Positions 1-52,001 of a DNA stretch of 52,001 nucleotides are shown here, in pieces. Location: NCBI GenBank assembly GCA_003141855.1, contig PLNS01000027.1, forward strand, positions 108,470 through 160,470, read 5' to 3'. Under the pieces are notes generated by a model. It ran no database searches, was not told where the DNA came from, and was given only the letters and a program-made list of their open reading frames with translations. The stretch's first letter is position 1. Each line of letters starts with the position of its first letter. A program made the translations under genes and the position numbers. Origin of the DNA: Candidatus Bathyarchaeota archaeon (GTDB lineage: Archaea; Thermoproteota; Bathyarchaeia; Bathyarchaeales; Bathycorpusculaceae).

Positions 1-842
1 GAAACAGCGGTTTGTATCGCGCCGTTGGTGGTGACGTTGGAGGGAAGTTGGTTGAGAATGTTGAAGATTTTTATGACGTTTGCGTCAGCCGAGCCGCTCT
101 CAGTGAAAATGGTGGTTGATGTTGGGTTGCTCTTGTGGAAATTCACGCAGTAACCGCTAAATAGCCATTGCGTTGCGGTTGGTGTATCCAATAGTATTCT
201 ATCCCGTGTATAATATCCCAGTCCAGCCTCTAGACCTCGTAATTTTAGAACTGCCATGTTTTGGGCGTTTCCCGAAGTCACCAATAATGTTCCGGTTGGT
301 ATCGGATCAATTTCTATGGTGTAGCTTACTAATCGTTTTATGTTAACTATGATGCTGTCGCCTGACGATGTTCCAAATATTGCTCCAAGACCGCTGTACC
401 CTGTGATGTTTGCTTCAACGTATCCTGCCGCTACGGCTTCTGAGAGGGAGTACTTGGGGGTTGGAGTGGGAGTAGGTGTTGATGTTGCGGTTGGTGTAGG
501 AGTTGGCGTTACGGTTGACGGCGGAGGGCTTGGCGTTGGCGTAATAGCGGGCTGTACGGGAGTTGGGGAAGATTGAGCTGGTGCGGGTGTTACAGCGGAT
601 TTGGGTGTTGGAGTAACTATGGGGCGAGGCGTCGGCGTTATGGTGGATTTTGGTGTCGGGTTAGTTGGTGCGAGTGTTGGAGTAGGAGTTGGTGTGGATG
701 TAAGATTTTGCTGGGAAGAAATGGTTACGACTAAAACATAGGCGCCACTGGAAACGATGACGACTATTATGATGAGTGCGATGGCTGCTAGCATCTTTGA
801 AATCGCCCGTGAAGATGCATGTAGATGCGAATTGTTCTTCAT
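1..842 (-). CDS. Membrane-anchored, Pro/Thr-rich surface protein (3' end outside window)
   Basis: The frame is open from an ATG at 842 down to base 1 without a stop, so about 280 residues are visible and the C-terminus is missing. The N-terminus ([16 protein letters not shown]) is followed by one hydrophobic segment at about residues 18-40, consistent with a signal anchor or pilin-like secretion signal. Residues about 48-130 are a low-complexity linker of repeated PTPTP and TPTPKS blocks, typical of a glycosylated stalk in archaeal cell-surface proteins. The following roughly 150 residues are a non-repetitive, likely beta-rich extracellular domain that I do not recognise. The role (cell surface, adhesion or sensing) is inferred from architecture only. 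An apparent opposite-strand frame rich in G and V is the antisense of the PT linker. Confidence 0.82.
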
Positions 843-1020
843 GGTTAAAATCCTTCTTACAAATAGCCACGCACGTCTAAATGAATACGAGAACGTGTAA
901 TAAGATTTTGCAGTAGTCTATTGACGCCAACATCTGTTTAAATTGCCAAATTTTTGCCCAAAAACTTATAGTATGCAACTACGCTTGTTAATCAAGAGCT
1001 TGATATTTCAACGTTTTTGA

Positions 1021-1257
1021 TTTAGATACATAGCAGCTTGCTTTGGCGGCGTTGCCGATGAACTGATTGCCCATGTTTCAAGAGAGATAAGGGATAAAGC
1101 GAAACGAGCGTTAGAATCAAGTAAAAGACTAAGGCCAGAAGCTTTACCCAAAACTACCAAAAACGGATTGGAGGGCTTTTCGGAGCTTAATCATGTGTTT
1201 TGGAAGTTTCCGGTTGGCGAAATGAATGGATTATTTTTATTTAACATTACCTATTAG
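1021..1257 (+). pseudogene. Possible decayed gene remnant, no start codon
   Basis: A 78-codon open stretch directly follows an in-frame TGA and contains no ATG, GTG or TTG near its start. Its translation has a normal protein-like composition (for example VADELIAHVSREIRDKAKRA) and ends at a TAG. It could be the 3' part of a gene whose 5' part was lost or frameshifted. I do not recognise a family. The flanking bases 843-1020 and 1258-1550 show nothing else I can support. Confidence 0.25.
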
Positions 1258-1550
1258 AGAATGCCGATGATGATTAACACGTCAGTCTGAGAGGGATTCG
1301 GTTCCCAGAGATGATGTCAGTTATACGAATTCTGAGGCACAGACGTTCCTTTTTTAAGCATAAACTTAGTAGGTTAACTTGAAATCGCATGGCGCCTATG
1401 ATGACAATTGCACGAAAGTAATGGAGTTACAGTTAATTCTGTTTCTCCCCGGATGACTTGAAAAACATATTTAGGTTCTGAGGCGCTAAAACCCATTTTT
1501 AATGGACAACGTTAATTACAATCACCCAACGGTATAGCTAACCGATCATC

Positions 1551-1862
1551 ATGTCCAAGACTGCTCCATTCTGGTTCATTCGAGACGGCGCCAAACTGAT
1601 CCAGTGCAACAAAGAAGCTTTCGATCGAGCAATCGTTGAAGGCAAAAGCGTAAAGTTCCACGGCTACGCAAACAAAAAGTGCGAACGCGTCGCAGAAGAA
1701 TTGGAAACTTCCAGAATGGCGTTTCTTGCTGACCCAGCGTTGTTCCCGAAGTTCCGTGCAGCAATTACCAATCCCCGAAATGTTTGTGAGGTTCAGGTTA
1801 TACAAGTTGATGATCCTCAGTTTTGGATAAGAGAATCTAAACGCCCAAAATATCAACTGTAA
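1551..1862 (+). CDS. Hypothetical protein, 103 aa
   Basis: The product is a hydrophilic 103-residue protein starting MSKTAPFWFIRDGAK and ending NPRNVCEVQVIQVDDPQF then WIRESKRPKYQL. There is no signal peptide or membrane segment and I do not recognise the family. The strongest support for coding on this strand is that a decayed second copy of its C-terminal 35 codons lies about 1.1 kb downstream (2864-2977) and matches in this frame. A 114-codon frame on the opposite strand covers the same bases and is judged to be its shadow. Bases 1863-2241 downstream are AT-rich and show nothing I can support apart from a TATA-like run just before the next gene. Confidence 0.6.
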   Translation: MSKTAPFWFIRDGAKLIQCNKEAFDRAIVEGKSVKFHGYANKKCERVAEELETSRMAFLADPALFPKFRAAITNPRNVCEVQVIQVDDPQFWIRESKRPKYQL

Positions 1863-2241
1863 CTGTAACCATCTGTTAGTTTTATGTGGCTATAGGTAAA
1901 ATTTTTCGCATTTTTCGTCTTTGTAATGTAAAATTTGAATGGCAAATTGTGGGGGTTTGAATGGTTTTTTTTGGTTTTATGTTGAGGGTAATCTGTAGTG
2001 TAACTGAAGATGTTATTGTTCTATAACACCGTGTTGTTACTCTAACACAGTCACATTGTTTTTTATTTTTCAGCAGGCATAGAATGTTTACTGTGTCTGG
2101 GTGGGAGCTTTAACTTGTATAAGGAGCAAGCTTTTGAACTAACAAGAAAACGTCAATGGAATGCAGTTTACAATGGATTTGCTTTCGGTTGAAGGAACCC
2201 GCATGCTGTAATATAAAATAGGTAAGTTTGGAGGTGAATGT

Positions 2242-2794
2242 GTGAGAAAGATTTTTTCGATTTTAAGTGTAGTCGTAATTTTGGTTATTTCTGTCCCCAT
2301 GGTGCTTGGAGCGTTAACTTATCAGAGAGATATTGCGTCAAACGGAGTGACTGCACCGTATAATTGGAGTCAGCGTACAATAGGCTTGACATCGTTTGCG
2401 ACGCAGAGATCTAACGTTCAACTTTCCATTACTGCTAATTCGTCTATGGAACTTACAAATATCAACTGGGGCAATAGCGTCGGCGTAATTAACATTAATT
2501 ATAGTCGAGGGTACCAATCAAGTGCACATGCAATCGTAACCTTAACAAACACAGGCAATGTCCCCGTGAATGTTGATTTAAAATTGGTTAGTTACCAAAT
2601 AGCTATACCTCAAACAACGATCAGGGCCCTGGGGCATGTCTGGTGATTCAGGTCCAAATATCACGTTGCAGCCGGGGCAGACAGTGCATCCATCCTTAAC
2701 AATAGCCATCGTTTCAAATACACCTGCGTATGGTGCAACACCTTTCAGCGTTCACGTTATGATAACCACAACCCAAGCTAAAGGCTCAAGTTAA
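2242..2794 (+). pseudogene. Secreted protein gene with a +1 frameshift
   Basis: The gene starts at GTG 2242 with a good ribosome binding site (GGAGGTGA at 2230-2237). The N-terminus MRKIFSILSVVVILVISVP is a clear signal peptide, followed by an Asn/Ser/Thr-rich domain compatible with a beta-sandwich secreted protein. Frame 1 stops at 2644-2646 after 134 codons, but the next frame continues from about 2618 without interruption to TAA 2792-2794 with the same composition (GDSGPNITLQPGQTVHPSLT). Joined, the product would be about 184 residues. This is either a real inactivating indel near the GGGCCCTGGGG run at about 2624, a sequencing or assembly error, or less likely programmed frameshifting. 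Function unknown. Confidence 0.65.
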
Positions 2795-2863
2795 AACTTG
2801 AGAACCATATTTTTTCCCAATACCTTCGCTTCTAAGTTTACTCACCAAATATCCATTTTTTCT

Positions 2864-2977
2864 TTCTCTATCGTTGCGCAATATAAAAATCCGCGAAATG
2901 TCGTTGAAGTTCAAGTCATAATGGTTGACGCCCCCCAGTTTTGGGTGAGAATCCAAGCGTCCTAAATATCAAAAGTG
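2864..2977 (+). pseudogene. Decayed copy of the C-terminus of the 1551-1862 gene
   Basis: Reading from 2864, the translation contains NPRNVVEVQVIMVDAPQFWV, closely matching NPRNVCEVQVIQVDDPQFWI of the upstream gene. After APQFWVR a 2-base deletion relative to the intact gene shifts the frame; in the shifted frame the match resumes as ESKRPKYQ followed by TGA at 2975. No upstream part of the gene is recognisable. This is a duplicated fragment under decay, and it implies the 1551 gene belongs to a small paralogous family or has undergone tandem duplication. Confidence 0.6.
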
Positions 2978-3085
2978 AAATTGGAAGGCGTTTAATTCAG
3001 TTGAATTAAAAACCGCCCATCAGTCGCCACTGCAGGAAGGTTGAAATTTTGGAAATTCGCTATATTTATCAGATAGGAAGCGCTA

Positions 3086-3604
3086 ATGATTCTTGGGATA
3101 ATTATGAAAGCATACATGGGCTTATCCTGTAAAGTAGGTGCTTTCAACAGGGTCCTAGACGAACTGATAAAACTGAATCTTTCCAAGAAAGAAGTCTTCC
3201 TGCTTTTTGGCCCCGTTGACATCCTGGTCCAGCTCCGCGACTTAAATGGTCTCGACGAATTCATTAATAAATGGTTTAATCCGATTAGAAATATAACGCC
3301 TCAAGAATCACTGATTGAGAGGACGCAAACGCTAATAGTCATCTCAGAAGGAAAAGCATTCACTGAAGAACCATACGCCTTCCTATTCCTAAATACTCAG
3401 CCCAGAAACCTTGAGCAGGTTCAAGAAAAACTGCAAGAGATCCCAAAGGTTTTATCAGCTGACACGGTTTTAGGACCCTACGACGTAATAGCTGCGGTGA
3501 GAGCAAACGACAAGGAAGACCTGAAACAGCTTATTTCTCAAATACAAGAAAAAGTTCCGCACATCCAAGGGACAGTAACTGCAATCGTAGCCTCACTTTA
3601 CTAA
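3086..3604 (+). CDS. Tandem Lrp/AsnC ligand-binding (RAM) domain protein, no DNA-binding domain
   Basis: The 172-residue product consists of two consecutive alpha-beta domains of about 80 residues: MKAYMGLSCKVGAFNRVLDE through FGPVDILVQLRDLNGL, and EEPYAFLFLNTQ through LGPYDVIAAVRANDKEDL. Each carries the FGPxDI/LGPYDV pattern of the RAM effector-binding domain of Lrp/AsnC regulators. No helix-turn-helix precedes them. Such stand-alone RAM proteins bind amino acids or other small ligands and may act with another regulator; the partner is not visible here. The start could be ATG 3086, which has AGGAAG upstream, or ATG 3104, which matches where the domain begins. Confidence 0.8.
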   Translation: MILGIIMKAYMGLSCKVGAFNRVLDELIKLNLSKKEVFLLFGPVDILVQLRDLNGLDEFINKWFNPIRNITPQESLIERTQTLIVISEGKAFTEEPYAFLFLNTQPRNLEQVQEKLQEIPKVLSADTVLGPYDVIAAVRANDKEDLKQLISQIQEKVPHIQGTVTAIVASLY

Positions 3605-3760
3605 CAGAAAGACGCTTTTTCAGTGCTCATCTTTACCAAGATTCCCAAAATTTTAGTCGTGGCTTGATAGGGCTAAATGAGAATAAAAAAATAAAAACAA
3701 AATATTGCATCAGCTATCTTTTAGTGCCCTTGCGGCTAAGCGATGTTTTTGGTTGAGCAA

Positions 3761-3973
3761 CTATGTTTCGTTTATTTCCTGTTTTAGAAATTCTGCCCAC
3801 TTCTTTCTTTCACTAGCTATCTCCAAAGGACAGGTGACCGTGGCTGTGCCGCCAAGTATGCCTTCGTTGCTTCCGTGTCTGCAAACCAAGTTGCCGCCCT
3901 CATCTATGTGTATGTCGCAGGCTTTTTGGTCAAAGCAGTGGCACTCGATTTCCTGAGTAGAATTGGGTGACAA
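3761..3973 (-). CDS. Hypothetical Cys/His-containing small protein, 70 aa
   Basis: From a TTG at 3973 the frame encodes 70 residues beginning MSPNSTQEIECHCFDQKA and containing C-x-C, a second C, CRHG and a later TC, followed by a charged amphipathic C-terminus (ERKKWAEFLKQEINET). The composition is protein-like and the cysteines and histidines suggest metal binding, but the spacing matches no family I recognise. The opposite-strand frame over the same bases is less convincing. The TTG start and the lack of a clear ribosome binding site keep confidence low. Bases 3974-4165 show a fragment with a hydrophobic segment in another frame but no start. Confidence 0.42.
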   Translation of the reverse strand: MSPNSTQEIECHCFDQKACDIHIDEGGNLVCRHGSNEGILGGTATVTCPLEIASERKKWAEFLKQEINET

Positions 3974-4165
3974 AACAAAGAACGCCAGTCATATTCCAAT
4001 CCGCCTGCACTGAGTTTGTGGGAAGAAATTTATAACAATATGCTATATCACGGCTGCAGTCACACCAAAAGCCAAAACAGCAAGGGTAAATGGTGGGAGC
4101 TGGTTGCTGCTTCTTGTAACCCGACAACTTTTTATTATTCACACTTGCAGCTGCGCCAGTAAAGG

Positions 4166-4390
4166 TTAGAGGTTTACTCTTCCAACCCTTCTCAGCAACA
4201 AGTTAGCTATCCCCGCTACAACCAAATCCGCCAAAACCCAAACAATGAACGAAATAACTTGTAAAATAGCCAAAACAGTGAACAACAACAGCAATGTTAT
4301 TGCGATTATGCCGATTGTTCTTTTTCTTCGGCGAATTTTTTCAGGATTAACATCAGGTTTCGGAGCCATATCTGTCACGCTTAACCTCAT
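4166..4390 (-). CDS. Small two-helix membrane protein, 74 aa
   Basis: The N-terminus is charged (MAPKPDVNPEKIRRRKR from the second Met) and is followed by two hydrophobic helices at about residues 26-45 and 47-65, ending in RRVGRVNL. The positive-inside rule puts both termini in the cytoplasm. The second ATG (at 4369) would give a 67-residue form and fits the family-like look of the sequence better than the first. I do not recognise a named family. It is transcribed away from the zinc-finger gene at 4551, which it may face across a divergent promoter region. Confidence 0.62.
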   Translation of the reverse strand: MRLSVTDMAPKPDVNPEKIRRRKRTIGIIAITLLLLFTVLAILQVISFIVWVLADLVVAGIANLLLRRVGRVNL

Positions 4391-4550
4391 TTATCAAAGG
4401 TCTCTAAAATATGTTTAAAGGTTCATCCGAACAGCAGGGCAATGAATAGGGTGGCTTGTTGCTGTCTGTTTGTCGAACAAATCTACAATACTGTTTAGCA
4501 CTTCATAATATTTAATAGGTTTTCTACGCAAAAAAGCCTAAAAGGACCAT

Positions 4551-4724
4551 ATGCTGAACCCACGCCACAAGAACGGTCGAACTATAAAAAAATCAGAAAA
4601 TCACCCAAGTTTCAAAAAAAGCGAGGTTCCCGTTGAAAGCTTTTTCCTTTGTCCCTCTTGCACTTGCTGGTTTACCAGTAAGTATGGTCTGAATGCCCAT
4701 GTAAAGAACTGGTGTAGTCAATGA
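4551..4724 (+). CDS. Mini zinc-finger protein, 57 aa
   Basis: A 57-codon gene from ATG 4551 to TGA 4722-4724. Its C-terminal half is a compact zinc-finger pattern, CPSCTCWFTSKYGLNAHVKN followed by WC, that is C-x2-C (x1 C) ... H-x4-C, like a C2HC/C2H2-type finger with the usual aromatic and leucine between the ligand pairs. The N-terminal half is basic (HKNGRTIKKSENH), which suits nucleic-acid binding. Small C2H2-type proteins of this size are common in archaea and archaeal viruses and often act as regulators; the target here is unknown. The purine-rich AAAAGGA just before the start may serve as ribosome binding site. Confidence 0.62.
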   Translation: MLNPRHKNGRTIKKSENHPSFKKSEVPVESFFLCPSCTCWFTSKYGLNAHVKNWCSQ

Positions 4725-4777
4725 GCATTGCGGAAAGCACAACCTAAATAAACCATTCATCCCCATCCACATTCACC

Positions 4778-5314
4778 TTGGACTTTGAAAACGTTGCCTT
4801 CCCTGATTCTGTGGGCTTTCGATGCAAAAACTGCGGAGTTTGCTGCCGCATGCAGCCACCCGACGTAAATAAAGCAGAACAAAAACAAATAGAAGCAAAA
4901 GGCTTTAAGGATTTTTTAGACAGCCCCGATGAAACAGGAATTCGTTGGATCCGCAGAAAAAAGGACGACAGTTGCTTTTTTCTTACAAAGAACAACAATT
5001 GTGCAATTTACGAGGTGCGCCCAGCAGTTTGCAGGCTCGAGCCATTCACTATAACGGACTACGATTATGAGAAAAACAGGATAGAGCTGGAATTAAACTT
5101 TCCATTTTCAGCCTGCTGCATAGGCACCTGTGAAAAAGAAACATTGCCTGTGCCTGTTGAAGATATCGGTAAAGCCGCCCAAACACTTGTGCAAAAAATT
5201 TTAGCGCTAACCGCCAAAGACCTCAATCTTCCATTAACGGATAAGAGGGTTTATTCTGAAACGCGGTCAAGGTTACTGCGCAGAGGAGTAGAAATGGCTA
5301 ACCTACAATTGTAG
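4778..5314 (+). CDS. YkgJ-family CxxCxxCC cluster protein
   Basis: The 178-residue product carries the N-terminal signature FRCKNCGVCCRMQPPDV, the CxxCxxCC motif of the YkgJ family (UPF0153), with later cysteines at CFFL, CAIYEVRPAVCRLEPF and the C-terminal CCIGTC. Together these form the conserved metal or Fe-S binding core of the family. The reaction is not established for most members; roles as Fe-S or zinc oxidoreductase accessory proteins have been proposed. The frame starts at TTG 4778, because an upstream in-frame TAA excludes an earlier start and the next Met lies inside the cysteine motif. Confidence 0.82.
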   Translation: MDFENVAFPDSVGFRCKNCGVCCRMQPPDVNKAEQKQIEAKGFKDFLDSPDETGIRWIRRKKDDSCFFLTKNNNCAIYEVRPAVCRLEPFTITDYDYEKNRIELELNFPFSACCIGTCEKETLPVPVEDIGKAAQTLVQKILALTAKDLNLPLTDKRVYSETRSRLLRRGVEMANLQL

Positions 5315-5566
5315 TCGATTAAGCAGAAGTGGGCTTTTTGTGTCGTTGGCGCTGCGGAGTTTATATAGCTTAAATACAAATTCTCATCGGGTTCCCTTGC
5401 TTTCCTAAAATAGTCATGGAGCCGAACCTCTCAGCCATTGCACTGTTTTATAGAGAAAATTAAAAACGAGCAACTTTCGGAGTCGAGTTTTAACTTATCA
5501 GTTCAAACATTCTTTTATTGCTCGCTCTAAAGTGAGACAGCGTAGAAGACTTAGGAGATAGCTAAT

Positions 5567-6217
5567 TTGGTTAACCGTTTTATGGATAGGTGGACGGAGA
5601 AAGAAAAAGAGCCCTCTGTCGTATCGAAGATTAAAAACATCGCCAAGCCGCAGGAAAACTTGAAAGAACAAATCAGCTTGGTTACTCAACGCTTAGACGT
5701 TCAGACCAGAACGTTGGATAACGCGGTGAAACGCTTTGAGACTCGTGATGCGGACATCTTTCAGCGCGTTGTGAAAGCCATGACAGAAAGAGATACGCCT
5801 CGAGCAAACATTCTCGCCACAGAACTCGGTGAGATACGCAAAGTCGAGAAAATGCTAACACACGCCTCCCTTGCCCTGCAAAGCGTTTCCATGCGGCTAA
5901 GTACAGTTTCAGAAATGGGCGACCTAGTAGCAGTACTGAGCCCTGCAAAAAGTATGCTAAACAACATTCGTTCAGAGATGTGCAGTATTCTTCCAGAAGC
6001 AGGCCAAGAACTTGGAAACATCGGAAGCCTGCTTTCAGACATAGTGACTACAACTAACCAAGGCACAGACATGCCAGTGAATACAATAATGGCAAGCGCA
6101 GACGCATTACAAATCCTAGAGGAAGCAGAAGTAGCCGCAGAGAACAGGCTCAGGGAAAAAATTCCCGAGGCAGTGACTGGAACTGCCATCAACAAAAAGA
6201 CAAGCATAGAAGCATAG
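5567..6217 (+). CDS. cdvB: ESCRT-III (Snf7/CdvB) family protein
   Basis: The 216-residue protein is almost entirely helical. A basic N-terminal region (residues 1-25) precedes long amphipathic helices (about 28-160, including DNAVKRFETRDADIFQRVVK and KVEKMLTHASLALQSVSMRL) of the Snf7/CdvB type that polymerise on membranes for cytokinesis or vesicle scission in TACK archaea. The C-terminal 50 residues are acidic then polar and may hold a MIT-interacting segment, but no winged-helix domain follows. No Vps4/CdvC ATPase or CdvA lies in this window, so it is an isolated paralogue. The TTG start at 5567 is preceded by AGGAGA at 5552-5557; ATG 5582 is the alternative. Confidence 0.78.
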   Translation: MVNRFMDRWTEKEKEPSVVSKIKNIAKPQENLKEQISLVTQRLDVQTRTLDNAVKRFETRDADIFQRVVKAMTERDTPRANILATELGEIRKVEKMLTHASLALQSVSMRLSTVSEMGDLVAVLSPAKSMLNNIRSEMCSILPEAGQELGNIGSLLSDIVTTTNQGTDMPVNTIMASADALQILEEAEVAAENRLREKIPEAVTGTAINKKTSIEA

Positions 6218-6388
6218 CCAACATGAGGGACTACGATGTTCTTACTTTGGCATAGAAGACATTTCAGCCATTTTCTTTATGTGGCCACCAATCAATGGCT
6301 CTACTTTATAAATAGAAAATTAAAATTGTCACCAACAACCCAGCACCAGCTTAAATATCAGTAAAATAATAGTTTTTTTGGGATATTA

Positions 6389-6907
6389 GTGAAAATTAGT
6401 CATCATATCGATTTTTTAATTGCAGTATCAATCGTAATTATCGCAGTTGTTTTTTTATTGCTAACATATCAGCGTATAATTCGCGTAAATTTCTTTATTG
6501 GCCCTCTTCGTTTTTCACATTGGCTCTCAATAATAGGAACTATAGGTATCGCAATAGCGACACCCTTGTTTACTTTACTTAAACGCTCTTTTTTTCCCTC
6601 TTGGACAAAAATTACCAGATTTCATATCTTTGGTAATCTCATATTCTTTACACTGATAACTATTCATTTCGCTACTCAGGTTGCAAGACCTGCATCTAAC
6701 TTTCCAGAATTGGGTACGGGTATAGCCATGTTCATCGCAATGGATGTACAGATAATATTAGGGTTTACTCAACGGTTCAGGTCTCAGAGAAGACTTTATA
6801 AAAAATTAATCAACATTAACACCAACAAATTTATTCATGCCAGTTTAGTCATGGTATTCTACGCTGTAATACTATTTCATGTCCTGCATGGGCTTAAAAT
6901 TATATAA
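6389..6907 (+). CDS. Membrane b-type cytochrome, ferric-reductase/b561-like
   Basis: The 172-residue product has about five hydrophobic helices (roughly residues 8-28, 40-62, 76-96, 108-126, 146-170). Two helices each carry a His pair with identical spacing, H79-x13-H93 (FHIFGN...TIH) and H150-x13-H164 (IHASLV...LFH), the arrangement that binds two stacked hemes across a four-helix bundle in ferric reductases, NOX and b561-type cytochromes. No FAD/NAD domain is attached, so it would need a separate electron donor. It likely moves electrons across the membrane, but donor and acceptor are unknown. GTG 6389 is the start. It stands alone between unrelated genes. Confidence 0.66.
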   Translation: MKISHHIDFLIAVSIVIIAVVFLLLTYQRIIRVNFFIGPLRFSHWLSIIGTIGIAIATPLFTLLKRSFFPSWTKITRFHIFGNLIFFTLITIHFATQVARPASNFPELGTGIAMFIAMDVQIILGFTQRFRSQRRLYKKLININTNKFIHASLVMVFYAVILFHVLHGLKII

Positions 6908-7233
6908 ATTGCAACAAAAATATTTCCGGCGTATTTTTCAGCGTTGAACTGCCAAGGTGTTATTGTAAATGGTGTATGTGGGGTGAATGAAAAAAGTGGA
7001 CCTTTGGCGATTCTCAAACAGCGGGGCTGATATTCATCCCTCTAAGCGGTCGGTTTGGGCTGCGACAATAAACTTTATCGGGATAATGGACGTGGGTGTT
7101 GGTTGTAATTCACCAAAATTGGCGAAATTTGGTACGTTATGCAATTTTCTTCAGCTCTTGTGTGCAATCGTTTGCGGCAAATTAAAAAGAAAAAGGATAT
7201 TGTTAAAACGAGTAAAGATGTTAGCTTACGAGC

Positions 7234-7377
7234 TTAATATCTTCGTGGTGGTCTTCGTTTTGCGTAGCATTCTCGGCAGTAAACTGGCCTGCTACCGTCT
7301 GGCTTGAAAGGAACATCACATTCTTTTCCGCAGTCTCCGCAGGTTGCCTTATGCATCTCTTTGGTACCATATGACAT
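7234..7377 (-). CDS. CxxC-x17-CxxC zinc-ribbon mini-protein, 47 aa
   Basis: A 47-codon gene from ATG 7377 to TAA 7234. The product has CGDC at residues 13-16 and CREC at 34-37 separated by exactly 17 residues, with the intervening [16 protein letters not shown] and a basic tail (KRRPPRRY). This is the signature of the family named for its CxxC-x17-CxxC arrangement, found as short zinc ribbons in archaea and some bacteria. Its partner is unknown; a nucleic-acid or ribosome-associated role is only a guess from the basic tail. A 106-codon frame on the plus strand overlapping this region has no family features and is regarded as its shadow. Confidence 0.8.
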
Positions 7378-7502
7378 GTCTATTTTTCACTTCCTGTTCT
7401 ATTACTTTGCAAATTCCTTTGCAGGCTTGTGTAATGTGGAGCTTGCTCTAAAGCTTATCCGTTGACGAAAAATTGAAGCACCTTCAGGAAGGCAATAAAA
7501 TT

Positions 7503-7612
7503 GGGCTGGTGTGTTGGTTGTAACCCGCCTTCTGTTGTCTGTGGCATTCGGCTAATCGGGCTACCCGCGCCTTCCGGTAGATACTTCATCGGCGACTGTT
7601 TGCCCTTTCCAC
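7503..7612 (+). repeat. Dispersed repeat R1, long type a (copy 1)
   Basis: This 110-base segment matches 11036-11145 at 107 of 110 positions by eye. It begins GGGCTGGT, then contains the core GGTTGTAACCCGCCTT shared with the repeats at 8278 and 10005. GGCTGGT and ACCCGCC can pair as a 7-base-pair stem with one mismatch. The opposite strand holds a 44-codon frame (7455-7589) starting inside the repeat; I do not call it a gene. The rest of 7378-7645 shows only the vapBC promoter region (TTTAAATAAA at 7621-7630). Confidence 0.85.
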
Positions 7613-7666
7613 CAACACAATTTAAATAAATGATGTATATACATTATGTATGTAGGAAGGCTTAGG

Positions 7667-7894
7667 ATGTCAAGGCAGATTTCAGTCTCAAACGAAGTCT
7701 ATGAACTTCTGCTAGAAAGGAAGGGCAAAAAGAGTTTCTCCCAAGTTATAAAAGAAAACCTGTGCCCGATGGACGAGAAAAAAGATATCATGAGCTTTGC
7801 AGGAGCCCTCAAAGACGAAAAAGACAAGCTTGAGCATTTAAAGTCAAAAATAGCCGTTGAAAGAGAAGCTAACTACGGAAGACCACTAAAGTGA
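7667..7894 (+). CDS. vapB: VapB-type antitoxin
   Basis: The 75-residue form starting MSRQISVSNEVYELLLERKG carries an N-terminal ribbon-helix-helix-like segment followed by a charged region typical of archaeal VapB/DUF217 antitoxins (SFSQVIKENL... EKKDIMSFAGALKD). It overlaps in function with the next gene, which begins five bases after its stop, forming a toxin-antitoxin operon. The antitoxin would bind both its promoter and the toxin. ATG 7646 also lies in frame, but the AT-rich TTTAAATAAA at 7621 placed about 25 bases before a transcript start near 7650 and the GGAAGG before 7667 favour the later ATG. Confidence 0.78.
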   Translation: MSRQISVSNEVYELLLERKGKKSFSQVIKENLCPMDEKKDIMSFAGALKDEKDKLEHLKSKIAVEREANYGRPLK

Positions 7895-7898
7895 GCCC

Positions 7899-8273
7899 AT
7901 GACGTTCCTAGACACAAGTGTTATAATAGATTTCTTAGCAGGCGACGAAAAGATTGTTTCCTTAATTAAAGAACTCGTTGCCAAAGACGAAATTAAAACA
8001 ACAACCATAACAGAGTATGAATTACTCAAGCATAAGACCGAACTAAAAAGGCAGGTCGCGGAAAAGTTTTTGTCGGCTATAACAGTTTGTCCTTTCGACA
8101 GAGCCTCTGCCAGAAAGGCGGCTTTGCTTTTTGAGAAGTTGAGCAAAGCTGGAAGGATGATTAACGAGAATGATTTGCTTATAGCTGGAATTTCACTCGC
8201 CAACGACGAACTTTTGTTGACGCGTGACCAAAAATTCGGTAGCATAGATGACGTAAACATAAAGATAGTTTAA
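7899..8273 (+). CDS. vapC: VapC-type PIN-domain ribonuclease toxin
   Basis: The 124-residue product is a complete PIN domain: MTFLDTSVIIDFLAGDEK supplies the first catalytic Asp, TTITEYELLKH the Glu, and ENDLLIAGISLANDELLLTR the last acidic residues before the C-terminal strand. PIN toxins are Mg2+-dependent endonucleases cutting tRNA or rRNA when the antitoxin is degraded. It forms an operon with the VapB-like gene just upstream. Its stop is followed within five bases by a copy of repeat R1, so the repeat may act in its 3' end. All active-site residues seem present, so it should be functional. Confidence 0.85.
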   Translation: MTFLDTSVIIDFLAGDEKIVSLIKELVAKDEIKTTTITEYELLKHKTELKRQVAEKFLSAITVCPFDRASARKAALLFEKLSKAGRMINENDLLIAGISLANDELLLTRDQKFGSIDDVNIKIV

Positions 8274-8277
8274 ATTT

Positions 8278-8395
8278 GGGCGTGGTGTTGGTTGTAACCC
8301 GCCTTTGGGCTTAGTAATTTCTTAATACTAATTTCTTCGCTCATTTTAATCCCTGTGTCTTTATTGTTGCTGTCTAGTTATAAGCTTTTAGAGGT
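8278..8395 (+). repeat. Dispersed repeat R1, type b (copy 1)
   Basis: This segment begins GGGCGTGGT, contains the core GGTTGTAACCCGCCTT and continues with about 85 bases that align with 10005-10120, with small indels. On the minus strand it holds a 24-codon frame (8344 to 8270) beginning MSEEISIKKLLSPKAGYNQH, preceded by a TATA-like CTTATAAC. The second copy encodes MSEDSKKLLSPKAGYNQH with third-position changes and a 6-base in-frame indel, so the repeat may derive from the promoter and start of a gene. Bases 8396-8513 show nothing further. Confidence 0.75.
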
Positions 8396-8513
8396 AAGGA
8401 TGCTCGCTTCTTGCAAGCTACTAACTATTTTTTAACATCCTAAACTTTGAAAAGGTATATAGTTTGTGGGATGAAAGTTTAATCCACACGCACTAAAAAA
8501 AAGAGGGGAGAGA

Positions 8514-9353
8514 CTATTTTGCATAAGCCTCGACGAGGTCGCGTGCTGTAATAATGCCTGCCAACTTTTCGTCTCTGACGACAGGCAATCGTCTAATGTG
8601 TTTTAATGCCATTGTAGCAGCAGCTCTATGAACGCTTGTGCCGGCAGGAATAACGATTAGAGGCTGTGAACATTCCGGTCCTACCTCCGTAAACAACGCC
8701 TTGCCTTTGGCTAAGAAAGTCGTGAGCAGGTCTCGTTCAGTGAAAATCCCAAACGGTTCTCCTTTGCGGGTAATTATAACACTGCCGATGCGCTGCCTTC
8801 CCATGATTTTAGCTATGCTGATAACGGATGTTTCTTCATCGGCATTAACAACCTCTTTCGTCATGAATTCATCAACTTTAACCTCAGTTTCAGGAACATC
8901 AGGTAAACTCTTGATTAGGTCCGAAGCAGTTATGATACCCACAAGCGTTCCAGCATCAAACACCGCAAGTCTACTTTTCATACTAATCATTAGCTTGGCA
9001 ACTTCTTTTATCATAGCTGTAAGAGAAACACCAGCTAGTGGATACGACATCACATCCTCGACTTTTTCATCTCTTAGAAACAATCCAAGCGCTAAGACCT
9101 TGCTTAGCAAATCCCGCTCAGTAACTATCCCCACAGGCGTGTGGTACTTCACTACAATTAGGCTTCCGATATGCTTCTCACCCATTATTCGAGCAGCGTC
9201 ATCAAGCGAAGCCTCCGGAGTTATGGTAACAACATCATGGCTCATTAATTCCTTCGCCATTCGATAACGCGGCAAATCACGCTTGTATTGCTCATAAGCA
9301 ATATCAACGACGCCCGTCAACTTCCTTTTTATTTCCTCTTGAGGTGTCACCAA
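8514..9353 (-). CDS. Four-CBS-domain protein
   Basis: The 279-residue protein consists of a short helical leader (residues 1-33) and four consecutive CBS motifs: MSHDVVTITPEASLDDAARI... GIVTERDLL, VMSYPLAGVSL... GIITASDLI, FMTKEVVNADEETSVISIAK... GIFTERDLL, and CSQPLIVIPAGTSVHRAAAT... GIITARDLVEAYAK. They would pair into two Bateman modules binding adenine nucleotides or S-adenosylmethionine. No enzyme or channel domain is fused, so it is probably a stand-alone energy sensor. The PRC-barrel gene lies 110 bases upstream on the same strand and may be co-transcribed, though that gap leaves room for a separate promoter. Confidence 0.9.
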   Translation of the reverse strand: MVTPQEEIKRKLTGVVDIAYEQYKRDLPRYRMAKELMSHDVVTITPEASLDDAARIMGEKHIGSLIVVKYHTPVGIVTERDLLSKVLALGLFLRDEKVEDVMSYPLAGVSLTAMIKEVAKLMISMKSRLAVFDAGTLVGIITASDLIKSLPDVPETEVKVDEFMTKEVVNADEETSVISIAKIMGRQRIGSVIITRKGEPFGIFTERDLLTTFLAKGKALFTEVGPECSQPLIVIPAGTSVHRAAATMALKHIRRLPVVRDEKLAGIITARDLVEAYAK

Positions 9354-9463
9354 AAAAATCCCTCAAGATAAATAGTAGTCGAAAGGTCTAATTAAGCTTC
9401 CACACCTACATGGCAACCCCTTTAAATCTGCTCACCTAAACATAGAGAAAAACACTTGGTTGC

Positions 9464-9751
9464 TTACTCTTTGCACTCGGTAATCTCTTGCGATTCGCTT
9501 AATTGATCTAAGGATCTGCTTATTGTAACGTAATCTCCAATAGCCCTAACCATGTTGACGGGCACGCATACAGTAGAGCTTCTGAATCTCTTCTTGAATC
9601 CAAGTCTTGTTGCAGCTTCATCGTTTATTTTTATGTGCAAGTATGTTATGCTCCATTTTTCAGTGTCAACTAGTGCTCCTTTCACTACGCCAAGAGAAAA
9701 AGCTTCTGAAGTTAATACTTTCAATCCAACAAGATTTTCAAAACTTATCAC
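9464..9751 (-). CDS. PRC-barrel domain protein
   Basis: The 95-residue product starts MISFENLVGLKVLTSEAFSL and continues GVVKGALVDTEKWSITYLHI, the pattern of a PRC-barrel: a small beta-barrel found in photosynthetic reaction centre H and RNA-processing RimM, and as a free-standing protein in many archaea. Free archaeal PRC-barrel proteins have been linked to cell division (CdpB family) in some lineages, so a role with division or RNA is possible but not shown. The tail after residue 80 is Ser/Glu rich. It precedes the CBS gene on the same strand. Confidence 0.82.
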   Translation of the reverse strand: MISFENLVGLKVLTSEAFSLGVVKGALVDTEKWSITYLHIKINDEAATRLGFKKRFRSSTVCVPVNMVRAIGDYVTISRSLDQLSESQEITECKE

Positions 9752-9849
9752 TTAAAACACCTAAATATCAATCTGTTTCACGTTAAATAAATACTTTATC
9801 AACACTCACGTACGCTTACACAACCGTATGCCGAAATTTTACTGAATTT

Positions 9850-9987
9850 ATGCTGTCATATCTTGGAGACAAATATTACTCGGCAATCGCTAAAACGACA
9901 GAAGAATTTCAGGAATTAATTGAAAATGGCTTCAGCTTTGTTTGTATTTCTCCCGAAAACATCATGCTTTTTAGAAAACCCAAATAG
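9850..9987 (+). CDS. Possible small protein, 45 aa
   Basis: From ATG 9850 a 45-codon frame encodes MLSYLGDKYYSAIAKTTEEF followed by QELIENGFSFVCISPENIML and FRKPK. The ending resembles the C-terminal beta-hairpin plus basic tail seen at the end of several small archaeal proteins. It may be a real mini-gene or the tail of a lost gene, because the same frame is open upstream of the ATG. It is followed after 17 bases by repeat R1 type b, the same arrangement as vapC. No family recognised. Confidence 0.4.
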   Translation: MLSYLGDKYYSAIAKTTEEFQELIENGFSFVCISPENIMLFRKPK

Positions 9988-10004
9988 ATGGTGGGTTTCG
10001 CTGT

Positions 10005-10120
10005 GGGCGTGGTGTGTTGGTTGTAACCCGCCTTAGGGCTTAGTAATTTCTTACTATCTTCACTCATTTTGTATCCCTGTTTTCTTATTGTTGATACCTA
10101 GTTATAAGGTTTTAAGAGGT
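10005..10120 (+). repeat. Dispersed repeat R1, type b (copy 2)
   Basis: This aligns with 8278-8395 over its whole length, starting GGGCGTGGTGTGTTGG and ending near GTTATAAGGTTTTAAGAGGT. The minus strand carries a 52-codon frame (10067 to 9909) starting MSEDSKKLLSPKAGYNQHTT, with a TATA-like CTTATAAC about 40 bases before its ATG. The rest of 10121-10305 shows no gene; GTGAGAAAATG leads into the next start. Confidence 0.75.
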
Positions 10121-10305
10121 CGTTATTGTGGATGACAACGAGCGGCCTGATTTCAAAAATGTAAATCTGCCAACCTAAAGGTTGAATCTAATATTGCCCC
10201 CTCCTGTTCTTTATGCGGAACAGACTGTTCCTCTGGGAGAGTATTAAGGTAGTGAACACAGTATTTCTTGCGAGGAAGCATTAAGAGAAAGCTCTGGGTG
10301 AGAAA

Positions 10306-10752
10306 ATGAACAAAATAACAAAAGCAATAATTGCCTCTTTTATCCTTCTTCTAGTAGTTTATACAGCTTTTATTACAGTAGCGGAAAATAGTCTAAGAAG
10401 CGAATTGGAACAGAAGAATTCGCAAATAAATGAGCTCCAGAATCAATGGGATAATCAACAGAAAGCTCTTGTTATAACTGCACTGGGAATTTCAACTGAA
10501 CCAAGAAACGGAACTTATCCCCATCCTCACTTTACTGTACAAGGAATCGTCATTAATGTCGGAAATAGAACTGCATACAATGCAATTCTAGACATAATTG
10601 CCTATTACAAAAATGGAGCTTTAGCTTTGAACATGACCTTGCCTTTCGGAAATTTGGAAAAATGGCAGATAGGAAATGTAAACGAGATAATAGCCACTTC
10701 TGATTGGATAGGGAATTATACAATCACCCCTTCTTGGACTGATATCCCTTAA
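10306..10752 (+). CDS. Membrane-anchored coiled-coil/beta-sandwich protein
   Basis: The 148-residue product has an N-terminal hydrophobic anchor (residues 7-26, IIASFILLLVVYTAFITVA), a short coiled coil (about 30-55, SLRSELEQKNSQINELQNQW) and a domain beginning ITALGISTEPRNGTYPHPHF, followed by VQGIVINVGNRTAYNAILDI. The latter resembles the FxLYD-like or CARDB-like beta-sandwiches in extracytoplasmic archaeal proteins (a strand, then N-GN-T-AYNA). It would face the outside. Several N-x-S/T sequons fit a glycosylated surface protein. No enzyme motif seen; function unknown. Confidence 0.7.
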   Translation: MNKITKAIIASFILLLVVYTAFITVAENSLRSELEQKNSQINELQNQWDNQQKALVITALGISTEPRNGTYPHPHFTVQGIVINVGNRTAYNAILDIIAYYKNGALALNMTLPFGNLEKWQIGNVNEIIATSDWIGNYTITPSWTDIP

Positions 10753-11035
10753 AAAATGGCATTCTCAAAATATACTGTAACTCAATTCTTTGTAGGTTCT
10801 TTTGTAGTCCCCTGTGTTCCTTAAGATAAGGAAAAGGGGATTTAGGGGTCAAAAGGTGTGATAGCGCCTATTCACGCATTCCTTAGAGACGGTGGGGATT
10901 TCATCTTCTGAGGTAAATTTCTCTTGTGGCTTCTCCTTGGTGGCTAATTCGTCTTGCCGATATTCCATGGCTTCTGAGCTTATGTTGTTTACAGCGAATC
11001 TTTTGTTGTTTACACCATCAGTTAAGGAGTTTTGT
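10753..11035. other. Intergenic, no gene supported
   Basis: No convincing gene. The minus strand has a long open frame running through 10860-11060 whose first ATG (10971) would give a 39-residue hydrophilic peptide (MEYRQDELATKEKPQEKFTS), and the plus strand a 167-codon frame (10926-11429) that runs through the R1 repeat and the GC-richer segment after it. Both look like by-products of composition. The segment leads into the second long copy of repeat R1. Confidence 0.4.
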
Positions 11036-11145
11036 GGGCTGGTGTATTGGCTATAACCCGCCTTCTGTTGTCTGTGGCATTCGGCTAATCGGGCTACCCG
11101 CGCCTTCCGGTAGATACTTCATCGGCGACTGTTTGCCCTTTCCAC
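11036..11145 (+). repeat. Dispersed repeat R1, long type a (copy 2)
   Basis: This differs from 7503-7612 at only three positions, all in the loop between the two arms of the possible stem (GTGTATTGGCTATAA here). The arms GGCTGGT and ACCCGCC are unchanged. It lies far from any gene end. Confidence 0.85.
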
Positions 11146-11405
11146 TTGCAGGACGGCCGTTTCACCGCTTCCAGCCCAGCGCACTCGACATCACAAATGT
11201 GTCATTGCCTGTCTGGGTGGACGTTTCGTTTCTGCTCCGTTGCCAAGGCTCTCGCCCTGTCCCCTGCGGAACTGCAATTCTACATGTGGGCGGAGTTTCC
11301 TCAGACCCAAAATTTTGGATCCGAAAGCCACACACCAACTCGCCAGCCCACAACAACTGCGCATTGGCAACCAATAAACATACTCATACCCCACCAAAAA
11401 CCAAC
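11146..11405. other. GC-richer anonymous segment with long open frames
   Basis: This 260-base stretch is visibly richer in G and C than its flanks and stays open in more than one frame on both strands, with no recognisable protein. It includes a perfect 12-base palindrome CCAAAATTTTGG at 11307-11318. In one plus frame it reads DPKFWIRKP, echoing DPQFWIRES at the end of the 1551 gene. I see no start with a ribosome binding site. It may be a relic of an insertion carried with the adjoining repeats. Confidence 0.4.
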
Positions 11406-11410
11406 ACGAA

Positions 11411-11620
11411 CATATTTGGATCCTATTAGAGGTTCATTGCAGAAACGATAGAGGGGTAGTGGCTTACCAGCATATTTGGAGCCTATTAGAAATGCGTTGC
11501 AGTAACCTATAGGGGGTAGGTCACTAATGGCATCTCTATCAGCCAAAAGCATGTTAAATCTACAAATCCCTAAAGGGGGGTAGGTCCTATTGGCGTTTTC
11601 AGAGCCCAAACACATGTTAA
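11411..11620 (+). repeat. Tandem copies of dispersed repeat R2
   Basis: Three degenerate units of about 60 bases follow each other. Units at 11411 and 11471 begin CATATTTGGATCCTATTAGA and CATATTTGGAGCCTATTAGA and end with GGGGTAG or GGGGGTAGGTCAC. The third (11531-11620) has the second flavour: AAAGGGGGGTAGGTCCTATT then GGCGTTTTC and CACATGTTAA. The same units occur on the other strand at 15538, 22716 and 44362. A small hairpin ACCTA...TAGGT is possible in the best unit. The array runs up to the AK6 gene. Confidence 0.72.
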
Positions 11621-11685
11621 ATTTTTGGGGAACAGAAAAACAAAAGCCAAAACCGATAACTACCACCGCCCACCCAATTAGCCTC

Positions 11686-12267
11686 ATGAAACGCGTCATC
11701 CTCATCACTGGGACACCATGCACGGGAAAAACCACCACGGCAAAACAACTCGCCGCCAAACTCAACGCAGACTACATCAACCTGACCGACTACGCCAAAA
11801 CCTACAACCTGACATTAGGCGAAGACAAGGAACGCCAAACCACCATCATCGACGAAGAAAAAATGCGCCGAAAACTATCAGAAACCATAGAAACCTCAGA
11901 GAACGACAACATCATTGTGGACGGGCACTACGCCGCCGCAGTCACCCCAACAGAACTCGTCAAAAAGGTCTTTGTTTTGCGCCGAAACCCCAAAGAACTC
12001 AAACAATTCATGCAAAAAAGCGGCTTTAGCGACGCCAAACTCTATGAAAACTTGTCCGCGGAAATCCTCGACAGCTGCCTCATCGAAGCAATGCAAACGC
12101 AGGCGGGCAAGGTTTGCGAGTTAGACGTGACAGGAAAAACAGTTGAAGAAAACGTAACCGAAATCATAGAGGTTTTGGACAGGGGCAAGAGTTGCTGCAG
12201 CGGCTTTGTGGATTGGCTGGGCATGCTTGAGCGTGAAGGCTTAACCGACCAGTTCCTAAAAACCTAA
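11686..12267 (+). CDS. AK6/Fap7-type adenylate kinase
   Basis: The 193-residue form starts MKRVILITGTPCTGKTTTAK with a P-loop (GTPCTGKTT) at residues 8-16, then LGEDKERQTTIIDEEKMRRK, IIVDGHYAA (Walker B like) and VFVLRRNPKELKQF (LID). This is the archaeal-eukaryotic AK6/Fap7 family, which combines adenylate kinase activity with a role in late small-subunit ribosome assembly beside uS11. An in-frame TTG at 11590 lies inside repeat R2 and adds a 32-residue unrelated leader, so ATG 11686 is preferred. Its stop nearly touches the stop of the convergent gene at 12269. Confidence 0.9.
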   Translation: MKRVILITGTPCTGKTTTAKQLAAKLNADYINLTDYAKTYNLTLGEDKERQTTIIDEEKMRRKLSETIETSENDNIIVDGHYAAAVTPTELVKKVFVLRRNPKELKQFMQKSGFSDAKLYENLSAEILDSCLIEAMQTQAGKVCELDVTGKTVEENVTEIIEVLDRGKSCCSGFVDWLGMLEREGLTDQFLKT

Positions 12268-12268
12268 G

Positions 12269-12694
12269 CTACCTTAAGCTGCCGATTTTCTGCTTTGTCA
12301 GCAGCGTAATCTTGCGCCGATTTGAATACGACTTTGCGTGGTCGCTGAATTTTTCCCCAATCATGATGGGGCTTGCTAAATCAACATCTTCCGAGGACGT
12401 GTCTAGGTTGATGATGACGTTTACGCCGATGGTTCGGTTCCAATCGCGCACCCAAACACCCTGCTCAAGGCGCCCCTTCTGCACAATCAAGTCAAAATGC
12501 CTCGAAACGCCGCTGTGGCCTTCAAGCTTGACGTTTGCGCTGTTAACCTTGTAACCTTCCTTCTTGAAGTATTGAACTGCCAAATCCGTCAATTGGGACC
12601 TGGACTTAAACTGTTCTTCATCAACGTTCATAACGCTCGCTCTCTCTACCAAACTATTAATGAACCTGTATGATGAAAAGGCTTTCGGAAGCAA
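12269..12694 (-). CDS. Restriction-endonuclease-like (Mrr-type) small protein
   Basis: The product has an N-terminal helical half (DEEQFKSRSQLTDLAVQYFK) and a segment KLEGHSGVSRHFDLIVQKGR, resembling the E-G-x-SG-x-x-H-x-F-D pattern with the catalytic Asp of Mrr/PD-(D/E)xK nuclease-like folds, then GVNVIINLDTSSEDVDLASP. Small proteins like this are annotated as restriction-endonuclease-like in archaea; activity and substrate are unknown. The longest form starts at 12694, only six bases from the divergent start at 12701; ATG 12631 (MNVDEEQFKSRS) gives 120 residues and leaves space for two promoters, so it is likely the true start. Confidence 0.6.
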   Translation of the reverse strand: MLPKAFSSYRFINSLVERASVMNVDEEQFKSRSQLTDLAVQYFKKEGYKVNSANVKLEGHSGVSRHFDLIVQKGRLEQGVWVRDWNRTIGVNVIINLDTSSEDVDLASPIMIGEKFSDHAKSYSNRRKITLLTKQKIGSLR

Positions 12695-12700
12695 CCCAAT

Positions 12701-12910
12701 ATGGGCGCAACATTAATCGTAAAATGCACGCAATGCGGCGGCTTAATGCTGACCGCCGTTAGGCAGAAGACAAAGATTTGCCCTTACTGCGGCACACACG
12801 TAAACCTCCTGCTCGCCCAAAAAGTAGCCGCCGCCGACACAGCCCTTGAAGCTTCAGAGATGCTGCGCAAACTAAAAAGCGAACAAAAACTCAACCACAA
12901 AAAAACTTAG
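12701..12910 (+). CDS. Archaeal zinc-ribbon protein (DUF1922-like)
   Basis: The 69-residue product has C-x2-C at CTQC and C-x2-C at CPYC (ribbon of about 27 residues: VKCTQCGGLMLTAVRQKTKI then CPYCGT), followed by a helical tail with AADTALEASEMLRKLKSEQK. This matches the small DUF1922-type archaeal zinc ribbons whose tail helix has an EAS-x-x-x-KL pattern. Its job is unknown; a role in translation or transcription is inferred only from its neighbours. It overlaps the 3' end of the convergent TtuA-like gene by four bases. Confidence 0.75.
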   Translation: MGATLIVKCTQCGGLMLTAVRQKTKICPYCGTHVNLLLAQKVAAADTALEASEMLRKLKSEQKLNHKKT

Positions 12911-13845
12911 CGAACATGCCCAAGCAACTCGCATGCCTTACACAAAACCAACGCCGATGGTTCCCCGCATTCAACGCACACTTTAAAATCTTCTTTCTTA
13001 GCCGTTTCTTCAAGTGCAGGCCGCAGGCGTTCGAGGGCTTTGAAAACGGTGAATTTTGTGCCCGCGTGTTTTTCTTCCATGCGGTTAAGCATTCCTCGGA
13101 TATCATTGCGCAAAGCTTCAGAAGCGTATGGGCAAGGGGTGTCTTGAAAAGTGATTTTTTTGACGTAAGCGTAGAGGGCGCTTTCTTTTTCGGGGATTTC
13201 GCAGAAAGGCTTAATCTTCTGCACAAACAAGGGGTGGACTTCGGTGGTTACTGGTTTTTCTTTTGCTAACCTTGCGATGTCGCCGTGGAAAATGTTCATC
13301 AGAACCGTCTGCACTTCGTCGTCGAGGGTGTGGGCTGTGGCGATTTTGTCGGCTTTAACCTGCCGTGCACCAGCGTTGATGGCTTTCCGCCGCAGAACGC
13401 CGCAGTAAGCGCATGCAGTTAGCTCGGTTTGCCCTTTTTCCCGCGCTCTAAAAATCATTTCATCGAGCGTGAAACCGTAAAGTTCCTTAAACGAGACGAT
13501 ATAGTGTGGGATATCGAGTTGCTTGCAGTTTGTTGCTGCAATGTCTAGGGCTTCATCACGGTAACCCTTGATGCCCTCATCAACCGTTACTGCGGTAAGG
13601 TTGGTTTTTGGCCTGGACCGCTTGAGCTTCGCCAATATGTGCAGCAGGCTGAGGCTGTCTTTGCCGCCTGAAACCGCCACGGCTAAATGGTCGTCGAAGT
13701 TGAGCATGTGGTAGCGTGTGATGGTTGCGCGTACTTTGGCTTCGATGGATTGGGTGAAGCATTTTTTGCACAGTCGCTCGCCTGAATATTGCCTGTAGAA
13801 GAAGGCTTCTTTGGTTTTGCAGGCACTGCAGACAGCGGCATTCAT
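12907..13845 (-). CDS. TtuA/Ncs6-type tRNA 2-thiolation enzyme
   Basis: The 312-residue protein has an N-terminal zinc finger (CSACKTKEAF... CKKC), the PP-loop SGGKDSLSLL near residue 60, a central CAYC and a later PCPY cysteine that with CAYC could hold the [4Fe-4S] cluster of TtuA, and a C-terminal zinc ribbon (CVECGEPSA... CKAC). This is the TtuA/Ncs6/CTU1 (TIGR00269) architecture. The enzyme adenylates and thiolates uridine in tRNA (position 54 for TtuA, wobble 34 for Ncs6). The sulfur carrier is not in the window. All the key residues are present. It is convergent with the DUF1922-like gene. Confidence 0.88.
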   Translation of the reverse strand: MNAAVCSACKTKEAFFYRQYSGERLCKKCFTQSIEAKVRATITRYHMLNFDDHLAVAVSGGKDSLSLLHILAKLKRSRPKTNLTAVTVDEGIKGYRDEALDIAATNCKQLDIPHYIVSFKELYGFTLDEMIFRAREKGQTELTACAYCGVLRRKAINAGARQVKADKIATAHTLDDEVQTVLMNIFHGDIARLAKEKPVTTEVHPLFVQKIKPFCEIPEKESALYAYVKKITFQDTPCPYASEALRNDIRGMLNRMEEKHAGTKFTVFKALERLRPALEETAKKEDFKVCVECGEPSALVLCKACELLGHVR

Positions 13846-13930
13846 TAGGGCTTAACCTTTGATAACCTTTGATTGGTGGATTAAACTAAATAAACAATGC
13901 AGTACTAAATGTAGGAATTGGCGCTTTAAG

Positions 13931-14635
13931 ATGGCTGTTAAACCGACCAAACACGGAGACTTCAAAGAGGTAACTTATTCTAGTGCACGCTGGGCAATGC
14001 TAAAAGAGCTCCGAGCTAAAGCGGTTGGGGTCATGGAGGCGCTGGAAATGTTTCATCTGCAGTCGCTCACGCACGGCAGTATAGCCAGAGGAGACGTAAA
14101 ATTGGGCAGCGACGTGGATGTGTTCATTCCTGAAGTACAGAACAGTTTCTTGGTGGAAACCGCCCTTGAAAAAGCCAAAATACCTGTCAACTCGCGGTTA
14201 ATTGTTCAAGCCACGCCATCCTATGCGATGAAAGCACACATTGAAATCGACGAGAAAACAACGGTTTCGTTTCCGCTTATGGAGATGCGCCGAGTTGAGA
14301 GGGAATTTTACAGGTTCGGCGGCGAAGTAAACCTAAACCAGCTTAAAGCGGATGTTCGGGTTGCAGGCGTGGATAAGCGGCTTATGCTCATTGAACCCAC
14401 TGAGAAAGGACATGTGGAAAGCAACGTTGTTGGCAGGGAAGAGTTTACCGCTAAAATTCTCGGAGTCGCCGCCGAGACCGTTTTGGATAGGGTTCATGCT
14501 CTGTTGAAGCGTGATGCGGTTGGCAGAACAGGGGTTTTTGTTAAAAAAGAACTGATGCAGGATGAAACTTTTGAGTTAGCCCTAAAAAAACTCGCTGACT
14601 TGAATCCTGCGGTTCGGCGAAGAATGAAAAAGTAG
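13931..14635 (+). CDS. Archaeal nucleotidyltransferase-domain protein
   Basis: Starting at ATG 13931 (MAVKPTKHGDFKEVTYS) the product has 234 residues. The active-site pattern of the polymerase-beta-type nucleotidyltransferases is present: LTHGSIARGDVKLGSDVDVF, i.e. GS-x10-DxD, with a third acidic candidate in HIEIDEKTTVSF. The remaining C-terminal part (residues about 130-234) is helical and basic and ends RRRMKK. The family is archaeal-specific with no established substrate; transfer of a nucleotide to RNA or protein is possible. The upstream in-frame ATG 13859 adds a poorly coding 24-residue extension and is rejected. The gene stops two bases before the convergent TBP gene. Confidence 0.76.
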   Translation: MAVKPTKHGDFKEVTYSSARWAMLKELRAKAVGVMEALEMFHLQSLTHGSIARGDVKLGSDVDVFIPEVQNSFLVETALEKAKIPVNSRLIVQATPSYAMKAHIEIDEKTTVSFPLMEMRRVEREFYRFGGEVNLNQLKADVRVAGVDKRLMLIEPTEKGHVESNVVGREEFTAKILGVAAETVLDRVHALLKRDAVGRTGVFVKKELMQDETFELALKKLADLNPAVRRRMKK

Positions 14636-14637
14636 GT

Positions 14638-15207
14638 TTATGGGGGAGCGGGGTAGTAGATGAGTTCTTTTTCTTCGAGCAGCAATTGGATTTTGTCGAC
14701 TGCTTCGTAGACTTGTTCTTCTTTTTTGGCGCCTACGCAGACGAGTTTTCCAGCTGAGAAGATTAGGAACACTACTTTAGGTTCATCCATACGGTAGACT
14801 GCACCGGGGAACTGTTCCGGTTCGTACATGACCTTGCTGAGTTTGTAGACTAAGCTTTCTAAGTCGATTTCGCCGCCTAATTCTGCTGAAGCCACGATGT
14901 TTTGGATTATCACGATTGGTTTTTCTGTTATCTGGATGCCTTCGCTTCGAAGTTCTTTGACGACTTTGTCTACTGCGCTTCGTGATTCTTTTTCAGATTT
15001 AGCGCCTGTACAGACCATTTTGCCGGTTCCGAAAATGAGTGTGGCTGTTTTTGGTTTTTTTATTCGAAAAACTAGCCCTGGGAAGACGCTGGGATTGTAT
15101 TCTGTTTGAGGAAATTTTTCTACAATTTTTTGTAAGTCGATTTTCTGGTTAAGTGAGACTGAGGCTACGATGTTTTGGATCTTAATGATTGGTTTTCTTT
15201 TACTCAT
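14638..15207 (-). CDS. tbp: TATA-box-binding protein
   Basis: The 189-residue protein is two tandem saddle repeats of about 85 residues: IKIQNIVASVSLNQKIDLQK ... NPSVFPGLVFRIKKPKTATL ... KMVCTGAKSEKESRSAVDKV, and IIQNIVASAELGGEIDLESL ... EPEQFPGAVYRMDEPKVVFL ... KLVCVGAKKEEQVYEAVDKI. Conserved Phe pairs (FPG) for DNA kinking are kept in both halves. It is the general factor that binds TATA boxes and recruits TFB and RNA polymerase. An obvious TATA-like element for its own promoter lies at 15244-15250. Confidence 0.95.
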   Translation of the reverse strand: MSKRKPIIKIQNIVASVSLNQKIDLQKIVEKFPQTEYNPSVFPGLVFRIKKPKTATLIFGTGKMVCTGAKSEKESRSAVDKVVKELRSEGIQITEKPIVIIQNIVASAELGGEIDLESLVYKLSKVMYEPEQFPGAVYRMDEPKVVFLIFSAGKLVCVGAKKEEQVYEAVDKIQLLLEEKELIYYPAPP

Positions 15208-15243
15208 GTCAACTCACGGTTGAGTATTTAAATGGAATAGGGG

Positions 15244-15250
15244 TATATAA
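15244..15250 (-). promoter_or_regulatory. TATA box of the tbp gene
   Basis: On the minus strand this reads TTATATA, 37-43 bases before the tbp ATG, the right distance for a transcript start roughly 12 bases before it. A second AT-rich site (TTTATAAAG, near 15260) and ATTTAAATA (15226-15234) also lie here. Choice of the real box is inference. Confidence 0.5.
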
Positions 15251-15537
15251 CAGCATCTCTTTATAAAGGGCTCTTGAGCGCTGGTTTGGCTGGTTTATGA
15301 ACTCTATCGTTTGTACTCTAGTGCTCAAAACAGACTATACCCCCCTATAAATAGGGTCAACGTTTGCAGGGTTTGAAATGTTGGGCTGGTTTGCGTGTGT
15401 TTTTGGGTAGCGGTTGGCTTTAAGTATTTGTGGTGGGTTTCTTGTGTTTTCTCATCGTTTGCGGTTGCGCTGGTTGCTTGGAGAAACCTCTACCTCTCTG
15501 TGTGACCTCCCCCTCCCTTATATAAAGCGCCAATTTC
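15251..15537. other. Intergenic region between tbp and pelota, part 1
   Basis: No gene supported. A 70-codon frame (15414-15626) is not protein-like. The string ACTATACCCCCCTATAAATA at 15332-15351 and CCTCCCCCTCCCTTATATAA near 15507 are weakly similar to the GGGGGTAGG core of R2, and 15541-15590 is a clear R2 unit. Confidence 0.4.
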
Positions 15538-15590
15538 AACATGTTAATGGCTGCAAAAACCGCCAATACCAACCTCCCCTCTTAGCAATT
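15538..15590 (-). repeat. Dispersed repeat R2, second flavour
   Basis: On the minus strand this reads ATTGCTAAGAGGGGAGGTTG then GTATTGGCGGTTTTTGCAGC and CATTAACATGTTG, matching 22716-22767 (GTATTGGCGGTTTTTCAAGC then CATTAGCATG) and the third unit at 11531-11620. The rest of the gap to 15720 shows nothing else. Confidence 0.65.
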
Positions 15591-15720
15591 TCAGAAAAAC
15601 CTCTTGCTCTCCCCACAAACGCTTAACATACCATTAAACGATAAACATGTAGGCATTTCTTAGCCGAATTGAAAGGGTGTAGGAGGGTTTAGGGCTTGAT
15701 TTGTAATGTGCTAATGGGTT

Positions 15721-16818
15721 TCACTGAGTTGTGGTGTCCCTGTATATTGGGAACCTTAGCAACGCCGCGATTCCGCCCAGTGCTATGAGTTTTGCTCCTG
15801 CTTCGTGTTCGGTGCTGATTACGGCTATGCCTGCGTTGCGTTTTTCGGTTTCATGCATGAGTTCCTCCAGTTTAAGCCGTTGCTCCTCTTCCGCGTCCCT
15901 GAGCGTTGTGTCGGCTACGATTAGTTTTTCCACGGCGCCCATTTTGACCGCGTTCTCCACTGCATCCAAGCCGTACGTGACTGTTCCTTCACCCTTGCCT
16001 AAGCGCTTCATAACTTCCTCCATCGTCTCCGTCTCGTCCACAATGCGCAGTTGATGGGAAGCTTTCAACAGGACGCCCGAACGCAAAGCCTCGTAAATGC
16101 CTGCTGTGCCGCCGTTGTTGACGCTTTTCACATCCACAACCGACTTGCTCATTTCTTTGGCTTCTTCTGAAAGATAACTGGCAAAATCGCCCTTAACAAA
16201 ACCTGCCCCGACAATCACTATTAGGCTGTGGTTGTGTGCCCATAGTTGGTTTAGGCTGGTTAGTGCGCGTTTGAAGTATGCTTTTGTGGCTTCCACGCGT
16301 TTGTCGGCTTCGTGTTTTCCTGGCAGGTGCATGCGTTCTTCGACTTTGATTTCTACGCCGTACTGTTTGGTTTCGGCGATGGCGAAGCCTTCGTCGTCTA
16401 TGGAGAGTATGAGCATGGGTTTTTCGGTTTCGCTTGCCCTCGTAAGACGGTCGAGAATGTGTTTTGGCCACTCTTTTTTAACGATGGTTACGGGCTGATT
16501 CAACGCTATGCTGAGCGTGTGGTGAGCTCCCGTGGGAACAATGTCTGGCGCATGACAAATCAAACCGTGAACGCGAAGTTTCCCCAGAAACTTGTCCCAA
16601 CCAACCGAAATTACTTTCACGCCCATGAAAGCTGAAAAACGCTCACCGCTTTTAGGACGCGCCCCTTCAGTGTCGCTTTTTATGGCTCTTGAACTGTAAG
16701 CGTAAACCTCATCACCGTTGTAGATGACGTTGTATAGGTGCCAAAGGTCGTCTGGCGAATCTGGAACCACCTTAACGAAACCTTGGCAAATGTTCTTCTC
16801 TATAACCTTCACAGTCAA
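15721..16818 (-). CDS. pelA: mRNA surveillance protein pelota (Dom34 homologue)
   Basis: The 365-residue protein has the three pelota domains: an SM-like N-terminus (residues 1-130, VIEKNICQGFVKVVPDSPDD LWHLYNVIYN), a central RNaseH-like eRF1 domain 2 (about 135-255, LILSIDDEGFAIAETKQYGV ... HNHSLIVIVGAGFVKGDFAS) and a C-terminal eRF1 domain 3 (about 260-365). It releases stalled ribosomes together with an ABCE1 or aEF1-alpha partner. The GGQ of eRF1 is absent, as expected for pelota. A TATA-like element lies about 35-45 bases before the start (GTATATTT on the minus strand near 16854-16861). Confidence 0.92.
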   Translation of the reverse strand: MTVKVIEKNICQGFVKVVPDSPDDLWHLYNVIYNGDEVYAYSSRAIKSDTEGARPKSGERFSAFMGVKVISVGWDKFLGKLRVHGLICHAPDIVPTGAHHTLSIALNQPVTIVKKEWPKHILDRLTRASETEKPMLILSIDDEGFAIAETKQYGVEIKVEERMHLPGKHEADKRVEATKAYFKRALTSLNQLWAHNHSLIVIVGAGFVKGDFASYLSEEAKEMSKSVVDVKSVNNGGTAGIYEALRSGVLLKASHQLRIVDETETMEEVMKRLGKGEGTVTYGLDAVENAVKMGAVEKLIVADTTLRDAEEEQRLKLEELMHETEKRNAGIAVISTEHEAGAKLIALGGIAALLRFPIYRDTTTQ

Positions 16819-17285
16819 GACAACTCTGCAGTTAGCTGTATGCGAAGGAGTAGAAATATACTACGGAAATCATCAGTCCTAAGGTTTACTTAAAGACAAA
16901 ACTCAGGTCCTTTCCTCAAACTTAAAAAACTGCAAGTTCCTCCGCGAAGCCCAAATACTCCGCCAAGACGCGAGAATTTCCCAAAAATGGGCAAGAATGT
17001 ATCTCTGCAGATATTTGGCAGACAAATCGGGAAAAACTGAAAAAAACAGTGAAGTAATTGGGAGACCAGAAGGCAACTTACTGCTTAATAGTCATTTTTC
17101 GTTTACTTTACAAATCTTTTGTTAATCTAAAAAAACCCGTAAAAATTGTTTCGCTTCAGCTTTTTTACTCCCAAAGGCTTAAATTTTAGTCCAAATATCT
17201 TCGTTAAAAAAGCATACAGGTTACCTGATATGCCGAACACAAAAGAATATTCAGCATATTTGACTAAACGAAAAGAGGATTAAAA
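16819..17285. other. Divergent promoter region of pelota and hppA
   Basis: This 467-base gap holds the promoter of pelota (TATA-like sequence near 16855, minus strand) and that of the pyrophosphatase (GCTTAAATTTTAG at 17178-17190, plus strand, about 100 bases before the hppA start, implying a longer leader; AAAGAGGATTAAAA just before the ATG serves as ribosome binding site). Between them a plus-strand frame at about 16886-17126 has a protein-like stretch (FLREAQILRQDARISQKWAR) but no start codon in a sensible place; it may be a decayed gene. Confidence 0.4.
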
Positions 17286-19526
17286 ATGTCTGTTGTACCT
17301 TCAAGTTTTGAGCAAATGGCGCTGTATGGCGTAGTTGGAATAGCCATAGGCGCGTTATTTTATGCACTTTTCCTTAGAAAACAAATATTGAAAGAGGACA
17401 CCGGTTCCGAAAAATTAAAAACCGTTTGGAGCGGCATCAAATCCGGCGCGAACGCCTACTTGAAAACCCAGCTCAAGTCCGTAGTGATTTTTATCGGTAT
17501 CCTAGGCATTTTCCTCTATGTAACTTCGGCAATAGCTCCGCCAGTCGCCCTTGATACTAGTCCGATTCTAATAACAATCGGGCGAGTCGGAGCATTTTTG
17601 ATGGGAGCCTTTTTCTCAGCAATGGTAGGCTTTTTTGGAATGAACATGGCAGTTCAAGGAAACATTCGAGTTGCCGAGGCTTCAAGAAGAAGTTTCGGTG
17701 ATGCTCTCAGAATAGCTTACCGCACAGGAACAATCACGGGAATGCTCTGCGATGGGTTAGGCCTTCTCGGCGGAACCTTAATCTTTCTCATCTTCACGCG
17801 AGATGCCCCAGAAGTTTTGTTAGGGTTCGGTTTCGGCGGTACCTTGCTAGCATTATTCATGCGAGTAGGCGGCGGAATCTACACAAAAGCCGCGGACATC
17901 GGCGCAGATCTTGTAGGAAAAGTTGAAAAAGGCATTCCAGAAGACGACCCTCGAAACGCCGCAGTAGTTGCAGACCTCGTGGGAGACAACGTAGGCGACT
18001 GCGCAGGCATGGCAGCAGATATTTTCGAATCTTACGAAGTGACGATGGTTTCGGCGTTACTTCTCGGTTTAGCGCTAACACCATTCGGATTCAAATGGAT
18101 TATATTTCCACTTTTAGCCAGAGGATTCGGTGTTATCAGCACCATCATTGGGACATACGCGGTTTCTCTTTGGCCAGAAAAGCTTACGAAAGGCGACGCT
18201 TTCAAAGCCATGGATCTTTCATACGACCTTTCAAGCGTCATCTCAGCAGCTGGCTTTCTAGCTTTAGCGGTATTCTACGTTAACGACATCAGAGTTTTCT
18301 TCGCTACCGCTATGGGTTTAGTTCTAGCAATAAGTTTCAACAAGCTTGCAAACCACTTCACTAACCCAAACAAGACTCCAGTCAATGCCGTAGCTGCATC
18401 AAGCAAAACTGGACCCGCAACCGTTATACTGCAAGGTCTTTCACTGGGCTTTGAAAGCACAGTCTGGACAGCTCTTCTCATAGCCCTCACTATTGTGGTC
18501 TCCCTCATAATTTGGGCAGGAGCAGGAATAACATTCGCATTCTACGGCGTAGCGCTCGCAGGCATCGGTATGCTTTCGCAAACAGGCAACACAGTAGCTA
18601 TGGATACGTTTGGACCCATAGTAGACAACGCAAACGGCATAGGAGAGATGGCTGGACTAGAAGAAAAGCCCCGCCAAATACTAGCTGACCTAGACGCTTC
18701 CGGCAACACAACCAAATCAGTCACTAAAGCAATGGCTATCGCTTCAGCTGTACTGGCAGCCGTATCACTTTTTGCAGCCTTCACCGCAACCGTACACGTA
18801 AATCTTGACATAGCCGCAGACCCAATGGTCTTCGTGGGCTTGTTAATCGGTGGATCACTACCATTCCTGTTCAGCTTCATATCAATCAGGGCAGTCAGCA
18901 GAGCCGCAGGTAAAATAATAGAGGAAGTGCGAAAACAATTCCGAATCCCCGGCATAATGGAAGGACTGAAACTTCCCGACTACGCCGCAGTAGTTAAAAT
19001 CTGCACTTCGGCAGCTCAACGCGAACTCGCCAGCATCGCCATCATCGCTATACTTTCGCCGTTAATCGTTGGAATCTTGCTTGGCGCCGCAGCATGGGGA
19101 GGATTCTTAGCAGGCGTAATAGTGACAGGTCAACTCTTAGCTGTGTTTATGGCTAACTCTGGTGGAGCTTGGGATAACGCGAAGAAGAAAATAGAAGACG
19201 GCTACTACGGAGGTAAAGGCTCAGAAAACCACAAAGCCTCAGTAATAGGCGACACCGTAGGCGACCCCCTCAAAGACACAGCTGGACCAGCACTCAACCC
19301 AATGATTAAAGTGATTAACCTGATTTCACTGTTGTTCTCAGGCGCAATCTTGGCAGTCAGAGAAGTTTGGCTCTATCAAATACCTAACACGGAATTCAAA
19401 CTACCGGTCCTTGCAGTTATTCTCTCCGCAATCTTGATAACGATAGTTGGATTCGCCATAATGTACAGCAAACGAGAAACACAAGAGGAAGCACAAAAAG
19501 TCGCTGAAGACGCTCCATCAAAATAG
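17286..19526 (+). CDS. hppA: Membrane-bound ion-pumping pyrophosphatase
   Basis: The 746-residue protein has about 16 membrane helices and the full catalytic set: YTKAADIGADLVGKVEKGIP followed by DDPRNAAVVADLVGDNVGDC and AGMAADIFES, and the C-terminal GDTVGDPLKDTAGPALNPMI. It couples cytoplasmic PPi hydrolysis to outward H+ (possibly Na+) transport. At the position that separates K+-dependent from K+-independent enzymes it has Lys (GNTTKS, K477) rather than Ala, which predicts the K+-independent, H+-pumping class. It stands as its own unit upstream of proBA with a terminator-like structure between. The SVVPSSFEQM leader then TM1 is a normal start. Confidence 0.94.
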   Translation: MSVVPSSFEQMALYGVVGIAIGALFYALFLRKQILKEDTGSEKLKTVWSGIKSGANAYLKTQLKSVVIFIGILGIFLYVTSAIAPPVALDTSPILITIGRVGAFLMGAFFSAMVGFFGMNMAVQGNIRVAEASRRSFGDALRIAYRTGTITGMLCDGLGLLGGTLIFLIFTRDAPEVLLGFGFGGTLLALFMRVGGGIYTKAADIGADLVGKVEKGIPEDDPRNAAVVADLVGDNVGDCAGMAADIFESYEVTMVSALLLGLALTPFGFKWIIFPLLARGFGVISTIIGTYAVSLWPEKLTKGDAFKAMDLSYDLSSVISAAGFLALAVFYVNDIRVFFATAMGLVLAISFNKLANHFTNPNKTPVNAVAASSKTGPATVILQGLSLGFESTVWTALLIALTIVVSLIIWAGAGITFAFYGVALAGIGMLSQTGNTVAMDTFGPIVDNANGIGEMAGLEEKPRQILADLDASGNTTKSVTKAMAIASAVLAAVSLFAAFTATVHVNLDIAADPMVFVGLLIGGSLPFLFSFISIRAVSRAAGKIIEEVRKQFRIPGIMEGLKLPDYAAVVKICTSAAQRELASIAIIAILSPLIVGILLGAAAWGGFLAGVIVTGQLLAVFMANSGGAWDNAKKKIEDGYYGGKGSENHKASVIGDTVGDPLKDTAGPALNPMIKVINLISLLFSGAILAVREVWLYQIPNTEFKLPVLAVILSAILITIVGFAIMYSKRETQEEAQKVAEDAPSK

Positions 19527-19527
19527 T

Positions 19528-19595
19528 TCCCCACTTTTTCGACAATGGGGTGAGTTTTCCGAAGGGGAAACTAAACCCCTAAACGAGTTTTTTTT
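19528..19595 (+). terminator. Probable terminator after hppA
   Basis: Right after the hppA stop there are two hairpin possibilities, CCCCA/TGGGG (19529-19533 with 19546-19550) and GTTTTCC/GGGAAAC (19554-19560 with 19565-19571), followed by a run of eight T at 19588-19595. A T-run is the usual archaeal termination signal. Confidence 0.55.
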
Positions 19596-19731
19596 AAACA
19601 TCTCTTTTCTTATGAAGGCAATTTTACACAAAATCCTCGACGCGTTCTCTATGAGTGCTTTTTTAAGGAACCACGATTATATGCATCTACAACAAAATAT
19701 ATCGTTTGCAAACTTGGCTCAGGGATGTATG

Positions 19732-20859
19732 ATGGTCGCAAAACTGGTCGTGTTGAAAGTTGGAACCAGCGCCATAACCAACAACGAAGGAAACTTGGAT
19801 ACTGAAGAAATGGGTAAACTCGCTCATCAGATAGCTGTCGCTATGAAGCAAGGCGACAAAGTAGTGCTCGTAACGTCAGGAGCGGTTGCAGCTGGCATCG
19901 CTGAGCTGGGAATCCCGCCAAAGCCGAAAGATGTGGCTTTTCAGCAAGCAGCCGCAGCAACGGGACAGAGCGTTCTTATGGCAAAGTATCGGGAACTCTT
20001 CAAGAAATTTGATTTAAAAGTTGCCCAGATACTTCTAACTGCAGAAGACCTATCCAACAGGCCATCCTATGTGCATACCTGTGAAGTGTTAGGGTTACTC
20101 TTGAAAATCGGTGTAGTCCCAATAATTAACGAGAACGATGTCACATCCGTGGACGAACTCATGCGCACTGAGGGCTACAAAGTAAATTTCAGCGATAACG
20201 ACATTCTCGCTGTTCTTGTTGCAGGAGCAGTCTGCGCTGATTTAGTGATTATTCTCTCTGATGTTGAGGGCTTGTACACGGCTGACCCATCACAACCAGG
20301 GGCGGAACTGATAAAAACGGTTGACGCAATCACTGCTGAACTAAAGGGTTCACTGAATGGCAAAAGCAAGCTTGGCAGAGGCGGCATCCAAAGCAAAATA
20401 AAAGCAGCTGAAATCGCCACCTCCTGCGGTATTCCTTTAGTTATAGCAAACAGCCGAAGAGAAAACGTGATACGCGACATTCTTGCTGGAAAAGACGTGG
20501 GCACTTATTTTAAACCTCAAAGTCGCATGCCAGCCGTGAAACGTTGGATAGCTTACGGCGCTGCAGTAAAAGGCACCATTCACGTTAACGAAGGCGCAAA
20601 GAAGGCGATTTTGGACGGGTCAAGCCTGCTGCCTGTTGGAGTAACCAAGGTTGTCGGCATCTTTGACGTGGGCGATGTAGTCAGCCTTGAAGACGATAAT
20701 CATGTTGAGTTTGCAAGAGGTAACCCCAACTTTAACAGCAGTCAGTTAAACCTAATTAAAGGCTTACAGGTAACAGAGGTACAGAAGAAACTCGGGTCCG
20801 ATAAACCAAAAGAAGTTATCGAACACCGGAACATACACCTGATTGAGGAAGAAAAATGA
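19732..20859 (+). CDS. proB: Glutamate 5-kinase with PUA domain
   Basis: The 375-residue form starts MVAKLVVLKVGTSAITNNEG, the amino-acid-kinase P-loop-like KVGTS motif, then VVLVTSGAVAAGIAELGI and the substrate-binding NENDVTSVDEL, followed by FSDNDILAVLVAGAVCADLV. The C-terminal PUA domain (about residues 275-350) is the bacterial-type G5K architecture. The enzyme phosphorylates glutamate in the first step of proline synthesis. An in-frame ATG at 19612 would add 40 residues that do not look like a kinase and is rejected; ATG 19729 directly precedes the chosen start. It overlaps proA by four bases (ATGA), so the two form an operon. Confidence 0.92.
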   Translation: MVAKLVVLKVGTSAITNNEGNLDTEEMGKLAHQIAVAMKQGDKVVLVTSGAVAAGIAELGIPPKPKDVAFQQAAAATGQSVLMAKYRELFKKFDLKVAQILLTAEDLSNRPSYVHTCEVLGLLLKIGVVPIINENDVTSVDELMRTEGYKVNFSDNDILAVLVAGAVCADLVIILSDVEGLYTADPSQPGAELIKTVDAITAELKGSLNGKSKLGRGGIQSKIKAAEIATSCGIPLVIANSRRENVIRDILAGKDVGTYFKPQSRMPAVKRWIAYGAAVKGTIHVNEGAKKAILDGSSLLPVGVTKVVGIFDVGDVVSLEDDNHVEFARGNPNFNSSQLNLIKGLQVTEVQKKLGSDKPKEVIEHRNIHLIEEEK

Positions 20860-22097
20860 TTAAGGAAATATGCCTAAAAGCCAAAGCGGCCTCGGTTGAA
20901 ATGGCAAAGCTCTCAGCAGACGCAAAAAACACGGCTCTCTGCAGGATGGCAAACGCATTGGAAGCTAACGTTGAAAAGATTTTGGCCGCAAACAAAGCGG
21001 ACGCGGAAGCCGCCAAAGCTAAAGGACTCAAATCGGCGTTGCTTGACCGTTTAGCTTTGGATCAGACGAAGATTCAAACCATGGCTAAAGAACTCAGGGA
21101 AGTCTCAGCGCTCGCCGACCCGATTGGCACTATCCTCAGCAGTTGGACACGCCCAAACGGCTTGATAATCAGCCAAGTTCGCGTGCCATTAGGCGTTGTT
21201 GGCGTAATTTATGAGTCGCGTCCTAACGTTACTTCGGATTCTGCTGGAATCTGCATAAAATCGGGCAACGCCGTTATCCTTCGCGGAGGCTCCGACGCAT
21301 TAAACTCTAACGTTGCCATCGGCGAAGTCTTGCGGGATGCGTTGGCTGGGACGAATGTGCCTGTTGACGCGGTTCAAGTGGTAAATTCGCCTGAGCGCAG
21401 CGTTGCGGAAGAGTTGATGGGCATGCGCGAGTACATTGACGTGCTCATTCCTCGTGGAGGCGCAGACCTAATCAAAACCGTCGTGGAGAAATCCCGTATT
21501 CCCGTCATCGAGACTGGAACGGGCAACTGCCATGTTTACGTGGAAGAAGACGCAGACTTAGAAAAAGCAACGCCCATAGTGATAAACGCCAAATGCCAAA
21601 GACCAGGAACCTGCAACGCCGCTGAGAAATTGTTGGTTCACAGCAAAATCGCAAAACAGTACTTGCCAGTGGTGATTGCCGAGCTAAAAAAGCAGGGCGT
21701 GGAAGTCCGCGGTGACGAAGAAACCCGCAAAATCGTTCCCGACGTAAAAGTGGCGACCGAGCAGGACTGGTACACCGAATACCTAGACCTCATCATAGGC
21801 GTCAAAGTCGTCAAAAGCTTAGACGAAGCCATCGCCCACATCAACAAGTACGGCACCCACCACAGCGACAGCATCCTCACCGAAGACTTCACCAAAGCCA
21901 TGCAGTTCATACGTGAAATCGATTCCGCCGCGGTCTACTGGAACGCTTCAACACGGTTCACCGACGGCAACCAGTTTGGGTTAGGCGCTGAAATCGGCAT
22001 AAGCACCCAGAAGCTTCATGCACGTGGACCCATGAGCGTCCAGCATTTAACCACGACGAAATATGTTGTTTTGGGCGATGGGCAAATCCGAAAATAA
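20856..22097 (+). CDS. proA: Gamma-glutamyl phosphate reductase
   Basis: The 413-residue protein is an aldehyde-dehydrogenase-fold enzyme with the proA motifs PLGVVGVIYESRPNVTSDSA, NAVILRGGSDALNSN and the catalytic cysteine in KCQRPGTCNAAEKLLVH, and the C-terminal GAEIGISTQKLHARGPM. It reduces glutamyl-5-phosphate with NADPH to glutamate semialdehyde, the second step of proline synthesis. It starts inside the proB stop (ATGA overlap), so the two are translated together. A third enzyme (proC) is not present in the window. Length is normal. Confidence 0.94.
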   Translation: MIKEICLKAKAASVEMAKLSADAKNTALCRMANALEANVEKILAANKADAEAAKAKGLKSALLDRLALDQTKIQTMAKELREVSALADPIGTILSSWTRPNGLIISQVRVPLGVVGVIYESRPNVTSDSAGICIKSGNAVILRGGSDALNSNVAIGEVLRDALAGTNVPVDAVQVVNSPERSVAEELMGMREYIDVLIPRGGADLIKTVVEKSRIPVIETGTGNCHVYVEEDADLEKATPIVINAKCQRPGTCNAAEKLLVHSKIAKQYLPVVIAELKKQGVEVRGDEETRKIVPDVKVATEQDWYTEYLDLIIGVKVVKSLDEAIAHINKYGTHHSDSILTEDFTKAMQFIREIDSAAVYWNASTRFTDGNQFGLGAEIGISTQKLHARGPMSVQHLTTTKYVVLGDGQIRK

Positions 22098-22146
22098 AAA
22101 GTGCGACCTCCCAAGTTCACGTTCTCCCTTTACTTAAAGGGTGTTT

Positions 22147-22584
22147 CTACGGTATTTTAGCGTTTAATTTAGTTGCTTTTCGATAGCCTACAGTAATTAA
22201 GACCAATGAACCAGCTGAAAGGGCGATTATCGGTGAACCAATGTAATACCCAGTAACCTGCCAGTCGCCGCCGCCCGTGAAAGCGACAAAGGCAAGATAA
22301 GCGAGAATTGGACCAGACAGAACGCCACAGGTTAATACGGAGACTACACCCACAATGGAAACCCACAAACGTTTCTTAATTAAAAGCAGTATTCCGCTAA
22401 CTATGGCGACAGCAGACGCCAATAGATACAAGTATCCTAGGTATCGAAACGGAGATGGCGGGGTATATGGGCCAGCATTATATGTCTGAAAGATCAACCC
22501 CCACAATACAGCGATGGAAGCTGCAATAAGCATCATAACCCCTGCTATCGCATAGAGAATTCGGATTTTATGCTCTTGTTTCAT
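22147..22584 (-). CDS. Four-helix membrane protein, 145 aa
   Basis: The product has four hydrophobic helices (about 9-30, 45-66, 72-96, 110-133) separated by short loops, the first loop containing NAGPYTPPSPFRYLGYL. No motif points to a function and no family is recognised. It is transcribed towards the proBA operon. Confidence 0.7.
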   Translation of the reverse strand: MKQEHKIRILYAIAGVMMLIAASIAVLWGLIFQTYNAGPYTPPSPFRYLGYLYLLASAVAIVSGILLLIKKRLWVSIVGVVSVLTCGVLSGPILAYLAFVAFTGGGDWQVTGYYIGSPIIALSAGSLVLITVGYRKATKLNAKIP

Positions 22585-22715
22585 CAGCGCTCATCCTTAT
22601 GCGGTAACCTACGAATAGTTAATAACGATTATGTTGCAAACGAAAACAAAGAAGAAGAAAGAAAAGATTTGTCGGTTGGTTTTATGGGACGATGAAGGGT
22701 TAATCCTATTTTTTT

Positions 22716-22822
22716 ACATGCTAATGGCTTGAAAAACCGCCAATACAGACCTACCCCCTTAGTGAAATAATAGCCACCCCTCTATAGTTTCTGCATTGAA
22801 CCACTAATAGGCTCCAAATATA
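22716..22822 (-). repeat. Dispersed repeat R2, both flavours side by side
   Basis: On the minus strand 22768-22822 reads CTATATTTGGAGCCTATTAG then TGGTTCAATGCAGAAACTAT and AGAGGGGTGGC, the first flavour, directly followed (22716-22767) by the second flavour (AAGGGGGTAGGTCTGTATTG then GCGGTTTTTC and CATTAGCATG). This is the same order as in the array at 11411-11620. The 60 bases to 22886 hold nothing else except ACTATACCCTGTTTTTAGGG, a short near-palindrome just after nuoN that may be a terminator. Confidence 0.72.
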
Positions 22823-22886
22823 GTGGAAAAATAAGTTGGGCAAATAAGAGCCCATTCTTTGCTCGATGAGTGACTATACCCTGTTT

Positions 22887-24401
22887 TTAGGGCAGTGGCG
22901 TGATTAGTTGAAGTTGACGTGTGGCGGGTTCAAGCAGGTTTAAGACTAACTGCGGGAACAGCCCCAAGACCAGTAATGCTGCGGCCAAGATGAAGATGGG
23001 GATGAGTATGCGTTTGGATTCTTTTATCACCGTTGCATCTTTGCTTTTCCTTGCGTACATGTAGTGTATCAGTCTAAACAAGTAGGCGGCTTGAAGGACG
23101 CTTGTCAAGACGCCTATGACTGCCAGCCAACTCAGGTTTGCTTGAAGTGCGGATGTGAAAACTAGGTATTTAGCCATGAATCCTCCTAAAGGTGGAACCC
23201 CAATAAATGATAATCCAGCAATTACAAGTGCTAAACTTGCAAGCGGCAGTTTCTTGCCAATACCTGAGAAGTCTTCTAAGGTTTTGAATCCATGTTTGTT
23301 TATTATACCGACTACCATGAACGCGAGCGCTGTAGTGATACCGCCGATTAAGAAGAAGTAGAGGTTGCCGATTAGACCGAGTGAGGTATAACTTGTTATT
23401 GCTATTAGGTTGTAGCCGACGTCTGCGACGCAGATGTACGCTATTAAGCGTTTTACGTCGTTTTGGATTAGGGCGAATATGTTACCAGCTATCATGGTTA
23501 AGGCTGCCAGGATGGCTAACATGAAAGTCCAATCTAACGTTGCATTTGGACCTTTTGGAATTACAATATACAACAATATTCTTATGAGAATATAGTAGCT
23601 GCCTTGGTCAACAAGAGCTGAGAGGAAAGCTGATGATGGCGCTGGGGCTGCCGTGTATGCGTCAGGTAGCCAGAAGTGAAAGGGAACGATTGCGGCTTCA
23701 ATCGCGTAGCCAGCAGCTATGAAAACGAAAGCGAGTATGAGGAGACTCTTGTCAGATACAGCTATCGTAGTTAAGGCATCTCGCAGGGCTATGAAGTTTA
23801 GGGTTCCAGTTATGCCGTAAACGATTGAGAGCCCGAAAAGCACGAATGCAGAAGCGATGATTACCATTACTAAGTACTTTAGGGTGGCGTTGAGGCTGAA
23901 CGCGTTTTTGCGGTACATCATCAGGAAGGCTGCCGCGGCTGTTGCTGCTTCCCAGAAGATAAAAAATGTTAAGAGGTCGCCTGAAAGAACAGCGCCCAGC
24001 AAGGCCGCCGTGAGCATCAGCATTATGGCGAAATATCTGTCTGAGGGTCGCTCGTTTGAGTTAACGAAGAAAACCGTATAAATCACGACTACTGCGCTGA
24101 TTGCGACGATGATTATTGCCATGTAAATTGATATGGCGTCTACAAGGAAGGAACTTGAAATTATCGAGGATGCGCCACCGTTTAAGGTTAAGTTCAGAAG
24201 TCCCGGGTTGGCTATGCTGTAATAAGTTAATGCTAGGTTGGCTACGGTTGCGCCTGCAATTATGAAGACGACTATAAACCAGCCGAGGGTCAAGGCGGTT
24301 TTATGACTACTTTTCCTAACAATTTTGAATACGGGAATTGTCAGTAAAGCAGAAATAATTAAGCTTATTATTGGTAATGAGATATCTAGGATTTCAACCA
24401 T
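22887..24401 (-). CDS. nuoN: Complex-I-like antiporter subunit NuoN
   Basis: The 504-residue, 14-helix protein belongs to the Mrp-antiporter-like family with the conserved Glu in FIFWEAATAAAAFLMMYR and the long broken-helix motif FHFWLPDAYTAAPAPSSAFL then SALVDQGSYY, with later lysines in the second half (KRLIAY). It is one of three pumping subunits (L, M, N) of the membrane arm. It is the last gene of the ten-gene cluster, 21 bases after nuoM. Nothing is missing. Confidence 0.92.
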   Translation of the reverse strand: MVEILDISLPIISLIISALLTIPVFKIVRKSSHKTALTLGWFIVVFIIAGATVANLALTYYSIANPGLLNLTLNGGASSIISSSFLVDAISIYMAIIIVAISAVVVIYTVFFVNSNERPSDRYFAIMLMLTAALLGAVLSGDLLTFFIFWEAATAAAAFLMMYRKNAFSLNATLKYLVMVIIASAFVLFGLSIVYGITGTLNFIALRDALTTIAVSDKSLLILAFVFIAAGYAIEAAIVPFHFWLPDAYTAAPAPSSAFLSALVDQGSYYILIRILLYIVIPKGPNATLDWTFMLAILAALTMIAGNIFALIQNDVKRLIAYICVADVGYNLIAITSYTSLGLIGNLYFFLIGGITTALAFMVVGIINKHGFKTLEDFSGIGKKLPLASLALVIAGLSFIGVPPLGGFMAKYLVFTSALQANLSWLAVIGVLTSVLQAAYLFRLIHYMYARKSKDATVIKESKRILIPIFILAAALLVLGLFPQLVLNLLEPATRQLQLITPLP

Positions 24402-24422
24402 TCAGAGATCGCCTTAAGTTTT

Positions 24423-25955
24423 TTAGCCAAATTGCACCGTTTGTATTAGATTTAGGAAAGGAGTCGGATAGATCCCTATTATGATGACCATGACTACCAC
24501 AATTGCGAGGGCGATTTTCATGTATTTGGGTACTTCAACGATTTTTTTCTCTCCCCAGTTTTTATTGGAACCGAGAAAAACGCGTGAAGTGAATCTTAGC
24601 GAGTAAGCAAGTGAGAGCACTGTTGCAACGAGCATTAAAACTGTAGGGAGTATGTAGAAGCTGTCAGTAGCCATTACTTGGAAAGCGCCAATGAATATCA
24701 GAACCTCGCTTATGAAGCACGCAAACGGAGGCGCTCCAGCGATGCTTAAAGCGGCTATAGTTGCTGAAACTGCTGTAAACGGCATTTTGCCTGCTAATCC
24801 GCCCATTTCGCGGATGTCTCGTGTTTCCGTTTGATGCATGACTGCTCCGGCGGAAAGGAAGAAAAGACCTTTACTTACAGCGTGGCTGAGGATATGAAGA
24901 ATTGTTCCAGCTATAGCCGTAGTTGAAACAACTAAGACTGCAGTTCCAGCAACCGCGTTAGAGGGAAACAGTGAGATACCAAACATGATATAACCCATGT
25001 GGGCGATGCTGGAGTAGGCGATAAGCCGTTTTATGTCTGTTTCCACCAGCGCAATTAGGGAGCCGAAGAACGCAGAAATTATGCCAAAGATTGCCAATGC
25101 ATGCAGGAAGTTTAATGCGAAAGCTGGGTCGGCTAAGTTGACTGCTGGAAAAACAACACCCAGTGATAAACGCAGAATTGCGTAAGCTCCTGCGCTGATA
25201 ATGACTCCGCTAAGTAACGCAGACATCGTTGCTGGAGCTTCAGAGTGGGCATCTGGCAGCCACATGTGCACGGGCACAATTGCCATTTTAACGGCGAATC
25301 CAGCGGTCAGGGCGATTAGGACCCACTTGACAACGTCGGGGAAGGCAGTCGTCAGTAGGGCGGTTTGAGCTTGGAACATGTCAGTGAAGCCTGTTAGCCA
25401 GTAGATTGCGCCTATGCCTAAGAGCACGAAGACGGCGCCTGCATGTGTGAATATGAAGAATTTGAATGCTGCCTTGTATGAATCACGATAGCCCCAGTTG
25501 CCCACGATGAAGTAGGCGGGAACTAGCATTAACTCCCAGCAGAAGTAAAATAGTATCAGGTTGGATGTTATGAATACGCCCACAAGACCGATGGATAGCA
25601 TCGTTAAAAGGGCATAGTAAACTGCAACGTTTTTCTTGCCTTCCATGTAGTTTATAGAGAAGAGAGCAGCAGCGAAAATTAAAATGACACTTATAATTGC
25701 TATTGAAACGCTCATGCCATCCGCAAAAAGCGAAAAGTCGGCATTCAAAATCTGAATCCAAGCGTGGGATTCCACATACCGGTGGCCTGGATTATTAAGA
25801 ATCGCCGGAACAGTTGTTAAAAGCAACGCCAAAATAACCAATGCTATTAAAGCAACAAAAATGGCTGCGGCTTTATTTGATTTTTTCCCTGTTAAGTAAA
25901 CAAAGGGTATGCTGATAGCCGGGAGAGCGAATACTGCTAGTAAGGTAAAGGACAT
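24423..25955 (-). CDS. nuoM: Complex-I-like antiporter subunit NuoM
   Basis: The 510-residue, 14-helix protein carries the family marks FYFCWELMLVPAYFIVGNWG, PVHMWLPDAHSEAPATMSAL and DIKRLIAYSSIAHMGYIMFG, which include the Glu and Lys residues of the proton path. It is the second pumping subunit of the membrane arm. The gene lies between nuoL (5 bases upstream) and nuoN (21 bases downstream). Confidence 0.93.
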   Translation of the reverse strand: MSFTLLAVFALPAISIPFVYLTGKKSNKAAAIFVALIALVILALLLTTVPAILNNPGHRYVESHAWIQILNADFSLFADGMSVSIAIISVILIFAAALFSINYMEGKKNVAVYYALLTMLSIGLVGVFITSNLILFYFCWELMLVPAYFIVGNWGYRDSYKAAFKFFIFTHAGAVFVLLGIGAIYWLTGFTDMFQAQTALLTTAFPDVVKWVLIALTAGFAVKMAIVPVHMWLPDAHSEAPATMSALLSGVIISAGAYAILRLSLGVVFPAVNLADPAFALNFLHALAIFGIISAFFGSLIALVETDIKRLIAYSSIAHMGYIMFGISLFPSNAVAGTAVLVVSTTAIAGTILHILSHAVSKGLFFLSAGAVMHQTETRDIREMGGLAGKMPFTAVSATIAALSIAGAPPFACFISEVLIFIGAFQVMATDSFYILPTVLMLVATVLSLAYSLRFTSRVFLGSNKNWGEKKIVEVPKYMKIALAIVVVMVIIIGIYPTPFLNLIQTVQFG

Positions 25956-25960
25956 TTTTT

Positions 25961-27952
25961 TTACACTCCTATCGTTAATATTATAAGGATTGCGATTAGT
26001 ATGAAGCCGAGCACTGCTGCGGCGATATAATTCCTGAGGGATGTCGAAGGCGCTTTCTTCATTTTCGAGACTCCGGTCAGCGTCTTATTGGCTAAGACAT
26101 TTATTAGTTTATCCAGTGATTTGTCCGCATAAACATCAAGGTAAACATGAACTTCGTTTGCAAGATGAATAATTGTTGAAGCAAACTTTTGTGGAAAGAG
26201 ACTAATCATACCCTCAAAACGTCTAACACCATCGGAAACGTTTGAAATGCCCCTTGCTATACCTCCGTAAACATCGTCAAAGAAGTAGCCGTGGCTGAGA
26301 ATAGTTGTAAGTGGGTTTTTACCTGCTGCGATGTTTCGGACACCTTGGTAGTTCTTGTAGTATGAGTAGTATGCAATCAGTCCGGTGGGTATTAGCAGGG
26401 ATAGGAAGATGGGTGTTTCTAAGTTTGTGAAGGCTCCAAGTAGAGAAGTTTCTAAAGATACGTGCATGAAACTTGCGACTAATGGCTCAGCGAGTCCCCA
26501 AACGATACATAAGCCTGCAAGAATCATGGCTGGGATGAGCATGACTTTTGGTGCTTCATGAACATGCTGTTTTTTTAAGTGTTCAGACTCTTTTCCCATG
26601 AACACCAAACTGAACATGCGGACACTGTACGCGAAGGTTATGGCGGTTGTGGCGTAGAGCAGAATGATTTGTATGAGGTTTCCTGCGTCGGTTACGCTGG
26701 TGATGATTAAGCCTTTGCTGAAGAACGCTGCAAAAGGCGGCAAGCCACTTGTGGTAATTATCATTATAGCCATTAAAATGAATGAAATCGGCATGGTTTT
26801 CTTAAGACCGCCCATCAAACGCATGTCACGGGTGCCAATGGCGTGTATAATGCCTCCTGCGAGGAGGAATCCGAGACCTTCGAAGAAAGCGTGGCTTATC
26901 ATGTGGAATAAACTGGCGAACCAGCCGATGGATGCAGCTCCTTCAACAGCTGTGCCTAAACCAGCCATCATGAAGCCGATTTGGCTAATGGTTGAGTATG
27001 CGAGGACTCCTTTGATGTCGGTTGTTGTTAGGGCTAATGTTGCGCCAATTATGGCGGTTAACACTCCTATCCAGGTGACTACTGGGAACCAGAGAGGTTG
27101 CAGTGCAGCAATTAGCACGGGTGCAACTGAGAATATGAGTATGAACCTTGCAAGCAAGTAGATACCTGCTTTGACCATTGTTGCAGCGTGTAAGAGGGCG
27201 CTGACTGAGGTTGGTGCTTCCATGGCGCTATAGAGCCAAGTGAACAATGGAAGCTGCGCGGACTTTGCAATTGCGCCGCCTAAAACCAAGAACGCAGCAA
27301 TAACCAGAAGGCCAGTATCCAAAGTTCCTGCTGTGGCCGCGGTCTGGATGCCATTTATTATTCCATGGAAACTGAAGGTTCCGAACATAGTAAAGAGGAT
27401 GCCTATGGCTGCAAGCAAGGCGATGTCGCCGATGCGGGTCATGATGAAAACTTTAGTGCCTGCCCGGACAGATTCTGGCCGCTTGTACCAGAACGAGATT
27501 AGTGCATACGAGCATAAGCCTACCATTTCCCAGAAAATGAACATCTGGATCAAGTTATCTGAGATTACTAGGCCTATCATTGAACCGATGAAGAGGAGCA
27601 GTAGGAAATAGTATCGTGTTAAACCTTCTTCGCCTTTCATGTAGCCTAGCGAGTAGATGGCAATGATTAACCCAAAGAAGGCAACCAGCGTAGTGAATAA
27701 AACACTGAGCGGGTCAATGAACACTCCAGCGCTAATGCCTGTGATCCAAGCAACCGAAGTGCTTGTGGCTTCACCAGAACCGAAGAAAACGCCGGGCACC
27801 AGTGAAAGCGCCAAGCCGGCAGTTATTACTGAGATTGCCACTGCGAAGTAGTTTCTGGCTTTAGCGCTGTATTTTGCGATTAATGGAACAAATAAGCTGG
27901 CTATAAGCGGAAGGATCCAGACAAGCCATGACGAGACATCTTCAAGAATCAT
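25961..27952 (-). CDS. nuoL: Complex-I-like antiporter subunit NuoL
   Basis: The 663-residue protein shows FIFWEMVGLCSYALISFWYK and the classic NuoL block LPLFTWLYSAMEAPTSVSAL followed by LHAATMVKAGIYLLAR, and extends past the 14 antiporter helices by about 120 residues ending in a last hydrophobic helix (about 640-660), as expected for the long lateral helix of NuoL. This supports a full-length membrane arm rather than the shorter arm of most group 4 hydrogenases. ATG overlaps the nuoK stop by one base. Confidence 0.93.
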   Translation of the reverse strand: MILEDVSSWLVWILPLIASLFVPLIAKYSAKARNYFAVAISVITAGLALSLVPGVFFGSGEATSTSVAWITGISAGVFIDPLSVLFTTLVAFFGLIIAIYSLGYMKGEEGLTRYYFLLLLFIGSMIGLVISDNLIQMFIFWEMVGLCSYALISFWYKRPESVRAGTKVFIMTRIGDIALLAAIGILFTMFGTFSFHGIINGIQTAATAGTLDTGLLVIAAFLVLGGAIAKSAQLPLFTWLYSAMEAPTSVSALLHAATMVKAGIYLLARFILIFSVAPVLIAALQPLWFPVVTWIGVLTAIIGATLALTTTDIKGVLAYSTISQIGFMMAGLGTAVEGAASIGWFASLFHMISHAFFEGLGFLLAGGIIHAIGTRDMRLMGGLKKTMPISFILMAIMIITTSGLPPFAAFFSKGLIITSVTDAGNLIQIILLYATTAITFAYSVRMFSLVFMGKESEHLKKQHVHEAPKVMLIPAMILAGLCIVWGLAEPLVASFMHVSLETSLLGAFTNLETPIFLSLLIPTGLIAYYSYYKNYQGVRNIAAGKNPLTTILSHGYFFDDVYGGIARGISNVSDGVRRFEGMISLFPQKFASTIIHLANEVHVYLDVYADKSLDKLINVLANKTLTGVSKMKKAPSTSLRNYIAAAVLGFILIAILIILTIGV

Positions 27953-28269
27953 TATGCTTCAACCTCACTTTCATCTTTATCTTGAATCAGCTGCACTATT
28001 TTGCTGATGTCGCTTGTTCCGTACTTCTTGGCTACAATAACAAGCAACGCCAAAATTACTCCGCTAATGGCGGTATCTGTTGAGAACGCTAAGATCAGGA
28101 ATGCTTCTCCTAAACCTACACCTGCGGCAGAAGCAAGTATAACAAAATTTAACGTGGCTGCAGTAGCGATTAACTCTACTGAAATGAAGACTTTCAGGAG
28201 TTGACGGTTGGTGAGCAAGCCGTAAATTCCGACTGCCAGCATCACTAAGGATAATATGACAAAGTCCAT
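27952..28269 (-). CDS. nuoK: Complex-I-like subunit NuoK
   Basis: The 105-residue protein has three helices. The first buried acidic residue of NuoK is kept in KVFISVELIATAATLNFVIL (Glu). At the position of the second buried Glu the sequence has Asp, in ILAFSTDTAISGVILALLVI (E to D), a conservative change that retains the charge. The C-terminus is a 20-residue charged tail (IQDKDESEVEA). It overlaps nuoJ and nuoL by single bases, so translation is coupled. Confidence 0.9.
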   Translation of the reverse strand: MDFVILSLVMLAVGIYGLLTNRQLLKVFISVELIATAATLNFVILASAAGVGLGEAFLILAFSTDTAISGVILALLVIVAKKYGTSDISKIVQLIQDKDESEVEA

Positions 28270-28733
28270 TATTTCCCACCCTTCTTCTTCTCATATAAGA
28301 CAATAGCGATTCCTAACGCCACCGTCAAAATAACCAGAGCCTGCAAAATAACATCCAAGCCCCGCACGTTCCACAATGCGTCGCCGAAAGAAATGTTGGA
28401 AGCAGCTGCCCCTGTGGCACCTGAAACAGATAGAAAAATCGCTGGTAACGACAAAACTGCTCCAGCGCCAATTAAAGCGCCAGTACGTTTAGGGGAGGTT
28501 TTCTTGGTTGGTTTATCGCCCAACATTTCGCCTGATAAGAAAAGGATGGCTAATGTGCCCACACCGACGGCAAACTGGAAGATAGCTGCAAAGATTGCGC
28601 CGTTTAACACGTAAATTAATGCAGTGAAAAAGAAAGTTCCTGCCAATGCCGCAACGGAATAGATGACTTCGTCGAGGAAGAGCGCCAATACGGCGGAGAT
28701 TATTAGGCCTACTGCGAGAATTTCAAAGATCAC
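28269..28733 (-). CDS. nuoJ: Complex-I-like subunit NuoJ
   Basis: The 154-residue protein has five helices with the family block SVAALAGTFFFTALIYVLNG then AIFAAIFQFAVGVGTLAILF, including the pi-bulge region of TM3 (FAVGVGTLAIL). It forms with A and K the link between the E-channel and the antiporters. A loop of basic residues (TKKTSPKRTG) separates helices 3 and 4. It overlaps the nuoI stop by four bases. Confidence 0.88.
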   Translation of the reverse strand: MIFEILAVGLIISAVLALFLDEVIYSVAALAGTFFFTALIYVLNGAIFAAIFQFAVGVGTLAILFLSGEMLGDKPTKKTSPKRTGALIGAGAVLSLPAIFLSVSGATGAAASNISFGDALWNVRGLDVILQALVILTVALGIAIVLYEKKKGGK

Positions 28734-29179
28734 TGTGATTTAGCCTCCGTAGCGTTTGGGTTTGGCTTCATGATTAATGCGAATTTGTCAGTTGTGGCTA
28801 ACTCGTAGAAGTCGGAGCTTTTTATTGCCTCTCGGGGGCAACTTTCAACGCATTGGTGGCAGAAAATGCATTTGTTTAGGTTGATTTGGGGGCGTTTCCT
28901 GCCTCCTTCAATCTCAACGATTTCAATTGCTTTGGCTGGGCAATCTCGGACGCATACTCTACAGTTGGAGCCAACGATTGATTGTACATCTAAAGTTAGC
29001 CCATTCTTGCCTGTTCCGATGTCGATGATGTTGCAGGATTTAATCTCGTAAACTGTCTTACCTCGGGCATCGTCGGGAAGCTTAGGTTTCACGAAAGGAT
29101 ACTTTGTTGTGGCTGGCTTAGTGAATATGTGGGATGCTGCCCGTTTGAATATTGGAGATATGCGTGATTTTTTCGTCAT
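28730..29179 (-). CDS. nuoI: Two-cluster ferredoxin subunit NuoI, first motif lacking one Cys
   Basis: The 149-residue form starts MTKKSRISPIFKRAASHIFT two bases after the nuoH stop. The second motif (residues 104-114, CIFCHQCVESCP) is a complete 4Fe-4S site. The first has only C73, C76 and C80 (CRVCVRDCP); the place of the first Cys, three residues before C73, is Gly70 (sequence IVGSNC). The cluster is thus 3-Cys, or uses another ligand such as C49. An in-frame upstream ATG at 29380 runs through nuoH and is rejected. The subunit passes electrons between a ferredoxin-like donor and the B/CD module. Confidence 0.88.
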   Translation of the reverse strand: MTKKSRISPIFKRAASHIFTKPATTKYPFVKPKLPDDARGKTVYEIKSCNIIDIGTGKNGLTLDVQSIVGSNCRVCVRDCPAKAIEIVEIEGGRKRPQINLNKCIFCHQCVESCPREAIKSSDFYELATTDKFALIMKPNPNATEAKSQ

Positions 29180-29181
29180 TG

Positions 29182-30171
29182 TTAGACCACCAATGGGTAA
29201 ACCCATGTTACCAATGCAACGGTGAGCATCAAGGATAGTAATGCAGCGGGCAAAAGGATTCTCCAGTTGCCTGATAAGACTTGGTCGATGCGGAAGCGGG
29301 CAAACACGCATGTGATGTACTCGGTTATAGTTACGACTACTAGCAGTTTGAGGACAAACCACAAGGTATACCAGAACCATGATGCCCCGAAGAACACTGG
29401 TCCGTATGGTCCGCCGAGGAACAGTTCAACCACTAAAGCTGAACCGAAGACCACTTGCACATCGCGTGTTAAGTGTAGGAAGGCTAGTTTTGCGCCTGTG
29501 TATTCGGTTTCTAATCCGCCGACGAGTTCACTTTCTGCGTGAGGAACGTCGAAGGGGTCTTTTTCGAGTTCTGCCTGCATAGTTATGATGAATAGGACAA
29601 AAGCCCATGGCGCTAAAAGTATGAATGGAATGACCTGGCTTGAAGCTATCGTGGCAATACTTAAGCTTCCAGCAATGAAAGCAGGCGTTAACGCGATTAG
29701 GAAGAGCGGTATATCATAGCCCAAAAACTGGGTTAACACTCTTGCTGAGCCAATGGTGCCGTATGGATTGCATGATGCCCAACCAGCAAGGAACAACAAA
29801 AAGTTGGCGATTGTTGCAAACGCCAAAATAACGATCAAGTCGCCGCTAAAACCATTGACGGAAAGAACGCTTGCGCCGTCAACGGGTATGAAACAGAAAG
29901 CAAAAACCATGATTGTAAAAGCAACCAGAGGCGCAAACTTGAAAACGGTTTTTTTAGCTTCTCTTGGCGTAATATCTTCTTTTGTTAATAGTTTTATGAA
30001 GTCTGCTAAGGGCTGAAGAATACCTCCTGGACCTGCAACCATTGGACCGACGCGGTTTTGTAGGCGTGCTTCGATTTTTCGCTCCATCCAATCGCAGAAT
30101 AACGTTAAGAGCAGTATGAAGGTGAAGCCTGGGAAGACGAGTATACGGAAGATTAGGGTAAAGTCGATCAT
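29182..30171 (-). CDS. nuoH: Complex-I-like subunit NuoH
   Basis: The 329-residue, eight-helix protein contains RKIEARLQNRVGPMVAGPGG (the Glu-Arg-rich first loop that touches the quinone-site region) and the key loop EKDPFDVPHAESELVGGLET then EYTGAKLAF, with the acidic residues of the E-channel. In hydrogenase relatives the same subunit contacts the [NiFe] module. It lies seven bases after nuoCD. Confidence 0.93.
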   Translation of the reverse strand: MIDFTLIFRILVFPGFTFILLLTLFCDWMERKIEARLQNRVGPMVAGPGGILQPLADFIKLLTKEDITPREAKKTVFKFAPLVAFTIMVFAFCFIPVDGASVLSVNGFSGDLIVILAFATIANFLLFLAGWASCNPYGTIGSARVLTQFLGYDIPLFLIALTPAFIAGSLSIATIASSQVIPFILLAPWAFVLFIITMQAELEKDPFDVPHAESELVGGLETEYTGAKLAFLHLTRDVQVVFGSALVVELFLGGPYGPVFFGASWFWYTLWFVLKLLVVVTITEYITCVFARFRIDQVLSGNWRILLPAALLSLMLTVALVTWVYPLVV

Positions 30172-30178
30172 TTCTGGG

Positions 30179-31756
30179 TCACCGGTCCGTGCATGAGAAG
30201 CATGGGTCTAAGCTAACAAAGTTGGCTGGAACATCAGCTATGCTCTCACCTATTGCTGTTTTGAGGAATGATGGAATGTTAGCGAATGTTGGGGTGCGGA
30301 CTTTAACGCGGTCAGGCATGTCTGTTCCGTTGCTTTTAACGTAGTAGAAGAGTTCGCCTCTTGGGGCTTCAACGCGGTTTACTGCTTCGCCTGCAGGTAC
30401 AGACCTGGGTGTGTCAATTCGGAAGGGTCCAGATGGCAGGTGGTCGACTGCATACTCGATGATGTTGATGCTTTCTTCAACTTCATCCATGCGAACATTC
30501 ATTCTTGCCCATGTATCGCCTGTAGTGTAAACTATTTCTTTGAAGGGAATCTCGCCATAGGCTTCATAAGGTTCATCCTTGCGTACGTCTATGTCGACGC
30601 CTGAACCTCGAGCCACTGGACCAACCACTGAAAGCTTGAGTGCATCTTCTCTTTTGAGTACGCCTACGTTTTTCATGCGTAGCCTTAGTGTAGGTTCATT
30701 TTCGTAAATTTGTCTATAGAAGGGCAGTTTTCCGCGGAGGTCTTTGAGGGTAGCTTTGATTTTGGGGACATCAGTTTCTTTTATGTCTCGTCTTACGCCG
30801 CCGATAGTCATGAGTGACGAGTAAACGCGGTTACCGCTGGTTAACTCGATTAAATCCATAATTGGTTCGCGGTCTCTCCAGAAATACTGAAACAGGGTTT
30901 CATAACCGATTTCTAATCCTGCATGACCCAAAGTCAAAAGGTGGCTGTGTAGCCTGTTGAGTTCTAAAGCTACTACGCGGAGGTATTTGGCTCTTGGAGG
31001 AACCTCAGTTTTCAATATTTTTTCGACAGCTTCAACAAAGCCACAAGCATGGATACTATTGCAAATCCCGCAGATTCGTTCAACCAAGTAAACGTCTTGC
31101 AGGTAAGTGCGTGATTCAGTTGCTTTCTCGATACCCCGGTGAACGTAGCCTATTCGGGGTTCAACTTTAGTTACTATTTCTCCGTCAACTGTAACAGCGA
31201 ATTTTTCAGGCTCCAACAACGCTGGATGCTGGGGACCGATGATAATTTTTACTAGCCTTTCATTCTCTGGAAGCTTAATTTCTTCAGATGGTGGTGTTGG
31301 GACTAGTTTTACTTCGCTTGCCTTAACATCTTTTCTTAATGGGTAAACGCCTTGAGGCCAATTTTCTGACAGGACAAAGTGTCCTAGGGTTGGGTGTCCC
31401 TCGAAGACTACGCCTAAAAGGTCGGCTACTTCCAGTTCATGGAAGGCGGCGCCTGGATGAAGGTCGACTATTGTTTGGATTTTCGGGTTTTCTTTAGGTA
31501 CTTCAGCTTTTATTGTTACAAAAACGTTGGATGTGTGTACGTGGTAGTAGACGCCTATGTTTGCGCCAAGGTCTAAACCTGTTATGGCTGTTATGCCAGT
31601 CTTCTCATCCGCTTCAATCATTGATTGTAAAACATCGCGGTGTAAGCCGTTGTTGACGGTTATGGTGGCTGCGCCAAGTTTGCCTAGTTGAATTTGGACT
31701 TTATCGCCAAATTTGGATTTGATTAAGCTAATCATGTCTATGTTACTGTTTGGCAA
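30179..31756 (-). CDS. nuoCD: Fused NuoC-NuoD with intact [NiFe]-hydrogenase site
   Basis: The 525-residue fusion has a NuoC part (residues 1-150, ending VFEGHPTLGHFVLSENWPQG VYPLRKD) and a large NuoD-like part (160-525). Unlike NuoD it keeps both nickel-binding motifs: R227-ICGIC-NSIH (C229, C232, H236) and the final D517-PCFSCTDR (C519, C522). The protein ends right there, at the place where NuoD ends with a cysteine-free motif, so no C-terminal peptide needs to be cleaved by a maturation protease. This predicts a real [NiFe] site producing or using H2. A fused C-D order also occurs in some NuoCD proteins. Confidence 0.9.
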   Translation of the reverse strand: MPNSNIDMISLIKSKFGDKVQIQLGKLGAATITVNNGLHRDVLQSMIEADEKTGITAITGLDLGANIGVYYHVHTSNVFVTIKAEVPKENPKIQTIVDLHPGAAFHELEVADLLGVVFEGHPTLGHFVLSENWPQGVYPLRKDVKASEVKLVPTPPSEEIKLPENERLVKIIIGPQHPALLEPEKFAVTVDGEIVTKVEPRIGYVHRGIEKATESRTYLQDVYLVERICGICNSIHACGFVEAVEKILKTEVPPRAKYLRVVALELNRLHSHLLTLGHAGLEIGYETLFQYFWRDREPIMDLIELTSGNRVYSSLMTIGGVRRDIKETDVPKIKATLKDLRGKLPFYRQIYENEPTLRLRMKNVGVLKREDALKLSVVGPVARGSGVDIDVRKDEPYEAYGEIPFKEIVYTTGDTWARMNVRMDEVEESINIIEYAVDHLPSGPFRIDTPRSVPAGEAVNRVEAPRGELFYYVKSNGTDMPDRVKVRTPTFANIPSFLKTAIGESIADVPANFVSLDPCFSCTDR

Positions 31757-32282
31757 TTGGTTTTACCTCCTCAACTACTGGTTGAGCCGCATGGGCTACT
31801 ACGACTTCTGGTTTGGCAACCTCAGGCTCTTTTGCTGGTTTAGGCTGTTTCTTAGCTTTAGGCGGATTTAACGCATTTAGAAGCTTAACGACTCCGTCAA
31901 GCATTGCTTCTGGACGCGGTGGACATCCAGGTATGTAAGCGGTAACTGGGATTACTTTGTCTACGCCGCCGACCACGTTGTAGTTTCCTTCAAAAACTCC
32001 GCCGCTGCATGCGCATGCGCCGATGGCTACGACGAATTTGGGCTGCGGCATCTGGTCATAGATGCTTTTTAGTCGTTCTGCACATTGCTGTGTGACGCAG
32101 CCAGTTACTAATAAGACGTCGGCGTGTCTGGGTGAGGGTTCGAGTTTTACGCCGAAGCGTTCAACGTCATATTTTGGCGTCAGCAGGGCAACTATTTCTA
32201 TGTCGCAGCCGTTGCAGGCGCCAGAGTTAAAGTGCAAGACCCAAGGCGACTTTACTCGCGCCCACGTTTTTATGTCAGTCAT
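31743..32282 (-). CDS. nuoB: [NiFe]-hydrogenase small subunit/NuoB-like
   Basis: The 179-residue subunit has the hydrogenase-type SGACNGCDIE motif (C23, C26), C90 in VVAIGACACSGGVF and C120 in YIPGCPPRPEAM, the four ligands of the proximal [4Fe-4S] cluster. NuoB of complex I has adjacent cysteines at the first site, so this is the hydrogenase arrangement, but GGVDKVIPV TAYIPGCPPRP resembles NuoB strongly. After residue 140 comes a 38-residue tail of Pro, Lys, Ala, Glu and Val (KAKKQPKPAKEPEVAKPEVV) that looks disordered. It overlaps nuoCD by 14 bases. Confidence 0.9.
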   Translation of the reverse strand: MTDIKTWARVKSPWVLHFNSGACNGCDIEIVALLTPKYDVERFGVKLEPSPRHADVLLVTGCVTQQCAERLKSIYDQMPQPKFVVAIGACACSGGVFEGNYNVVGGVDKVIPVTAYIPGCPPRPEAMLDGVVKLLNALNPPKAKKQPKPAKEPEVAKPEVVVAHAAQPVVEEVKPIAKQ

Positions 32283-32623
32283 TAATCTTTTCCTCCTTCG
32301 ACAATAACCAAGCCTGCGACAAGAATTATGCCGAGGTAGAGGATTAAGAGAAGCGGGTTTGAGCCTGCTAAGGTGAAAGAAGCAAAAGCAAGAACTAAAA
32401 CAGATGAGTCAAAGATTATGAAGTAAATTAGGTACTTGTATAACGATACGTTGATTTTTAACCCTTGGAAGGATACTTTTTCTCCGCAAGCGTATGCTGC
32501 TTGCGCGTTCTCGCTTATGGTGGTTTTAGGCGCTGATCGTTTGCCTAAAGTATAGATCACCATTGTTGAAATGAAGATTAATATGAAAGCTATGAGGCCT
32601 TCAACAATGCCCTCAACAATCAT
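32282..32623 (-). CDS. nuoA: Complex-I-like subunit NuoA
   Basis: The 113-residue protein has three helices with the family motif AAYACGEKVSFQGLKINVSL between helix 1 and 2 (YxCGE, holding the Cys of the loop that faces the quinone site) and DSSVLVLAFASFTLAG in helix 2. NuoA is usually absent from group 4 hydrogenases of the Ech/Mbh/Hyc type, so its place as the first gene here is informative. The start has GGAG about 10 bases upstream (on the minus strand AACGGAGAGACAAAGT). Confidence 0.88.
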   Translation of the reverse strand: MIVEGIVEGLIAFILIFISTMVIYTLGKRSAPKTTISENAQAAYACGEKVSFQGLKINVSLYKYLIYFIIFDSSVLVLAFASFTLAGSNPLLLILYLGIILVAGLVIVEGGKD

Positions 32624-32971
32624 ACTTTGTCTCTCCGTTCATGCTCTTAATCATTAAAGCCGCCTCGATGGTAGAGCTAAATTTGCATTTGTTATATCCA
32701 AAAGGCTTACTGTGAACGTATTTAAGTTTATCTGCGTAAAAACTGTGCAAGTAGGCAGTATTTTGCGTAATTGACAGATGATCGTCTCCCACGCAGCAGG
32801 CTTCTTCTCCAGCGAAACCTCCTAGTATACTCTCTGCACTCGCTCTTTTTTCTCCCATACTACCCCGAGCTAGTTCACATAAAAGAAACACACTTGCATT
32901 TAAATTTTAAGAACAAAAATATGCAAAATTTCATGCTTTTCCAAACTTACAGGACAAGCCAGAAAGAAAAG
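32624..32971. promoter_or_regulatory. Promoter region of the complex-I-like operon
   Basis: No gene supported: the two opposite frames over this stretch (92 and 117 codons) have no protein-like features. On the minus strand, TATA-like elements GGATATAAC (about 32692-32700) and CTTAAATACG (about 32719-32728) lie 70-105 bases before the nuoA start, consistent with a leader of several tens of bases. The same stretch also holds the 3' end of the DUF1622 gene transcript, which is transcribed in the same direction from upstream, so co-transcription is not excluded. Confidence 0.4.
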
Positions 32972-33472
32972 TTATTCTGTTTCTGCCGTCCCATGCCATC
33001 TTCGTTCCAAATAAAGAATCAAGCTGAAAAGTCCCCTGCTGGCGATAACAAGAATGAGCAGTTCAATCTCAGAAGCTCCGACAACTACAGTCCTTATGAT
33101 CTCTGCACCAATAAAAATCTCTAAACCCAACGTTAAATATCCAGCCAAATAACGCGTGGATAAAGATGGCTGGTAAGGATCTTTAAGTTTCCGCTGCAGA
33201 AATCTAATCATTATCAAAGAAGCTCCAAAAGCAATCACACCGCCACCGAAAAGGTACAAAACGTCAGTTGCCAGGGTTAGGATAACATAAACTACTTCAT
33301 AAATTGAACCACCAAGCGTGTATGTTGTACCGCCAGGTAATAGCGTAAAAACAAACTTCGGATTGATTAACGTTAAAACGGCGCCGATAACGGCTACTAG
33401 AACAACGATAAAAACTACTATAACCGTTAAAGAACTGACTGCTTTGTTGCTTTCAACTTGGTTTTCAGCCAT
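32972..33472 (-). CDS. DUF1622 membrane protein
   Basis: The 166-residue product has an N-terminal hydrophobic helix (about 15-40) and two or three more in the DUF1622 core: RFLQRKLKDPYQPSLSTRYL then AGYLTLGLEIFIGAEIIRTV and ELLILVIASRGLFSLILYLE. The LEIFIGAEI-RT and SLxLYLE patterns are typical of the family, which is widespread and of unknown role. It lies 350 bases upstream of nuoA on the same strand and could share a regulator or transcript with the operon. Confidence 0.82.
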   Translation of the reverse strand: MAENQVESNKAVSSLTVIVVFIVVLVAVIGAVLTLINPKFVFTLLPGGTTYTLGGSIYEVVYVILTLATDVLYLFGGGVIAFGASLIMIRFLQRKLKDPYQPSLSTRYLAGYLTLGLEIFIGAEIIRTVVVGASEIELLILVIASRGLFSLILYLERRWHGTAETE

Positions 33473-33595
33473 GAAATCAAGGCAGCCTCAGATTAATTCA
33501 CAAATTAAGGCAGATTACCTTAATAAAGGTAATTAACGGTTGCTTGACGTTTTTTAAAGATAACCTGAAAAAGAAAAAAGTTGAAAAGAAAAGTC

Positions 33596-34696
33596 TTAAA
33601 CTTTAATTTCCTCAGCCAAACCAGCTTCTGGATACGGGAACAGATGAGCTTTGTCCAGCGGATAAGTAATCGTGACGTCTTCGCCGATCTTAACCCACTC
33701 CTCCGTCAGCGACGGCCTGTTGATAACGAAGCGGTCACCGTTTTCAAGCCTAATTTCATAACGAACAACTATACCCTCGAAAGTGGTTTTTTCAACTTTC
33801 CCAAACAAACTGTTCTCAGCCACAACATGCCCCCTTTTCATTTCGCAGGTTTCAGGCCTTATAGCTAAAACCACTCTTTCGCCCGGCTTTACATTCGACT
33901 GGTTTATGGCTTTAATCTTTAAGCCCTGTCGCAACTCAATTTCCGACTGGCCGTTTGCTTTAGTTATGTAGCCTTCTAAAAAGTTGGATTCACCAATAAA
34001 GTGGGCTACAAACAAGCTGTCAGGATGCATATAGAGTTCCTGTGAAGTTCCAACCTGCACAATCTTGCCTTTCTTCATAACTGCAATCCTGTCTGAAATG
34101 GACATGGCTTCAGCTTGGTCGTGGGTAACGTGGATTGCTGTCAGTTTGAGGTCTTTTGCCATTCGGCGAATTTCGTACCTAATCTCGTTGCGTACTTTAG
34201 CGTCAAGTTGTCCTAATGGTTCGTCCAAAAGCAGGGTTTTGGCGCCTGCTGCTAATGCTCGGGCAACGGCTATTCTCTGCATCATGCCGCCGCTTAACTC
34301 GCTGGGATAAGCGTTCAAGCGTTCGTTGAGCTTAACAAGCTCAAGCACTTCGTGTCCAATCGTTTCCGCCTGTTTCGCATCGTAGTTTTTGACTTTGGGA
34401 CCATAGAGAACGTTGCTCCAAGCAGTCATGTGCGGAAACAACGCGAAGGTTTGGAAAACAAAACCGATGTCTCGGTCTTCAGGCGGCACTTTGTCGACGC
34501 GTCGGTCGCCGATGTAGATTTCTCCGCTATCCGGTTCGATGAGCCCAGCAATCAGTCTTAGCAAGGTGGTTTTGCCGCAGCCACTTGGCCCCAACAAAGA
34601 GAAGTATTCTTGGTCATGTACAGTTAAGCTAACGTCGTCTAGTGCGTAAAGTTTACCGTATTTTTTTGTGACGTTTACGACTCGGACATCGGGCAT
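33596..34696 (-). CDS. ABC transporter ATPase with C-terminal TOBE domain
   Basis: The 366-residue protein has Walker A GPSGCGKTTLLRL, the signature LSGGMMQRIAVARAL, Walker B LLLDEPLGQLDAK and the switch His in AIHVTHDQAEAMSIS, then a TOBE-type domain (about 240-360) with IRPETCEMKRG. This is the CysA/PotA/FbpC group of importer ATPases (sulfate, polyamine, iron, molybdate or tungstate). The paired permease is the two-domain fusion upstream. No substrate-binding protein is found next to them, so the substrate cannot be told. Confidence 0.88.
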   Translation of the reverse strand: MPDVRVVNVTKKYGKLYALDDVSLTVHDQEYFSLLGPSGCGKTTLLRLIAGLIEPDSGEIYIGDRRVDKVPPEDRDIGFVFQTFALFPHMTAWSNVLYGPKVKNYDAKQAETIGHEVLELVKLNERLNAYPSELSGGMMQRIAVARALAAGAKTLLLDEPLGQLDAKVRNEIRYEIRRMAKDLKLTAIHVTHDQAEAMSISDRIAVMKKGKIVQVGTSQELYMHPDSLFVAHFIGESNFLEGYITKANGQSEIELRQGLKIKAINQSNVKPGERVVLAIRPETCEMKRGHVVAENSLFGKVEKTTFEGIVVRYEIRLENGDRFVINRPSLTEEWVKIGEDVTITYPLDKAHLFPYPEAGLAEEIKV

Positions 34697-34748
34697 GATT
34701 TAGCTCTCTCCTTGTGAAGCGTTTTTGGTGTTTTTATCATTTGCCATT

Positions 34749-36503
34749 CTAAACCTTTCCTTTTCTAGTCAAAAGCCTCAAAACTAACAAGATGATGAAG
34801 CTAAACAGTATCAAGAAGCCGCAGGCTAAACCCACGGTTAACGCGTTGACTCCAGCGATTGGCGCTATGATTCCTCTTACGGAGTTCACCCAGTTAACAA
34901 GCAGCACAGGCGCAGTCACAAGCTTTGAAGTTACAGCTAACGTTGCACCCGTTTCGCTCACGCTTCGGGTAAAAACGATTATTGCGCCAGAAAGAATCGA
35001 GTATTTCGTGATAGGCAGCACGATTGTTTTGAAGACGGTGAAGGGTCGGGCGCCTAAGGTTCTGGCTGCTTCTTCCATGTCAACGTTTATTCGCTCCATC
35101 GCCGCCGACATGGACCTGACAAAGTACGGGTAAGTAATCGACAAATGCGCAAAAACCAGCAGGAGGAATTCAGGTATGCCGGGGACGCCTTGCCAGAAAA
35201 ACTTTAAGGATATGCCTAATGCGATGGATGGCACGATTAATGGAATGTTGATTAGTGTGTCAAGGATTGCGGAGGGTAATTTGCCGAATGTTTTACGGGC
35301 AATCAGAATCGCCATCGGTATACCGGCGAGGATACCTAGCACCGTGACTATGGCGCCTAAACCGTAAGACAGCAGTAGACTTTGCCAAAAGCTAGCCCAA
35401 ATACTCTGACCAGTGAAAGCCTGCACAAGAGTGTTTCCTGTTGCGATTGCTTGAAATGCTGGCAACGCAACAAAAAGCGAAGGAACCAGCACTATAACTA
35501 TGAAAACCACCAAGGCTACGCTGTTACGTGACCACGCCGTTTTCTTGTAACTGAGCTTCTTCTCAACGAGCGGCAAGCCTTTGCCAAAAGGCAAAGTTAA
35601 TTTTTGTCCTAAAACCCGAATCAAGCCGAATATGACGAGCGAAACAACTATCAGTATTATGCTGGCAAAAACTGTTCCTCCTTCATACGTGGCTTGAGTT
35701 ATAGGTGCAGGTAAACCGCTTGCAAGCTGATTTTTCAAGCCCTGAATAAAGACAGGACCATTTATGAAAGCTCCCGCAACGATGAAGGTTGCACCCGTCT
35801 CCGAGAGCGAACGAGCAAAGGCAAGAGAAAACGCGGCTATTAGTGAGGGTTTTATGATGGGGAAGGTTACGGTTCTTGCAGCTGTTAATGGTGGAGCTCC
35901 GAGGGTTCGTGCTGCACGTTCATACTCCATCTTGTAATCCAACAATGCGCCAACTATGACTCGAACCACGACTGGGAACGAAAACGTGAAATGCAAAAGC
36001 ATGACCAAAAGCCAACCGGGCGAAACCAAAGAATAACCAAAAAGCGAGGATATTCCACCGCTTGAACTCCAAAACAACAGAATAGAATAACCCAAAGCCG
36101 CGGTCGGCACGACAAAGGGAATATCTGCAAAGGTGTCAAGGACGCTTAGCCACCTTGATTTGCCGCGTGTAATCAACCACGCCAAAGGTACTCCTGCGAG
36201 GAGGTCTAAGGCGGCAACGATTAAGGCGATTATGAACGAGTTTTGGATTGCGACAAGCGCGGTATTCATCAATGCTGGCTGGTCGAGGACGTTTTGTACT
36301 GTGCCAACTTTTAGAAGGATACCGATTATTGGCGGTACGAGGATTATTGCAAAGAAGATGATGATTGCTGAAAGATAGAGGGTGTACTTTAAGGGTTTTT
36401 TAGAAGATAAGGTATTTAGTGTGTTCCAGAGTTTGCTAAGCACGGCGCCGCTCCTTTTCATTGAGAGTACGTTTTGCTTTAAAGTGGAAAATAATTCGTT
36501 CAA
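34749..36503 (-). CDS. Fused double-domain ABC permease
   Basis: The 584-residue protein is two consecutive permease domains in one chain, each with six helices and the EAA loop: YERAARTLGAPPLTAARTVT FPIIKP in the first half (about residue 195) and MEEAARTLGARPFTVFKTIV LPITK in the second (about residue 480). Fused permeases of this type occur in iron(III) (FbpB), thiamine (ThiP) and 2-aminoethylphosphonate importers. It partners the ATPase downstream (gap 52 bases). The starting ATG at 36503 follows a run of Ts; no signal peptide is needed. Confidence 0.88.
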   Translation of the reverse strand: MNELFSTLKQNVLSMKRSGAVLSKLWNTLNTLSSKKPLKYTLYLSAIIIFFAIILVPPIIGILLKVGTVQNVLDQPALMNTALVAIQNSFIIALIVAALDLLAGVPLAWLITRGKSRWLSVLDTFADIPFVVPTAALGYSILLFWSSSGGISSLFGYSLVSPGWLLVMLLHFTFSFPVVVRVIVGALLDYKMEYERAARTLGAPPLTAARTVTFPIIKPSLIAAFSLAFARSLSETGATFIVAGAFINGPVFIQGLKNQLASGLPAPITQATYEGGTVFASIILIVVSLVIFGLIRVLGQKLTLPFGKGLPLVEKKLSYKKTAWSRNSVALVVFIVIVLVPSLFVALPAFQAIATGNTLVQAFTGQSIWASFWQSLLLSYGLGAIVTVLGILAGIPMAILIARKTFGKLPSAILDTLINIPLIVPSIALGISLKFFWQGVPGIPEFLLLVFAHLSITYPYFVRSMSAAMERINVDMEEAARTLGARPFTVFKTIVLPITKYSILSGAIIVFTRSVSETGATLAVTSKLVTAPVLLVNWVNSVRGIIAPIAGVNALTVGLACGFLILFSFIILLVLRLLTRKGKV

Positions 36504-36660
36504 GTATATTAGCTGTTACATCAAACAGGCATTTTTCTCCATATTTCCGCGTCAAAGTACATAGTCAACATAAATAACCATAAACTATTGAGAACTCAAT
36601 ACTCTGAAATGATTTTGAAAATAAACAATATTCTTTTATCAACCTGTAAACAAAGGTTTA

Positions 36661-36903
36661 GTGGTGAATTTTTTGGAAGAAAGCCACAGAATAATGAAAA
36701 AGAGTTTTGAAACAGAAATGTACGTAGACGGAAATAAACTTCCCTTAAACAATTTTGTTCAGGAAACCATCGGCAACATAATGATGGGTTTCTCTAAAAC
36801 TCTAAAAGGACTCGATCCCACGACGCCCGATTTGATTGAGGTAAAAATTAAGCGTTTATCCAAGCCAGCTGACGTCGACGCACACATTTACCCTGTCAAG
36901 TAG
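36661..36903 (+). CDS. Conserved-looking archaeal hypothetical protein, 80 aa
   Basis: The product (GTG start, second codon also GTG) reads MKKSFETEMYVDGNKLPLNN then FVQETIGNIMMGFSKTLKGL and ends with a beta-strand-like IEVKIKRLSKPADVDAHIYP. The order of an extended strand, VDG-x-x-PLN-x-F, a helix and a last strand gives the impression of a compact alpha-beta domain seen in archaea, but I cannot name it. It lies in a gap between two opposite-strand ABC systems and is the only plus-strand gene in the area. Confidence 0.68.
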   Translation: MVNFLEESHRIMKKSFETEMYVDGNKLPLNNFVQETIGNIMMGFSKTLKGLDPTTPDLIEVKIKRLSKPADVDAHIYPVK

Positions 36904-36913
36904 AATCAGCTTT

Positions 36914-37681
36914 TTAGCTGACTACTTTTCTAAACTGATACAAAGTTGCGCCCAATGTGATGACCGCTACCAAACCTATTACACCCCACGCGGGAAGTAT
37001 TGTGCCCCAGTCGTAACCTGTAGTCATAAGTACTCTTATAGCGTTGACGGCATAGCTTATCGGATTAAACATCGAAATATCTTGCACCCATGATGGCATG
37101 AAACTAATCGGAAACAAAGCCGTACTAAGGAACAGGAGCGGAAATGTAAGGAATCCACCTATAGCGAAGACCGTTTCAGAGCTTCTTGTTCTCATACCCA
37201 AAGCCAAAGAAATGCCTGACCATGCAAGCCCAAAGAACGCGATCGTGAAGAATATAAGCAGAATCCCAACGACACCAGTAGTTACAAAGGCGCCCAAAGC
37301 ATACGCTAAACCCAATATTATAGCTGATTGGACTACCACCCTGAAAGCGTCACTTGTTAATCGGCCCAATAAAATAGCAGGCCGTTTAACGGGTGTCACA
37401 AGCATTTTCTGCAGATAACCAGAGTCAATATCGGCCACTATCGAGTTTCCCGACTGAAGAGCACTGCCAAACGCGTTTTGCAAAAGGATGCCTGCTGTTG
37501 CGAACTCGAGATAACTTCCTCCAGGTAAGACAATTAAACTACTGAACTTTGATAACAATTGGGTGAATAGAACAAGGAAGATAATTGGTTGGAAAAGTGA
37601 GAAAAACAGTAGGATTGGGTTTCGTATCAGTTTTTTCAGGTATCTCACGAATATATAACCTGTATCAGAAAGCAAAGTCAT
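36914..37681 (-). CDS. ABC-2 type permease (DrrB-like)
   Basis: The 255-residue protein has six helices with the ABC-2 features RYLKKLIRNPILLFFSLFQP and LVTPVKRPAILLGRLTSDAF, then FPLLFLSTALFPISFMPSWV QDISMFNPISY near the C-terminus, the DrrB-type signature. It forms an exporter with the ATPase directly upstream (7 bases apart), probably for drugs, lipids or peptides. The substrate cannot be told from sequence. Confidence 0.88.
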   Translation of the reverse strand: MTLLSDTGYIFVRYLKKLIRNPILLFFSLFQPIIFLVLFTQLLSKFSSLIVLPGGSYLEFATAGILLQNAFGSALQSGNSIVADIDSGYLQKMLVTPVKRPAILLGRLTSDAFRVVVQSAIILGLAYALGAFVTTGVVGILLIFFTIAFFGLAWSGISLALGMRTRSSETVFAIGGFLTFPLLFLSTALFPISFMPSWVQDISMFNPISYAVNAIRVLMTTGYDWGTILPAWGVIGLVAVITLGATLYQFRKVVS

Positions 37682-37687
37682 TTACGT

Positions 37688-38683
37688 TTATCTCCTTCGA
37701 CCAAACATAGCGCTTGGAGCCTTAACGAGTTGTTCAGCGCGTATTTTTCGCCCAGTGTGCTTCGTGAATACGTCGTCGAGGGACGGCTGAGAGAAAGTGA
37801 CTGAGGTAAGCCGAATGTCTAAGCTGTCCAAGGCGCGAACGATATCGGCAATTAACGATGAGGCGTTTTGGGCATAGACGTTGATGCATTCTTCAGAATT
37901 TATTATTTCTTTAACGCCAGTCATGGTTTTTATAATGCTTTTGGCATTTTCGCGGTCGCGTTCGCAGTTTTCGAGTCCAATTTTAATGGAGTCAGCACCG
38001 ATTTCTCGTTTAAGCTCGTCGGGTGACCCACTAGCCACTATTTTGCCGAAATCAATAATTGCTAAACGCTTGCATAGCTTATCTGCTTCTTCTAGGTACT
38101 GGGTGGTTAAGAAAATAGTGGTCCCCTCTTCCTTGTTTAATTTTTCAAGGTAAGACCAAATTGCTACGCGCGATTGAGGATCTAACCCAGTGGTTGGTTC
38201 ATCTAAAAAAAGTATTTTTGGTTCATGAATAAGCGCCGTGGCTAAATCCAATCGTTTTTTCATTCCGCTAGAAAAGTTCCTTGCGCGCTTATCCGCTGCC
38301 GATTCAAGACCGACAAGTTGTAACAGTTCATTAACCCGTTTTTTTATCTTAGACCCTTCTATTTGTTGGAAGTGACCTTGCAGGGTAATGTTTTCTCTGC
38401 CTGTTAAGTCGCCGTCAACGGTTGTTTCTTGGCTTTGAACTCCGATTATTTTGCGGATGGCAGGGGCACCGCTACTGATGTCGTGTCCAGCCACAGTAAC
38501 CGTGCCAGAGGTTTTTCTAAGCAAAGTAGTTAAGATTTTGATGGTGGTGCTTTTTCCCGCGCCGTTGGGACCCAAAAAACCGAAAAACTCGCCTTCCTTG
38601 ACATTGAAGGTGATGTCATCAACAGCCTTTGTGCCATCAGAATAAACTTCAACAAGATTCTTTACAGAAATTATGTCTGACAT
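37688..38683 (-). CDS. ABC-2 exporter ATPase (DrrA-like)
   Basis: The 331-residue ATPase has Walker A GPNGAGKSTTIKIL, the signature FSSGMKKRLDLATAL, Walker B ILFLDEPTTGLDPQSRVAIW and the switch FLTTQYLEEADKLC, followed by a C-terminal domain of about 110 residues (SIKIGLENCERDRENAKSII ... RLTSVTFSQPSLDDVFTKHT). The order and the SxPSLDDVFTKHTG ending are typical of DrrA-type ATPases. It is the first gene of a two-gene exporter. Confidence 0.92.
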   Translation of the reverse strand: MSDIISVKNLVEVYSDGTKAVDDITFNVKEGEFFGFLGPNGAGKSTTIKILTTLLRKTSGTVTVAGHDISSGAPAIRKIIGVQSQETTVDGDLTGRENITLQGHFQQIEGSKIKKRVNELLQLVGLESAADKRARNFSSGMKKRLDLATALIHEPKILFLDEPTTGLDPQSRVAIWSYLEKLNKEEGTTIFLTTQYLEEADKLCKRLAIIDFGKIVASGSPDELKREIGADSIKIGLENCERDRENAKSIIKTMTGVKEIINSEECINVYAQNASSLIADIVRALDSLDIRLTSVTFSQPSLDDVFTKHTGRKIRAEQLVKAPSAMFGRRR

Positions 38684-38893
38684 AAGCTTTCCATTACTAG
38701 TTTTTCATTTGAAAACATAACAGTTTGTGACTGTCACCTTGCAGCAACAGCAAGGAAGCTAAATTTGTCTCTAAACATGAGGTAAAACAGTCGGCTTCTG
38801 TAGAGAAGGCGTTAGCGTATTCAGAAAACTTAAATAAGAATATAGGCATTTTGCATCACTGCAAGGTCATAGACCGACCTGAAGCATGTATGT

Positions 38894-38918
38894 GCGGTCG
38901 TAGTCTAGTTTGGTCTAG
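38894..38918 (+). pseudogene. tRNA-Gly 5' fragment
   Basis: These 25 bases (GCGGTCGTAGTCTAGTTTGG then TCTAG) are identical to the acceptor and D-arm part of the intact tRNA-Gly at 39867-39941, and the sequence then departs (CAGGTTTTTGGCGA). It cannot fold as a tRNA. It is probably the scar of a duplication or of an element that inserted at the tRNA gene. Upstream bases 38684-38893 show nothing else. Confidence 0.72.
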
Positions 38919-39068
38919 CAGGTTTTTGGCGATACCTCCCTCTCGTAGAAAAAGTTTCTTCGCAGCAATTTCTCCTTTTTTATACCGAACAAAAACCTGA
39001 ATATTTGCCCAATAAGTAGATAATTATAAAAACACAGTATAGTAAACAATGGGCGAGGAAGACATTGC

Positions 39069-39332
39069 TTGGAAGCTGACAGCGCTTTATTATCTAACAT
39101 TACAACCATTTCTCAAATGTTCTATGCAACTGAAATTCAACCTGAGGAATTCAGAGAAGCATGTAAAACTCTAGAAAAATCACACACGTTCGCAGTTTAT
39201 CCATGGACTGAAAGGCAACTTTTTTCTTTACAGCTCAGGGAAAAGGGTGATATATTTAAAACCTTTGAGCTAAAGGATGACATTGATGCTTTCGGAGTAG
39301 AATTACTCTCTTGCGGATTAAATGGAATATAA
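39069..39332 (+). CDS. Possible hypothetical protein, 87 aa
   Basis: The frame opens with a TTG and reads MEADSALLSNITTISQMFYA, then TEIQPEEFREACKTLEKSHT, with a C-terminal part KGDIFKTFELKDDIDAFGVE. It is charged and protein-like. The start is uncertain: an ATG at 39049 is in a different frame and gives a 41-residue peptide. The gene lies between the tRNA-Gly fragment (38894) and the tRNA-Gly at 39446, so it could belong to a small integrated element. No family recognised. Confidence 0.5.
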   Translation: MEADSALLSNITTISQMFYATEIQPEEFREACKTLEKSHTFAVYPWTERQLFSLQLREKGDIFKTFELKDDIDAFGVELLSCGLNGI

Positions 39333-39445
39333 ATAGCCCCAGAGTCTGAAACGGCGGCGACACGACACCAAGGATTGAATAACTCCAAGACGAAAACCAT
39401 AGTTTATTAGGAAGTATTTAGAATTGTTGCGTTAAGCTGCTACAT

Positions 39446-39519
39446 GCGGTAATAGTACAGCTTGGTCAGTACATAGGCTTGCCAAGTCTAGGACCCGGGT
39501 TCAAATCCCGGTTACCGCA
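39446..39519 (+). tRNA. tRNA-Gly (anticodon GCC)
   Basis: The 74-base gene folds perfectly: acceptor stem GCGGTAA/TTACCGC, D-arm GTAC-AGCTTGGTCA-GTAC, anticodon stem TAGGC/GTCTA (one G-T pair) with loop TTGCCAA giving anticodon GCC, and T-arm CCGGG-TTCAAAT-CCCGG. Discriminator base A; CCA is not encoded. It lies 347 bases before a second tRNA with the same anticodon. Confidence 0.95.
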
Positions 39520-39866
39520 CTGTAATTATTCCAGTTTATTCCAATTCAAACCTTTTTCAAGCATTGTAAGCCCTCTGGGAATATGTTCAGCTCTCTAAGA
39601 TCTATTTTGGCGGTTCACCGAAATTCATTAGCAAATGGCTTTTACTGGCGAAAAGGAACTCAAAGCAGTAAACGATGGTTGGCAACTGGTAAGAGAAAGG
39701 GAAATCATCGATAACTCTACATGAAGAAGTCAGTTTAGCGGCAACAGTAGGGCATGATTGACTTAACCAAAAAGCAGATAAATACCAGCTGAGTCTATCA
39801 CAAAGTCGACTCGACGCAAGGCGAGAATATCGCCAAAGGCCGTAGTCCAATAAAAACGCATGGTGC

Positions 39867-39941
39867 GCGGTCGTAGTCTAGTTTGGTCTAGGACATCAGC
39901 CTGCCACGCTGACGACCCGGGTTCAAATCTCGGCGACCGCA
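39867..39941 (+). tRNA. tRNA-Gly (anticodon GCC), second copy
   Basis: The 75-base gene has acceptor GCGGTCG/CGACCGC, D-arm GTCT...GGAC, anticodon stem TCAGC/GCTGA with loop CTGCCAC (anticodon GCC) and T-arm CCGGG-TTCAAAT-CTCGG with one G-T pair. The bases after the discriminator A are CCA (39942-39944), so the 3' end may be encoded. The body differs from the copy at 39446 in the acceptor, D and anticodon arms, so it is not a recent duplicate. A 25-base copy of its 5' end lies at 38894. The intervening 39520-39866 contains only unconvincing short frames. Confidence 0.95.
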
Positions 39942-39944
39942 CCA

Positions 39945-40432
39945 AACCAACCACATACACCACATGACGATTTTTTCTGGTTTTATGCGCCAAATTGCTT
40001 GGAGGTTCGGTTGGTGTTGGTTTGGAAGTGATAGATGGCTAAACGCTACCTTAGGGCTATGCTAGTGCACGTTTGCATTGCGCTGCTCATTATTTCTTGT
40101 GGAGAAAAAACAAAACGGAACATGCATTCACATACACATCCAGTCGCCTCCAACATGGCGCCATGTATTGCTTGTGGAGAAAAATGCATATCCCACACTA
40201 AAACAGACGCTAAAAAGCAATGCAACAGCAAAATGCAGCTTGCCCCATAAGCAGACATGTGGCAGGATTAAAACCGCCACACTCACATAAAGAGAGAAAA
40301 AACAAACTTCAGCAAATCTACATAGCCCCCAATCCATTTTCTCTAGAAAAAATCTTGATCTACTGCACCAAACCTGCCCAGTCTTGAAGCAAATTTTATT
40401 AATGATGCACCCCATTAGGTATTGAAAGCGAA
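39945..40432. other. Intergenic, no gene supported
   Basis: Several frames of 70-95 codons overlap one another on both strands here (for example a plus frame at 40035-40250 and a minus frame at 40128-40415), with Cys- and His-rich but mutually inconsistent translations. None has a ribosome binding site or recognisable pattern. A short element GCTTGTGGAGAAAAA recurs at 40169-40183 and as TCTTGTGGAGAAAAA at 40095-40109, 74 bases earlier. Confidence 0.35.
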
Positions 40433-40711
40433 ATGCGTTTCAGAAAAGTTGCTTTTCCCGCATTAATGCTGGCTTCTTCGTTGTATATTCTGCTGCCTAC
40501 AGCAGACGAAATATTTATCCATCCAGCCTTCGGCTTGTTCCTTTCTTATGTCCTCCAAATACCGCTAGTTTATGGAGTGCTCTTATCAATCATAATTTAC
40601 CGCACAATAGGCTTGGGCTGTTTGCTTGGTGCTTTACTTATCGGTGGCAGACCCATCTACGGTAAGCTTAAGGAAAGTTTAGCTAAAGAGAAATTTAGGA
40701 AGAAATTTTAG
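40433..40711 (+). CDS. Small membrane protein, 92 aa
   Basis: The product has two to three hydrophobic helices (about 7-24, 30-50 and 55-72) and a basic C-terminal tail (KLKESLAKEKFRKKF). The first helix may act as an uncleaved signal. No family recognised. The ATG is preceded by GCGAA, and an AT-rich AATTTTATTAATG at about 40391 may be the promoter. Confidence 0.6.
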   Translation: MRFRKVAFPALMLASSLYILLPTADEIFIHPAFGLFLSYVLQIPLVYGVLLSIIIYRTIGLGCLLGALLIGGRPIYGKLKESLAKEKFRKKF

Positions 40712-40740
40712 AGGGCGCCTTTCGCAGCAGCTGACTTTCC

Positions 40741-40914
40741 TTAGGCTTCTAAATCTAGGCGTAGAAGCCTGTGTTTGCATTTATTGTTCTTACAGCCGTA
40801 TAATAGTAGGTTGGGGTTGTTGTAGTTGGTTGTTAAGACTTCAGTTGTTGATTTGCAGGTTTCGCAGCGTTCCGCTCGGACCTGGTCGTTTGACACGTAT
40901 CCTTTGATAAGCAA
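40741..40914 (-). CDS. Possible zinc-ribbon fragment, 57 aa
   Basis: From a TTG at 40914 the minus strand encodes a peptide with C-x2-C (RCETCKSTTEVL) and, 19 residues later, C-x5-C (YGCKNNKCKHRL), a plausible zinc-ribbon, and ends with DLEA at 40741. The frame is open 17 codons upstream of the TTG with no ATG, so it may be the tail of a decayed gene rather than an intact one. It faces the membrane protein gene whose stop is 30 bases away. Confidence 0.35.
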   Translation of the reverse strand: MLIKGYVSNDQVRAERCETCKSTTEVLTTNYNNPNLLLYGCKNNKCKHRLLRLDLEA

Positions 40915-41570
40915 AACGCTCCAAGACTTCTCCTTGAAAGAATTTAACGAAAAAATGCCTTCTAGAAAAAATTAGGCAGTCTTATAATGCCCCTTTTCCA
41001 ACCACATATTTATCAGATGCTCCTTAAATTTATTTGTGATTGTAAACAAACAACAACTTTTAGACGCGAATTAAATGCAACATGATACCGATTGCTGTAT
41101 CAAATAATAATCTACAACCTTTTTTTGGATAATCACGCTATTGCCTAAACGACCAAACGTAACAATCATAGCATGGTTAATGTGTGAAAACTCGGAAAAA
41201 TTGGTGACCAGACTCTTTGGGATTAACTATGGCGCCTTTTGATAGACAATTGAGCAAGAAGGCAAAAAATACTATTATGAATGCCGTCTTAGAATTTAAA
41301 TAAAATTTGTTGTAAAAGCATGACACATACAAATTTTTAACTATCACCAAGGTTTTTAGTTATCATCAACCCCAAAACTGAAAGCCAACAAAACTTAGAA
41401 CCAGCCAATTCCCCTTTTACGCAAAAAGGAGGCGGGTAGGTCGTCAGAGAAGTAGGCTAAATATTGAGTGTTCAATGGCGAAGTTTTGTTTTTAGGTATT
41501 AATTTCTGATTCATAGGTTGCTTTCATAAGTTAGTTAAATACCTTCAGCCTTCTGGTGTGTCATTAGAAA
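40915..41570. other. Long AT-rich intergenic region
   Basis: I see no gene in these roughly 650 bases. They are AT-rich with frequent stop codons in all frames; the longest start-to-stop frame I noticed is a 24-codon one at about 41229. A ribosome binding site GGGAGG at 41573-41578 begins the next gene. Confidence 0.4.
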
Positions 41571-41583
41571 TTGGGAGGAAAAT

Positions 41584-41766
41584 GTGTTGAAGCAAATTGC
41601 GGATAAAGATAGGAAAGAATTAGAAGCCAAGTTAGCGAATGTATTTGATGAGAAAATCAACGGTTTGTCTACCGAATTGCGTGAAATACTGCTAGATGAC
41701 ATGGTTACGGCATTCGAAAATAGGTTAAATGTGTTAAACAACGCTGCCAGAAAAACTGCTAATTGA
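41584..41766 (+). CDS. Small helical protein, 60 aa
   Basis: The 60-residue product is highly charged and entirely helical (DKDRKELEAKLANVFDEKIN then GLSTELREILLDDMVTAFEN), with a heptad-like pattern suggesting an oligomer or binding to another protein. GTG start at 41584, with GGGAGG six bases before. A frame on the opposite strand (41535-41798) is its shadow. No family recognised. Confidence 0.68.
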   Translation: MLKQIADKDRKELEAKLANVFDEKINGLSTELREILLDDMVTAFENRLNVLNNAARKTAN

Positions 41767-41807
41767 CAGCTGAGATGGACAAAAACACTGATTACCAATA
41801 CATAAAT

Positions 41808-41816
41808 GATTTATAA
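41808..41816 (+). promoter_or_regulatory. TATA box for the 41855 gene
   Basis: The run ATTTATAAC lies about 40-47 bases before the GTG start at 41855, in a suitable place for a transcript starting about 15-20 bases before it. The ribosome binding site AGAGGAG is at 41841-41847. Confidence 0.45.
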
Positions 41817-41854
41817 CTAAACGGAGCATTTAATAAAAAAAGAGGAGTACAAAA

Positions 41855-42148
41855 GTGCGTCGATCAAAACTTGAAATGTATGTAGACATCATTACAGTGC
41901 TTGCCCATCGAGGACCATTAAAGTTAACACACGTCATGTACAAAGCGAACGTTAACTGCAGCGTCCTCAAAGAGTACCTAGAATTCCTCATAAAGCAAGG
42001 CTTAGTTGAAGAACGCATCGTGGGGAAAGCACGCGTAGTTTTCGCTGTCACGCAACGCGGCATCACGGTTCTGAAATACTTCAGAGAACTAAAACAAGTC
42101 TTACCTATAGTAGAGGAAGCAAGAACCCAGACACCGATTCCCTACTAA
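41855..42148 (+). CDS. Winged-helix regulator, 97 aa
   Basis: The product has the winged-helix order: helix-turn-helix (VDIITVLAHRGPLKLTHVMY and NCSVLKEYLEFLIKQGLVEE) followed by the wing (RVVFAVTQRGITVLKYFREL) and a helical tail. The last part, with T-x-x-G-x-x-x-L-K-Y, matches archaeal winged-helix proteins of the COG3432 kind. It probably binds DNA as a dimer. GTG start with AGAGGAG upstream. Its target is unknown. Confidence 0.8.
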   Translation: MRRSKLEMYVDIITVLAHRGPLKLTHVMYKANVNCSVLKEYLEFLIKQGLVEERIVGKARVVFAVTQRGITVLKYFRELKQVLPIVEEARTQTPIPY

Positions 42149-42345
42149 ACCCTAAATTTTAAACCCCCTCAAAACCCCAAATTAAACCACAATCAACCAA
42201 TTTATATTTTTTAGAAACTCAATAAGCGGTTGTTTTGTTATCGTTTACTTATTTCAAATAAATATGTTAGTGTCGCAAGACTTAATAAATAGCATAGGCT
42301 TAAACTATCAAACTGTACACATGAAAAACAACTCGGGGATAACTT

Positions 42346-42738
42346 GTGATTAGAAACGAACTATCAAATAAAAAACCCTTAAACATTCTAGAAAAGATAG
42401 AAGAAAGCCTCGAGAAGCTTAACGACAAAATGGAAATCATGATTGAAATCCAAAAGAACAGCAACACTAATGGCAACAACCAAAAAGCTTCCCTATCATT
42501 ACCGGATGCGTCATTGGATGTTATGACTCTTCTATCCATGCCTGACCACTTGCGCAAGACAGCCATGGCGATTTGCAGGTGTGGAAGAGCAACGGCTGAA
42601 GAAATCTCAGAGCAAACAAAACGTGCCAGAGCAGTGGAAAGCGCATATCTTAATCAGCTGGTCATTATGGGTTACTTAAAGAAGGAGCGGAAAGGCAGGA
42701 AAGCCTACTTTTTCATAGATAGGGAAACGCAGAGTTGA
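42346..42738 (+). CDS. Coiled-coil winged-helix protein linked to the ParA gene
   Basis: The 130-residue product begins with a coiled coil (NILEKIEESLEKLNDKMEIM), has a Asn/Ser-rich linker (about 40-50) and a C-terminal winged-helix-like domain (LRKTAMAICRCGRATAEEIS then EQTKRARAVESAYLNQLVIM). It ends four bases before the ParA-like gene, so the two are likely co-transcribed. DNA-binding proteins next to ParA ATPases often act as ParB-like or regulatory partners, but no ParB motif is seen. GTG start. Confidence 0.76.
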   Translation: MIRNELSNKKPLNILEKIEESLEKLNDKMEIMIEIQKNSNTNGNNQKASLSLPDASLDVMTLLSMPDHLRKTAMAICRCGRATAEEISEQTKRARAVESAYLNQLVIMGYLKKERKGRKAYFFIDRETQS

Positions 42739-42742
42739 GATT

Positions 42743-43522
42743 ATGAGCAAAATAATCGCTGTACACTCATACAAGGGCGGAACAGGAAAAACCCTGCTCT
42801 CAGTCAATTTAGCCGCCACATTCGCCAAGAATGGAAAGAAAGTTTGCGTCTTTGACCTTGACTTTCGAGCCCCAAGCTTATTTGCCCTCCTTAAAACTCC
42901 AAACGCAGATTACTGGCTCAACGATTACCTGAACAGCACCTGCGAAATCAACAAGACCCTTCTGGATTTAAGCAGCAAGATACCCGGAAACGGCAAGTTT
43001 TACGCTTGCTTAGCAAACCCAGCTACAGAAGCAATTCGGGACATGTCATCAAAAGACCGAAAGTGGGAAATGCGCGCTTTAGGCCGACTTCTTGCACTCA
43101 GGGAAACGATGATTAAAGACCAGAAATTTGACTACTTATTCTTTGACACAAGCCCAGGATTACAGTACTCGTCCATTAACGCTATTGTAGCTGCTGACTT
43201 CGTGGTTGTAGCAACAACAGGCGACCGATCAGACGTAGACGGAACAAAACGCATGCTCCAAGAACTCTACAACCTATTCGAAAAGAAAACTGGGTTGGTG
43301 CTAAACAAAGTGCTCGATGCCTCAGCAACCGCTAAGAAAACTGAAATGCAAAACAAAATCAAAGCCGACTACCAAGTGCCAATGCTCGGTATGGTGCCAT
43401 GCTTCTGCGAAATCCTCAGAGCAGAAGGAAACTTGATTTTTGTTCAGGATAAACCGGACCATCCGTTCACCAAGATATTGGCTGAGATGGCTAGAAAAAT
43501 AGAGACCGACGAAGTAAACTAG
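42743..43522 (+). CDS. ParA/MinD-family ATPase
   Basis: The 259-residue protein has the deviant Walker A VHSYKGGTGKTLLSVNLAAT with the first Lys (residue about 11), the switch region DLDFRAPSLFALL and the Walker B FDYLFFDTSPGLQYSSINAI, and the base-binding DRSDVDGTKRM. This is the SIMIBI group of ParA/MinD/Mrp. The lysine places it in the dimer-forming ParA/MinD group. No amphipathic C-terminal helix typical of MinD is obvious. It might position DNA or protein with its neighbour. GGGAAACGCAGAGTTGAGA precedes the start. Confidence 0.88.
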   Translation: MSKIIAVHSYKGGTGKTLLSVNLAATFAKNGKKVCVFDLDFRAPSLFALLKTPNADYWLNDYLNSTCEINKTLLDLSSKIPGNGKFYACLANPATEAIRDMSSKDRKWEMRALGRLLALRETMIKDQKFDYLFFDTSPGLQYSSINAIVAADFVVVATTGDRSDVDGTKRMLQELYNLFEKKTGLVLNKVLDASATAKKTEMQNKIKADYQVPMLGMVPCFCEILRAEGNLIFVQDKPDHPFTKILAEMARKIETDEVN

Positions 43523-43594
43523 CCAACCCTCTTTCATTTTCTTTTATGAAAAAGCTTAAACAATACGGCACATGCTAGAATTTCCTGATTGGAG

Positions 43595-44260
43595 ATGCAT
43601 TGTTTGGATAGGTCAGCGATTATTCTGGCAGGCGGTTCCTCAACCAGGTTCAGCGGCGATAAGGGCATTTTAGAATTGAACGGCAAACCATTGTTGAACT
43701 ATGTAGTTGACGCCGTGAAGGGGCTTGTGGAGGAAGTTATCGTGGTAACGAGCTCCCAAGACCGTGCAGACGTGTATGCAAAGCTGGTTTCTCCTAAAGT
43801 CAAGTTTGTGGTTGATGTTTGTGAATCTAAAGGACCTTTGGTTGGAGCCATGACGGGATTTGAAGCGGCTAACGGCGAGTACTCAGCGCTTCTGCCTTTT
43901 GATAGCCCGTTTGTTTCCCAAGAAGTTTTGTCTTTGCTCTTTGACTGTTGCATCGGTAAGGCAGCCGCTGTTCCACGATGGACAAACCAAGAGATTGAGC
44001 CCTTACACGCTGTTTACCATACAAAACAAGCGTTGCAGGCTGCTAAAGAGGCGTTAGCGGAAAATGAACTTGACGTGCAAGCGATGGTGGAGAGATTGTG
44101 TGGAGTACGTTATGTTTCTACGATGGTGATGGAGCAGTTAGATCCTGATTTGAAGACTTTCTTTTACGTTGGCACTCCGTTGGACCTCAAGAAGGCCGCG
44201 GTTATGTTTAAGCCTAGAAAAACATCCAAGAAAAAACAAAACACTTTTGAAAAACGGTAG
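43595..44260 (+). CDS. mobA: Molybdenum cofactor guanylyltransferase (MobA-like)
   Basis: The product has the nucleotidyltransferase motif AIILAGGSSTRFSGDKGILE near its N-terminus, then LVEEVIVVTSSQDR and ALLPFDSPFVSQEVL (the metal-binding D). MobA joins GMP to molybdopterin to make the dinucleotide cofactor for Mo/W enzymes; in archaea related enzymes can act on CMP or other sugars. The exact start is unclear: ATG 43595, TTG 43589 or TTG 43604, which has GGAGAT seven bases before it. The C-terminus is basic (KPRKTSKKKQNTFEKR). Confidence 0.85.
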   Translation: MHCLDRSAIILAGGSSTRFSGDKGILELNGKPLLNYVVDAVKGLVEEVIVVTSSQDRADVYAKLVSPKVKFVVDVCESKGPLVGAMTGFEAANGEYSALLPFDSPFVSQEVLSLLFDCCIGKAAAVPRWTNQEIEPLHAVYHTKQALQAAKEALAENELDVQAMVERLCGVRYVSTMVMEQLDPDLKTFFYVGTPLDLKKAAVMFKPRKTSKKKQNTFEKR

Positions 44261-44361
44261 TGTTCTCCCTGACCCCGTTCTTCCTTGTATAAAGAGCAAA
44301 CGAGTCCATTTTTCTTGACTGAGAGCGTCGCCTGTTTAACCGACATTTGGTTGTTTAAAAC

Positions 44362-44423
44362 GCGATTACTGACCTACCCCCTATAGGTTTCTGCAATGAG
44401 CCTCTAATAGGCTCCAAATATGC
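44362..44423 (-). repeat. Dispersed repeat R2, first flavour
   Basis: On the minus strand it reads CATATTTGGAGCCTATTAGA then GGCTCATTGCAGAAACCTAT and AGGGGGTAGGTCAGTAAT, the cleanest copy of the unit seen at 11411 and 11471. The ACCTA...TAGGT arms are intact. It lies about 100 bases after the mobA stop. Confidence 0.75.
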
Positions 44424-44746
44424 ATCTTTCTAGAGCAAACCGTCAATTGTTGATTGTGTAGACGTTAAAGAAATTGACCAAATATCTTGTTAAGGGGACT
44501 GTTAGCGTAAAACTATTGCTAAACTTGTTGTAGTACAACTACAATCACATTATTTTTTATTATCCAAGTGCCACTATTGGGTAATAATGCGCGCAGGATT
44601 TAGCAAAATCCAAGCGCATGGCGAATCAACGGTTAATGAACGCAAGCAACAAAGCAAGTTCCCTCTCTCTTCCAAAAACTTTCGAGTTTGCGCCAAGTTA
44701 ACCGATGATTCACCAAAATAAAATTTTAAAGGAAGATGATAATTGT
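44424..44746. promoter_or_regulatory. Gap upstream of TFS with inverted repeat
   Basis: No gene. A perfect inverted repeat TTGTAGT-ACA-ACTACAA lies at 44528-44544, and an AT-rich run AAAATTTTAAA at 44719-44729 sits about 20 bases before the TFS start and may be its TATA box or part of the leader. The inverted repeat may be an operator but no regulator is known. Confidence 0.35.
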
Positions 44747-45097
44747 ATGGAATTTTGTGTAGAATGCGGTTCGCTACTTAAACCAATAAAAGTGAATTCT
44801 GGAAAACAAGCAATGGTAATGCTGGCCTGTACTAAATGTGGACAAAAAACACATAGATTAGATGTCAGCAGTAAATTTAATGGCAAGGTTATAGAGCACA
44901 GCCCTAAACAGTTTGTTGCCGTCATAGGAAAAGAAGAACAGGAACTCAGCACGTTACCGACCATACGAACTGAATGCCCAAAATGCGGAAACAACACAGC
45001 CAATGTTTGGCAAGTGCAAACTCGAGGCTCGGATGAGTCTTCAACGCAGTTCTTAAGATGCTTAAGATGCGGTTTTACGCATAGAGAATACACCTAG
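44747..45097 (+). CDS. tfs: Transcription factor S (TFIIS-like cleavage factor)
   Basis: The 116-residue form starts MEFCVECGSLLKPIKVNSGK with an N-terminal zinc ribbon (CVEC ... CTKC) like RpoM/TFIIS, and the C-terminal ribbon ECPKCGNNTANVWQVQTRGS followed by DESSTQFLRCLRCG. The acidic pair DE in RGSDESST is the catalytic hairpin that rescues backtracked RNA polymerase, so it should be active. The in-frame ATG 44705 is rejected because the ribosome binding site AAGGAAGA is before 44747. Other archaea have several TFS paralogues; only one is in this window. Confidence 0.9.
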   Translation: MEFCVECGSLLKPIKVNSGKQAMVMLACTKCGQKTHRLDVSSKFNGKVIEHSPKQFVAVIGKEEQELSTLPTIRTECPKCGNNTANVWQVQTRGSDESSTQFLRCLRCGFTHREYT

Positions 45098-45244
45098 GTA
45101 ATTTCGCTTTTTTTAATTTCCATGCGTTTTTGCCTTTTTAACGGAATGAAGTACATTTGATACTTAGTCATATCAAAAAGATTTATGAAGTTAACTATAC
45201 TTACTATGATAATTGTTACTTTATGAAAGCGTTTAACTTGACAT

Positions 45245-45706
45245 TTGAGGCATCACCTGTTGTTTAACATTATATTTGTTGCACTTGACCCAGCTGGCAA
45301 TGTCAGTTTAGCGCTTCAGATTGTTATCTTGTTTTTGTTGGTGTTAGGGCTTCCGTTTTTCAGGGGTCAAAGCAACAGAAAAAATTTTATGATGCATGGC
45401 TACTCGACAGTGCTTGCTCTTGTTTTGCACACTATCCTGATTTTCCTTGTTATGATTCCAACTTTTACAAGCGGATTGGGTGAATTAGGTGGGCTTTCAC
45501 TCTTTGATTCAGTTACGGTTTGGTCTCATGCAGTTTTGGGAACAGCAGCCGAAGTTTTGGGAATCATACTGGTTGCCTCATGGTTAATTCATGGTCCCGC
45601 ACGGATGGCTTGTGGCAGATGGAAAAAATGGATGACACCAATCTTTATCGTTTGGGTGATTTCTATCGTCAACGGGGCACTCATACACATTTTAGGTATG
45701 CTGTAA
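45245..45706 (+). CDS. Four-helix membrane protein linked to the CopB gene
   Basis: The 153-residue product has four helices (about 5-38, 52-72, 93-115, 130-150), with H51, H62, H95, H116 and H148 near or in the helices, in a pattern reminiscent of DUF420-like or small heme-binding membrane proteins; the match is weak. It ends 64 bases before the metal ATPase gene, so it is likely co-transcribed with it, perhaps supplying or sensing the metal. The start is TTG 45245. TATA-like AAGATTTATGA lies about 60 bases before. Confidence 0.6.
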   Translation: MRHHLLFNIIFVALDPAGNVSLALQIVILFLLVLGLPFFRGQSNRKNFMMHGYSTVLALVLHTILIFLVMIPTFTSGLGELGGLSLFDSVTVWSHAVLGTAAEVLGIILVASWLIHGPARMACGRWKKWMTPIFIVWVISIVNGALIHILGML

Positions 45707-45769
45707 TTACCGAGTGAAATCCAATTGTTTTTGATATAATTTGCCTCATTTCTATGGGAGGTAAGACGT

Positions 45770-47773
45770 TTGAAACATGAAAACCACAACATGCATAAAG
45801 ACATGGACATGCAGGGAATGAAGCATGAAGCGCCAGTTCACAACATGCATATGGAATCGCTCAAAACGAAATTTTTTGTTTGCCTTACCTTAACCATTCC
45901 AGTTTTGCTTTTCTCACAAGCCATTCAGACATGGCTTCATTACACTCTAACGCTGCCATATCAGACATATGTTCTCTTAGTTTTAGCCACAATCATCTAC
46001 GCTTACGGCGGATGGCCTTTCCTTAAAGGACTAACACAAGAGCTTAGAGCGTTTCAGCCGGGAATGATGACGCTTATAGGCACTGCAATATCGGTTGCTT
46101 TTTTCTTCTCAGCGGCAACAGTGTTTTTTCCCGTTGGGAACGATTTTTTCTGGGAACTTGCCACTTTAATCGATGTGATGCTTCTGGGGCACTGGCTTGA
46201 AGCAAGAAGCGTTCTGGGCGCTTCCAGGGCACTGGAAGAGTTGGTAAAAATAATGCCTGCAGTGGCTCATGTTGTAATGGATGGAAACATCATGGATGTG
46301 CCTGTTTCAGAATTGGAGGTCGGCAGTTTAGTTTTGGTTCGTCCCGGCGAGAAGGTTCCATCGGACGGCGTTGTGGTGGAAGGGGAATCGTTTGTTAACG
46401 AGGCGCTTTTGACGGGTGAATCTAAGCCGGCTCATAAGAAACCAAAGGACAGGGTGATTGGTGGAGCGGTAAACGCCGACGGCGTGTTGACGGTTAGAAT
46501 TGAAAGGACGGGGGAAGAAACTTACCTGTCTCAAGTGGTTAAGCTTGTTAGGCAAGCTCAAGAAACCAAATCCAGAACCCAAGACCTCGCCAACAGGGCA
46601 GCAGCACTTCTCTTCTATGTTGCAGTGGTCGTTGGAGCAGTAACCTTTGCTGTGTGGGCGCTGCTTGGAAACGTCCAGTTCGCCCTCACCAGAACAGTCA
46701 CGGTGCTTGTGATAGCTTGTCCCCATGCCCTGGGCTTAGCGATACCGCTCGTAGTTGCATTAGCCACTTCGATAACTGCTAAGAGCGGAATTCTAATCAG
46801 GGATAGGAAAGCCTTTGAAGACGCCAAGGACATAAACGCGGTCGTTTTCGATAAGACTGGCACGCTTACGCATGGTCAATTTGGCGTGAGTGACATTATT
46901 TCTCTCATCTCGGAGGAGGAACTTCTAAGGTTAACGGCGGCTGTAGAACAAAACTCCGAACACATCATAGCCAAAGCCATCGTCGAGTACGCATCGACAA
47001 AAAACATCAGCACTGCTAAAAGCATAGACTTTCAAGCTATCCCCGGGAAGGGTGCTAAGGCTAAAGTCAACGATAAAGAAGTCTATGTGGGAGGACCAAG
47101 TCTTCTAAAAGAATTAAATCTACAAATAACCGACACCAAGGTTTTGGAGCTCCAAAAAACAGGCAAAACCGTTATCTTCACAGTCATCAATGGAGAGATA
47201 GCGGGAGTTTTCGCTCTATCAGATAAGGTCCGAGAGGAATCCCGCATGGCAATTCAATCGTTGAAGGCAAAAGGCATCAGGGTTTACATGTTAACTGGTG
47301 ATGCAGAGGAAGTTGCCAAAAGCGTTGCAGAGGAGCTCGGGATTGATGATTATTTTGCTCAAGTTTTACCCGACCAGAAAGAAGAAAAAATCAAGACGCT
47401 AAAAGAGCAGGGTTACAGGGTGGCGATGGTTGGAGACGGCATCAACGATGCACCAGCGTTGGCTACGGCTGATTTGGGCATTGCTATTGGAGCGGGAACG
47501 GACGTCGCCATTGAAAGTGCAGATGTAATTCTTGTAAAAAACGACCCCGAAGATGTGCCAAAACTGATTGATTTTTCAAAGCGAACGTATTCGAAGATGA
47601 TTCAGAACCTTTGGTGGGCAGCGGGCTACAACGTTTTTGCAATCCCTCTGGCGGCTGGCATCTTCACTGGCTGGGGAATTGTAGTTGACCCCGCGGTTGG
47701 GGCGATTTTTATGTCTCTTAGCACAGTTCTGGTGGCGATTAACAGTCAGACTCTTCGCAGATACGAAAAATGA
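45770..47773 (+). CDS. copB: P1B-type metal ATPase, CPH (CopB) class
   Basis: The 667-residue protein has a His- and Met-rich N-terminus (residues 1-28, [20 protein letters not shown]) followed by eight helices. The metal-binding motif is [15 protein letters not shown] (C317-P-H), which defines the P1B-3/CopB class exporting Cu (Cu+ or Cu2+) or Ag. The phosphorylation site is [11 protein letters not shown] (D361) and the hinge [13 protein letters not shown]. In the nucleotide domain the usual SEHP is SEHII, with Pro replaced by Ile while the His is kept. TTG start with GGGAGGT before. It lies downstream of the four-helix gene. Confidence 0.9.
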
Positions 47774-47781
47774 AGTGAAAG

Positions 47782-48486
47782 TTAAGGGTTCTTTTTGCAT
47801 ACCTCGGGATCTTCGACTGGTTTTTGCCTCTTAGAAATAGCATACATCGCATAACCAGAAAGAGCGGCGAGAACCGCCAAAACTAACGCTGTATAACCTA
47901 AACCTACCTTAACCGACAAAACCTCAAACACGCCCACTAACCCGAACAGGACAAAGATTAGGGCTGAAAACCACTTAATCTTTCGCTGCGGAATCCGCTT
48001 ACACAAAACAACGCCGACCACTATGCCGACGCCGTCAGCAACCAGCATGCCAAGGGTGGTTCCCAGCAGCACGCTTACTGGATTTTGGTATTCGGCTGCA
48101 AGGCTTATGGTTGCAAGTTGGGTTTTGTCGCCGAATTCCGCAATGAAGAACGCGATGGCAACGGTTGCGACTGCGCCGTAGCGGGAAACCTTCTTGGCTT
48201 CGTCCTTAAGCTTGTCGCCTCTGATGGTCCATAAGCCAAAGCCGATGAAGGAAAGCGATGCAGCAAGCGAGATTATGTCTATGGGTACGATGGTGGTTAA
48301 GAATTGCCCAGCAACCACCGCTAATGCGTGGTTAGCAATGGTTGCGATGAAAACAGCCAAGAGTACCTTGTATGGGTTATAGCATGTGGCGAAAGACATG
48401 GCTAAAAGCTGCGTTTTGTCACCCATCTCTGCCAAAACAACAAAGACCAGCGATGCAACAAAGGCGGCGAAGCTTAATTCAAACAT
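47782..48486 (-). CDS. GDT1/TMEM165-family cation exchanger
   Basis: The 234-residue protein has two homologous halves, each with E-x-G-D-K-T: VVLAEMGDKTQLLAMSFATC near the N-terminus and FFIAEFGDKTQLATISLAAE near residue 120. This is the UPF0016/GDT1 family of membrane cation/H+ exchangers for Mn2+ or Ca2+. The C-terminal tail is basic and cytoplasmic (KRQKPVEDPEVCKKNP). It is convergent with copB, 8 bases between the stops. Both acting on metals may be by chance. Confidence 0.9.
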   Translation of the reverse strand: MFELSFAAFVASLVFVVLAEMGDKTQLLAMSFATCYNPYKVLLAVFIATIANHALAVVAGQFLTTIVPIDIISLAASLSFIGFGLWTIRGDKLKDEAKKVSRYGAVATVAIAFFIAEFGDKTQLATISLAAEYQNPVSVLLGTTLGMLVADGVGIVVGVVLCKRIPQRKIKWFSALIFVLFGLVGVFEVLSVKVGLGYTALVLAVLAALSGYAMYAISKRQKPVEDPEVCKKNP

Positions 48487-48539
48487 TAAAGATTAGTTTT
48501 TGTTTGCTTGTTTATTTTGCTTTCCGCCGAATTGAAAAA

Positions 48540-49553
48540 TTAGATTGGTGGCTTAGCAATTTTTTTGCCATTCAACGTTTTCATCCACACCTTAAACTCG
48601 TCAGAGGGCGGTTGGTCGCGGTAGAGCTGTTTTCGCTTCGATTCCAGGAACAGGTTTTCTTTTCCTGCGTACTCAGCAGCCGTCACAACGCTGTGATTTG
48701 ATTGGGAGGCTTTTTGGAAGACCTTTTCCATCTTCGGCTTCCAAGATTCATCTCTTAGCGCATGATGCTCCAGAATCACTATGGGAACCGCCTCAACAAT
48801 CCGCTCCAAATTCCGAAGCCCCTGCTCTAGCTGCGCCATTTCAACGCGGAAGCCTCCAAGATAAAGCGGCGGACCACCCAGCATAATCACAGTAGGCTTC
48901 GCATCCAAAATCAACTCCAGCGTATGCGCAGACATTGGTCCTTGAATGTCAGGAGCAAACATAAACCGCTCTTCATCATGCTCCACAACCGCCATTATCA
49001 CCCAACCCAACATCGAATCCTCGGAGCCATGAGCGACCGCCTCAGAAAACCGCAAGGAGGTCTTTCCGTAGGTGTATGTTTTGCCGTCCGCTGACTCGAG
49101 GGTTTTGGCGTGTTTGCCGCCTGTTTTCTGGAACATCCATGCGCGTTGTCTTTGGCTGGCGTTGATTTTTTCCTTCGGGTTCTTGGCGAGGACGGTTTTG
49201 TTTTGGTAGATTTGGCGTGCGGTTTCTCCGTCTTCGGTCCAGTTTACCACCCAATCCTCGAAGGATGGCGTGTGATGGTCGAAATGGTAGTGGCTAATCG
49301 TTACTACCTGGGCTTTGTCGGCGGCTTCGGCTATGGTTTTGCGGAGTTTGCTAATGGTTTGGAACTCGACGGGGTGCGGCGGCAGGCTGAAGCGGTAGGG
49401 AGCCAGCGATATTCCCGCATCCAAAAGCACCGCCACATCTGGGGTTTCCACGAGGGTACACATGGAGCGGACTCCGAAGCTTTCCGCTGCCAACGGCGTA
49501 ACCTTAATCTTGCTTAGGACGGCGTTAGGTTTTTCCATGTTAATTTCACGCAA
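48540..49553 (-). CDS. UPF0282 metallo-beta-lactamase-fold protein
   Basis: The 337-residue protein has the metal motif VVTISHYHFDHHTPSFEDW (HxHxDHH), with later ligands near EAVAHGSEDS, FMFAPDIQGP and VILEHHALRD. This is the archaeal UPF0282 family of predicted metal-dependent hydrolases. The substrate is unknown. The true start may be ATG 49538 (MEKPNAVLSKIKVTPL) rather than 49553. It is divergent with msrA. Confidence 0.88.
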   Translation of the reverse strand: MREINMEKPNAVLSKIKVTPLAAESFGVRSMCTLVETPDVAVLLDAGISLAPYRFSLPPHPVEFQTISKLRKTIAEAADKAQVVTISHYHFDHHTPSFEDWVVNWTEDGETARQIYQNKTVLAKNPKEKINASQRQRAWMFQKTGGKHAKTLESADGKTYTYGKTSLRFSEAVAHGSEDSMLGWVIMAVVEHDEERFMFAPDIQGPMSAHTLELILDAKPTVIMLGGPPLYLGGFRVEMAQLEQGLRNLERIVEAVPIVILEHHALRDESWKPKMEKVFQKASQSNHSVVTAAEYAGKENLFLESKRKQLYRDQPPSDEFKVWMKTLNGKKIAKPPI

Positions 49554-49676
49554 GAGAATCCCTTACTAAAGCTTAAGGTTTGGGAAGTAAAATTGTTTAT
49601 GCCCAGCTTAGTTGCTGTGCTATGACAGCCACAAACAATTAAGTTCTCAAAGCTGCCCAGCAATAAAATGTAAAGG

Positions 49677-50252
49677 ATGTTTTTTATGAGCCGACAACCC
49701 AGCGAAAGCAAAAATTTGGAGGTGGCAACGCTTGCGGGCGGCTGTTTCTGGTGCACCGAAGCAGCCTTTAGCATCATGAAGGGCGTTGAGCGAATCGAGC
49801 CTGGCTACACGGGCGGCAACGTGGCTAACCCGACATACGAGGAGGTTTTGACGGGCACAACTGGGCATGCGGAGGCAGCTCAGATATACTTTGACCCCAA
49901 AGTCATCAGTTACAGAGAGATTTTGGAGATTTTCTTCACCATGCACGACCCCACATCGCTTAACCGCCAAGGAGCAGACATCGGAACGCAGTACCGCTCA
50001 GCCATCTTCTACCACAACCCAGAACAAAAAGCCACAGCAGAAAAGCTGATTGATGAACTCAACAAGGAAGAAATATGGAACAAACCAATCGTTACAGCGG
50101 TAGAGCCGCTTAAGGTGTTCTATAACGCTGAAACCTACCACAAGGACTACTACAAGAAGCATCCCAAAGCGCCCTACTGCCAAGCGGTCATTGCCCCAAA
50201 AATCGCGAAGTTGCAGCAGCATTTTATCGACAAAATCAAGGTGCCCCTATGA
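49677..50252 (+). CDS. msrA: Peptide methionine sulfoxide reductase MsrA
   Basis: The 191-residue protein has the active-site motif LAGGCFWCTEAAFSIMKGVE, then GYTGGNVANPTYEEVLTGTT and GHAEAAQIYFDP, the complete MsrA core, and a C-terminal HPKAPYCQAVIAPKI Cys. It reduces the S form of methionine sulfoxide in proteins. ATG 49686 is an equally good start, having AAAGGATG before. It overlaps the methyltransferase downstream by four bases. It often appears acquired from bacteria in archaea; not tested here. Confidence 0.93.
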   Translation: MFFMSRQPSESKNLEVATLAGGCFWCTEAAFSIMKGVERIEPGYTGGNVANPTYEEVLTGTTGHAEAAQIYFDPKVISYREILEIFFTMHDPTSLNRQGADIGTQYRSAIFYHNPEQKATAEKLIDELNKEEIWNKPIVTAVEPLKVFYNAETYHKDYYKKHPKAPYCQAVIAPKIAKLQQHFIDKIKVPL

Positions 50253-50818
50253 CAACCCAAACAGCAGTAAGCAGCGCCGACGAAGTTTTACGGCTGATTG
50301 AGAAGGCTTCGGAAAAGAATTTTCTTCCCATCATTGGACCCTATAAGGGCAGGATTCTGGCGGAGGAAGTTCGGAAGGCTAAGCCGCGGCATGTTTTGGA
50401 GGTAGGCACACTGATTGGTTACTCAGCGATTCTCATGGGCAAGGAGCTGGACGAGAAAGCCGAGATAGTAACCATCGAGATGCATCGCGACGAGGCGGAG
50501 TTGGCTGGAAAAAACATCGTCAGAGCAAACATACCGCCTAAAATCAAGATTATCACGGGCGACGCCTTAGAGGTGATTCCCACTTTGAAGGGGCAGTTTG
50601 ATTTTGCATTCGTCGATGCTGAGAAAAGCGAGTACTTCCAATACCTCAAGTTAGCTGAGGGCAAGCTGCGGAAGGACGCGGTTGTTTTTGCGGATAACGC
50701 TGGAGTCTTCGCCGACCAAATGCGCGACTATCTGGATTATGTTCGGAACTCGGGAAAATACGAGAGCCATTATGTGCAGGTTGGCGGTGACGGCGTAGAA
50801 ATAAGCGTTAAACTTTAA
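50249..50818 (+). CDS. Class I O-methyltransferase (COMT-like)
   Basis: The 189-residue protein has the SAM site HVLEVGTLIGYSAILMGKEL, the acidic end of strand 2 (IVTIEMHRDEAELAG), and KIKIITGDALEVIPTLKGQF then DFAFVDAEKSEYFQYLKLAE (the metal-binding D), typical of the cation-dependent catechol-type group. The substrate is unknown. It overlaps msrA by four bases (ATGA), so both are translated from one mRNA. Archaeal members of this size without a lid are common. Confidence 0.86.
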   Translation: MTTQTAVSSADEVLRLIEKASEKNFLPIIGPYKGRILAEEVRKAKPRHVLEVGTLIGYSAILMGKELDEKAEIVTIEMHRDEAELAGKNIVRANIPPKIKIITGDALEVIPTLKGQFDFAFVDAEKSEYFQYLKLAEGKLRKDAVVFADNAGVFADQMRDYLDYVRNSGKYESHYVQVGGDGVEISVKL

Positions 50819-51469
50819 CCTAAAGTTTTAATGATTGACTGGGCTGTGTCTTGTTTTGGGTGGGCGATGACGACTCTGGCCCCGAAGACGTAGAGGATGA
50901 TGAGGATCTTGAGTGTGAAGCTTGGTTTATGATAATTTTCAAGTGCGAAATTTGAAGTTTGATAACCAACCTGAAGAGCCCACCTACTTAGAATAAATCT
51001 TAATGGTATTTGTCAACCATTAAATCCTAATGATGTTTGTCAAGCTTGCTACACAAAAGAACGCATTTAGAACTGATAAAATTCTTCATAATTCGCTTAA
51101 ATAGTTTATTAAAAATACTTTAAGACCCCACACACTCCAAAGAGCACTAATACTCTCTGTCTTTTTTCCAGATGTTAAGCGAACATTGCCCCCAACAGTA
51201 ACTGCCTCCCTTATAGATGCAGCCCCCACAATTTGGAGAATCAAAAAATCTACGTTTACTCACAAAACTACCATCTACAATACATGCAAAGCTGAATTTC
51301 TGTCTTTGCTTTTCACTTCAAAAACATTCTAAGTCTCACAAAGAAGAGGGAAAAACCGATAGGAAGGCTTAAAGAAACAAGCCAACAATACGCATACAGA
51401 GCGGAAGAACTTGGAAAAACACAGCGACGACTTATTTACTTTTGACTTTTTCGGTTTTGGTGAAAATAT
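50819..51469. other. Intergenic region with direct repeats
   Basis: About 650 bases with no clear gene. A minus-strand frame (about 50818-51013) without start codon contains TLKILIILYVFGARVVIAHP and may be a remnant. Two 19-base direct repeats (TCTTAATGGTATTTGTCAA at 50998 and TCCTAATGATGTTTGTCAA at 51025) match at 16 positions with a period of 27. A plus-strand frame before 51444 reads TKKREKPIGRLKETSQQYAY but lacks a start. Confidence 0.4.
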
Positions 51470-51634
51470 ATGAAAGATTTTAAGTGCCCAATATGTGGTG
51501 GATCAACTGAAAAGGTTTGGGAAAATGAAACTAAAACAAGATACGGAATGAGATGTAGGGAAGGCCACACAAACAAAGCAACTGGTTCACAAGAGTACCC
51601 CGTATTTCTTGTTTCAAGTGAAGAACTTGAATAG
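51470..51634 (+). CDS. Zinc-ribbon mini-protein, 54 aa
   Basis: A 54-codon gene from ATG 51470 to TAG 51632-51634. It reads MKDFKCPICGGSTEKVWENE and RYGMRCREGHTNKATGSQEY: CPIC, and MRCREGH 20 residues later form a C-x2-C ... C-x3-H site. The C-terminus (PVFLVSSEELE) is acidic. It resembles small archaeal one-ribbon proteins of unknown role. A 74-codon frame on the opposite strand is its shadow. Confidence 0.7.
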   Translation: MKDFKCPICGGSTEKVWENETKTRYGMRCREGHTNKATGSQEYPVFLVSSEELE

Positions 51635-51651
51635 TTAGAGTTACTTGCCGA

Positions 51652-51671
51652 AGAGCCCACCTAAAGGCTCT
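51652..51671 (+). terminator. Hairpin after the zinc-ribbon gene
   Basis: AGAGCC and GGCTCT (51652-51657, 51666-51671) form a 6-base-pair stem with loop CACCTAAA. A T-run (51711-51721) lies 40 bases farther and may also serve the convergent peroxiredoxin gene. The 5' part, GAAGAGCCCACCTA, also occurs at 50973-50986. Confidence 0.4.
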
Positions 51672-51719
51672 GAATTATAACTTCACCAGAAATTAGAGAG
51701 CGTGAAAGAACTCTTTTTT

Positions 51720-52001
51720 TTAAGCGATTTGTTCTATGACTTTTTGCATTTCCTCATAACTTGGTTCAGTAGCTGTTTTGTCGGATACCCAAACGTAACG
51801 CACAACACCTTTTTCGTCGAGGAGGAAGATTGAGCGTTTAACAATCGGGTAACAGGCGCTTCCCCAGCAACACTTGTACTCGTCGCAAGGTGAGAATTGC
51901 AACCCGTATTTTTCAAAGACTTCATGCTTGTTATCGCTCAGAACGGGAAAGGGCAGCCTGTTTTTTTCGGCAAAACGTTTACTTGAGAAAGGGACGGTTA
52001 G
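51720..52001 (-). CDS. Peroxiredoxin (AhpC/TSA type), N-terminus outside window
   Basis: The frame is open from the window end to TAA at 51720-51722, giving the last 93 residues: SKRFAEKNRLPFPVLSDNKH then EVFEKYGLQFSPCDEYKCCW, and KRSIFLLDEKGVVRYVWVSD. The LPFPVLSD, RSIFLLDE-x-G-x-VRY patterns are of the Bcp/AhpC peroxiredoxins. The peroxidatic Cys would lie outside the window. An unusual insert with four cysteines (CDEYKCCWGSAC) follows the beta-strand, perhaps supplying the resolving Cys. Reduces peroxides; the donor is unknown. Confidence 0.85.
   Translation of the reverse strand, partial: LTVPFSSKRFAEKNRLPFPVLSDNKHEVFEKYGLQFSPCDEYKCCWGSACYPIVKRSIFLLDEKGVVRYVWVSDKTATEPSYEEMQKVIEQIA

Follow-up and report, generated by a model that had tools for sequence, protein, structure and literature searches.

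The closest described system to the locus reported here is the Hfo hydrogenase of Bathyarchaeia subgroup 6 (Loh, Herve and Brune 2021; PMC7886697). According to the sections of that paper on the enzyme, none of the group 4g hydrogenases had been biochemically characterised when it was written. Its main text does not use the words NuoI or FpoI, and its sections on the enzyme describe no subunit I motif, stretched spacer or unlinked paralogue; the passages of PMC10477458 on Hfo and hydrogenase likewise leave the subunit I motif undescribed. A second point of comparison is the photosynthetic NDH-1 complex, in which, by the account in the relevant sections of PMC7021789, ferredoxin binds to the outer end of the peripheral arm and delivers electrons to cluster N6a in NdhI, from where they pass to N6b and then N2. 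Electron entry through N6a without NuoEFG is what we propose below for Hfo. NDH-1 differs in being quinone-reducing and in having its docking tuned by separate small subunits, NdhS, NdhV and NdhO (PMC7021789, same sections). In Hfo, unlike NDH-1, docking would be tuned by an insert within subunit I itself. Cysteine motifs of the ferredoxin type are commonly read as a fixed CxxCxxCxxxC signature, but reading the subunit I (HfoI) described here in that way, without gaps, leads to error. The lengthened cysteine spacing of Alvin-type and Azotobacter ferredoxins is a precedent for insertions inside a cluster motif, although there the added residues are fewer and occupy a different part of the motif.

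The window, by which we mean the whole 52,001-nucleotide stretch analysed, carries a contiguous operon on the minus strand in the order A-B-CD-H-I-J-K-L-M-N. It comprises the NuoA-like hfoA (32282..32623), hfoB for the small subunit, in which the CNGCD, TGC and PGC cysteines are kept (31743..32282), the hfoCD fusion (30179..31756), hfoH (29182..30171), hfoI (28730..29179), hfoJ (28269..28733), hfoK (27952..28269), hfoL (25961..27952), hfoM (24423..25955) and hfoN (22887..24401), with hfoI lying between the NuoH-like and NuoJ-like genes. The [NiFe] motifs of HfoCD, L1 CGICNSIH and L2 DPCFSCTDR, agree with both published subunit D patterns, C[GS][ILV]C[AGNS]xxH and [DE][PL]Cx[AGST]Cx[DE][RL], as given in the motif description of PMC7886697. 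Among the ORFs flanking the operon, three of which were domain-scanned, no FpoF/O or NuoE/F/G was recognised. The window thus shares with the published Hfo, as far as the sections on its gene clusters describe it, the gene order, the lack of FpoFO and NuoEFG, and both [NiFe] motifs (PMC7886697). The closest named relatives are mostly Bathyarchaeota, Ca. Bathycorpusculum species included. On the basis of lineage, synteny and motifs, we assign the operon to Hfo, the Fpo-like group-4g [NiFe] hydrogenase of Bathyarchaeia, and HfoI to subunit I, the predicted electron relay of this energy-converting hydrogenase in the Bathycorpusculum lineage.

The hfoI ORF occupies exactly the positions reported in a first-pass annotation of the window, which gave no strand; we place it on the minus strand. 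That annotation was right to see here a NuoI-like component of a [NiFe] complex whose first 4Fe-4S motif is abnormal. The 149-residue product is a long form of the NuoI/FpoI/MbhN-type subunit, in which a Pfam scan found Fer4 domains; it scored 62.6 bits against TIGR01971 (NCBIfam NuoI), below the curated cut-off of 113.05. Translation confirmed a complete, canonical second motif (C104, C107, C110 and C114; 28838..28870, minus strand), the three cysteines C73, C76 and C80 (28940..28963, minus), and Gly70 (GGC; 28970..28972, minus), and the codons GTT GGC TCC AAC TGT had been read correctly (28961-28975 on the minus strand). Motif 1 of HfoI runs C-x23-C-x2-C-x3-CP, and the C-x2-C-x2-C-x3-CP spacing is therefore absent from it. 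By its sequence, we regard HfoI as a divergent, non-canonical member of the NuoI/FpoI/MbhN subunits that carry two [4Fe-4S] clusters.

Alignment with relatives places the first cysteine of motif 1 at C49 (codon TGC; 29033..29035, minus strand). The window's own genome encodes a canonical I paralogue elsewhere (G000:C26, L002) that reads VFDIQLC-VG-C-GL-C-GKE-CP, opposite which HfoI reads VYEIKSC49-(23 residues)-C73-RV-C76-VRD-C80-P. This paralogue and the in-operon orthologues share the pattern [YF]DIxxC-x2-C-x2-C-x3-CP and have no insert. In a gapped alignment their Cys1 falls on C49, followed by an insertion in HfoI, and C73, C76 and C80 take the places of Cys2, Cys3 and Cys4. The same register emerged from phmmer against MbhN of the Pyrococcus furiosus Mbh (PDB 6cfw_N), the closest solved sequence (E 4.2e-13), in that the match splits at the insert: a weak first block (20.3 bits) pairs query residues 9-49 with chain residues 5-46, and a second pairs 72-134 with 48-107. 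MbhN therefore has a short spacer, its blocks ending at 46 and resuming at 48, against 49 and 72 in HfoI. The stretched Cys1-Cys2 spacer of HfoI comprises residues 50-72 (28964..29032, minus strand). In our judgement it is very likely that C49 is a retained ligand and not a recruit.

Two AlphaFold2 models of HfoI, both apo monomers, reached mean pLDDT values of 70.8 (built from 32 sequences) and 75.4 (47 sequences). Both place strands at residues 51-53 and 62-64 within the insert, a block whose pLDDT is only 58-63. The most likely arrangement of the insert is a beta-hairpin, with C49 kept close to C73 at its base. Foldseek and VIA-align searches with the first model returned chains of complex I, HycF, MbhN and NdhI; VIA-align Z scores among the 50 matches listed were 8.0-10.8, with NuoI, HycF, MbhN and NdhI chains among them. 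The best VIA-align match was HycF of the E. coli formate hydrogenlyase (7z0s_F; Z 10.8), with 92 residues aligned that cover 113 positions of the model but 93 of the chain, a difference that matches the insert. HycF also carries additional features peculiar to it. MbhN, which also has two 4Fe-4S motifs, aligned over 88 residues (Z 8.9), spanning 113 in the model and 92 in the chain. With low-confidence stretches omitted from both alignments, the spans of 113 against 92-93 amount to about 20 extra residues in the model relative to HycF and MbhN. The model of HfoI, of moderate confidence, thus shares the NuoI/MbhN fold.

We assigned the stretched motif to a cluster through residue numbering. In a review table, Cys126 of NDUFS8 is listed as coordinating N6a. 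HfoI residue 73 maps to residue 80 of the mature NDUFS8-type chain 5lc5_I by phmmer, and we infer from this numbering that mature-chain residue 126 corresponds to Cys4 of motif 2. Cys126 as an N6a ligand, combined with the ferredoxin ligand pattern, would then assign Cys1-3 of motif 1 to N6a. Together with ferredoxin docking in NDH-1, this assignment most likely places the stretched loop at the partner-docking surface. In the mechanism we propose, C49, C73, C76 and C114 would bind a complete [4Fe-4S] cluster, the distal N6a equivalent, at the surface where ferredoxin docks, and C80, C104, C107 and C110 would bind the N6b equivalent, which would pass electrons to the HfoB cluster and on to the [NiFe] site in HfoCD. 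The cluster of the stretched motif is one that we take to be comparable to cluster FB of PsaC. The insert hairpin would form a lid beside N6a that could alter either the docking of a soluble partner, probably ferredoxin, or the potential which that partner sees. We put at roughly three in four the probability that HfoI carries a complete [4Fe-4S] cluster and a remodelled lid where the partner docks, and not a 3Fe-4S site; the cluster type is predicted from the retained ligands. We slightly favour a role for the loop in reshaping either the docking of the partner or the surroundings of N6a, the effect on the partner being predicted from the likely position of the loop, and an effect on the redox step, as raised in the first-pass annotation, is possible.

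The hydrogenase type is already known; what the locus adds is a loop, specific to the lineage, that interrupts a ligand motif and for which we propose an electron-gate role. Our literature search, which covered few subscription papers, found no published insert in cluster motifs of this kind. A cluster holding on to its ligands across a 23-residue stretch between two of them would be evidence that a lid can be accommodated at the surface-facing cluster of a complex-I relative. The genus also has orthologues without the lid, which provide natural controls, and the system offers a concrete handle on the choice of electron partner by group 4g hydrogenases.

We searched for the long form across the class with a long-form profile, and it was present (E <= 1e-40, insert present) in 19 of 256 genomes; the scan requires similarity to a known long form and would miss a separate insertion event in a more remote NuoI. 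The only other match at E <= 1e-40 was the canonical paralogue in the window's own genome. Eighteen of the 32 genomes of the window's genus have the long form, and the nineteenth (G124), from another genus, has two copies. Among 65 named loci, 15 were long, 43 had the canonical pattern and seven fell outside the search pattern. The 14 genomes of the genus that lack a long I are a mixed group. In four (G005, G006, G013 and G022) the Hfo operon carries a canonical I at the position of the long one, an arrangement also present in G032, G034 and G048 outside the genus. No intact I gene was found in the other ten: nothing matched CD in eight, remnants of CD are present in G023, and in G029 the operon is broken by a contig end, with A, B and part of CD preserved and I beyond the assembled stretch.

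In a tree of the operon built from A, B, CD, H, J, K and L, the 20 long operons formed one clade (support 100/99) nested among the short ones. HfoI was left out of this tree, as were M and N, for which contig-truncated loci had supplied the wrong antiporter subunits. The outgroup branches of G034 and G048, both long, meet in it, and the letter make-up of Chersky_a is odd. With operons from outside as the outgroup, the nesting of the long clade among short operons indicates that the insertion was probably gained once within the lineage. A tree of I without the insert columns again recovered the long forms as one clade (100/100). The stem of the long clade measured 0.40 changes per site in I (0.31 in a second I tree), compared to 0.045 for the other subunits under a different model, and the gain thus seems to have been accompanied by faster change in I. 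The two long operons of G124 (L039 and L040) stand apart within the long clade, for which horizontal transfer or a chimeric bin is possible. We also evaluated the insert as a tandem duplication of the segment upstream of it by comparing each insert with its own upstream sequence. For 19 of the 20 genes the Smith-Waterman score did not stand out from shuffled sequences (a fraction of 0.29-0.997 of the 300 shuffles scored as high; 0.05 in one gene), and this origin was rejected.

Neutral growth of a tolerated loop, with no functional consequence, is an unlikely explanation. In its favour, the insert changes more quickly than the remainder of HfoI (pN/pS 0.45 vs 0.28) and its length varies by two residues: in all 20 long-form genes, from 19 genomes, the Cys1-Cys2 spacer is 21-23 residues long compared to the canonical two (22 residues in 13 genes, 23 in five and 21 in two). 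All of these spacers are whole codons in frame, and in all eight close pairs listed synonymous differences in the insert exceeded non-synonymous ones, from 8:1 to 7.5:6.5; the G028/G014 pair gave 7 to 1 and the window/Chersky_a pair 7.5 to 6.5. Because of the whole-codon spacers and the synonymous excess, we regard the insert as translated protein under purifying selection, albeit looser than that on the rest of HfoI. This selection argues against neutral growth, as does the invariance of N50 and D64 in a 12-row alignment. The long I stem relative to that of the other subunits, with the difference in models noted above, weighs the same way. Outside the insert, seven positions (42, 48, 74, 75, 77, 100 and 111) share no residue between the 20 long forms and the six short in-operon forms, and four of them (48, 74, 75 and 77) adjoin C49, C73 or C76; such clustering of changes at the proposed N6a ligands is also at odds with neutral growth.

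The first-pass annotation had instead taken Cys1 as replaced by Gly70, leaving a 3Fe-4S or non-Cys-ligated cluster with C49 incidental or recruited, and this we consider very improbable. It fits an ungapped reading of the window protein, and the insert region is of low model confidence. The apparent loss comes from aligning without a gap; Gly70 sits inside the insert, and its place is occupied across the 20 long genes by Gly in 19 and Arg in one, never Cys. The eight cysteines C49, C73, C76, C80, C104, C107, C110 and C114 are invariant in all 32 proteins of an alignment (16 long and 16 canonical) whose rows were chosen without requiring Cys1. The same columns are invariant in 47 aligned proteins, where 13 of the 15 added rows were chosen by a pattern that already includes Cys1. 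C49 was rightly named as a candidate ligand; its recruitment is contradicted by its alignment with the original Cys1 and its invariance in 32 of 32. With Cys1 kept as C49, neither a 3Fe-4S cluster nor a non-Cys ligand is needed to account for motif 1, and the canonical in-operon orthologues and in-genome paralogue, which lack the insert, further support the retained-ligand reading.

Removal of the stretch as an in-frame archaeal intron or other element, restoring the canonical motif, is hardly credible: the insert is a discrete block whose excision could leave CxxC spacing, but the whole-codon spacers in 20 of 20 genes, the amino-acid conservation and the synonymous bias all oppose it. A sequencing or assembly artefact can be dismissed even though the named records are mostly labelled as MAGs or bins, since the long forms are phylogenetically coherent and come from 19 genomes, the named ones from many different isolates, judging by their titles; a base error, which the first-pass annotation would have recognised by a Cys at the Gly70 place in relatives, is likewise rejected, as 20 long-form genes have the same arrangement and none has that Cys.

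Of the 18 genomes of the genus with the long form, ten encode an additional, canonical I that stands apart from any further Hfo gene within the stretch read. Three of the ten lie on contigs of about 5-6 kb (G016, G021 and G024), that of G021 at a contig end, and are less sure. The I paralogue of G009 (L120), which adjoins a second CD gene in a second cluster, was left out, making the count 10 and not 11 of 18, and the extra short I of G124 (L164) was not counted since it falls outside the clade of unlinked copies. No intact unlinked I was found in the other 14 genomes of the genus. Fisher-type figures worked out by hand are about 0.0007 for 10 of 18 against 0 of 14 and about 0.07 against the four short-operon genomes only; the genomes are related and neither is a clean test. 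The unlinked copies formed one clade (99/92 in one I tree, 90/87 in the second) and retain the [YF]ELA and [KR]PxTxxYP segments that flank the cluster motifs. With a mean pS of 0.79 and pN of 0.27 (11 sequences, the ten and that of G124), they are under purifying selection.

Five of the ten unlinked copies lie directly upstream of ftr, which encodes formylmethanofuran:H4MPT formyltransferase (identified by Pfam for one). The gene beside ftr, downstream of the unlinked I copies, is presumably that of release factor aRF1. In a search of 30 ftr loci, a copy was adjacent in these five and in G023, two loci gave weak ferredoxin-like matches (L192 and L196), and 22 gave none. In G023, the copy upstream of ftr is broken, at the same site where intact copies stand elsewhere, and CD pieces lie at two contig ends, read in two frames, with no other Hfo subunit on the stretches read around them. 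The frameshift, close to where a contig stops, may have come from assembly, which is a less ready explanation for the missing neighbours. In G023 both the CD gene of Hfo and the unlinked I copy (L148 / L170 and L197-L198) have apparently decayed in parallel, which suggests, from this one genome, that the unlinked copy serves Hfo. We raise, as a doubtful proposal, the possibility that Hfo in this lineage can use either of two subunits as its electron gate: the one from the operon, whose distal cluster the loop would cover, and the canonical one encoded separately, often next to ftr. If true, exchanging them would allow a single hydrogenase to change its electron partner, with general ferredoxin and the formylmethanofuran branch of CO2 fixation as possible alternatives. 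Eight of the 18 long-form genomes, from incomplete assemblies, have no unlinked copy, a weak point for this proposal. Flavodoxin-like genes occur near two unlinked I copies (L106:7654-8853 and L103:10321-10893); the 207-residue protein matches Pfam Flavodoxin_5 below the cut-off, and the 190-residue protein of L103, with no Pfam match, clusters with it by blastp.

Other complex-I-like clusters were encountered in these genomes. The window's own genome has a second one (L163:7825-9905; G000:C3) with B-, CD-, H- and antiporter-like genes, whose B-like protein has no cluster cysteines and whose CD-like protein has no [NiFe] cysteines, as in a cofactor-less complex-I relative. CD-like matches of 31-32% identity in six other genomes of the genus are possibly the same complex. 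The second cluster of G009 (L120:7553-16922; G009:C79) is a rearranged Hfo-like one, with a CD that carries DPCFSCTDR and a canonical I, and it continues with divergent H, A, K, N, L and M genes on both strands. In G016 (C162:12107-14511), a CD-like gene (46% identity over residues 163-525) lies near an I-like gene and probably belongs to another complex. In the window itself, a DUF1622 gene (32972-33472) lies between the Hfo operon and an ABC transporter, whose ATPase, with a TOBE_2 domain, is at 33596-34696. Two tRNA-Gly(GCC) genes (39446-39520 and 39867-39944) lie about 350 bases apart on the same strand.
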